From Paralichthys olivaceus (taxonomy: Eukaryota; Chordata; Actinopteri; Pleuronectiformes; Paralichthyidae): a stretch of DNA of 64,000 bases. The translations under genes and the position numbers were made by a program. Positions 1 to 64,000 of the stretch are shown piece by piece (position 1 is the first letter of the stretch; each line of letters starts with the position of its first letter). Location: NCBI RefSeq assembly GCF_024713975.1, contig NC_091102.1, positions 8,003,001 to 8,067,000 of the forward strand, given 5' to 3'. Below the pieces are notes generated by a model. It did not search any database. It was not told the origin of the DNA and saw only the letters and a list, made by a program, of their open reading frames with translations.

Positions 1-586
1 GACTTCACACACACTGCAGCTGTAGCTCTAGTTTCCTGTAACCCAAGAGGGTTGGACACAAAAATGAAATATATATTAAAAAAAAAGATAAAATAAAAAA
101 GTACAAGGTTTTATATACTGTTGAAGATATGGTTTGACACATCTGTGAGTGAAAGTGCAGACACTAAGCGGAGCCACTTTAAACTCTTCACACACTTGTT
201 AGCAGCTGTTACTCGCAGAGATAAAGAGTTTGACACAGACAGAGAGTGAAGGTGATTATACTTTAATAGGAGAGCACTCCACACATAAAGAAGAGCAGCA
301 GCGAGTGACGGGGAGTGAAAGTCAATAGTGTCATTTCTGCAACCTGGAGTAGGGAATAATTTTGACCTATAAAAGATACTTAACAGTCTGCGCCGCAGCC
401 CTGATTAGCCTGTCTAACAGCCCTTCTGATGTGATACCGCTTCCTCTGACACATTTTCAAACTGTGACTCTGGCGTGGAAATGTTTGCGTGTGAGCTGTG
501 AAGCTGTGAGACAACAGCAGGAGGCAAGTTGTGTTAATGTGGAGGGAAAAGAGAAGAAAATACAGGAGGACTGGGATCTGAGTTAC

Positions 587-4976
<4,390 letters not shown>

Positions 4977-5350
4977 TGATCCCTCAGTTAGACGCAAGCA
5001 GTCAGAAAAGCCAGCAGCGATGTTACATGAAGGGCGTCAGAAAGAACTACATCATGATACAAAGTGCTCCACGTTCTGTTCTGCTAAAGGTCGGGTTGTT
5101 CCTGGTCTTTGAGCATCGGCAGAGCCTGAATTTCCCAGCGCCGCACTTCCTTACAGAAATCTGACCAGAGATGACCACTTTCAGGAAGCCTAGAGGAGAC
5201 ACGAGACACAAGGAGAGGTCAGTGAATTACATCTGATGTTAATAATTTAGACGAAACTGTAAATGGGTCAGAAGCAGTGAATAATATGTGAATTAGGAGT
5301 TCCAAGAACACAGAGAGATATATGTTTCAGCAGTAAAGTTACAGTCAAAA

Positions 5351-5593
5351 CACTGTAAATAAAGATGGACGACATTACTGCTCCTCAGAAGTGAAGCCAA
5401 ACTGTCTCTATCACCCCCGGGTGGCTGGCTGCAGACTAAGTCAAACGTTACCTCCTCCGACTCGGTTGAGCACAGGTACCCTGCTCCACACACTGATCGG
5501 ACTCGGACAGATCTAGCTCCAAAATTGCATCAAAAGCACAAGCAACTGTATCTGAGGAGATGGAGGCACATCGTCCATCTTTTTATTACAGTC
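5351..5593. mobile_element. Foldback MITE with terminal inverted repeats
   Basis: The left end (ACTGTAAATAAAGATGGACG) and right end (TCGTCCATCTTTTTATTACA) are imperfect inverted repeats about 240 bases apart. The interior phrase 'ggtggctggctgcag' recurs in a second, partial copy at about 44500. There is no coding capacity. This matches a non-autonomous DNA element family that I recall as common in teleosts. Confidence 0.65.
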
Positions 5594-6929
5594 TATGAGT
5601 CAAAAAGGGCATCAAAAATCCCACAGTGTCTAGAGAACATTGGACATAATGAACAAACCATGATTTGTTTACATTCACTAAGTAGACCATTCACAATAAT
5701 CAGCGGGGGATGAAGTGGTTGTTGAAGGCTTTCAGCTCCCTCTGTTTCCCCTCACTTCCCTGTGCTTTGCATTCTGTCCGTGGATCACTGCAATTGGAGT
5801 AAAATGGAATTATGGCCAAAAATTCAATTCACAACCCCGAGAAGCAGGTCGACTGAGAAACTGAGCCAAGTGACGTGGTCTGTCTGCTTTTCTATTGATC
5901 TCCTCAAACACAAACAAACAGCAGCCCACATGCTTCAGGCGTCACTATGAGAGCAAAGGGACAGACATCTCTCTCTCTCTTTTCACAATCAGATTTGAAA
6001 TACATTCAAAATAAAAGGCAAACAAGCCATTTATGAGTAACTTTTATAGGGAAAGAAATCGGTTTAGAATATTGAAGGTCCAGGTTAATGTGATTGTCTT
6101 TACTTGGATGAATTACAGAAAGATAATGATTTGCTGACGTACAAGGGGAAGGACAAGTAATTGGTAGACATTTGACGGCTCCACAGCATCTTAACAACCT
6201 CCCAATTAGGCTCCAAGCCTGACATTCACATCCACATTCCTCAGCTTCCATTAGCAAAGCCCCGTCCGATAAACACAGCAAGACTCGTACTAATTATCGG
6301 CACACCTGCATGCCAATGCATACAGCTACATTACATTCATTTGGCAGATGCCTCTGTATGAAGAGACTTATTAAGTGTCTGCAGGGAATGCAAAGTCTGC
6401 CCATCAGTCACTTCATATCTCATCAGCCGTTGAGATCTGCTGTGAAATCGTGCAGATATTCATGGAGGATGAAGCCTTTAGACTTTGGTGATCATCTAAG
6501 GTTGATTTTTGTGGTTTTGGGTTAAATGTCTGAACAATTATTTGGTGGATTGTCATGAAATATGTCACCTAGGATTTATTGCAACACCCCTGGTGAACAC
6601 CAGCATCACCGCTGTGTGAGAATTGGGCCTCACAGAGCTGCTAGCGTGGCTGTAGACTCTTGTTTCCGCCCAACTATTAGCAGAGTGTTTGGATAAAAGT
6701 ATCTTGACATATGTCTTGACACTATGACATATGGACGGGAGGAGCTAGACATCGAAGCGACAACCCTTCGGATCATGGCTCTAAAAGCTGATGATGATGA
6801 ATGATCCAGGGTAAAGCAATGAAAATGTCACTCCCACCAGTGCTGTGGAAATGCCAAGTGGCTCCGATTTCACATGAGGCTTCTGCGAGTTATTGATAGA
6901 AATGATTGCCACACATGCTTTGAATACCA

Positions 6930-7160
6930 CACACCCTTAACCTTAACCAGGACCAATCCTTGCCTAACCTTAACCTAACCTGGTTAATAATGATTCACAT
7001 CTTCTCCTAACCTTAACCAGGACCTCCGAAATAATGCTTTGCTTCATTAGGAATGAGCTTTGGTCCCCATGAGGTCTACTGGTCCTGACGAGGTCGGTGT
7101 TCGTGATTGAAAAGGGGTCCCACAGAGGAACAAAAATGAGAACACACACACACACACCCA
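6930..7160 (+). repeat. CCTTAACC-rich dispersed repeat, decayed
   Basis: Runs of 'ccttaacctaacc' are followed by 'tttggtccccatgaggtcta', 'gaaaaggggtcccacag' and a CA-rich end. It is related in character to the GGTTAGG-rich block at 24.2-25.0 kb, read on the other strand. I recall this type as a dispersed teleost repeat associated with CA tracts. It has no coding content. Confidence 0.5.
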
Positions 7161-7739
7161 GAAAAAGAGACGACTCTCTTTCACTGCAGCAGCTGAACAA
7201 GTAAACTGCTGTGAATAATCTGATTTGCACAAAAATAAGCTTTCCATGCCGCCAATAAAGTCGATCGTGACGATCACAAACTAATATATACAGGGTTGTA
7301 TGAGGCACTGAGGAGAGGGACAAAAAAATTAAGTTGGGAAATAAAAGTTGAATGAAGTGGAGGGATCTGCATAAACCCACACCAGCCCCCTTCAGTCCTT
7401 CTTCATTACCGTCTCTTTCATCCTCGTCCTCTCTCCTCTCTGTCTCTTCCCTCCACTTTGCATGAATTAGCACTAATGAACCGGCAGACATCATCCGGGC
7501 TTCATTTGCAGCCAGAGGCACATCATGACATCGACGATTATGGCATTTTAAACTGAACTGCAGCTGCATTGTGGCCAATGAGGAGATTTCCCTTCAGTGA
7601 GATAGAGAATTTATTTATAGTTTGAAATTCTCTTTCTAGTGATTTTTCTTCCTAAAGAAGTTATGTTTTCACTCCTGTTTGTTTGATTGTCGGCAGGATT
7701 GCCCCAAAATAGCCATGATTCTGTGTGGATGCATTTACA

Positions 7740-7815
7740 TGTCTATCAGTTTCTGCAATTTGGTGCAGCTTGATTTAAGGGGACTGTTGGGCCTTGGCGT
7801 TTCATCTAGTTTTTC
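7740..7815 (+). repeat. Fragment of the GGTGCAGATCC dispersed-repeat family
   Basis: The stretch reads 'tgcaatttggtgcagc' then 'aaggggactgttgggccttg'. The same end phrase occurs at the right end of the longer copy at 13197-13480. Confidence 0.5.
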
Positions 7816-9489
7816 ATTCTTCACTCAACTATTGTTAACAAGCGCAAAAAATGTCTTCCAGGAGAGTGCGTTTGGAAATATCCACAGTTATTGCAGCTTT
7901 TCAATGATATATCTCCTCCCTCTGATCTACCCAGAGTCCAGGTATCAGGACTCAAAGAACTTGCTTCCTTACTTCAACATTAGGGATACACACCACTGCA
8001 CAGACCAATATAAGAAAAACTGAATATGCGGTCATCTCAACCTCAGTAACTGTAACAGCACATGAATTTCTTGGCTGCTGAGAAACTGTGCCACATGATC
8101 TTCCTGACGTACCAGGCACACATGGCTAACTTGGTCAACAACAACAGTGAAGCAAAGCTAACATTTATCTGAGCTTCTATCATATTCTAGTTGTGCTGTT
8201 AGAGCAGTTTGAATTGTGTGCTGCAGTAGGCGTGGTGTCCTGACGCAACCCTCCCTGAGCACACAAAGCGCACATTCCCGCTGCCAATCTCTCTGCCCTG
8301 AGCAAACAAGAGCGAGGAGACAGTAAAACATCTGAGCAAGAAATGCCCCTGCAAATCCAACACAGCTCAGAGGGAAGCACGGTGACTCACGGCCCTCTCA
8401 ACACAGTGTGAGAGGAAGGTTTGAATCCTCTCCACATTGTTCAAAGACATACTGGATCATTTGTCACAACCCAGAACATCTGACGACAGAGCCACACTGT
8501 GGTGGCTCCTTGGTGTTTTGTAAAAGTTGCATTTTACCACCAGTCTGTGTGGTGCTCACAGACAGCACAATCAAAATCTGAAAATTACAGATCACAGGTG
8601 AGCTGCCAGCATCTGGGCCACAGTTGGCATAAAAGCAAAGTAAATGTAGATGAGAAACAAACATGGGGGATAAACATAAAATACAGTCATTACTAAACAT
8701 TCAGTGGTCGCACAAATCAGCAGATGAGCTATGAAGTCGGAAACCAGGGCCACACGAAGCCTCCAACAGTGTCCGTCCTTCTCTACTTTAATATAAAAGT
8801 TTCATGCTGGATTTCTTCCAGAAGAACCATATACTGTGTGAGATGACTCATTTTATTTTATTACCCTTTGACATTACAAAAGGTCTATGTTTGTACTTTT
8901 TACACCGGGATATGTTCGGCTTTGGATGGGTGCACTCTGTGAATAGCTGCCCTGTCAGACTTATAGGATAATTCCATTCATAATTTACATTTTTATTATC
9001 TTTTTTTTTTTTATTGCCGTTGTCTGTGGAGCCAAAGCCTGATATAAGTTATTTCTCTCCAGTGTTGTCTGCAAACCATTAAAAACACATAAAATAGCCG
9101 CATATGCAGCTGAAAATAGTTCCTGAAAAATTAGCTATTCACTCGTGTTTGAGTAACATTTGATAAAAATGGCCTGAGGTTGATAAGGAAACTACACAAA
9201 CCACTACGAAAGGCAGAATCAGAGCTTCTTGATGTGGTGGAAATATCCACAATATTAATGTGTCTCTGTCAAATGTCAAAATATAAATTGTAACAAAACA
9301 ATGTAAAAAAAAAAAACATGTCCATCAATCTATACTCGATAATCAATAATGACACAGTGAAAGCATGTTTTAGAAAAATCTGTAGATATTAAACATTTAA
9401 CTATCATTATACTGAATTATCGTTTAGAAAGGTACACATGCATGTATTCTATAGGGACTTACACTTCACTGCATATCAGCATGTCAACA

Positions 9490-10560
9490 TGTCAGCCCAA
9501 GGAATTCCATGTAGACCTCAGCAATAAAATTGTTATGAGGCATTGATCAGGGAAAGGGCATGAAACCATTTCTAAAGCTTTGAGTGTTCCTCTGAGAACA
9601 GTAGCATCAATAGTAATTGTGAGACGGAGGACGTTTGCAACCAGGCGAGTGATGAGCTCTGTTCAGGGAGGTGACTGAGATCAGAACGGTCACTGATGGA
9701 GCTTCGAAATTGAGAAAACCTGCCAGAAGGACGCCCATGTTCCATCTCTGCACTCCTTCAATCAGGTCTTTATATATCAGACATGTCATATTAGATTATA
9801 AAACATGTTTGTCATTTTGTTATTTAAACCTGTACATTTCCTTCTGTCATGTCGAAATGTCTGCTGTGAAAAAGACCTGTGGTAGACCAGGGACACAGAT
9901 TCTATTTTGTGTTAAAGGCATATGATTTTAAAGTAGTCTCAGTGAAGAGAAAGATTCACTACTCAGGAGGCAGAAATGAACTCTTTGAGCAGAACTCACA
10001 GTGTTGTTCATCACCAGAAGAAAACCACCCCTACATTGAAGCATGGTGGTGGCAGCATCAGGTTATGGGGGTGCAGCTCAGGGACAAGGACACTGGTCAG
10101 AATTGAGAAATGAAAGAATGCAGCGAAATACAGAGGTCTTTGAAGAAAACCTGCTCCAGAGTGACACATGCTGAGGAGACTAGGTTCACCTTTCTATACG
10201 ACAACAACCCATGGCACCAAGGAAACACTTGAGTGACAAGTCTCTTACTGTCCTTGAGTGGCCCAGCCAGAGCCCAGACTTTGACCCACAGATCAAGATC
10301 TGAAGAGAGACCCGAACAACGTGTCACATCAATGTGAAGAAGCTTGAGAGGATTTGCTACAGAAGAAAATGGGATAAACTGCTCAAATCAATATGCAAAG
10401 CTTTTTGCCCAAGACGACTTACAGCTGTGATTTCTACCGCGGGGCTGTAACCAAGTAGGCCACTGAATTCTATGAGATGTCCATTTTAGATTTTTAATAA
10501 ATTTACTTTCACTTCGTCATCATGTGTTATTGTGTCTGCCTTTTGTTTCTCTGCTTCCAA
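9490..10560 (+). pseudogene. Decayed Tc1/mariner transposon with transposase remnant
   Basis: The nucleotide sequence follows the teleost Tc1-like transposase gene in order: 'tcagggaggtgactgagatc', 'ccagaaggacgcccat', 'gaagcatggtggtggcagca', 'gagtggcccagccagagccc' and 'gcttgagaggat'. It ends in a 'ttttaataaatt' tail and a 'tcatcatgtgttattgtgt' end. The GGG(S/I)-type and WPSQSPDL-type transposase motifs can be traced, but frameshifts and stops break the frame throughout. Terminal repeats were not clearly delimited. This is an inactive fossil inside sytl5 intron 1. Identification is by recall of the family consensus. Confidence 0.82.
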
Positions 10561-13196
10561 AGCGACACAGATAACAACTACTCAGAAAAAATGGACAAAC
10601 AATTAGCAAACAATTGGTGACACTTTTCAGCGGCTGTTTCAATACTGGACTTTATACCTTGATCAAATTGATATGTTTCTGTAAATCTGACAGATAACAC
10701 CTTGATGAAATTGTTTTACTTCAATATGATTGATTTGCTATTCGAAATTAATTATTACATTAAAATATCCTCCAATTCTGTAGTTTTTTCCCTGATATTC
10801 TGTTTTAAAGATCCCGCACTCATGCTCTGCTAATTTTTCTTGCTCCTCTTGTTCATCTTGATCGGCAGAATGTTGTTCGGTGTGCGGGGTATTTTCTTCC
10901 AGAAATGTGGGTCACTCCAGTCTTCTTCAAACGAAAAATGAATCAGCTTAGACTTCAGCTTTTAGCCCTGACGGTTCAGCGAAGAGCCCCACGGATCTTA
11001 AACCCAAGAGATCCCTTTTGCTTTAAAGATCGTAAATAAATCATAAAGTAGCTCCTTTTGCCTCGTATCAGCAGATTCTTCATCCCCCAGGGAGGACGAG
11101 GTTTTTCCAGATAATTTCCCCTGGCGTTACATTGTTTTGCATGTTCACTACCACACAATGCTTGGAGGGAGGGCAATGGAGAGCACTGAGTCCATATCAT
11201 TAATAAATTACACAAATTGCCAGTTGCATGTAACAGGCATGAGTAAAGGTGGTTTTCTTCCAGATGATAGTTGGCGGAACCTGCAGCCTTTAATGGACTG
11301 TGGCTTTACCCCCTCGTTTTAATGTTTTATCCCCAAATCCTGCAGTAATAATACACAGGATGCCGTACATTCTCCTGTTGAATCATTGATGCGACACAGA
11401 CGGCAGCAGACAGTGATGATGACTGGCAGAGAGCGTCTCTGGTGACCATTAAACAGCTGGTCGCAACATGGGGGTCTTATATGGTGCAGACACACACATA
11501 CATTGAAAAGCATGCTCTAAGTGTAGGAAGCATCAATTATTCATTACTAAAGGTCGATAATGACACTTCACAGCTGCTTACACCAGTGCTATGGCACACA
11601 CCATAAATACAAATGTACTGTACCTCTGGCTATAACAACTGCCTGTTTTCTGGATGTCGTCAACAACCGAATGTTTGGGGGGGGGTTTGGTTTCTCTGGA
11701 TGTTGATGTGAGGAATAATTACAGATCACAAACTAGTAATTATGGCAACTCCCATTTAGTATGAATGCGGCATATGCATGGATGGTGGGTGGGGATTAAA
11801 GACGTAGAGGAGGAGGTCTTGGTGCTTAATGACGCTGAAGTGGTTGATGAGGTAAATAAATATCAGCCAGGGTCTGCTGCTCGAGGTTATTAAATGATAA
11901 GGGTTTTCTGTATTTTGTCTTGTTGTCAACAAATAACATGAATGGGACAAAACCAACAGTAAAATTCATCTGACTAGTAAATATTGTGTGTAGCCAAAGC
12001 CTGATACTGTATTTTTGTCCTATTTGGCAAATGAGCTCTGCAAATATCCAAAGACAATACAAATATTTGAGTGTTTGTGTAGTTGGATGACACTTCACTG
12101 TGAACATGGGCGCTGTGTTATTTATTCAATCTCACTCAATCCCACATAATTTATATCATCCTGCTGCTAAAATAACAAATGTGCATTAAGGGATACAAAG
12201 GGATACTGTGCTACTTAATCATTTTGGAATCATGTCACAGTTTTACAGTTAAAATTAGATATGTCTTAATGAAATAATTGTTGGTTCTGGAGTATTTCTT
12301 TGAGTATTTTCAACCCTTAAAAAAATCTTTCTATCATCAGTCCCACATGATGTAAAGACAGTGTCTGACTTTATGATGTTCAGCCACTCCTAGTTTTATA
12401 AACCTCTCCTTGTAGGCCAGTCACTCTTTTCCCTCATAACTGTTTTAGTGGTGAACAAAGAGAGAACCTGTGTCAGTTGGATGTTTCATTTTTATGAATC
12501 CTTTTTATTTGGTAAACCTACAGTAATTGATTGATGAATCTTTTATGGCAAACATGTTTTCAAGCAGTTGCACATCCAGTAAAAAAGGATTTATTTGTAG
12601 ACGTTCAGTAAAACCAAAACAAGGAGCTGAAAGACGATAGAACACTTTATAGAGCTAAGAGGTAATGCACAATCAGCGCTAATTTTTCATCATTATAATT
12701 CACACTTCACATTAAACACAGCCATTTAATTCTCCTTTGAATAACCCCCCCCCCCATTTTTGTGCAGCAGTTTAAAAAGTATGACAACATGACGATACCT
12801 TAATGTATTTTGTTCATTGGAATTTTGTGGTGTTTTTATTTTTTTTGCACTCAATGTGCCATCAGTCACAAACAACCTGAAAACAAAGGGAGTGACTGTT
12901 GTGTGTGCTAACCTGCTACAAAACCCGTGATGGCTACAGCAGTGAGGTAGGGATCCTGACATGTTTTACAGACGGTACCAGGAGACTGAGGGTGAGTCTG
13001 GTACAAACCAAAAGTAGTGCTGCCAAGGCCAAAGCATCCCACAGGTGAGGTCGTGAACTTTAAAATCTATAATTGTTTTGTGTTGCATTTAAATTATATC
13101 CTGTGTTTTAGTTATCCCCTAAGGAACAGAAAAAAAGCCAGGTTTACAGAAGCATTAATGGAAGTAAGCGGAAGTATTGACCTGACTTATGTTTTC

Positions 13197-13480
13197 TGTC
13201 TGTTGGTTGGATGGTTTATCAGCAGGATTAGCTACAGAATGGATTTCCACAAGATTTGGTGGAGGATGGGATGAAGGAAGAAGCCATTCACTTTTGTCAT
13301 GGACCCAGACAAAGGGGTGGTTCTGGGAATTTTAATCAGTTTCTGTAAAGGGCTGAGAAGTGTTTGTTCACCTGGTGCAGATCCAAACTAAAAATCTGGA
13401 ACTAGCGAATTAGATGTGGTTTTATAAGAGGAGTGTTGGGCCTTGTGCCATTCTAGTTTAATCCTTTGAATAAAGTTTTC
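13197..13480 (+). repeat. Longest copy of the GGTGCAGATCC dispersed-repeat family
   Basis: Recognisable blocks in order are 'atcagcaggattagctac', 'ggatttccacaagatttggt', 'cacctggtgcagatcc', 'aaaaatctggaactag' and 'ggagtgttgggccttgt'. Related blocks occur in the window at 7740, 32060 (reverse), 47465 and 57826. No protein is encoded; the copies seem to be parts of a non-coding element or of a retroelement tail. Confidence 0.65.
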
Positions 13481-14301
13481 CCTCCCATGTAAAATCACCG
13501 TCCCAGATGAATTACATCACAGATCACTTGAACACTTTACATGTGCAACTCAAACCAGACAATCTAATATTAATTAATAAAAGCAACATGTTCCTCGCCT
13601 CATGTGAAAGAAAGAATCACACAAGGCAGCACAACAAACTGGACTATAAATCCAGACAGGTGATAAATGTCCTAATTCATTCATTCAAGGAGAAAGTCCA
13701 GAGGGAACTACCACGACTGTGACAGATGTAGTGATGATGAAAGAGCAGCAACACTCCGCAGATATAAAACTCACTTGCGTCTTAGTCGGGCCGCTGCACA
13801 TAAAACTCAAGGAGTATTAAATGTACAATTGTGAGTGTACAACAGTGTGTCAACAACACACTGAAAGTGCAAAAATAAAGCAGAAAGCAAACACAGTATC
13901 TGAGCGCTCTGACAAATATCCCACATGCTTGTTGTTGTATCTCAAAAACAGCTTCCAGCTTATCTCAACCTAGAGGAAATGAAGCTGATAACATTTATCC
14001 TGTTATCTCAGCTGTGCATCTCCCCGCATGTAATCCACTTCCAAAGGTCGGATGTGGTCCTGGGTTCTCAGCAAAGGTGAAATCAATAGGCAGCCACCGT
14101 CTCCTTGGAAAGCTCAAGATGAGATGCGACGTGCTGGAGGATGCTGGAGAAGTTTTGGGGAGGAGACAGCAGATTGGTTTGAGCGAGGTAGCGAAAGGCA
14201 ACAACTCATTCAATGATACATGACATGTTTGTCCAAGTGGAAAGTATCTCTGCCTGTGTGTACTTTGTGTTTAAGTGGCAATCTCTCTGTCTTTCTCTTG
14301 A

Positions 14302-14444
<143 letters not shown>

Positions 14445-17400
14445 CAGGTCAGATCTGCACGGCTGCAGTGCACTAATGACCCCCCTCCCTTGCCTGGAGA
14501 CCTGTCAGACACACTGTCCATGCCACTTCCAATCAAGCGAGGATCTGTCTGCAAACATTCTCGTCACTGCTCCTCATCCTCAGGACTCTTCGCAAGTCAA
14601 TAACTCTGCTGAGACACAGCCCGTCATGGTTTGTCAATCAGAATCCAATTTGAAACCTTAATTAGCCGCTTGGCTCAAAGGTAATGAAGCGACATTAGAC
14701 ACCGATATGAATAACTCACCTCCGTCAAGCCTGACACCTCGGATAATGGCAACTAGCATTCTGTCCTCGCCAGATTTGGCCTTTTGCTTCTAATCATGGG
14801 TCCACAGGGAGGGTGGTGATGTCAGATTGCAAAAGAAAGATAGCTTCCACCAGAACAGCAGCCAATGCTTTTGATCTAATCTCTAAACTGGCTGCCAACT
14901 AATCATCATGCTCGCACCGGAGATGAGTGTAACCTCAGGGGAGAAGGAAGACGTGGTTAAGACTGGTCTGGAATAAAACAGTTCATATCTCCGAAAGGAA
15001 GAAGCATTTTTCAGTGTTCTGAATGAAGAGAGACACGAGACAGAAGTACTAATGTTTGAGTCAGTTGCTGCGGACATCTGGAACTTTTCCAGGCAAATCC
15101 CTGGTACAATGTCCGTAAAAGTCACAGCGAGCGAGTGGGCATGTTTCTAACTCGCGACGGATGCAAAACTGCAGGAATACAAATATCTCAGGATGAGAAG
15201 GAGGAGTCATACATGTAGAAAATACAGATGAAGATGTCAACTGGCAAAGACAACGAGATTGGAGAGCTTTTGGTCTCCTTCATGCTCGGCTTAGGTTCCT
15301 GAAATGTTCCTGTTGTTGTGAACTCATCTGACCCGGACAATCTCCTGCTGCGTTTTTCATCAGGTAAAAGGCAAAAACTGGAAAATAGAGTCTGGACATT
15401 CTCTGGTTTTTGCCAGAGTTCACATCTGAAAGCAGCTCGAGTCAGAGCTCCTCTCCACATGTTTCTACTAGAATAGATTAAACATACTGTAGTTTTCAAA
15501 TCTTGTTTTTCAATCTTTACACAAATATTTCCACTGCTATTCCACAACTTTCCCTTCTAGCAGAACCAGCAGATCATGGATGAATTAAACAGAGTGAGAA
15601 CTGTGGGGCAGCCAGTTCACAGAATTAAGAAGAAGTATATTTTCACGGCAGGACTTAAATATGTTTGGCAGTGATGGTAGATTCATTTAAGTGAATAATA
15701 TTTCCTCCACTAGTCTCTGGGTTGTTTTCCAGATGCATCTGCGTTTGACCATCACCATCGTGATCCTGCCCAACCACCACTAACATTTAAAGCACTGCCC
15801 TTGCAGCCATGGCGCACATGTCACTGCCACCATAACATTACAGCTCTCCCAGGAGCTGCTGTCAGTAATGACCTATCAGGCCCGGACGCCTCCAGTTTCC
15901 TGCGGGGCTCGATGGAGCAGAAAACAGGAAAAACACACCAACAGAGATAGTGACTCTAAAAACCTTATCCGCAGCCTCCCTGTCAGCTGTTCTCTCTTAT
16001 TCTCGCAGCACTCCTCCCTCTGCTTTCTGCTCGTTTCACCTTCACTGGACTCACTCTCCCATATAATTCTTATCTGAACGGTGCTTATTGTCCTCAAAGT
16101 GATGCGTTGTTTGTGTCATTTCACCCACTAATTAAGAGGAAATGGCAGCATGGTCTCCGACTGCTGCAAACAGACCAGCAGAGAAAGCACGGAGCTGCAG
16201 ACTGAGCATGGATGACTGGTTTAGTTGGTTGTGTTGTGCAGCTGGGTGTGACTCATGGAATAAAAGCAGAGGGGATCAGGACTTTAAGGGGAAAAGGAAT
16301 AAGACAAATAGAACAAGCACTCAGCCATGACTTCATTGCGGGTTAAATGTTCTGACCTTGAAATATTTGATTTTCAGTCACGGCACATCTTAGAATGATG
16401 CTCAAGCAAAGTTCAAGACTTCCCTCCTCCTCATTCAGACGATAACGTACAAAGCAATAATTGTGTGATCACAGTTGCATGAAGCTGATTTTTCCTGAAT
16501 ACTTCCACTTTCATCAGAATTACTTCTGTGAGGGAAATTACACAAGGCTCAGGTTTATTAATTTCAACAATTTCATACATAGAAACAAAATGTCCCACAA
16601 TGTTGACACAATGCTGCACTACAAAACGTACTCATGTTAAAAAATAACCTAATATGATGAAATTGAAATACTAAGATAAAAAAAAAGGCTTGAGATCATT
16701 TCCTGACCTTGGAAGGCTGAAGCCGGTGAAGCATGATGAGAAAGTCCTGGTGCAGTGCAGAGAATAAGAAGACTAATCAGATCTCAGTCCGACTGAACAT
16801 CAAACTAATGAAGCTGACATTCAACTTAAATGCAAGTTTGGGGTTTAAATAAGAGTCTACAGCCGAGTTAGCAGCTCCGACTTCAGCACAGCAGTGATTC
16901 TCGCTGAAAAATGACAACATGCTAACATGCTGATGTTTAGCAGGGACACATTTACCACATTTGATGATCCTAGTAATTAACACAATGTCGACAGAGAGGG
17001 AAGATTTACATGATTCCACGGTGATTAGCGCTGAATCTTACCAGTTCACACAGCAGCTTATTAACCGCTTTTCTTCTACTCCAGCTTGTTCAAGTGACGT
17101 TTGATGCAGAGAACGGCTGCTCTCAAATACAATGGATGTGTGTTAAATATGAGTTATTTGTTCAGTTGTTGTTTAGTGCTAATTCTTAACCAGTGGAGTA
17201 GCCTATTAGCCACTTTTGTTGTGTTGCAGCTTGTAACCAAGTGAAACCGGATAGGATCAGATTACAGGAACTCTAAAATGCTGTGGATGTATTACAGAAG
17301 TGTTAGAACAGTTAGTTGTCGACACTGACATTAATAATCTTTCCGCTCGGCTGCTTGTAAATATGGTTTAAAAATCATGACGTGGCCATCGCATTGCAAT

Positions 17401-19239
17401 GGAAACATTTACTAATAAGCATTCAACAAAAAGTACAACTGGATAGAAAACTATAGAAATTCACGCACCCCAACCCCACAGCCGGGCCCCTGTAGTTTGC
17501 TGATCCGGCCCTGCCTGTGGCATCAGGAGATTTTATCTGGACAAAAGAGAAGCGATCCCAACACATCCCCTCTCTCTGCAGCCAGGCCACTAGCATCATT
17601 CAAGAGCATCGAGAGCCTCTTTACTGTATGTAAGTGTGTCATGTTTAAATTAAGTGGAGGGCAGGAAAACAAAGAGCCTGACATACAATGTGCTGCATAT
17701 TATTCATTCATTGTGTCTGCAGCCGTATCAGTGATAACATCACAACCTCTTTGCATGAACCGGATGATGCCAGTGAGGGAAAATCACAGTAATTATCTTT
17801 TTGAAATGAGACACATACAACTCAATGATTATCCACCTCTTTGTCTGTTTCTAGCAAAAAATCCACACGACTCCATTGCCTATTACATTAAATAATTCAA
17901 GCTGGGTTAATACAATGATAACAATTATTGTCGCAATATAATATCCCTCACTAGATTGAACAAATGTGGGATAAATGTTCAACAGAAATAATTTCCATGT
18001 AATGATTGCCTATGATTACTTTCTATTAAGATATTTAACGTGAAAAACTAAAGTTATTTACATGATTTGGACTCATGCACGTTTGGATTTTATCAGTTTA
18101 CTTATTCTGAATGTTCTGCCACAGATGAAATGCTGTGAGCAAGTGTTTATCATGACAATAAAAAATACAATTAAAGATCTGGTGTATTAAAAAAAAGCAA
18201 AAATCAACCTTTAACCCCCCCCCCCCCCCCCTTCTCCTTCCCCATCTGCACTCTCTGGAAATCAGTGTGTTTGTTTCTTGATTATTTAAATAAAGCTGCA
18301 GTGAAAACGGTCCAGATTTTAAGCCACAATCTGCCGTCGACGCTCCAGATCTGGCAATGGTCAGGCTCACGATGCAAACTGTGAGACAGCTCGAGTGCCG
18401 GCAGTTTAGTTGTAACACAAACACACACGCACAACCACACGCTCATTGGGAATTATCTAAAATCTCTGGCCTTAGGGAAACAAAATTTACCATTTCTTTT
18501 TCTCTTCCGTTTTTTGCACACCTGCTGCAAAAAAAGTCAAACTGATATTTAAGAAACTCTCCACGAAATGATCAAAAGATAAATCCAGGATATTTTCCAC
18601 TTTCTCTTTTCAGCCTCATGTGTTCAATACTTCTCTTGACGAGCACTTAAAGAACCAGAGATAAGAGGTTTTCAGATTGAGGTTGGATCTTATTAACCCA
18701 CTTTCAGTTGTGGCCTCTTATGCCGCTGTGGCTTCTTCTTCACAGAGACGCAGAGCTCCCTCTCTTTTCACCATGTCTGAATATTTCATAGTTCTCCCTT
18801 CCCGTTTAACCGCCGCTCGCCTGCCACGTTTCACTGCGCATCATCTTCTCAAAACGCAGCTAATAAGGTGTGCGTGTGTTCAATGCAGAGTTAGCATTAT
18901 GCGTAACGTGGAAAGCATGCGTAATTTGATGCCGAGTGGGTGCAAATGGATTGTGATTTTAATTTTCAATTTTATTAGCCCTTATTTTTGTTTTAACATA
19001 TTAGTGCAGCTGAAACATTAAGGAGACAGATGGACAATGAAATGCAGTGTTTGCAGGGCAGATGGGTGTCTGAGCTGACTGAGACTGGAGGAGTGATCGA
19101 TGAATTAACATCTTTCAGCAAAGAGAAACAGTTTTAGACAGGTGGGCCTTAAGTCCTCCAGCTCTAAAAGCTCTGACTGCATTTATCTACAGTATCAAGT
19201 CAAAAAGTATCACTACCCAGACTCCTTTCCAGACTCATA

Positions 19240-19560
19240 TGAGGCCACTGGACTTTTGAATGCAGAAATATAATCAGTTCATCTTTGAGTCCAAGTGACA
19301 ACTGGTGAGGATATGAAGAAATGATCTAAATGCAGACCTTGACCTTTGACCACCCAACACATCAGGTTATCAGTGAGTCTAAGTGAATATTTGTGCTGAA
19401 TTGATTATCTCAAGACATCCTCAACAAAACGACAAAAAGGGATTTGTGAGGCACAACCAAATTTGATTCACTTGTGAGTACGAGTGAATTTGTGTACCAG
19501 ATTCTAAGAAATCCTCTCAAGGCGTTCTTGAGATGATCTTTAAAGCATCACTAAAAACCA
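19240..19560 (+). repeat. Degenerate tandem repeat of roughly 110-base units
   Basis: Phrases such as 'tcagttcatctttgagtcca', 'aagtgaatttgtgtaccaga' and 'tctcaaggcgttcttgagat' recur in decayed form across about three units. I recall the consensus as an abundant percomorph repeat. One unit carries TGACCTTTGACC at 19340-19351, a direct repeat of nuclear-receptor half sites with one-base spacing. Confidence 0.6.
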
Positions 19561-22500
19561 GGTTAGAAACATTTTAATAGAAAGCAACGACCTCCAGCAG
19601 CAGCTCTGACTGCCATGGGCTCAGTCACTTAAAACCCAGCAGATGTGTGTACCAACATTCAGCCCAGGACGTGGTGACACTCCAGATGGCTCTTAGAATG
19701 AGCAATGAAACTTCACAACCAGAGGAAATAAAACGACCAATTAAAGGTGAGCAAATGAATTAACTCCTCTTGTGATCCGACTCATGTGAAGGGAAAACAG
19801 AGACAGAGTGAGAGGTGGTCAAAGACGACGAACACGGATGAAGTTGACAGGAAATCCTACACAAACTAATGACTAATACTTACTACATGACTAAGAACTA
19901 GACTTTAATCCTCCACCTGTGGGTCTCCACCTATAATGACGTCATAAATCCATCTGAGCCTCTACCCTGCCTTGATAAGAGCGAGGGCTTTTACCTAATG
20001 AAGAACAAAACATCGTCTAGTTCCTCAACAGAAGATAAACAGCTGCAGGCCTCTATTATTTGCTGATTACACATTATACAACTATTTTCTGTGCTGTTTT
20101 CTTGCAGAGAAATGAAGATTAACACAACCCTCACATTTTAGTCTCTATACTAAGCATTGCTAGCACCCCCCCCCATCAATCCTCTCGTCTCACTTTAAGC
20201 AAAACGTGGTTCCCAAACTCAAATTTTTCCTATAACTCATATCCTTTCAATAGCATTAATACATAAAAATAGTTTCAAAAATATATATCTTAAAAATATC
20301 ATGACACAAATTATTTCAGCATCTTTTGCAAGGTTAATACAAATTTTGTCAAATTGCAATTAATGTTACGGACAAACTTTCCTGATTGAACTGCACAGTG
20401 ATTACAATGTTAAATGCTGAAGATCTTATATTATTTGAGTTTCGCTCATCTTGTTTTGAATCACTCTCACTGAACCTTCCCACAGCGATGTTCAGTATTA
20501 CATAACACTGTGGTTTCATTTCCCTCAATCCCCTCCACCCAGTGATGCCAGTGGCCTTGATCTGCTCAAACACATTTATTGATTCAACACCTTGATGCAC
20601 ACGACTTGCAAACAATGAATCGAGTCTGTGTGTGGTGTACACTCAGCTGTGTTGACTTTTCCAAACACTGGTCAAGATCCTGGTCCTGGGAAATAACAAA
20701 ATAATCATGCAATGTGAATAGGGGGGGGGGTTATTTTGAGCCTGCATGTGTCCACGCCTTTGGCCTGATTTCTATGTTAAAGTGTCCCATTATTCCATCG
20801 CAGCCCTCAGCGGTTCAGTTCAGCATGAGCGGCACAGAGCGCCCACAGAGGCATGTGTCCATCCACATTAGAGGTTTCGGTGCAGGGCGACACAGAAGCA
20901 TGGCTCCCTGACCAGCAATCTATTACTCAACTGAGTCATTCCTCTCAGCACTGCCTCCAAATTACATTTCTGCTTTTCAGATATATATATTTTTTCTTCC
21001 CTCTCCTCCCACATCTGCGTGATTGAACGGGGACGCAATGTATCTCCGAGGCCGGGGCTATAGACTGAATACCAAACGGTTATGCAGCACACACAGGAGA
21101 GTCATGGAGGAGATAGGCATCAATGAGTGGGAGGGAGGGAAACTCCACACAACACGGCACCACAGAGATCAGACATCACTCAGATTATCACATACATTAT
21201 AATAGGCTTCTGGACGAGACGTGCAGGGATCTCCACAGTGCTTCTCCTGTTACAGCTCAGTGTTTGTTAGACAAGGGAGTGGACAATGTAAATAGGATTT
21301 ATGTGAAATACAAAGAGGATCCCAGCAGTTCTACTCAACAGAAACATTGAGATTGATTCCCACGCAGACATATCTCAGTGCTGTGATTTTATCTAACTTA
21401 GGAATTCTACAAATTACTTAAATGTCAGATCAGCATATCATAATTGATCATGAATTGCAGAGGTGGTGGTTAGAGGTTCTGTGTGTTAAAGATGCAGGTT
21501 ACTGTGATGCACAAAGTCAGAGCGCTGGAAAGTGTGAAGATGAAGAGATTGAATGTTTTTTGGTGAGATGGCATGAAAAAGCCAGACTGTGACTTTTGAA
21601 CAAATATAGTATTTATAGTCTAGTGTTTTGGTTTTGGCGGACAGAGCATATCCGTCTGGCACCATGAGCTACAGCCTGCAGAAATGCATAATAATGTGTG
21701 TATGTGTGAATGTGCGCACACACACACCTCTGCTCGGTCTTTGCCAGATCTTGGAGACGGCAGACCTCTAATGCTGTGTGACTGCACTCCCCCGGGGCTT
21801 TTTCTTTCTGCTCCACTGGATGAGCTCTGCTGGCTGCACGTACAGAAATCAGGGAATCCCTTCATTCTCCAGCTTCACTCCTCCTTTGCTCGCCCATTTA
21901 TTCTCTCCTCCTCCAGCCTTGTGTGTATGTGTGCGTGTGAGCAGTATAAACTCTCGGTTATCATCAGGGAGCCGTTCTCCCTCTGACAACGATAAAACAG
22001 CCTCAGCAGACGCAGCGTGTGTTTCTTAAAGCCAAACGAAGCAATTTGGGGAAACGTCGCGATGACAAATGACAGTACAACCTGAAACAAGCAGCGATGT
22101 AAAATTCGTCAGGGTTTGTTACAAACAAACCTTAAAGAGACGGCTCACTTACATATCACAGCCACTTAAGGGGCCTCATGATGAAGCTAATTGTAATAAA
22201 TGAACTCATGGGTGTTATTTTTACTCATTAGCACAAATGCTTTGTTTTAATTTGCAGCGGTTTGAAAACAGGGACTTTATGTTTTCCGAGTGACGTCTGA
22301 CGAGGGAAAGATCTGGATACATATCGGCTTCTTTAGTCGATGTAAGGAGCCACATCGACCAGCAGCAGCCCGGCAGATCTAATCACCTCTTCTGAAAGTT
22401 GATGTGACTTTTTCCCGTCTTCACACTGCATTAGCTGTTTCATTCAAATGTGCAGACCTGATGCAGCAGATGAGACTGAAGCACGAGTTCGTAAACATGT

Positions 22501-23689
22501 TTGCACGCGAAGATCCTGAATAAGCAAAACCAATTAAAGGATCAGGTGATCGATCAAGCAGTCAATCGTCCAAAACTTAATCTGCAAATTTCAATTATTG
22601 ATCAGTCGTTAAATTGCGAATGCTCAAAATGTTTCTCAGCTTTTCTCGATTACAAGACTCGCTTTTTTCTTAAGGGATTATAAACTTAATGTTTCTGTGG
22701 TTGGACAAAACAAGCATATTTAATTTACCATTTAGGACATTTGAAGCCCTTTCAGTATTTTTTGACTTCTTATTGACCACAGGAGTAATCAATAACGAGT
22801 CATATTGATTTGCTGCATCCCTAAACTGATTGAAAAAGAAACCAATTCAACTCCAACAACCCTAAATTAATGTGTGCATCCTGTCTGCATCATGTAATTC
22901 AGTAAACCAGACTCAAACCTTGTTGAGTCAGGACTTTAAATCCTGCAGACAGCATTTTCACCCTGTTCAATATTTGCTGAGAGTGAGGGAGAATCTAACA
23001 CCAGCTAAACTGAGGCTTAACTCCACCACTGGATTGAAATGAGGTCAGTGTGGAGCTGCCGGTGGACCTGAACGCCTGCCCAGTCCTGAAGCACCCCCCT
23101 TAACATGATGACAGGATCCCACATGTACATCCAGCTGAGTCCAACCAATCCTCCCTTCACAAAGATTCCAATGTCCAGTTTTCAACGAGAGATTCAACTT
23201 TATGCTCATGTTGGACGCTGCAGTTTTTTGAACATTTTGCCTTAAATAAAGATGTGTTTCTGGTATTTAGTCCACCTCATTAATATCAATGAGCGTTCAT
23301 CTAAAACTCTCAGTATCTCAGTGCTGCTGCTGTTTTTCTGTCACATTTCACCATCTCCAGTCATCCCTGAGGAGCTGTGGTATATTCCACATTAAACCAC
23401 TGAACTAACACGGACAAGGTCATTATCAAATATCAACTATGAGGCACAAACATAGTGGAGGAACATCAGAGCGATTTCCTTGTGTTGAGAGGAAATCTTT
23501 CACCAAACCAGGTGGAAATACATCATCCATCCGTCTGATAACGAGAAGTACATGTTACATGGCAGGTGTCACATATTTCCACCTGCAGGTCGGGCTTTTG
23601 GAGATGTTTCGCACAGACTACAGAACTGACCTGAGTTGACTGCAGGTTAGAACCAGGAGCAGCAGCTTCTTCTTCTTTTGCTGCATTGC

Positions 23690-24085
23690 ACCTGCACACA
23701 CGCGCCTAACTTTGCCCGGGAAGTGGCTGACTGGTCCCGCCGATATTAATCCTCCGAGGGTCGTGATCGTGATCGCGGACACGCCGTCCCTTCCCACCCC
23801 CCACGAGATCAGAAAACACGGCAAATAAAGCCCCGTTCACCGGGAACAAGCGGAAGCGGCGAACCGTGTGTGCCATATGCCAGAGGAAGGCGCGGCGGGG
23901 TTCGGTGTCCCGAACCTGCGGAGCGGCGGTGTCTTACCTGGAGGCTGCGGGCTGGAGGGGGGAGCACGGCGGGCAGGAAAAGAGCGAGTGTCCGGGGATC
24001 AGGGACCGAGAGGTAGCGTGTCGGTGCCGAGCACCGTCTGAAGACAGGGAACCACAGCCGGGGTGTTCCCGACAGGAGGGGGCGT

Positions 24086-24086
<1 letters not shown>
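23690..24086. promoter_or_regulatory. CpG-rich patch, probable sytl5 promoter
   Basis: This is one of the few GC- and CpG-rich stretches in an AT-rich window; the others sit at the xk and app 5' ends. It contains the minus-strand splice donor at 23938 and is capped on its upstream side by a (GT)n tract. No TATA box was picked out. It faces away from dynlt3, whose start codon is 1.6 kb to the right on the plus strand, so the two genes would be divergent. Confidence 0.5.
23938..24070 (-). other. sytl5: Probable untranslated first exon of sytl5
   Basis: On the minus strand a CpG-rich stretch ends in a textbook donor, CAG followed by GTAAGA (last exon base 23938). No acceptor is needed if this is a first exon. 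The next minus-strand exon towards the left is the sytl5 ATG exon, so the simplest reading is a 5' UTR exon followed by a 19-kb first intron. The transcription start is not defined; 24070 is a rough limit set by the TG repeat that begins at 24087. The link to sytl5 is inferred. Confidence 0.45.

Positions 24087-24147
<61 letters not shown>
24087..24147. repeat. (GT)n microsatellite at the sytl5 CpG patch
   Basis: A pure GT tract of about 60 bases directly upstream, in the minus-strand sense, of the probable sytl5 first exon. Such alternating purine-pyrimidine tracts can adopt Z-DNA. Confidence 0.97.
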
Positions 24148-24149
<2 letters not shown>

Positions 24150-24420
24150 TGAACAGATATCTTTGTGAGGACCAGTTTGAGCACAAAACCTACAGAGGAC
24201 ATTTTAGGAAAGTGAGGACATTTTGGCCAGTCCTCACTTTCTGACCCACTTAGAGTGTCTGAGGGTTGAGACTTGGTTTCAGGGTTAGAATGGGTTAGGT
24301 TAGGGTCAGGCGTTGAGGTTAAGGTTAGGGTAAGTGGACATGTATTGTGCCAATGAATGTCCTCACTAAGATAGATGTACAAATGTCTGTGTGTCCCGGT
24401 ATAACCCGTGTTGCGGGGAC
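24148..24420 (+). repeat. 'gaggaca' dispersed repeat with GGTTAGG-like core
   Basis: The stretch starts 'atctttgtgaggaccagttt', has a core rich in GGTTAGGGT-like words and ends 'aatgtcctcactaagataga' followed by 'tgtctgtgtgtcc'. The short inverted pair (TTTGTGAGGAC and GTCCTCACTAAG) frames it. It sits directly beside the GT tract. Confidence 0.6.
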
Positions 24421-24474
24421 CTAAATCTGTTTACAAAGTCACATTCTTCCTCTTGAGGACAAAAATCAAGTCCC

Positions 24475-24990
24475 TATGATGTCATTTGAAGGTTTGGGTT
24501 AGATCAGATAAAGCTTAGGTTTAGGTTGACATTAGGTTTAAGGTTCAGTGTGTAGAATTTAGTGATATCGAGTGGTGAAGTTTCATGTTGCAGCTGAACA
24601 CCAGTCACCTCACCCTCTCCTTCCAAACATGAAAAATAAACTGGTAGCCTTTAGTTGTTTAATTTGTCCAGTCTGGACTAATGTAAAAAACATGGCGGCC
24701 TCCTTAGAGAGGACCTCCTCAATGTATAATCATATATAAAGTATTTGAATATAAAGGGCCTTTTCTGGGGTAAGGAAAACTACAATTCATACAATTTAGA
24801 TGAAACAAACTAGTGAAAACATACATTTCTGCCAATAGTTCCCTTTCACCTAAATCTTACACACTGGACCTTTAAGTTAAGGTTAATAGTAGGTTTAGGT
24901 TAAGGTTAGATAGTTAGTTAGGGTTAGGTTTAAGTTAAGGTTAGATAGTTAGTAAGGGTTAGGTTTAAGTTAAGGTTGAAGTTGGGGTTT
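24475..24990 (+). repeat. GGTTAGGTTTAAG-rich degenerate tract split by the MITE
   Basis: GTTAGG- and GTTTAGG-like words are tandemly reiterated on both sides of the MITE at 24542-24871, with about 65 bases to its left and 115 to its right. The tract resembles, but is not, a pure vertebrate telomere array of TTAGGG units. Confidence 0.6.
24542..24871 (-). mobile_element. TTAA-flanked MITE (piggyBac-like target site)
   Basis: The element is bounded by TTAA at 24538-24541 and 24872-24875. The left end GGTTCAGTGTGTAGAATTTA and right end TAAATCTTACACACTGGACC are inverted repeats. The interior has no coding frame. A second copy in the opposite orientation lies at 59843-60214 with closely matching interior phrases ('ccagaaaaggccctttata', 'cattagtccagact'). 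TTAA duplication is the known signature of piggyBac-type insertion. The family name is inferred. Confidence 0.8.
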
Positions 24991-25499
24991 GACATTTATT
25001 TAGGGATTGCATTATGGGTATCCAGCCAAACTCAGCTCCCTGTTGTGCAGTGTTGGACTCTATATGTTCTGGGAAACTCTCTGCTGTCTCTGCTGGTACA
25101 TTATTTATTATGGATTTCCCCCTTTTCCCTCTATGAGCTCCTCTGGGAGTCTGTGTCTCTGCTGCAGAATGACGGCTTATGTAAGGAAGAAAACAGGACA
25201 AATGAGATGAGGAGAAAACCCCACAATGTGAATGGTTGTGTCTATATGTCACCTGGGATTGGCTCCAGCTCTCATATCATATGTCACGCTTGAGAACAAT
25301 AATGTTTTCCTCAGATTTTAGTTATTATTTTTACTTAAAAATGCTCAATGAAAATGAAAAAATAATAATAACACAGACTGAGCATATAAAATATTAACAC
25401 ATTTAACCATCGGATTATCCATGAAACAGGTTTAAGTCAGTAGAACCAAGTAGAACATTTAAATGCTGCTTCCATGTTTATTAATATCCAATAATATAA

Positions 25500-25670
25500 T
25501 GTGAGTTACAAGCGTGGTGTAGTGTGCGGACTCAGCCACGAGGGGTCAACATCACGAGGAGAGGGCGCGTCTTTATCTGCGCTCGTTGTCTCTGAACCAC
25601 CGGAAGTGCTCAGCGACAACAATCTGAACAACAGACAGAAGAACAGACGTTTGTGTCTGTGGTGGAAACG
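25500..25670 (+). promoter_or_regulatory. dynlt3: Probable dynlt3 promoter and 5' UTR
   Basis: The 170 bases before the ATG are richer in CG dinucleotides than their AT-rich surroundings ('gagggcgcgtctttatctgc', 'accaccggaagtgctcagcg'). They contain CCGGAAGT, an ETS-family core common in housekeeping promoters. The start codon context is AACGATGG. No TATA box is evident. Confidence 0.45.
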
Positions 25671-27237
25671 ATGGAGGAATTTAACTCTGGAGAAGAGGTG
25701 AAACTATTGCTGTTTATTTCTAATTACACGAAGCCTCAAATCTGCCGCCGTCATTCACACTAGAGACGCTTCGGAGCTACTTAGCTAGTGTTAGCTTAAA
25801 GCAGCTATGGCTAAAGATAACGGTGCTCCAGGCTGGGTGGGGTCAGATCATTTATACTTATACCTTCAGCAGAATATTTTATATATATATAATATATACA
25901 TAAATGAGTGCGTTTATTTTTATTTTTTTACCTTATTCAGATTTATCATTTTTATTTCTTCTGCCTATTTTACTCCTTTTAATTTTTCATCTGTTGTTTT
26001 TAATGTCCCTGTTACTCAGCACCTTGAATCTAAACACAGCTCCACTCAATCTTATTCTGCAATCATAGAATATATAATAACTTCTGTTGTCAAATATATG
26101 TTGGAGTAAAAACTACAAGTGTGGTAATATTGGTATATTAATTATTGTACTAATAACCAAGTGTTTGGATGTGAGTGTAGTTTTTTTTCTAAATCTCACT
26201 TGTTTATTAGATTTCACTGTAAACATCCTGAGGTGAATTGTAGGAGAGTAAACGCCTCGTTGCAGAAAACTCTTTATATACGTTTGTTTTAATTTAATAC
26301 ATTTTATTGTCAATGACTGATTGAGGCAGCTGCAACTTTAAAGCGCAGAATTCTTTCTCATTATCTATATATTTAAATCATTTATTTCAGAACGTGAAAT
26401 CATCAAACTCTTTCTGCTTTAAATGACACTTGCTGTAAAATGTCCAAAAGACGAACACAGATGTCGCTAACTCTCCTTTTCAATCACCCTGCAGGTTGTG
26501 TTCAATGCTGATGAAGCCACTGTCTCAGTTAAAGAGGTGAGGCTTAACCCATGGAAACATCCGCAATCTTCATTTTATTGTAAATCCAGTCTTTGGTGTG
26601 ATGACAGTGTTTTTCTCCGTGTGGTCTTGTCTCAGTGTATCGAAGGTGTCCTCGGAGGAACGGATTATAATCAGAATAAAGTGAACCAGTGGACGGCCAG
26701 TATAGTGGAGCACTCTCTGACACACCTGGTGAAACAGGGACGCACGTTCAAATACATAGGTGAACTACATGCACCCATCACATACAGTACATGAGACGCT
26801 GAGACATGAGGTGTTGACAGGTAGATCTTGTATATGGAGGTAAGCATGTGACTGATATTGGTCTCTGTTTTTTTGTAGTAAACTGTACCATCATGCAGAA
26901 GAGCGGTGCTGGTCTCCACACGGCCAACTCCTGCTACTGGGACACTGCCACTGACGGTGAGATACAACCTACATTCAGAGCTGGTATCACATGAAATCGT
27001 TTAAGACACAATATCTGATTTTCAGTAATGAATAAGTACCTGAATGTACAATATGTTAATTCAGGGCTCCAATATCTGTTTGAATAATTGTGTTCAAATA
27101 ATTCATAGATAATATAACTTTAACTTTTTGCCCCAGGATTAATATGAGACATTTCTTGTTTTTCAGGAAACTGCACAGTCAGGTGGGAGAATCGAACCAT
27201 GTACTGTGTGGTCAGTGTGTTTGCTGTGGCGCTGTGA
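25671..27237 (+). CDS. dynlt3: Dynein light chain Tctex-type 3, complete
   Basis: Five exons: 25671-25697, 26495-26536, 26636-26759, 26879-26956 and 27167-27237. All junctions are GT/AG and all phases agree, giving 113 residues plus TGA; the human protein has 116. Landmarks are CIEGVLGGTDYNQNKVNQWT, IVEHSLTHLVKQGRTFKYI and NCTVRWENRTMYCVVSVFAV, which follow human DYNLT3 nearly residue for residue. Family knowledge: the protein dimerises, binds the dynein intermediate chain and carries cargo adaptors to cytoplasmic dynein. The first exon encodes only nine residues, beginning MEEFNSGEE, the same short acidic start seen in mammals. The gene diverges from sytl5 on its left and converges with xk on its right, as expected from the Xp11.4 block, but without CYBB. 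Confidence 0.95.
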
Positions 27238-27585
27238 TGGCGGCACACAGCTGTGTCCTGCTCTTTCATCTAAAACTGCCACACTTTGACCAAGAAGCCA
27301 GGAAGATCCTCAGGTGGACGTCAACTACAAGTGGCTGTTTTTGTCCCGCAGACAGGAAATGCCTAACGTCAAGAGTTGTGATACTAGAGCCTGCGTTTGG
27401 TGGGTTCGTCTCTGAGGATAAGTTCCAAAGTCATAGTCAGTGTTAGTGGTAGTTTTGTTTTCTAAATATCGTGATCCATCAGCTTGCATATTGTCCAATG
27501 TCTCTAATCTTTCCTTGAATGTCGAACCTGATTTGTCCTTGTCCTTCGTTACATTCCAGAACAAACAGGACTGAATGATTACTAG

Positions 27586-27591
27586 AATAAA
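27586..27591 (+). terminator. dynlt3: Poly(A) signal of dynlt3
   Basis: The first AATAAA after the dynlt3 stop codon, giving a 3' UTR of about 370 bases. Confidence 0.65.
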
Positions 27592-29151
27592 GTTTACCAT
27601 TAATTAACGTGAGTACCTGTGTTTGATACTGAATTACTTTAAGTGTTTATGCCCGTCTGCATTTGTATTCTTAATATTTATTTTGGCTGTGCAGGTAAGA
27701 GGGAGTTTATTTCAAGGATGGAATAGTTTAAATGATCTGTCCCCAGAAAACGAATGCACTTTTTCAAGAGGTTTTCCTTCAGAAATTTGAATATTTGACT
27801 GTGTGTTAAGTTTATTAAAGCTGCTTGTGAATTAATTTGCGTGAACATGAACTGTGGATTCATTAAATCTATTCAAACACAAACTAGCTATTATTCCTTT
27901 TCCATCTTTCTTAAGCAGACACTAAACATTTTGAGGGGATTTTTTTTTAGTAGAGTGCAGTTTGGGCTCTTGTCCACTAGAGATCAGCACAGGATCATAC
28001 AGAGTGAGAAGAAAACTGCACAACTTTCACATATAAATATATAAATTTATTAGATTTTTTTTTTAAGTATCATCTTTTAAAATGCCTTGTGTGTATGAGA
28101 ATATTTCATGTGTCACTCAAGTTATTTATCTTTTTGGCTTATTTGTACAAATATCAGGAGCATTCGTGTGATTGGCGAGGTCGTCGTTCCTCTGCAGATA
28201 CATTGAAAAAAGGCGTGCCAAGTCAAACAACACTGACATTCTCTCACACACACAATTATACATAAAGGTGAAAAAAAAGAAAATATATTTTGTTACAGAT
28301 TTGTGCACTGTAAATGTGTAACTGACGATAGATGCGACTATAGCATGAATTTACAAAAAAATGCAAATACATTTTAACAAGCATTTCACATCACAACAGC
28401 ATTTGCTGCTCAGCGGTTGAATCTAAGCCACTTAAATCATTTTTATTGTAAACGTGCAAGAAACATTATACTCAGAGATGTGCGTGCGTTCACAGTAACG
28501 TGTTTGGTGATTAAACAGGCTCTTTAACGACAATGTGTGGAGGTTCTCGTCTCAGTGACAAGCACAAATACAGAGGAAGCAGCATGTGTTTCTGATAAAG
28601 CTCTTATCAAGGAGTAAAAAAGCTGATTGCTTGCAGCCGCATAGACTAGCAGGAGGTCCAGAGAAATACAATTGATCAAACAGACCCTCTCCCCCCTGGA
28701 GACACCTCATCAGAGGCTCCACACATGCACACCTCCATGCCAAAGACTAAATACAATCAATTCAAATGTATGGCTCCTTGTGATCAGTAATGCAGCACAT
28801 ATAGTTTCCAAATTTACAAAAAATAATGGCATCCATGGGTTTTTATTTGCAGGATGACGGGTCAGGATGTTGGGTGATGAGTAGTGAGCACCACTTCTGT
28901 AGTGCTTTTATACAGGTTAACACGAAGCATGTTTGCAGCCAGGACAGATCTCAAGTTAAGGACATATTTGCTTCATGTAGAAGTGTCAGACTATGGTAGA
29001 AAACACAGTTGGGATGTGTGAGATTAAGTTTGAAGGATTTAAAATGTAAACTCAACTCACAGGCGGATCCATGTGGCACTTAAAAGGTAACTGAGGGTAT
29101 GATAACTGTCAGAGTGGATCCTCTGAATGGCACCGTACACATTGGGATGCT
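27592..29151. other. Convergent dynlt3-xk intergenic region, no gene seen
   Basis: An AT-rich stretch that must hold the xk 3' UTR (minus strand). Candidate minus-strand AATAAA signals occur at 28842-28847 and 28442-28447. No exon with CYBB-like coding sequence was found, although CYBB lies between XK and DYNLT3 in mammals. No clear transposon was recognised. Confidence 0.55.
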
Positions 29152-32100
29152 CTAAGCGTTGCAGGTGACACTGTGGCTGAGGTCGCCGTTGATTCCGACT
29201 CCTACATTACTGCCCGTTTCATTGGGAATGTCATAGACTGTGTCGTCGAGCATGTCGTATGTCGTGTCGTTAGGGGCGTCGTCTGTGGGCTCACTGGCTG
29301 AGTCATGGGCTCCATCATCGGTCGGCTCTTTGCATGTGGAGGTTCTCGGCGGCTCCAAGACGGCCTTTCCCATCGGCCTGTTCTGCGGTGAAGTGGAGTT
29401 GCACATGAGACACAGAAGCGAGGAGCAGTCCCACAGGCCCTGGGTCATGTTGGAGGAGAAGAGCCTCCGACACGGATGACAGAACTGGTAGAAGACCAGC
29501 ATGAAGAAGATGGCTATGGCGTAGGCGACCAGCAGCTGCAGCACCAGCAGTGGTGCGCAGATGAACTTGTAGAAGTCTGTTTTGTAGATGTACCACAGCA
29601 GAAGCAGGGAGGCGTTCTCCACAAAGCGCAGCATGTAGTACACGGCCATGCGATACCAGTTCTGGGACTTATTGATGAGGTCTGGGTCGTTGAGTTTCAC
29701 CTGCACGGCCGACCAGCAGAACATGTTGATGCCGGCGTAGAGGAAGGTGAGCAAGCAAAGCACGATGGTGGTTCCCACCCTGGTCAGAGTCTTTTCTATA
29801 TTCTCTGGGAACGGCGAGTGACTCTGCCAGAACAGGATCCAGGGGTAGAGGAAGAAAACAAGGAAGTTCAGCAGAACCACAGGCAGGACCCAGAGCTGTA
29901 GCACGGAGCTGAACAGCACCAGCACCACCACACGGGTGGCGATCTCGAAGCTCCTCCACAGGAAGATGCACAGATACGCCATCGGCCGGATGTCCACTTC
30001 ATAGTCGTCATATTTGATCTTAATGGCCAGGATGTTGCAGCGCAGGGCTCCGTACACAATGGACAGGAGGGAGATCACCATCAGTGTGCCTGACATGAAC
30101 AATGAGAGAAATACGAGGACGCCATCAATGAAAGGAAAGAGTCACATTAGGTCTATTTCCAGGAGGGAAAGTTGAGTTTCTTTCTATGCAAGAAGGAAAA
30201 TTGTTCAGCACCTTTTCAAGTATAAAGCTGCCAAGAAGATATAAATATATATACAGTGTGAAATATGAGTATATATAACACATCTTTAGTGATAGACTTA
30301 AAACAGTTTGAGGTTAATAATAAGAGTTTCACTAAATACAGAGAAATTCAACTATGATAGGATTTGTTTGCGTGTAAGGAAATGTTTAGAGAAAGAGAAC
30401 TATAAAATAAATGTTATAGTTAACATACTGTAACTGTGGATGAGCTGCAGCCTCATATTATCATCAGACTAACTTTGGATGAGGATGAATAGATTTTATC
30501 ACGAGCACTGAAAGGACACAATGAAGGAATCTTCTAGTGTGAATGGTAGGAGGGGTTACAGCAAACAACAATGTTTTAAAAGCACAATAGTTGATGTGTT
30601 TTTCTGTCACACTAGGCGTCTCTCAATCAAAACAATAGAACACAGTTAGGAGACGGTTTCCTTCAGCGTTTATGCTTCAGTTATTTTTTTACCAGGAGCC
30701 AAATGAAGAGAAGTGATCTCTCCTGGTCCAAAATAAACAGACTTTGGCAGACGCAAAGCACGAGACACTGAGTGCTACCTTGATTAACTTAACAGATTTC
30801 TCAGGGTTTGATAATTTGGGTTGATTAAAGTCCACAACTCAACTTGTCTTATCAGTTTAATGCAGAAAAGACACACATTACACTTTTAGAGTACATATGG
30901 ACACCTGAGTGTGGTTTTAAGACAGAAGTGACAAGGCCCTGAAGCTTTTGTTCACCACTTCCTGGTCATTAAACCGGCAGGCGTGAAATAGAAGAGCAGC
31001 AGCTTCAGAGAACATGAAAGTGACCCACTGTATTTATGACCTCTTGTGTTTGGTCCTAAAGCAGAGAACAGATGGTGTGAGAACCTGTGAGTTCATCTCA
31101 GTGACAGAAGCACACACTTCTCACACATACTGACCCCTGATCAGCAATTTACTGAGACAATCATCAATATCAGATAACTGACTAAATCAAAGAGTCCAGA
31201 GTCCCTCCCCCCGTACCCCCCTAACCTCTACCGATGGACACCCCCTGCTGCAGGACGCAGATGTAGAGCTGTAGGGTGAGCTGGGGGGCCGATCCCAGGA
31301 AGGCCTGGATGACCGAGGTGCGGGCGAAGGCTGCTCGGTGCGTAAACAGTTTCCCCTCCGCCTGCCCCACCTGCCGCTCCACCTCCTCAGACTGACCCCC
31401 GCGGGGCATCTGCTTCTTCCTGGTGATGCTGACATACGGCTCCTCTACTCGGCCCACGCTGCCATAGATACAGAACGCCTCCAGACACCTGCAATGCAAC
31501 AGCAGCGGGAGAACAGAGATCATGAGGAGCTGCAGACTCTCTGACGTGTAGAGGAACTCACTGAAGGGCTGCAGAATGATGCATTACAGAAACAAACAAT
31601 TAAATATCACATTCAAACATCAGTCACATAATTAACATGCTGATGTTTAACAGGGGCCTGTAGTTTAGTTTAGCTTGTTTAGAACATTTTTAAAAAGGTG
31701 AAATCGTCCCATAATGTCAGACTAGTGTGTTATCTAGATCACCATGGTAACCAATGCTGCACCACTAACCTGCTCCACAGATCAGTTCAGTCATTCGTGG
31801 TCAGTGGCTGATTCTATTGATGACTAATAATAAACTTTATCTACTGTTCAAAAAGGAAACTTTCCTAAACATGATATTCTCCTGAAGGTGACGATCGTCA
31901 GCACTGAGAGTTTGTCAACTATTAAACATTTCGATTGGAAATAAACGAGTAAATAAATCAAATCTGAACGGCACATACAGTTCATTTCACACCCTCAAAT
32001 ATCAGTCCTCTTTCTCATTGATGCTCAGAAACACCCTAACTCACACTTTTCTAAGAAAGTGTAAAAGATCCTGGATCCACCTTCTGATGCAGATCTGCAC

Positions 32101-34790
32101 CACAAAGGTTCATGGTAATCCCTCTTTTAGTTTTTGCGTAATCTTACTAAGCAACAGACAAACAAACACAATCAGATGAAAACCTCCTTGGTGAAGGTAA
32201 CATGAACTACAGTGCAACCAGTTCCTAAACTGTACTCATTGTTTTTTCAGAGACACTACGAAATACAATGTATGACTTCAAGAGGAGATTCGTACTTTCA
32301 ACACTACATCCTCTTAAACAAGTATTCTTCCCATCATCTACACCTTTCTAAATCAGCTCTAACGTAAGTGATGGTGTGAGTGCACATGACGTTCAAATTT
32401 GACTTCCCATAATTCTAAAATATATACGTTCAAAAGTTACAGCTTTTCAGTATGAAACTCCATCTTAGAGTTTCCATGTTTGAGCTGTAGCTGAGTGAGA
32501 GGACAAAGACGCAGTATTGTGTTGCACTTAATTTGTGTAACTCAGACTGCGAGGCTTCTTATTAGCTTTACAGAACATTTAATTACGTTTCTGGATTCTA
32601 TTCCCATCTCTTTTACTCTGGAGTCACTTGAGAAACAGAATCTGCTCATGGCCCGAATACAGAGGAGGAATGTTTTCAACACTTTACAGGTAAACATGAT
32701 GTTCAAAGACTGATCAGAAAACATATGTGTTGGTGGAGGAGAGCAGATTTGACTAAAGCATTAAAAAACTTGGGAAATCTTCAGTAGTTTCAGCCAAATG
32801 ATTTTAATGAACCACATAAACAATCAGGTTTGTTTTTAATGATAAACTACATGAGATTAAGACAATCTGGTCTCAATTTGATATCTATGTGTCTCTGTTA
32901 TAACGAATGGCAGAAGATCTGTCAGAGACAGTGAGTCACAGTCATCAGCTGCTAAGATACTTAAATGCAGATGTGGGCAAAGAGCCAGAGGTCGAGGCGG
33001 CTCCCAGTCGATAAAGAAGCACTTAAAACCAGCCAGGCAGGAGGATTTAATTCACAGTGGAACTGAGGGACAGACTGATTATCACCGAGTCACACGCATA
33101 CTGAAGCTTTTAACAAAACATCCAAGTCTCATTCAAGGATGCAGTGATAGATATCAGGCCCACACTCAGGGAGTTCACGGAGTTTTAAGTGAATGTGTGA
33201 AAACGGACAGAGTTGAATCAAAATAAATAATCTAAACTCGGTGTGGCACATCAGCTCATTCATGTCTTCGACCACGAAGCTCAAACATCCAGAGGAGGTT
33301 ACAATAAGTGAAACACATTTTTGAGCTGAGGACAAATTCAAACGGTTTAAAGCTGCAGGAAAAAATGTTTTTTTGTAAAACTGTTCCCAAGACAAAAACA
33401 CTTAACAGGCTGATTAAACTCCACTTCTATTTATGAGCACAGTCATGGAGCATTAAGAGCTGCAGATTTGACAGGAGGAAAATAAAACCAAATAGATATA
33501 GACGTACAGAGTCATTCCTGCTTCGACACAAAAGAAAAAGAACTCATGTCTGAGACATTAGGCGTGTTGTGTTGGGTGGATCATACCGAGAAGAGGAAGT
33601 GTGGACATTTCCCTCTGTGGCTGTGCTGTCAGAGATAAGGAGCTATGGGGTGACATGTGCTATTCTTGGTTGTGCTCTTCACTGAAGGAAGATGTGGAGG
33701 TCTGAGAAATAACCGTTCAAATGCACTCGAGGGGGAAAGGAGATCATGTCCACAGAGGCCACAGCTGGGGAATCAGCATATACTGTGAGGGGCGTCTGCT
33801 CAGCTGGGCGACCAAAGGAAATACTGTTTATACAAAATAAAACAAAGGCTAAGTCTCAGTTATGTGTATGGCTAACAATTATTTATCATTTACTTTATAT
33901 TTTCTACTTCACAACTCCTGATAAAACAATCTCCTCGCTGCCCCGTGGCAAAGTAACCACACCCACAGATTCAGTTTACTAGAATTACTAGAAAGACAGG
34001 AAAAGTTGCATATCTAAAATCATCAAATATTTATCTTTTGTTTAACAAATTCTAATGAATCGATCATTTAAATAGTTGCTGATTGCTGTTCTGTCAATCC
34101 AGCCCACTGTGCTTAATGAGCAAACAGTTTCCTCTCTAGTGTTTCCATGTGATCCCTGTGGTCAGATCTCCTGCTGTGTGTATGTTTGAATGGGGGGGGT
34201 CTGTATGCAGGATTAGGCTCTGATTCCAGAGACAGATGGTCCAGAGCTTACCCAGGGAAACCCCAGGCCCCTTATTCCTCTGCTCTGAAGCACTGTATGC
34301 AGATGTTTAAAGGTCCCTGCATCAGAGCGCAGCAGCCACATGATGTATGTATGTCATCTGCTTTATGTGCTCCAGGCTTCATGCCGAGTGATTTCATGAA
34401 TAAATCAGCCCCAGCTCGGCCTGTGAGATCACCATGAAGATGATCAAACAGTGGAGATCCCAACTGAGAGAGCTCTGGCTGTATATGGAACATGTATCAA
34501 TGAGGAGTGGGAGCATTGATCAGCTTTTTATTTCCGATGGCACAGATACGCTTTCATTGCTCCGGCACGTGAGCAGCCAGTCGAAGAAGAAAAGAACCCG
34601 AGAACAGATGAAAACAACAGCATGTGTGCAAAGCGTCGATCAAAGCATCAGTAAGCAGCTTATGTGTGCAGAGGCCGGGGACATGTTTTTAACGAGAGAA
34701 ACCATCCGTGGAGTCGACACCTGTGCGTAATGACGCTGGTTTCATGGCCTGGTGCAGAGGAGATGAAGAACACTGTGGTCCAGTGTGTGT

Positions 34791-34853
<63 letters not shown>

Positions 34854-35134
34854 CCGAGCATTAGAGACACACACACGTAAACAACTGACCTGACTATGGG
34901 TCCGAGCTGCAGGATGTGCAGCAGCAGGATGAGCGGTCGGTCCCTGCTCAGGTCCCGGTGGATGAAGGTGAGGGTAAGCTGGACGAGCACGGACGGTACG
35001 AGCGTGAAGAGGAGCGTGAGCGCCTGCCAGATCTGGTCTCCGGCGGAGCGGTACGTGGAGCTCAGGTAGAGAGCCGCCGTGGTCTCGGCCGTGAACAGGG
35101 ACACCGACACAAAGATGGAACTGGGGACGCGCAT
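29152..35134 (-). CDS. xk: XK membrane transport protein (Kell complex subunit), complete
   Basis: Three exons: 34890-35134 (ATG at 35134), 31226-31488 and 29152-30089, phases 2 and 1, giving 481 residues. Human XK has 444 and the same three-exon plan. Landmarks are the opening [70 protein letters not shown] and [14 protein letters not shown]. Several hydrophobic stretches of about 20 residues fit the ten-helix XK fold. Family knowledge: XK proteins are plasma-membrane lipid scramblase components, and human XK pairs with Kell and VPS13A; the EPYVSIT loop implicated in VPS13A binding is kept. The excess length is in the tail, where EPTDD recurs and YDML and VYDI occur in an acidic setting. That tail does not resemble the mammalian one. 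Confidence 0.95.
30090..31225 (-). other. xk intron 2, no further features
   Basis: AT-rich DNA between xk exons 3 and 2. I saw no open frame with splice sites and no clear repeat family. Confidence 0.5.
32060..32215 (-). repeat. Reverse copy of the GGTGCAGATCC dispersed-repeat family
   Basis: The plus strand reads 'tggatccaccttctgatgca', 'agtttttgcgtaatcttact' and 'aacctccttggtgaaggta', the reverse-strand form of the family. It lies in the larger xk intron. Confidence 0.65.
34783..34852. repeat. (GT)n(GA)n compound microsatellite
   Basis: About 52 bases of GT followed by 18 of GA, ending 38 bases from the xk exon 1 donor on the intronic side. Translations of this stretch are low-complexity artefacts. 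Confidence 0.95.
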
Positions 35135-35400
35135 CCTCGCTCACTCCGCCATCTGGGGAACGCGGCGCGCTGCTTCGCTCAGGGCCCGTTCATCCATCCC
35201 GCAGGCACCGAGCTCTCTCGGTGTCCGGCCACACTGGACGGCGGAGAGTCGGGGGCACACGCCGCCGCAGCAGCTGCAGGGAGGTTGGATGTTTTCACAG
35301 CCAGGTGTCGTACCGGCGTGGGACTGGAGGGGGCGACAGTGGCGCTGCACTCTCCTGTGCGCACCGCAGACAGTGACAGCGAGTGACATTTATTGTATTT
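35135..35400 (-). promoter_or_regulatory. xk: xk 5' UTR and CpG-rich promoter region
   Basis: About 260 bases upstream of the xk ATG are rich in CG dinucleotides ('gaacgcggcgcgctgcttcg', 'gtcgtaccggcgtgggactg'), against AT-rich DNA beyond 35400. The ATG context on the minus strand is 'cccagatggcgga' upstream with GCGATGCGCG-like sequence around the start. No TATA box was seen. The transcription start cannot be placed from sequence alone. Confidence 0.5.
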
Positions 35401-35700
35401 ATTCATTTTGATATGGAGTTGTTCAAATTGAGGGAATATTAAAAACAATAATGAGGATTTATGTGTAAACACAATTCATGCATGGATATGAAGAAATATA
35501 ATGTATATTAATATAATGATATCATTTTATAAAATTCCATTTATTTTGTTTGTATGGTATATTTGTATCTATTTGTTGATTGTAGGACTTGTAGATGTTG
35601 ATTCAACACAACATAACAAACTATATAAATAAAGAAATAAACTGAAAACACTCAAATTAAGATATCATTTCCTTATTGGTCCTGGTTTTTACAGAGTTAA

Positions 35701-36427
35701 AGGAGAAGTTCGGTTTTTTTCAACCTGGTCCTTATTTCCAGCATATGGTGTGTAGATCCACTCACCCATAAAGGTTTGGAGTGAGGTGCTTTGCATTACA
35801 GTATTCTTTTAAAGCAGCTGTGTCCTGGTGCTCGGGCGTATTCACCCGGTTTGCTGATTAAACAGGAAGACAACTCGCTCTCGGTTCGCTAAGCTAACGC
35901 TAGCTCCGAGGCTGCTGGTTAGCCCGCTGAAGTTAGCTAGCCCTTAACCGGGTGAATACGCCCGAGCACCAGGACACAGCTGCTTTAAAAGAATCCTGTA
36001 CAGTGAAGCACCTGATAAGTGTTCTGCCATGTTGCGCAAAACTAGCAGCCGCAAACTCCGTGTAAACAAACACATCTGATCGTCAGCTGTGCAGCGGCTG
36101 CGCGCCTCGGTGACGTCACCCCAGTGAAAGCCCGGGATGTAAACAAAGCTACTCGTTAAGCTAACGCTAGCTCCGAGGCTAGCGAGACTCACAGGGAACT
36201 AGAGCTGGAGATTCATGGTAAATCAAGAGTTTCGCGGCAGATAATGTTTATTTAGAGGCTGTATGGTGGATGCCCCGAACCCTTGCGTTGTATGGATATA
36301 CGCTGATCACGTTTGGATCTAAAAGCGTCCGAAGGACTCCAAGTTACTCCAAACCTTTATGGGTGAGTAGATCTACATACCATGTGCTGGAAATAAGGAC
36401 CAGGTTGAAAAAAACCGAACTTCTCCT
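35701..36427. mobile_element. Complex TTAA-flanked foldback MITE
   Basis: The element is bounded by TTAA at 35697-35700 and 36428-36431. It has near-perfect 82-base terminal inverted repeats (35701-35782 and 36346-36427) starting AGGAGAAGTTCGG. A second inverted pair of about 70 bases sits inside (about 35787-35857 and 35942-36013; GCTCGGGCGTATTCACCCGG is part of it). In addition AAGCTAACGCTAGCTCCGAG occurs as a direct repeat near 35890 and 36158. There is no transposase frame. TTAA target duplication suggests mobilisation by a piggyBac-like enzyme. It lies 0.6 kb upstream of the xk start, so it could affect xk, which is inference. Confidence 0.85.
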
Positions 36428-36844
36428 TTAAGTGACAGTTGTGACATGGATATTTCCATCCGCTGTTTCTTAGATTAAAAAAGGTCATATTTTGTCTATG
36501 TACATATGTTGAGGTCTGATATTCTCAAACATCTGTCAACAGTACGGTGCTTGGCAAGTGAGTTGTTTATAAATGTATCTCCATCAATACACTGGATACT
36601 GAACATCATAATCATTGTTGAATGTTTTACAATGTAGAGACTCAGTTGCTTGTTTCTTTATGTTGTTTGAGCTAAATCAGTGAATGTGTAAATTAAATTG
36701 AAACTCTTTGAGATTTGTACAGATAAATAATCTTCTAGTGATTCAGACGGGTGTAATTATAATAAATGTAGTCTATATAATAGGTAACACTGGTAACGTG
36801 AATTTTTAAAATATTATAATAATGGTGCGATGGATTTCTACAGT

Positions 36845-37080
36845 AAGTGAACAGTGAGGGAGATTTAGTGGTATCTAGTGGTGAGAATGAAAATTGCAAC
36901 CAACTGAGACCTCTCACTCACCCTTCAAATTCATGAATGTTTGTCCCTTCGGGGCCACTGTAGCAACATGGTGGACTCCATGGAGTGGGGTCCACTAAGT
37001 TGTTCCTCTTAAAGTAAAGAAAACTGTGGAAAACAATCACTCTTTGTTTCAGGTTTTTTTTCAATATCAGATATGTTTTT
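36845..37080 (+). repeat. MITE-like fragment ('tttagtggtatctagtggtg')
   Basis: The phrase 'gagatttagtggtatctagtg' with 'gcaaccaactgagacctctc' and 'actcacccttcaaattcatg' recalls a dispersed teleost MITE. It is distantly like the family at 24542 and 59843. Termini were not identified. Confidence 0.4.
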
Positions 37081-37504
37081 GTGAATAAAACCATTAATCA
37101 TACTCACTGGTCATTTTAGCAAAAAGAAACAGATGCAGAATAAACAGCTTTTGCCACATTAGCAGAACTTAATGTGATATGTTCAGGGGCAAGACATTTG
37201 GATCAGAACTTAAATAAATGCACCAACTTTTAAATTATTAAAACATTAACAAATAAATTAAAAGGAAAAGCAATAAAACAATGTTATAAGACAAACAATG
37301 GTGAAAGTAGTTAGCAGTTAATTTTCCGGCACCAAAGCTGTAGATGTGTAGACTGCAGGTTGGTTTAATTTATAATGAAGCATCTCTGTTTTATAAGCTT
37401 TTCATATGTTTTGTATTTAAGTAATTACAGGAACTATTAAGATGTCAAATAAATGTATTGAAATTTTTTCAGTAACACGATAACACAAGATAGCCGTAAT
37501 GCAC

Positions 37505-37546
37505 CTTGACGTTGGTTGCCACGCGCCAATAGACCGAACAAAGAAT
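37505..37546 (+). repeat. Short dispersed fragment, also at 44051
   Basis: The pattern GTTGGTTGCCACSCGCCARTA, followed by ACCGAAYAAAGAA, occurs both here and at 44051-44089. In the second copy it supplies the first AATAAA beyond the grpr stop codon. Confidence 0.6.
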
Positions 37547-38317
37547 GTACTGAAATTTAACATTTCTAAAAAAACTGATGTATTAAGGGACATGGGCAGA
37601 AAACCCAAGTACAAGAACCTTGAATTTAAGTAGTAAGTCACTTAGGAATTCTGAGGCACAATACTACAAACTGTTTATATGATATATTATATTTATCTTT
37701 GTTGTGTGAAACTGCAAGAAGATAAATAAATCATAATAAAATACTATTATTCAACGAAAGATGATTGAGTATTACGATGGAGTAGGAAATATGTGCATGG
37801 GAACTCCAGGAAATGAATGCTCCTGGCTCCTTGGGAGCAATAATTTTACCGTCCAATTTAGAGGAGATCAAAGATTTCCTAGTGTGGAAGAAAACGTGTT
37901 TTTTGTCTAAACTGGGTTGGAAAAACAAAAGATGCTTCTCAAAGAAGGAATAGTCAAGCATAAAATCCCTGAAGCAGTAATGTAGAGTTGTTATGTGTCG
38001 GTATTGACGTTGGATGTGAATCCCGAAACAAAGAATTGTCAAATATGGCGTACATCATTGCCATAAGCTGTATATCCCTGAGTTGCTGCATAAACAGTAT
38101 TGCATCAGTAATAATAATGATACTTTAAGTACTATTCACCATAATACCTCTGTAGTAATGTCAATTATAACATTTTGAAAACAAACTGTTAGTTTTAATA
38201 TTGACCTTTCTACTTGTGATCCTATTGGTTTTACTTCCTCCTCTCAGTGTAATAATTATATTTACAATAAAGTGCCACCAACATGAACTACGTGTCCAGT
38301 GTTTATTATTGTTATCC

Positions 38318-38348
<31 letters not shown>

Positions 38349-38355
38349 CGATGAT
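38318..38355. repeat. (ATG)n trinucleotide microsatellite
   Basis: About 12 ATG units with one ACG interruption. It is not part of any supported gene. Confidence 0.9.
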
Positions 38356-40587
38356 AGACTGTTTATTCTCTCATGAGTCGGAGTCGTTGTACCAGCAGGT
38401 GGCAGCAGAGGCCTTCAGTTCAGCAGGCTGCTGTCCATGGTGCTGAAGAAATAAAACCCCTCTAACACACACTGACCATATTTCAAGGGTTCAAAAGTAA
38501 TTGGACACTTTTACATATGTTCTGAGCAGATGTGCACATAAACTCAGACGTTGCTCAGAGATGACTAAGATGTGACAGTAGTGGAGTTGTCTATCCATCT
38601 GAAGAGTGAGGAGGTGAGAGAGATGTCTAATGTAGTTGGGTTTTATAAAATCATCAGTTGGGTATGGAATTTCAGAAAATAGCAGATGAGTCATTTGACC
38701 GAGCTGCACGTGTCATGGGTCGAAAGAACAGCTCTTGACCCACACTGGGATTCAAATTCACTATTTCTATTTACTTTTCAATTTTATTTGATTTCTGGAA
38801 ATCATCTTGCAACCCCTGTCTCTGTGTTTTGTGTTCCCTGGCCCCTAGTTTGCTTTAATGTATAATTTTCATTCTGTAAGACATTTTATTTCTACCCCAT
38901 AATTTCGGTTGGCTGTCACTTTTCAGACTTGACCATTTGAGATCCAAAACTCATGAGTGATAACATCATAGTAATAACACACAGTGTACTGCTCCATTTG
39001 AGCAGCTGAAGCATTTCATATCCTGAGTTTTGCAGGTCAGCCATGTTTGCTACAGCGTTATCATGCATAGTGCCATTTCCAAGGTGATTCAAGAGGTTAT
39101 CTTAAGTCGAGATTGTGTGTGAGACGCTTTGAATCATATTTTGATAAGAAATGAGTTGAAAGGAGTTGAACAAGAGGACAAATGCCACATAGATATGAAC
39201 GTGGGAATAAAGGTCATCTCATGAATGTACAATTAATTAAGTTTTTGACAGCAAAAAGTAAAATAAAGCTAAAAGAAATGCAAAGTGAACCAAAACTTTT
39301 CTGAAATGGAAAGACGTGAGGATAATGGAGCCAGTGAGTTGGGGAGGTTGCCTTTACATCAAAGAAGAACAGAAGAAGTTATAGCTCTGAAAAACATGAT
39401 TTGGTTCATCTGGTTATGACCCGAAATAGCAGACGGTGGAATCTGTATCGTTTATTCTCTCATTCACGTTCCTGTTTGATGGCTCTTTCCGCCCTCGGTC
39501 TTTACACAACTGGTCGAAAAACAAATTATAAACATTTTGTGTGGAAAAACTTCTGAGAATTAGTAACTCTGCAGCTATTTTGTTCTTTGAAAAGATTTTT
39601 AGTCAATTTGGAGTAAAGTTCTCAGATGTCAGAGAAACCAAAATGGCTCAAGTCATGCTCTGAGAAGCACATTTTTCATCTGTCTTATCTACAGCCTTGA
39701 TACAGGAAAACTCAATTTGCATTTATATTAGAAAATGATTATGAGGCCCAGTTAGAGCCATCTGAGGCACCAGGAAATAACACCCCATTATGACTTCAGC
39801 GTGAGATGATGTCAGGGTACAGGACTTGTCTTGTGACCTGTCCTCCTGTGTGTGTGTGTGTTTGTGTGTATCTGTGTGTGTGTGTAGGATTCCTGGTTCT
39901 CCTCTCTCGCCATTCAACCTGAGTTCCTGCAGCTGACCAAATACTCAATGCTATATATGCATCATAACAAAACCATAGTCTTATTCATCCAGACTCCACA
40001 CCATCGCTCACTCAAATAATAAACACGCTTTGACCAAGTTTCAAACGGTGTTGGAAACCTTGGATCTGGCCTATTGGATTTACTGATTCCCAGCTTTGGC
40101 CATTCATCGTGCTCTGATACCACATTTCCAGTTCCCTTAACTCACTACAACTCCAGTTGCAAATAACTGCCTTCATAATGGTTCACTGTCTCCTGGTCTG
40201 CATTTGCATTCACACAGTCATAACAGTGTTTGAGACTGCATGGACACTGCAGTCATTTTGAAAATGGAAAATACAGGTTTGACCTTTAATTCCACACTTA
40301 AGATGATGTTGTGAGCTGTGGCAGAAGCAACTCTTTTCCTCCTGTGTATGTGTGTTCCCTCCGGAAGTAAATACACTGAAGATAACTTAAATTTTTTACA
40401 ACCTTGAAAGAAAAAAAAGTGCAATGCCTTCAAACCAATTATTCCAGCCCTGCAATCTTGACAGCATTTTAGAGTGTAATGCGTAAAATGACGCACCAAC
40501 AGGAGGGCGTATAGTTTAAAAGCAAGTCACCAAACGCAAGAGGATACACCAGACTCTCCTGCTGGACACCTCTGTCTCCTCCCTGCT

Positions 40588-43500
40588 ATGTCTCTGGAGG
40601 AGGACTCATTTCTAACAGGCCCCGAGGACACCAGGGGTCCTGTGCTTCTGAATGTTTCCAGAGTGTCTGAGGACTCCACAGAGCAGCACCAGTACAACAT
40701 CTGGCTCCCTGGCATCGTCATCGCCGCCGTCTATGGGATCATCATCATCGTGGGTCTAGTCGGAAATGTCACTTTAATGAAGACGTGTTTGTTGGTGAAG
40801 TCCATGCGGACGGTGCCCAACTTATTCCTGTCCAGTCTGGCTCTGGGGGACCTGCTGCTGCTGGTGACCTGCGCCCCGGTGGACGCCAGCCGCTACCTGG
40901 TGGACGAGTGGCTCTTTGGCCGCGTTGGATGCAAAATGATCCCGTTCATCCAGCTCACCTCGGTGGGAGTCTCCGTGTTCACCCTCACTGCTCTCTCCGC
41001 TGATCGGTAGGCCAACAAATGGAGGGGTTGTTTTTGAAATTTTCGTTTTAAATGTACAAAAACAAAATTTGAATTCACACCTCAAACATATGGGTTGTTG
41101 AAAATAAATGAAATCCATGCAGAAGAATAGAGTATTACGCTCTTAACTTTTGTTCCAATCTTGAGCTTGCTCTGGGTAAAATCACGTTTTTTATGCACAG
41201 GATTACATTTCACCCCAAAAGAGAAATTCTGCAAATCTTATTTAAACTGAGAAATTCTTTCAATGGGTTTAATGTGGAATCCAATGCCTGGGGAGAAATT
41301 CCTCTGATGATCCCTGAATTTGGTCTGAGATAGTTTCTGCATTATCCCGGATGCATTTTCAGTATAGTAGGTAGTAATGTGCATAACACTTCTCACCCTG
41401 GCATGTTTAGTGCTGATAAAAACGACAGAGGTGAAGGAAAATACAGAGCAAAACTGCCTGGGAGCAATTGGTGATTAGTTCACCTCAAAAGAATGTCCCC
41501 ACCTCCAGAAGCAATGCTTTAAAATATTGAGTAAGCTACGTGTAGGTCAGAGTGGAAGGAAAGAGCCAAAAAAACAACAACAATCAATCAAATTGTATTT
41601 GTAGAGCCCATATCTAAAGTTCACAACTTGTCTCATCCTCTGTCCTTGACCCTCAACAAGAGTGAAGAAAAACTACCCAACAACATATTAACGTAAAAAC
41701 ATCCAAGAGAGCAACATTTGAGGGCTCCCTCTCCCAGGATGGAGAGAAGTGTAGTAGATGTTGTGTGTAGCAGAGCACATCAACAAAATAACAATATTTA
41801 CAATGTTGATGAGAAAAGACTGAGTCTAACATAAATGTTGTTGTGAGTCAAAGTTTGTTCAAATTGCTACACAGTAACATTCACGATATCATCTCTCATG
41901 TATTTACTTCCCCTCACAGAAAACAAGTGATGTAAGTGATGCAGTAATAATCTGCTCATGCCTGTCGCCAAAACCTCTTTCTTGTTTTTAAGAGACATTA
42001 TATTATTTATTTATATTTATACTTTATGTGATATAAGAAAAAGCTCGGTACATAGTTGGTTTTCTCTGCACTATGAATTAGTATTATATATAATACTGGA
42101 GAAGATCTGCTCCTCAGCGCTTATTTCCCCTTTTCCTTTTTGGAGATTGCTTCTTGTGTGTCTTCTTTTTCTTCTTCAGCGAACTTCCTGTGTGCAGCTT
42201 GCTCTCCATCGAATCTTCTGTTGGCAGCTTGCTCTTCTTTGTGGGTGCTTGCCTTTTGTCAGTCTCTCTCTTGAGAAGCTCATGCGTTCGTTTCAGCTCC
42301 TCTTCAAGCTGGCTCTGTCGGCTTTTCAGCAGGTCAGTCTGCTCCTGGAGAACCCTGTTTTCTTCCTCAAGAGACTGCACTTTTGTGCTCCACTTTAGCT
42401 CACTGCTCTTTAGCTCATTCTCCTTTTGAGAAAGCTCAGCCAGACTGCCAATATTGGCTTTGGTGCGTGCATGTTTTTTCTCAGTCTCAATCGCAAAGAG
42501 CTCATGCATTTCTTTCAGCTTCTCCTCAAGCTGACTCTGTTTGCTTTCATGCAGGAGACCCCAGATTTTCACAGACTTAATCATAGTCCTGCCATTATAG
42601 AAGGAATCTCTGAGGTCCTTCACAGTGTCCAAGAGCTGTAAGTACTCAGTGGTACTAAATAGGACTGGTTCACAAGTCTGAAAGAGAGAAACTTACATTT
42701 AGATCATTATTAAATCTCCACACCCATAGTAACACAAGGTAGGAGAATAACACATATTTCTACAGCTAGATCTACTTTAGTCTAAGGACAGAGCTCCTTG
42801 AAACACAACCCAACAGAGAGTAACATGTAGCCACAGCCTGGAAATCAAATTAATACATATCACATGATAACAAAACCACAGTGAAATGAAAGTGTTGGGC
42901 TCAACATCTATTGAGTTTTATGGGGGTACGGATAAACTGTAATTCAAATTCTTCATGACGTGAATAAATAACAGGGAAAAGCTTGCTGGCCAAGAGCACT
43001 GAAAGAAGACAAATGAGAAAATCTTACCAGTTTTCCTTTTGAGCCCATTTAGGTTATTGTTTCAGTAAAATTTATTTCAAGAGTTTGTCTTTCTCGTCTC
43101 AGTATGCAGTTCATCCTGAACATGAAACCATTTTGTTGGTTACTTAATTTATTTTCCCGCAGTTTAAAACTCAGCACAGGTTTCAAAAGCTGGCCTAGTC
43201 TACCAATTTGTCCTCATCCTATAGGTACAAAGCCATCGTCAAGCCGCTAGACAACCGAAGGTCCAGCATCTGTTTACGAGTGGGGGTGATCTGGCTGCTC
43301 TCTATGATCCTGGCGATTCCTGAAGCTGTCTTCTCTGACCTGCACGCCTTCACCACCAGCCACACCAATGAGACGTTCATGACCTGTGCGCCCTACCCTC
43401 ACGCCAGGAAGCTGCACCCGCAGATCCACTCCATCGCCTCCTTCCTCATCTTCTACATCATCCCACTCTTCATCATAACTGTCTACTACTGCTTCATAGC

Positions 43501-44005
43501 TCGCAGCCTGCTCAGAAGCTCTGTGGATATCCCATCTGAAGGACACCTTCACCTCCAGAAACAGGTCTGTGTGAGGAGTCCTCTGTTTATTTTACTTACA
43601 CTGTGGTCTTTACATGAACCATATCAGGAAATAACACAAATCTATTAAGTCCCCAAAATACTAGGTTAGAAAAAATATTTTTTTTCATTTCAGATCAGGT
43701 CCAGGAAGCGACTGGCCAAAACGGTGCTGGTGTTTGTTGGCTTGTTTGCTGTCTGCTGGCTGCCCAGTCACGTGATCTACCTGTACCGCTCCTTCAACTA
43801 CGACCAGGTTGACACATCGCTGGGCCACTTCATTGCTAGCGTGTGTGCTCGAATCTTCGCTTTCACCAACTCCTGTGTGAACCCGTTTGCTCTTTACCTG
43901 ATGAGCAAAAGCTTCAGCAAACACTTCAACAAGCAACTATGCTGCACGTCTCCCAGACGGTTGAACCACCAGAATAGTGCAAGTACTAACATAACCACCG
44001 TTTGA
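40588..44005 (+). CDS. grpr: Bombesin-family GPCR, best match gastrin-releasing peptide receptor, complete
   Basis: Three exons: 40588-41006, 43225-43564 and 43694-44005, giving 356 residues. Seven hydrophobic helices are visible, with SADRY at the end of helix 3 (residues 137-141), a Cys115-Cys194 loop pair, CWLP in helix 6 and NPFALY in helix 7. N22 lies in an N-glycosylation site and a CC pair near the C-terminus fits palmitoylation. RSMRTVPN-like loop 1 ([10 protein letters not shown]) and [10 protein letters not shown] are closest to GRPR. The four positions reported to separate GRPR/NMBR from orphan BRS3 read Gln122, Pro196, Arg285 and Ala305, all of the ligand-binding type. Family knowledge: the receptor couples through Gq to phospholipase C at the plasma membrane. 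Both intron positions match the family. NMBR or BRS3 is the alternative name. Intron 1 hosts an antisense gene. Confidence 0.9.
41581..41845 (+). repeat. Dispersed repeat in grpr intron 1
   Basis: The copy begins 'aatcaatcaaattgtatttg' and contains 'tgtccttgaccctcaacaag', 'ggctccctctcccaggatgg' and a closing AT-rich 'aacaaaataacaatattta'. I recall this order as an abundant teleost interspersed repeat. It has no coding capacity. It ends about 270 bases before the nested gene's stop codon. Confidence 0.65.
42006..42011 (-). terminator. Poly(A) signal of the nested coiled-coil gene
   Basis: AATAAA on the minus strand about 100 bases beyond the stop codon at 42114, still inside grpr intron 1. 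Confidence 0.5.
42114..43048 (-). CDS. Unrecognised coiled-coil protein with basic tail, nested antisense in grpr intron 1
   Basis: Two exons: 43028-43048 (ATG at 43048, MGSKGKL) and 42114-42677. The short exon ends CTG followed by GTAAGAT; the long exon follows a strong TTTCTCTCTTTCAG acceptor. Both are in phase 0 and together give 194 residues. TAA lies in frame directly before the ATG, fixing the start. Residues 8-49 ([20 protein letters not shown] onwards) look globular or helical. Residues 50-150 are heptad-rich and charged, typical of coiled coil. Residues 154-194 are Lys/Arg-rich, ending [10 protein letters not shown], and could act as a nuclear or nucleic-acid-binding tail. Residues 54-80 and 128-154 are an internal duplication with 17 of 27 identical. 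I do not recognise the family. The intact frame, splice sites and start argue for a real gene; a recent retained TE-linked copy is the main alternative. Confidence 0.7.
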
Positions 44006-44077
44006 AAACATCCTGGTTTTCATAAACTTTAGCTGGACTGGGGGTCACATCGTTGGTTGCCACCCGCCAGTAAACCG

Positions 44078-44083
44078 AATAAA
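44078..44083 (+). terminator. grpr: Possible poly(A) signal of grpr
   Basis: The first AATAAA downstream of the stop codon, 73 bases away, lies inside a dispersed-repeat fragment. A second AATAAA occurs at 44286-44291, so which one is used is open. Confidence 0.4.
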
Positions 44084-44499
44084 GAAGAAACAGATCTTTT
44101 CATACAACATCGAAAGATTCCAAAAATGTTTCCAAAAATATGAGTTGAAGGAAGAAAAGCAGACATGTCCTTTATGAGCTGGGTATTTTGATGGTTGAAT
44201 GGTTAAAACCAGTTGAAGTTTGCAATCGTTGTTGGGCTCAAAATAGCAGAAACACTGAAATAACTTCCTTTTCAGCATTCACACCAATAAATTCAAGCAT
44301 TGAAATATACTATAAACATACAAATGAGCTCCATTTTTAAATATGTATATTGTAAATTACATCTGTGTGGATTTAGTTTAAAGGAATTATGTCAAATGTT
44401 TCACACCCTAATCACGTTTCTTTAGGTACAGATGCATTTGCTGTTGTTTTTAAATGTTTTTATTTCCATATAATAATGAAACTCTATCTTCCTTCTGTT

Positions 44500-44625
44500 G
44501 CACTGACAGCTCCTAAAAAGAGAAGCCTAAGCCTCTCCCTCGCCACCTGGTGGCTGGCTGCAGTATAGACAATACTTCCCCCTTCGCCTATGTTAATGTA
44601 TGGGAATGGACCAAGCTTACAAGTC
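44500..44625. mobile_element. Partial copy of the 5.35-kb MITE family
   Basis: The stretch shares the block 'acctggtggctggctgcagt' and the adjoining 'cctatgttaatgtatggga'-type sequence with the family seen at 5351-5593. The terminal repeats are not both recognisable here. It lies about 0.5 kb beyond the grpr stop codon. Confidence 0.5.
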
Positions 44626-45789
44626 CAACTACACATTAAACACACTTTTCCCAAAGATGGGTTGAGTCATTTTAAGTAGTAGTTATTACACTGAAACATG
44701 AATATACATATATTCATATTTTCATCCCCCAATTGCTCATGATCTTGATGTTCAAGATGGCAGACTTTGTATACAGGATATTTTGTATTCATTTCTGGAC
44801 AGTGGGAGGAAGTGGAGACAAGACAGCCATCTTTATTCCATGTTAACCTTTTGACCTCTGAGGACCTTCTCTTTGAGTGTGGCCTGGCCCCTCCGTGTAC
44901 ATTGGGAACTTTGGCTTCATAGAAAATGTCAACAGCCAAGTTCTTGAATCAACCGTGAACTGGGTGTACACCACTGTCAAAAAACTTTTGCTGTTTAGGT
45001 AAAGAAACGTCAAGTGAGATCAGCTCAAACCAGATTGTTCAGGTCTCTGCAGAGGAGACCTTTGAGGTTGGCATTTGAGAATGGGAAGTGAATTCCCTCT
45101 GTGAAACACCAGCCATGAAAATAAAGTACTCTCCTCGGTTTCTCAGATCCTTGTCTCTTACTGAAATTTACAGGAAATTGAAAAATACAAACTTTCTGTT
45201 CTCCATACAGGTATAAATGAGAGGATTTGTTTCTTACATTATGCACACCCAGAAATTTAAAGCATATTGCACGACTCTGCAGCACATCACGATCTATTCA
45301 TTTTAATATAGAGACTGATGGCATGCTGTTATTTCTTGGAATGCTTTTTACAAAATACAAATGAACTCTCAGTGAATACAGAGGTTTGCTCATTCTACAT
45401 ATTCTGTAAGAACCTGTATTACAATATCAAAGTGAAGATTTAGTATTGCACTCATGCAAAACTGTCATGGTGGACCATTATATATTATATCAATATCACC
45501 TTTCAGACATCTGCACTACCCACAATTCAACTTTGATTATTAACAGATCGTTGTACGTTCTGGTGTGTTATGCTAGTTGCGGGCCGGCTGATGTGGCTCT
45601 GAGCTTGCCTTATGCAGAGACATGGCGGGAGCTATTGAGTCGCTTTACTCTGTTGACCCAAACTCCCTGGAGCCACCAAAAACTATTTAACCACCAGTTA
45701 CTTTCCTTAAAAGTATACATATACATCACAGTGGCTACAATATGAATATAACTGATCTCTGAACTCTTTGGGAACAGTAATTATTATAC

Positions 45790-46034
45790 ACATCCATTCT
45801 TTGACAGTGGGCAAGAGGCTGGTTACAACAGGCCACCAGCAGATCACAGGGCTGATATACAGATACAGACAACCATTCACACCTACGGACAATGTAGAAT
45901 TGCCAAACAACCTAAGCGGCTTGTCTTCGGTTATATGGGAGGAAACAGGAATACCCAGCCACGCCAGGATTCAACGCAAGGACCTTCTTGCTTTTAGGCG
46001 ACAGTGCTAACCACTGCACCAATGTGCCGCCTGA
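45790..46034 (-). repeat. tRNA-like-headed dispersed repeat
   Basis: Read on the minus strand it starts GGCGGCACATTGGTGCAGTG, then GTTAGCACTGTCGCC and AAGAAGGTCCT. It continues into the reverse of 'cattcacacctacggacaat' and 'ttatatgggaggaaaca'. This is a decayed copy of a very common teleost family. It reaches to within 80 bases of the asb11 stop codon. Confidence 0.7.
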
Positions 46035-46113
46035 TAAAAGACATGGGATGGAAAAAGCTATAATTCTCTAAATGTGAATGTCTTTGCCCACTCCTCAAGC
46101 ATCGTGGAGATGT

Positions 46114-46119
46114 TTTATT
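46114..46119 (-). terminator. asb11: Poly(A) signal overlapping the asb11 stop codon
   Basis: On the minus strand the gene ends TAC CAA TAA AAC, so AATAAA shares bases with the TAA stop. No other AATAAA was seen in the next 100 bases. Confidence 0.55.
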
Positions 46120-49100
46120 GGTAGAGGAGGAAGTCATGGATACTGTGAGGAAGGAACAGGCTGGATGTTCTGTGCAGTCGACTCCTTCCCAGACTTCTGC
46201 GAATACTGAACCGACACAGCTGATACAGAGTGCACAGACCTGGGCAGAGGAGACAGAGCAGGGTTGGCACGAGGGAATGAATGAATCAGTGTTAGATTGT
46301 GTGTATAACATGAATGCGAGGGCCTTCATACTTTACAACACACCTCTTTTCTGTAGTGTGGTTCTCACTGTGCTGTTTGGTGCTGACAGGTCCAGAGGAG
46401 TTTTGCCCTCCGTGTTCCTACAACACGCGTCAGCTCCAAAGTCCAACAGAAGGTCCACGACGTCGGCTCCTCCGCCTCGAACTGCAGCATGTAACGGACT
46501 GTCCTGTCCACACCCCATTTGAACGTCTGCTCCTACATGTGCACAAGCAGAGAGGGTTTATCTCCTGGATAACTGAAGCACACCACAACCAACATGTTTC
46601 CTCCCAGACTCCACCACTTTGATGAGAAAAAGTAATAATACAGAGTGAAAATCTGCTGCTATAATGGAAACATTATAAGATGGGAACTTAAAGCAGAGCT
46701 ATGAATAATATTAGATTATTTGCAGCCCAGCTTCAAGCCATAAACATTACACACTTCTCTGATCTGTGAAAGAGATTAGAAACAAGCAGTTACCATGGCA
46801 ACCAAGGTTGTAGAGATGACAGTATGATGATGTCGTTAAAAAACAAAAGTCATTATTTAGACATCTGTGTCTTGGAAAGCTTATTCCATCACAAGTTACC
46901 CAACACACAAAATTTATATAGGATTCACAATTCAAAACCCAAAGACATTCAGTCACACGACAATAAAAGCATCAAATCCTAAGTGATTGCCAAAAAAGTT
47001 ACTGTTGATCAAATCATAAATAAGTTAACTTGGGCTTGCAGGTCAAACTTTTTGTATTAATTAGATTCAAAAAATTTTTTTTTTTCCTAACTAAGTCAGT
47101 CATGCATCTTGTTTGCACACTGCCAGTCAAGCCATCAGCAGCGACCTGGTTCAGTGTCTTGCCCAAGGATACTTCAGCATGCAATATACAACATAGTATA
47201 TGCTTACACTAGTATGAGAGGGAATGGTCTGACAGGAGCACATAGGTCGATATTGTTGTCTTTGGTTCTTCTTGCCAAACTCAATTGTGATCGTTTTATC
47301 AACTGTACATTTAAAAGTGACCTCTTATATCTTAAAACATCAGTGTACTGATTTATTAAATGGAATACACAAGAATGAACATTAGCTGAAAAACATTCAT
47401 TGAAGAAACAGGAGAAGGATAATATATCTGTTTACTTTGAGTACTTTATACTAGATAGGTGTGGAGCATGAGCAAAGAAAGAATCCATTAAAGTTTGGTG
47501 CAGATCCAGATAAGTGAGTGGATCCAAGATTTCTTTTTGTAACAATATGAGTTTTTATTGATTTCACATTAAAATAAGTCATTGATATTGATGAAACAAT
47601 TATCAGGTGTGTTAAGGTGATATCCACGAGTGTGTGAAACCTGTCGCAGATCCAAATAAAAATCTGGAACTACTAACTTTCAATATGGTTTCCCAAAAGT
47701 ACTTTCGGCCTTGGGACTGTGTTTTTATATTTTATTTTACTTGCTGTGTAACTGACAGTATCTTTAAAGCACTCAGAAATTCAAATGTAATATCAAAAGA
47801 AATCAAAGAAAGTGCAAATTTGCGGTCACAGATTGATTTTACCTGTGTGAAGCAGCACCTCCACAGAGACAGCGGCTCCAGCTGTGCAGGCAGCATACAG
47901 CGGAGTCCCCACTACTGGCAGCTCCAGGTCAACATGTGCCCCGTAGCTCAGCAGCAGCTCCAGACACTCTCTGTGGCCTGATGGAAAACACCTCAGCGTC
48001 AGAGTCTGAGCAGTGACAGATCTTTAACACCCATACATGTTTCCACATACACACCTCTCTTCGCGGCCTCGTGTATGGGCAATGCCAGCTGATAGGTGGT
48101 GCTGATGAGGGCACTGTGCTGCAGGATGAGCCTGACACAGGCAGCACTCCCGCTGCTGCAGGAGTTGAAGAGAGGGGTGGCGCCATCTGTGGATACTGTG
48201 TTCACCTTTGGAAGGATCATGAAGGCACGTGATTCCACTGCATAATTATTACTGCACAGTTGTACATAGTTGGATATTTAGTCACTAGCCTCACATGGGA
48301 GATACAACATTAGAAACACTCCCCTGCTTAACGTTTTCCATCTTTAAAAGTAAACATCAAGAGAAGGAGAGAGACCAGTAACTATCTTAAAAACTGCTAT
48401 GGCATCTGTATGTTTTGCGAAATTCTCATGGCTAAGTCCAAAATTTTTCTGGTATTGCACCCTGTGTGTTTCCTTGTTGAGCTAAAGTGGAGTCATAGAA
48501 ACACAAACAGGGAGCTTTTAACTAAAAAGACTAATACTGGAAGATAAGCTCTTGATTTAACTCCAGATAAAGTACAACATTCTCTTTTAATGCAGAACAA
48601 AGACTTTGAATTTGGTCCATCATACAAATACACACTACATTCCTCCAATGAAAGTTTCCCAATTCTGTTTTTATGCTGGAGTTCCAACGTCATCTCATTC
48701 CTTCAACTGAAAATAGGCAGCGCCCTTACATTTGCACCTTTGTCCACCAGGAACTTGGCACACGCATAATGTCCACCGAGACAAGCTTCATGCAGGGGAG
48801 AGACTCTGTCCATGGAGAGTGTGTCCACGTGGAAGCCCTGCAGGAAATATAAGAGAATCATCAGGTTTTTCATTCATCATATGAGCATCTATCATAAATA
48901 TCAAGACAGAGCTGGGTTATGTTTACCTGAGCAATGAGGCTACGGAGGTGGAGCAGTCTGCCCTGGTAGGCGGCCTCATGGAGAGGAGTCCTGTCCGACC
49001 AGTAGTCTGACACACAAAAAACAAGATCAGTCAGGTCTCCATGTTCAGGAAAGTCCCAGATAGATGGTGCTCTCTTTTAGATTGAGATGGCCTCATCCGA

Positions 49101-49556
49101 ATACACGTTTATCTCGTTTTTTCAGGCCCGGACCAACCCTGAACACCCAAAATCACTGAACAATACACACTCTGGGTTTTGATGACCACTGTGGAGCAGG
49201 TCAACAAAACCTCTCTGCAAAGTTTCCATGTTTTGCTGATCTGTAGTTTCAAAAACGTAACTGTTAAAAAACCTAGAAAACTATGAAGACATGTATTTTT
49301 TGCTTTAATACAAAGATGTGCTATAGACAAACTCCCTGTTGCCGAAGTTTTGATCAATTGTTGATGAAAAATAAATCTTAATCGATTGTGTGAGCCTTGT
49401 TTCTCCCAAAACACAAAAAACTGAGCCGAATTGACCAAATAGAAAATTATAAAAACACCTACCAGCCATCAGTGAGTTGCATGCCAGCCCCCCATAGATA
49501 TACAAGGGCCTCTGCCAAGTTGGGCACAGGGAAACCTCGGTTTGAACAGCAGCCAT
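46115..49556 (-). CDS. asb11: Ankyrin repeat and SOCS box protein 11, complete
   Basis: Seven exons: 49463-49556 (ATG at 49556), 48927-49006, 48730-48837, 48055-48205, 47843-47977, 46344-46532 and 46115-46239. All phases agree and give 293 residues. About six ankyrin repeats are visible, with TPLHEAAYQGRLL, SPLHEACLGGHYACAK, TPLFNSCSSGSAACV, LPIHEAAKRGHRECLELLL, GTPLYAACTAG and SPLHAAVRGG as repeat starts. The last exon encodes a SOCS box (LYQLCRFSIRRSLGRSRL, then LPHSIHDFLLYQ), which in this family recruits elongin B/C and cullin 5 to form a ubiquitin ligase. GRLL, LIAQG and GGHYACAK favour ASB11 over ASB9. Zebrafish asb11 is known as a Notch-pathway regulator through DeltaA turnover. The neighbouring piga is also its neighbour in human Xp22.2. 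Confidence 0.93.
47465..47710 (+). repeat. Copy of the GGTGCAGATCC dispersed-repeat family
   Basis: The stretch contains 'gaatccattaaagtttggtg', 'cagatccagataagtgagtg' and, further right, 'agatccaaataaaaatctgg' and 'cggccttgggac'. It lies in the asb11 intron between exons 5 and 6. Confidence 0.6.
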
Positions 49557-50483
49557 GATGAAAATGAAAGAGCAGCAGACTTCTCCACGACTGTCCAGGA
49601 CTCAAGCTCTCCCAGTCGGATACACAATCCTGGACTCGGCCTTCCTCCCCCTCTTATGTGGGTCCTTGGCCACCTCCCCCACATTACCACCTTCCGCCCA
49701 CCCTTATCCCAGTCCATGGATTTAGTCTACTCTACATTACAGTATGTGCTAAACAATGGTTGTGGGAACGGGCCTTCGCTGATGTACCTTGAAGAAAACA
49801 CTTAGTAATGGGCATGTAACCGGCTCCAAGCAGAGGGACGAACAAAGACATGTTTCACACTCTCCATATTTGGGAGGTTTAAGAGCTCTAAACTGTATTT
49901 CATCTCACCAAATCTGTTATGTGTGATTGGGAACTTTCTGTTATGACAGCACATTGTAAGCTAAAGGCACAGTTGTATCTTACTATAAAAAAGTCTGCGG
50001 ATTCAAATATTCTGTCTCTTACTTACAATAAAACACATCTACATCCTCTGACATTTACCATGATGAGAACTCTCCTTGAGTCTCTTTACAAATTTGTTCT
50101 ATGGTCACATATCTGCAGCTCTTGTTATCATTGCAAATGTAACACATGACAAAGTTCAGTATTTAAAGCTGTCTCCATACTCAACTCACAAGGCTTTTTT
50201 TGCAGATGTGATATAATCTCCGACCTCCAATCACGACGCTATGCTAATCTGGACTGTCAGCCTTGAATAGCCCCGCCATCCCAACTCTACCACCTCCCGT
50301 TTCACAAGTTCTTTGTCTTTTGTCTGGCACTCCTCATTCCACAGAGCTGTTGCTTTTGTAAAACTAATTGTAAGCAAAAAGGCTCTCCAATGTCTTTCTG
50401 GGCGTTTTTTCCTTGCAATATAAAACTGGAGACAACCTAAATAAAACACAACGTGAAAACAGAAGAAATATTTGAAAGTACAC
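49557..50483. other. asb11-piga spacer, no gene seen
   Basis: The stretch must hold the asb11 promoter (minus strand) and the end of the piga 3' region. It is AT-rich and no repeats or exons stand out. Confidence 0.5.
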
Positions 50484-50489
50484 TTTATT
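50484..50489 (-). terminator. piga: Probable poly(A) signal of piga
   Basis: AATAAA on the minus strand about 400 bases beyond the piga stop codon. Confidence 0.5.
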
Positions 50490-50885
50490 TTCTGGAGTGG
50501 ACAGTCTGGGAGTCACACAATCATCTTAAAAACTCCCAGGTTTTATATTCAGTAAATCACAGAGGAGAGAAAACGTAAACAAAGGAGTTAAATTAGTGGT
50601 ATCAAAATAAAATAAAGATTTGCCCAAAACATAAAAACAAGACTGAAAATAATTTACTGCAATTATGAACAATGGAACAGTAAGAGTATTATTTTGTCAG
50701 CCCTTTTACTCACTCTGGTCAGTGCCTTTTAAAATCTGTATACCAAATCAAAAAAGTGCTTATTACAGTCTCGAGGGCTCCTGCAGATTTCCATTTTAAT
50801 TTGTAAATATAAAAATAGAGATAAAATGCTTTCACACAAGGTCCCTTTGATAGGTAAATGTAAACAGTGTTTGGGGTTAGCACAT

Positions 50886-55437
<4,552 letters not shown>

Positions 55438-55473
55438 CGCAGGTTCCTTGTGTGGCTGTGCGCTGCAGCAGTA
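55438..55473 (-). other. piga: piga 5' UTR segment of the first coding exon
   Basis: A minus-strand acceptor (CATCTTTTACAG) precedes base 55473, 36 bases upstream of the ATG, so the first coding exon is not the first exon of the transcript. It pairs with the donor at 56384. Confidence 0.6.
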
Positions 55474-56383
55474 CTGTAAAAGATGAATTCACTGTTACTG
55501 CATCCACTAAAAATTAACTTAAAACAGCAACAACAGCAATAATCAGTCAGTAAGTTAACAATTTGTTTTTTTGGCTGGGCCGGCTACAGTTGTATAAACA
55601 TCCCCATCGCTGACCACTTGGCTGGGATAGGTTTACTGCTACGATTTTTGTCCTCAATTATTCAATTGATTATCTGACCTAGAAAACCCCAGAAAAATGA
55701 ATGAAGAAAAAATGCTTATCACCAGATCTCACAGCCTGAAACTTTTTGTAATTAAATGTCTTCTTTTAACAATAATTGAAAACCCTAAATTATTCCGGTG
55801 ACAATAATGTTGAATGTAGTAAATACGAGTATTCTAATGCAATCCTCTAAATCATTGCAGCTCTAGATGTAATACTTTTACTACAGATTGCAGCAAACAA
55901 ACACTTTCAGCTCTATATGATGCAATTTGAGATGTTTACTTCCTTTCTCTACAGTCGTCCAGTATGAACACATGTCACAGTACATGTGCTTTAAGTGGAT
56001 AAGGTTTATAACTGCATTAAAATCAGCCCATTACCCAGGAATCCCCCAAATGCTGCTGCCTGTACAGAAGACGCTTCACTGGCTGTGGTGGCATCTCTCT
56101 GCTGTGCAGCGTTCCAACTGTTTTAGGGTGAAATGCTCCTTTAAGTTGGATTTGCTGACTATTCTGCTCGTGTCACGGTGAGTCTGTGATATTTATCATT
56201 CACACTCAGGGTCCACATAAACGTCTTCACAGTGACGTTTACATATAGAGACGACGTTTCTAAGCTGACATGATCGTCTATTTCCACATCTATTAGCATC
56301 AAGCTAACCCCCTTCCTGCAGAAATGCCCTCTTCGTTGACATTTGAACAACATGTCGTTCACGCTGTTGGAAACTGAGCTTAC

Positions 56384-56480
56384 CGTGAATAAGATGTCAC
56401 TTTCGTTCCGGCCTGTGAAAACACACGGAACTATTTATTACGTGCAGATTCATTTCTGCTCACTAGCCTCGAGCTAGCCG
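56384..56480 (-). other. piga: Probable untranslated first exon of piga
   Basis: A minus-strand donor, CACG followed by GTAAGC, ends an exon at 56384. Upstream are CG-containing words ('tcatttctgctcactagcct') and, near 56531, TGATGACGTAG, a CRE-like site. The 5' boundary is a guess. Confidence 0.5.
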
Positions 56481-56499
56481 CTTAGCCACCCGTGTCAAC

Positions 56500-56560
56500 T
56501 TCCTGTTATTTCATCACGTCAGTCGCAGTGATGACGTAGCGGCGTCCTTTGTGTTTTGGT
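56500..56560 (-). promoter_or_regulatory. piga: Probable piga promoter with CRE-like site
   Basis: The plus strand reads 'catcacgtcagtcgcagtga' followed by 'tgacgtagcggcg', giving two CACGTCA/TGACGTA-type half sites about 20 bases apart just upstream of the probable first exon. Binding by CREB/ATF factors is inferred. Confidence 0.35.
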
Positions 56561-58121
56561 TGATGAGTGACAGATTTTATTCTCAGAAAAAAAAAAAGTT
56601 ATTTTAAAGTTTTATTTCAAATGTTACATCGATTCAGAAAATGTGATTGGATACTATTGGAACTTCTGTGAATAATTATCTGTGTTGAAGTTCAGAATTA
56701 TGTGAGCAGAAAAAAACAGACAGCAACAGGCATCGTGACAAGGTCCATGAGATTCTGACAAGATTAACGTTCACTTGGAAATGATGTTTGTGATTTATTC
56801 AAGCACAGAAATGCCTACACTGACTTCTGGTAGATAACATACTGTAAACCCACATTGCTGAATGTTTACACAATTCTTCCAGCTAGACAATGGTAAGTTT
56901 GAATTAGTTATCTGTGCACATTCCCTGAACCAGTCTGAACATGTTGGAAATGTAATAAGAGAAGTACCTGATGGCCAATATAATACAGTACTTGCTAAAA
57001 CTTTACAGTGACCTGCACACATTAAAGACAGTCTTTGTTTTAAGGTCCAGGTATTCACAAGGTAGTGGGTACAGTAGGTTTACTTTTAAACTTTTTAAAC
57101 TTTTAAAAATGAAAGAAAATTCCTCACATTCATGTAACATGTTACTTCAATTCCCTCCGCTCCAGCTTGCTTCAGATTCTCCTTTGATAATTTCACAGTT
57201 CTCAGGGTTAAATTACATCAACCTCAATATCTTGTTACATTGAAATAGTGTCTCCTGCTGTTTGGTTGATCAGTTTTGGCTCATTCTCAGACAAACATAT
57301 ATTATATAGAATTATATTCATTTACCAAGGTGAAAAAAATCAAGCAAAACAACAACATTTAGTCAACCTGCAGTTCACGTTACACAAAAGCAGATTAAAA
57401 TAGGTGTCATGTTTTAATGTCATGGTTGATGTTAATGTAAAGAATGTGCCTGTCATAAGACCTTATGAAGAAAATTCCAGCAAATACATTTTATGCACAG
57501 TACAATTGTTAAACAGCTTATGAAATATTGTGTTCATAATATTGAATTCATATTTTATACAGTTGTTCCAAACAAAAACAGGGTGTATTTGAATCACCAA
57601 ATGGCTCAGTTTTCAGTATTTCTGTAAGATTAAACAACATTTAGAACATAAAGACTGGAAGTACAAACTTATTCTTTAAGGGTTTATAAAGCAATTCGGA
57701 TTTACTCAAGATTCTCACACATATTAAGTATATGTAGCTATACCTGAATCTCTTTAGAATAAGTCATACGCCATGAGGTTTTGAAAATAATGTGTTTTTT
57801 TACCTCTGTTGGGGTATTTTGTGTTGGTTTGATAGAAGAATTACACAAAAACAATCAGACAGATTTCCAGAAAACTTGGTGGAAGGATGTGTCAGTAAAG
57901 AACCCATGACAATTTGAGGTGGAACTGAATGAGCGGTCTCATCCAGGATTTTCTCAACATTGTGAGAGCATTTAAAAAAAAACATTTTTAATGTTTTCCC
58001 AGAAAATAATAAATAGGTCTGGATGAATAAAACCTGCAATATTTGGGGAACTGGTGGGCTTGATACCACAGCCATTACTAACCACAGTTCAGGTGAAAGT
58101 GCTTCCACATTGGAATTCATC
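56561..58121. other. Spacer between piga and the Ig-domain gene
   Basis: AT-rich DNA with the repeat copy at 57826. No supported exon was found. Confidence 0.5.
57826..57935 (+). repeat. Copy of the GGTGCAGATCC dispersed-repeat family
   Basis: The stretch contains 'acagatttccagaaaacttg', 'gtggaaggatgtg' and 'aagaacccatgacaattt', which align with the left half of the 13.2-kb copy. It lies just beyond the 3' end of the Ig-domain gene. Confidence 0.5.
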
Positions 58122-60527
58122 TCAGAAGTTGTCAGCCTCCAGTTCTCTTTTCTTTCCATTGACCGAATGACACATACAGGTCTGGGTTGATTTCTTTTTT
58201 AATTTCAACATGTACCACAAGACCAGGCAAAATCCGAGCAGCAACAAGATGGAGATGACTTTGGGGAATCGCACACAGGACTTTGGATCTGTAAAAAATT
58301 AAAATGTGCAAGAACATGAAAATGAATCACCAAACAAATCTATATTTTCTTAATTAACTGATGTCAAAGATTTTATTTTAAATATCCTACCCAATGACAA
58401 GCTTTGTTTTGATCATATGCTGTAGTATATCCACCTACTTACCTCCCAACCTCCCATCCTACAAATCTACAAACCTACCTACCTAGAATAGAAACCTACC
58501 CACCCGTCTGGTTTTGAATCAGGTTGTCGGGAGTTGGCGGAAGACGGCTGTTGTTTGCTGGTGAGAGAAGACTTCAGTTAAAATAAATAAAACTCTGCTG
58601 TAGATTGATGGGTGAATAGATGAGTGATCAGATACTGCAGGTATAGATCATGACTCACCAGAAACGTTGAGGTATATGTCATGGTATTCATACCCATCTT
58701 TTCCATGGTAACTGCATTTGTATAATCCCTGGTCGGCTGCGGTGAGGTCGGTCAGGAGCAGAGAGCAGTTGCTGCTGTTATTAGCCACAAATATTCCGAC
58801 CCTGCCCTGGTAATTGCTATCGATGTCTGAGGTGGTCTTGTTCTGACGGAACACCACTATTGGGATTGTTTTTTCCACTTGCCACCTAAAGTCTTTATCC
58901 TTCACTCTGTCTGGGCAGTTGCATTCCAGAAGGACACTGCCCCCTACATTCTCTGTATTTCCTGTGGGACATAGACGAAAAACAATTATCCACACACACT
59001 GTAATACTTTAAAAACACAAGTGTCCCTGATGCTTTGAAAATGTGAGTTGCTGCTTCTCAAAAACTTGAGAACTTAGGTTTTTCTTGTATATGTTCTACT
59101 GTATAGCATTGATATTAATAGCTACACACAATTAAATATATTATACACATCCCATCTTACAATCTCATTTTACTGTGACATCATCAATGTATTATTATTT
59201 TTACTGGCCACCATCCCTCTTATTTTTGTCAAGGTATGATAATTTCATCATTTTGTACATAAATAATATTCACCTGTGGTTAAAAGTTAAAATGTAGTTA
59301 AACATTTTAACAACACGGCACATATTGGATTTTTAAGACTGCAGCCTCTTCCTGAGTATGTGTCTAGTTTTGTGGTGCTTTCCCTCTATATCTCACTTCC
59401 TTTGTTCTGCTCCTGCTACAGAATATACCGTATATAGCTGAAGTCAGTGTCTGCGCAGACTGGAGCTACTTCAGTCCTCAATTGTTCTCTAATTATCTTC
59501 ACACACTCAGCAGAGAAACAGACTTGTAAAGTTCCTCAAATCATAGAAGTCAAAAACTGTTCAGAAAGATTGTTTCAATGTTGATGTCGATGTTGAACAT
59601 CTCTAATGTTTGGGATTAAATCTTGCACAACCATTGCCTTGATCCATTCTCTTAATTCTAAACAGGTTTTGGAATTAACCCCTGGTAATTCAGTCTGTTT
59701 TCCTTCGTCACTGGCTTTTTCAGAACAATCTTACAAACGAACATTGAACCAGTGCAAACCAAATATAAATATCCACATCATGACACATTAATACAACAAA
59801 GTAAATGATTGCTCAAGCAAAATGTAATTAATAAGCAAAAACAGGTCCAGTGTGCAAGATTTAGGTGAAAGGGAACTATTGGCAGAAATTTAATGTAGAA
59901 TAATCCTCATGATGTTTTCATTGACTAGTTCGTTTCATCTATTTTGTATGAATTGTAGTTTTCTTTCCCCCAGAAAAGGCCCTTTATATTTAAATACTTT
60001 ATATTTACATCGAGGGGACCCTCTCTACGGAGGCCAGCATGTTTTTTACATTAGTCCAGACTGAACAAACTAAACACCTTTTGGGTTTTAATGACAACTG
60101 AAGCTACCAGAGGTTATTTTTCATGTTCGGAAAGAGAGGGTGAGGTGAGGGGTGTTCAGCTGTTCAACATTCAACTTCAACACTCGATATCACTAAATTC
60201 TACACACTGTACCTTTAAACCAAATGAGTATGAACTAATAAACTATTAACTTATCAAACTCATGTGTTCAACAACAGTCTGTTAAAAGAACGTCACTATA
60301 TCACTAAAAGGAAACAACTGATTTGACTCAGGAATGAAGCAGATAAAACATATGACTCAGTATTACAAATCTACACAAGGTGTATAACGTACATTTACAT
60401 GGATCTGCTGTATTTATTCAGTCACATTCCAGAGAGGACGACAATGTCCAACTCTCCTGAGGAATTTGAACCTTGAACACTTACCTGAAACAGATAAAAC
60501 CATTAACAATCCCAGAATTGTCTTCAT
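58122..60527 (-). CDS. Small type I membrane protein with one V-set Ig domain, family not recognised
   Basis: Four exons: 60485-60527 (ATG at 60527), 58659-58961, 58504-58557 and 58122-58288. All are in phase 1 at their junctions, as is usual for Ig-type surface proteins, and they give 188 residues. Residues 1-15 (MKTILGLLMVLSVSG) are a signal peptide. Residues 16-115 form one V-type Ig domain with Cys28, Trp41 and Cys97, the last in DQGLYKC, close to the DxGxYxC consensus. Residues 116-143 are a Pro/Asn-rich stalk. Residues 144-161 (VISILLLLGFCLVLWYML) are the membrane helix, followed by a 27-residue basic tail without ITIM or ITAM. Extra cysteines (30 and 80) and NNS and NCS glycosylation sites are present. 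It resembles teleost immune co-receptors in general; no specific orthologue can be named. A soluble or alternative form cannot be judged. Confidence 0.8.
59843..60214 (+). mobile_element. Second copy of the TTAA MITE, opposite orientation
   Basis: The ends AGGTCCAGTGTGCAAGATTT and AAATTCTACACACTGTACCT are inverted repeats, with TTAA kept only on the right (60215-60218). The interior matches the copy at 24542-24871 read on the other strand. It lies in the first intron of the Ig-domain gene. Confidence 0.78.
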
Positions 60528-61419
60528 GTTCACTGCTGGAGCTGTACATATAAGTCCAATCTGTGCTGTTCACTAGTGCAAGTGGTGGAAAACCCCAGCT
60601 ATCAGGAAACAGGGAAACGATCAATTCACACTCGTGTTCTGAGAGCCTTTGGTGGAAAGTGAAACCGTCTTCTTCCTATGGTGAGAGCAGGGAGTCTTGA
60701 GTTTCCGCAGAGAAAAAAAATCCCATAAAGTTAATTTTAGCATTGTGTGTACCAACATCATAGAACCCTGGTAGATTATAACGAGTTACTCAAAACAACC
60801 TCTTGGTATCTCGTTATTTTTGACTTATTATGTCATTATTTCATAATATCATCTCATAATGTTTTTATCTCATAATCAGGATTTTCCATCTATAACTTTA
60901 ACTTTCAAGCTCAACATTTCAAATAACCATCTCATAATTTGATGACTTACTACTTTACAATTCTGGGACTTACCAGGTCTTTAATATGACAGTATCACAA
61001 TTTCCTCTTACTGTATTATACTTTTGCGACTTATTATTTTATAATTTTGCGATTTTTAATTTTTTTTTGTGTGTATCTAATACTTTTTGATTTAGCTTTA
61101 ATCCTTCATGTCTTTGGCAGGAATGTTCCTCCTTACAACACTCAATACATCATCGATCAAACATTCACTTTCCTCCCACCTCCTCCCACCTCCTTCCTCC
61201 GCCCACTCCCTGGACGCAGCGTCACGCCCTCTCCGCCGTCAGGAGCTCAACCGGGAGGAAGCAGCGGGATCGGGATCTGGGATCTGGGGCACTCGAGCTT
61301 CCGCCGCGTCGATAAACAAACACCCACACGTCCGCTTCGACGTTTACATGCTTTAATCCGCATCTCTCCACTAGCGGAGACATCGTGAACACAGCGTGGG
61401 GGACCAGCAGGAGGAGGCC
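60528..61419. other. Divergent spacer between the Ig-domain gene and app
   Basis: AT-rich DNA up to about 61150, with no exon or clear repeat. It then turns GC-rich as the app promoter begins. The two genes are transcribed away from each other. Confidence 0.5.
61150..61419 (+). promoter_or_regulatory. app: app promoter and 5' UTR region
   Basis: A GC-rich stretch with pyrimidine-rich 'cctcccacctcctcccacct' and CG-bearing 'gcagcgtcacgccctctccg' runs into the start codon. The start context GAGGCCATGG is a strong Kozak match. No TATA box was seen, as is known for mammalian APP promoters. Confidence 0.55.
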
Positions 61420-63993
61420 ATGGGAGCACACACGGCGTTCTTGCTGTTACTGGCGGCGACCTTGACGCTTTCAGCCGAGGTGAGTAACGGAGCTGCGGCC
61501 GGGGGCCTGCGAGCAGCCGCACCGGCCTCCAGGTGGACGGAGGGACGGGAAGGGCGTGCGAAAGAATGACGCGTTAAAATGTTAAACTGTTGTTGTTATT
61601 GTTATAACACCCAGCGTGTCGTGTGTTCCGTCACAACCGTGCTGACGTTATCACCAGTCCACCTCGCACACCGTCACTGAGCTGGACCCGGGAGATGATC
61701 GTCCACTCACGGGCTGTAGCTCCTTGTTTCTCCGGGTTCACGTATTTACTGCGTAGAATTAGCAAAGCGATGCTACCAGGGCCTGTCGTTGGATGTGAGT
61801 GTGAGGGGCAGCCTGGCCCTGCTACTGTATGACACATGTTTATCTTATAGTGATTTCTTTTTTAAATTCAAATCTCACTTTTTCTTATTATACCGAGTCA
61901 CTGTTATCTGCTGCTGGTTACAGAGCTGAGTTTACACACCCGCAGCCAGTGATCCCATGACTAGGATCTAGGAAGCTAACATTGGCTATAGCTTGGTCCA
62001 GAGAATGGCACATATTGGCATGGCAACCGCTATCTGCTAACACGTCAGTCATGTTAAAAGATGTCGTTGTGTTTAGACAAACTTGGGAAACACAGCAGCT
62101 GCAACCACGTCACACACAAGTCAGGAACCTCAGCTCTGAGATGCATGAGCAGCCCCCTCCACCAGAGAGCTTGTTTTTCACTTGTGCTGATGTGGAGCGT
62201 GTGGTTCTGGTTCTGCTGTGTGGTGAGACATCTGAGAGGAATGGAGAAAATAAAGGATGCAGCCTTTTTTTTTTTTAGTTTGACACAAGGAAGATGGCGC
62301 CTGCAGCTTTGTGCTGCCGGACCGGGGACAAACATGAAGCTGAGGATCAGCTGGAAAAGGGATGAACGAGGCGGACATCTCGAGTCATTAGACACACCGT
62401 GTGTTTAATCACATGCATGCTTGCATTTGTGCGTGCGAGTTATTCAGGGAGAGTTTCTCAGCCGCAGAGTCCTCAGCCAAACCCCCGTGTGCTGCAGTGA
62501 AAAATGTCCACGGATCCAATTCTGCAGGACACATCAGATGATAACCAGGGACTATCCTTAAAAACTGTCAATGTTGTTTATCTCAGTATCCTTTAATGGA
62601 CCTAAACTTAGATTTATGGGGTTTAAAGCTAATGGAAAATGTATATAGTTATACAATGCTATTTTGTTTCTGCACAGTGGGCAATGGAATACACAGATTT
62701 ATGTTTTGTTACACACTGGAGACTTAATGACTTTGTGTTCAAAAAGGATGCCTAGTTTTTTATACTAATCCCAAATAGTTTGGAGAAATCAAACGCATTC
62801 CAAACAAAAGATTGGGTTCTGGGAGGTTAACCCTACCCTTCTGAGTTGCGACCACAGAGTCTATAAACCTCAATTTGTTTTTATTTCTGGAGCCTGTTAC
62901 ATGTTGACATAACACTCCTTGTGCTCAACCAAGCATTGGCTCATGCTCTCACTGCTTACTGCTGCACTTTTTCTATTTTTTTTAAACAGCATGAAGCGAA
63001 GTGGACATGCCAAGATGTTCAAAAAGAGAATTGAATCGTTCATTTATATAAATTAATGGAAAATATTATGCACTAAAGGTCAGAAAACTGTTTTAGCAGA
63101 GATTAATAATTATAATCTATTCCACTCACAGGAAGATAATATTATGCAGAACTTCACTGGCTTGGAATTAGTCATTTAAAGACTGACAAAAGATGGCTTG
63201 GTGGCTGTTGTCAGCATGAATAAAAGGGTTTGAAAGGCAAAACACAGTGGAAATTCTATTTATCCCAAACCTAAATGAAGGAGAAGGAGTAAGTGCAGAG
63301 AGCTATGTGCTATTAAACAGCTGGATCTGATAGTTGTGGTTCAATATGTTTTTCTGCTCTTTGCTAGAAAAGGCTGTATCGTCTCAAATACACTCTCATT
63401 GCACTTTCATATAGGAAATGGATAAAGCCTCTTAAGACAAGCTAACAAAGGGGACATGGGCTGCACGGGAGCTATAATACTTAGCTCTCTGGCTTATGGG
63501 CTCAGTGGGATAAAACTTAGTACCTAGCCTTGCTTAGGCTTAAACCAGTAGAGATTTGATTTGTTTATTTATATAATAACTTAAATGTACAGTGATATTA
63601 TGAAATGATTGAAAGAGGCCTTTATCCTTCTGATTCACTTGTTCTAGTTCTATGTAGAGAGACAGATGTATGTCCAGGATTGGAAGTGAAATGACGCAGA
63701 ATAAACTGAGGGGATCTAAATATACATAAGCTGCTTCAGGAGATTTTTGTGGGCAAGTGATACTTAAGTCAGTTTGGTGCAAACGGTTTTGATAGTTTGT
63801 CTTTTCTTTTCCGTTGTACGTCCAGGTGCCTGCAGATGACTCCCTGGGTTTGCTAACTGAGCCCCAGGTGGCCATGTTCTGTGGAAAGCTCAACATGCAC
63901 ATCAATGTACAGACGGGCAAATGGGAGTCTGACCCTTCCGGCACCAAGAGCTGCATTGGCACCAAGGAGGGAATCCTGCAGTACTGCCAAGAG
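61420..63993 (+). CDS. app: Amyloid precursor protein, first two exons (partial; continues beyond the right edge)
   Basis: Exon 1 (61420-61479) encodes a signal peptide, [20 protein letters not shown]. Exon 2 (63826-63993) encodes 56 residues beginning [20 protein letters not shown] and ending ILQYCQE before a GTATTT donor. Exon 2 is 168 bases, the same as exon 2 of human APP, and both junctions are in phase 0 as in human. The sequence is the start of the E1 growth-factor-like domain, with [10 protein letters not shown] and KSCIGTKEG. NMHxNVQxGKW and DPSGTK fit APP better than APLP2 (which has ETKEEVLQ). Teleosts carry appa and appb, and this fragment does not decide between them. Family knowledge: a type I membrane protein processed by secretases and active at synapses. 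The Abeta region lies outside the window. Confidence 0.92.
61480..63825 (+). other. app intron 1
   Basis: About 2.3 kb separate the two exons. CG-rich DNA persists for roughly 200 bases after exon 1, then AT-rich DNA follows. No repeat family or nested frame with splice sites was recognised. Confidence 0.5.
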
Positions 63994-64000
63994 GTATTTA

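Follow-up and report, generated by a model that had tools for sequence, protein, structure and literature searches.

Fish gene models named trichohyalin-like, golgin-6-like or interaptin-like take those names from their coiled-coil composition, and among genes that lie inside other genes the LRRTM genes are on the strand opposite to that of their hosts. The LRRTM genes nested in the alpha-catenin genes are presented as vertebrate nested intronic genes (PMC3933685), and gene overlap is common, being put at 5-14% of the genes of vertebrates (PMC2151771). As far as the accessible text of the literature extends, nothing was found on the coiled-coil family described below or on a gene nested in grpr.

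The locus considered here lies in a 64,000-nucleotide stretch of the Paralichthys olivaceus genome (NC_091102.1, positions 8,003,001 to 8,067,000; assembly GCF_024713975.1), referred to as the window. Comparison of its sequence with the remainder of the genome makes it likely that intron 1 of grpr harbors, in antisense orientation, a real protein-coding gene that probably works. With its two exons it is a divergent member of a coiled-coil repeat family that has many copies and evolves fast.

Structure of the nested gene and its predicted product

An intact two-exon frame of 194 residues was read directly from the minus-strand sequence, wholly within grpr intron 1, which was placed at 41007-43224 (2,218 bp, GT...AG). 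The features are collected in Table 1. The host is a hormone-receptor gene, the best match of its exon 1 peptide being the solved gastrin-releasing peptide receptor (PDB chain 8h0q_R, E 5.3e-48). The coding part of the nested gene lies whole within this one intron and on the other strand, and 176 bases separate its ATG from grpr exon 2. Exon 1 has the codons ATG GGC TCA AAA GGA AAA CTG, with an in-frame TAA immediately before the ATG; the donor GTAAGAT starts at 43027, the acceptor CTCTCTTTCAG ends at 42678, and the phase is 0. The nested antisense gene model proposed in the preliminary description could be confirmed letter for letter in its ATG, donor, acceptor, phase and 187 second-exon codons, and it is strengthened by paralogues in which exon 1 and both splice sites are of the same kind. 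A chance open frame was rejected, both by the existence of these paralogues and by shuffling: 192 open codons, in any frame of either strand, were reached in 2 of 1000 dinucleotide shuffles of 41011-43200, and 4 times when the open stretch itself was shuffled 2000 times.

Table 1. Features of the nested gene and its surroundings in grpr intron 1 (positions in the window)
Feature	Position	Strand	Basis or remark
grpr exon 1, coding part (host gene)	40588..41006	+	direct reading; receptor structure match
dispersed-repeat piece, 987 bp	41060..42046	.	74-94% identical in aligned pieces to 11/11 places compared
AATAAA (first base 42011)	42006..42011	-	within dispersed repeat
exon 2, 187 codons + stop TGA	42114..42677 (coding 42677-42117, stop 42116-42114)	-	direct reading and paralogues
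Lys/Arg-rich end, residues 173-194	42117..42182	-	13/22 Lys/Arg
second internal coiled-coil repeat copy	42238..42333	-	pairs with 42460..42555
first internal coiled-coil repeat copy	42460..42555	-	96 nt; 75% identity between the two copies; spacing of 222 nt (74 codons)
intron, 350 nt, GTAAGAT...TTTCAG	42678-43027	-	donor-side stretch ~43026-42963 resembles other copies
exon 1, coding (MGSKGKL)	43048-43028	-	direct reading; 7-codon length also in L016, 4-codon form in L032, L033, L034, L037 and L023
grpr exon 2 (host gene)	43225..43564	+	direct reading; 3' end judged by eye

The predicted protein includes 140 residues without proline, and its Lys/Arg-rich end contains no Asp or Glu. Heptad contrast was equalled in 37 of 1000 composition shuffles, so that the coiled-coil assignment rests mainly on family resemblance. 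With this qualification, the coiled coil and basic tail that had been noticed from the letters alone were both upheld, the former as a likely coiled coil.

Elsewhere in the window, the minus strand carries at 29152-30141 an open stretch of 329 codons with many hydrophobic segments, which we take to read like an exon of an XK-type membrane protein.

A dispersed coiled-coil family in the same genome

The preliminary description knew of no family for the product, a statement that does not hold within the same genome, where about 50 related places were found, with E values down to 1.7e-7 from the nested-gene protein alone. In protein searches of the fish genome (588 Mb, 25 contigs; all match counts are lower bounds), this protein recovered its own locus and at least six further matches at five places, namely on contig C15 (47% identity, E 1.7e-7, with an overlapping match of 34%, E 1.0e-4), C16 (33%, E 2.5e-6, two places), C8 (42%, E 2.5e-5) and C2 (33%, E 4.4e-4). 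A reciprocal search from the C16 member finds the nested gene at E 5.2e-5, and chained searches gave at least 58 matches from the C16 member, at least 90 from locus L016 and at least 71 from the C9 member L023. Matches with E <= 1.7e-7 in at least one of these searches, merged by hand at 2.5 kb, define at least 53 places including the grpr-nested gene, 16 of them with a stop inside the match. A match without a stop is no proof of a whole gene, and is accompanied by a frame of 150 or more open codons at 36 of the 53 places (the grpr-nested gene counted) and by a shorter frame at one. One broken place had been overlooked in this list, the corrected figures being 54 places and 17 with a stop; five C24 places align over 70 residues only and may be chance coiled coils, and without them the list falls to 48 places, 16 with a stop and 31 with the longer open frame.

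The family unit consists of about 75 coiled-coil residues in tandem, clearest in an eight-member alignment, and the internal repeat of the nested gene has a corresponding spacing (Table 1). Subfamily labels were taken from the tree, with A comprising L003, L007, L014, L015 and L010, B comprising L021, L022, L027, L028 and L030, and C comprising L023, L024 and L032. A Lys/Arg-rich C-terminus is present in L022, L023, L024, L027, L028, L031 and L035 and missing in L003 and L016. In a Pfam scan, the nested-gene protein had a single match at E 1.7 (6.9 bits against a cut-off of 30.7), and five relatives gave no convincing family. Two B-type proteins pass the cut-off of the bacterial DUF2171, though without any single passing stretch, which is taken as a coiled-coil artefact; L023 matches Nucleoprot-TPR at E 0.00039, below the cut-off (20.9 against 27 bits), and matches of the remaining relatives are weaker. 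Among solved structures the best match was E 0.13 with the single sequence, and the family profile had none at E 0.01.

Splice anatomy also links the nested gene with some of these relatives. In L016 (C15, 7.11 Mb), an ATG and 18 further bases precede the donor GTGAGATTTTC, giving a 7-codon exon 1, and no ATG lies ahead of the coil. In L032 and three tandem C9 copies (L033, L034, L037), the exon-intron junction reads ATGGACACTGTG|GTAAGATT, and the intron word TGCTCTTGGCCA is common to the nested gene and these four loci; inspection of L023 by eye gave ATGGCCACTGTG|GTAAGATT. Exon 2 begins with TCEPVLFS in the nested gene, TRGPLAFS in L016 and TCGPLLFS in L053, a shared TxxPxxFS pattern. Local alignment of 43064-42960 with six loci was compared with 300 dinucleotide-block shuffles. 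The scores were reached by no shuffle for L032 (43041-42961) or for the sister copy on C15 (43026-42963, intron only, from the donor on), and by one for L016 (43055-42965, ATG included). The exon 1 region of L023 was not significant (12 of 300, with the best match elsewhere in the locus), and no such exon 1 was found in the tested A copy L003 (212 of 300) or B copy L027 (114 of 300). A short coding exon 1 with a GTRAGAT donor in phase 0 is present in some members and is not universal.

On these sequence likenesses, the grpr-nested gene is one divergent member of a large, fast-changing coiled-coil family scattered through the same genome. It resembles this unnamed family in the unit of about 75 residues and in a short exon 1 followed by a GTRAGAT donor, as in L016, in the tandem copies on C9 and, judged by eye, in L023, and differs in having about two units only, in being 33-47% identical to other members, in its own tail sequence and in its position within grpr.

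Several features of the family were recorded in passing. L003 and L004 (C16, 5.36 and 6.10 Mb) lie in opposite orientation 0.75 Mb apart, both 100% identical to the 272-residue query with equal score, as either a recent inverted duplication or an assembly duplicate. Subfamily C pairs at C4 (27.745 and 27.765 Mb) and C10 (24.295 and 24.314 Mb) have equal scores and a similar spacing of about 19-20 kb, as if one segment were present twice. The tandem array at C9:4.328-4.345 Mb (L037, L032, L033, L034) has at least four copies, which follow one another every 5 kb or so and whose open frames span 794-829 codons, and L032 has long Glu/Pro-rich repeats after the coiled coil. In L023 (C9:11.45 Mb), positions 1438-1500, the intron between exons 1 and 2 is seemingly reduced to about 27 nt, across which the reading frame stays open; L024 lacks it.

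The closest copy

The closest copy, on C15 at 11.56 Mb, has exon 2 and the intron in common with the nested gene, being 64% identical to it over 653 nt (intron end and exon 2) and 83% over 64 nt beside the donor. Because intron sequence is common to both, the two are related by DNA duplication and not via RNA. Exon 1 of the nested gene has no similarity in the C15 copy, where the alignment starts at the donor and CTAAGAT stands at the expected donor position. In this frame the C15 copy carries one stop and three indels whose lengths are no multiple of three, and is thus broken. The tree places the nested gene and this relic on a branch of their own (support 98/94, the broken copy filling just 31% of columns), the end branch of the broken copy being the longer (0.37 against 0.21 for the nested gene).

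It is improbable that the C15 copy arrived with a duplicated grpr. The dispersed repeat next to the nested gene is missing from the C15 copy, and a genome search with the grpr exon 2 peptide gave at least eight matches, the best others being on C1 (67%) and C19 (49%) and none of the eight on C15, so that such carriage is not supported. In the 8 kb beyond the C15 copy, 12 frames of at least 80 codons were found, none of which looked like a host gene by eye.

Retention of the reading frame

The intron of the nested gene differs from that of the C15 copy by a K80 of 0.395 over 338 sites. Substitution rates are in the range of a few changes per billion sites annually, and at such a rate the split of the two copies is estimated to be tens of millions of years old. 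The shared intron was used as a neutral clock in a simulation of 10,000 trials, in which half of its K80 was assigned to the nested-gene branch and the indel rate was taken from the same intron (7 gaps per 133 substitutions, 5 of the 7 not divisible by three). The neutral probability of survival was 0.015 for a frame free of stops, 0.012 for one free of frameshifts and 0.0002 for both together, and when a higher indel rate was assumed for the same branch length, 0 of 4000 frames remained intact. Survival depends on the branch, being 9% at 0.05 and 1% at 0.1. Of the two readings of the undamaged frame offered in the preliminary description, selection is favored by this retention beyond neutral expectation, whereas a recent origin is refuted by the paralogues and by the age of the split from the nearest copy.

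Against the C15 copy, NG86 gave a dN/dS of 0.38/0.75 = 0.51 over 122 codon pairs (a single stop codon, every gapped codon and whatever lies beyond nucleotide 430 being left out), and 0.73 and 1.01 in the two shifted frames; LWL85 gave 0.35/0.44 = 0.79. K80 at codon positions 1, 2 and 3 was 0.47, 0.36 and 0.48 (exon 2 to nucleotide 430), a weak signal, and K80 for the whole of exon 2 was 0.519 over 460 sites (the tail alignment being doubtful), no less diverged than the intron. With a broken copy as one of the two sequences compared, a modest dN/dS is to be expected. Eight unsaturated paralogue pairs, of 11 computed, gave NG86 values of 0.50-0.85; the saturated pairs, not used, were nested gene-L016, nested gene-L003 and L016-L003 (dS 1.9, 1.6 and 1.6). 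On these comparisons, the nested frame is retained but fast-evolving, and the apparent constraint is modest.

Modest constraint leaves some room for a relic whose promoter or start was lost so recently that damage has yet to accumulate, an incipient pseudogene. This is the best surviving alternative, and we regard it as unlikely. In its favor are the damage to the C15 copy and the stops at 16 of 53 family places; neither the NG86 nor the LWL85 value indicates strong constraint, and the grpr-nested gene has TTA where copies of the C15, A and B types have an ATG in the main exon, so that its translation needs exon 1 or a later ATG. Against it, no damage is seen in the start codon, the donor, the acceptor, the phase or the 187 codons of exon 2, and the like exon 1 layout of L016, which has seven codons and also lacks an ATG before the coil, led to loss of the start codon being dropped as the leading view. 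With the neutral survival given above for branches of 0.05 and 0.1, only a late loss fits a relic.

Other explanations

Antisense nesting by itself makes it physically possible that the transcript outweighs the protein and tunes grpr through transcriptional interference or double-stranded RNA. This is very unlikely, as frame retention points to a protein, the members of the family are dispersed, and no grpr-like gene adjoins the copy on C15 (none of the eight matches being on C15). Nothing was seen in the sequence that would suggest a link between the nested gene and grpr function, and its location would most simply reflect an insertion site tolerated by the intron rather than a regulatory link.

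The many dispersed copies, and the 987-bp repeat piece that occupies most of the remaining grpr intron 1, starting 67 bases downstream of the nested gene, might raise the suspicion that the frame is a processed retrocopy or travelled with a transposable element. Either origin is highly improbable. A retrocopy was rejected as the intron has been kept, with sequence common to the C15 copy and in part also to the C9 copies. As for the repeat, all 11 copies compared align only inside 41060-42046 and not into the nested gene; three of the repeat loci (L039, L043, L046), searched with family proteins, gave no match, and the repeat is unmatched in the C15 loci L002, L048 and L069. A link between gene and repeat is therefore not supported. 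GTACA occurs close to both ends of the piece and may be a target-site duplication, and the five other repeat copies with inspected ends run on past both ends. The downstream AATAAA of the preliminary description is present, but belongs to this repeat.

Birth of an orphan gene de novo from intron sequence, with which the poor Pfam and structure matches of the protein would agree, is next to impossible, being refuted by homologous coding sequence elsewhere in the genome, in paralogues that share its repeat unit and, for some of them, its exon layout as well (E down to 1.7e-7).

Proposed function and comparison with known systems

In summary, the nested gene is read as old, and as neither a de novo frame, a retrocopy nor a long-dead relic. 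If the reading as a working gene is correct, it would be transcribed and spliced as drawn, with transcription beginning within the 176-base interval that separates its ATG from grpr exon 2, or further up, and a single splice. The predicted protein would start with a short head, continue with about two coiled-coil units and finish in a strongly basic tail. The coiled-coil units would permit dimers or larger assemblies, and the basic tail (PKRKRGNKR) may direct the protein to the nucleus or bind nucleic acid or another polyanion. The likeliest activity that we would predict combines self-association with nuclear or nucleic-acid binding, although tentatively, as this proposal is more apt to prove wrong than right. 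A broader scheme, quite unlikely as a whole, would have a fish family of about 50 copies, unnamed in Pfam, spreading by DNA duplication with frequent copy loss and changing fast as in genetic conflict (germline, chromatin or host-parasite), its grpr copy having been kept for tens of millions of years with a job of its own for the basic-tailed coiled coil, possibly affecting grpr.

The nested gene itself is an ordinary kind of thing, an intronic paralogue of a multi-copy family, and the wider interest lies in the family. An apparent orphan becomes a member of a sizeable family without a convincing Pfam match, and its splice anatomy helps in annotating some of the other members. If expressed, it would be a gene of a fast-changing family kept intact in an intron while its sister copy died, useful for the study of nested-gene retention. 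The trichohyalin-like, golgin-6-like and interaptin-like fish models would likewise have coiled-coil repeats. The nested gene resembles the LRRTM genes in being a whole protein-coding gene inside the intron of another gene; however, LRRTM is a named family with described functions, whereas the gene in grpr is one copy of a dispersed, unnamed family.
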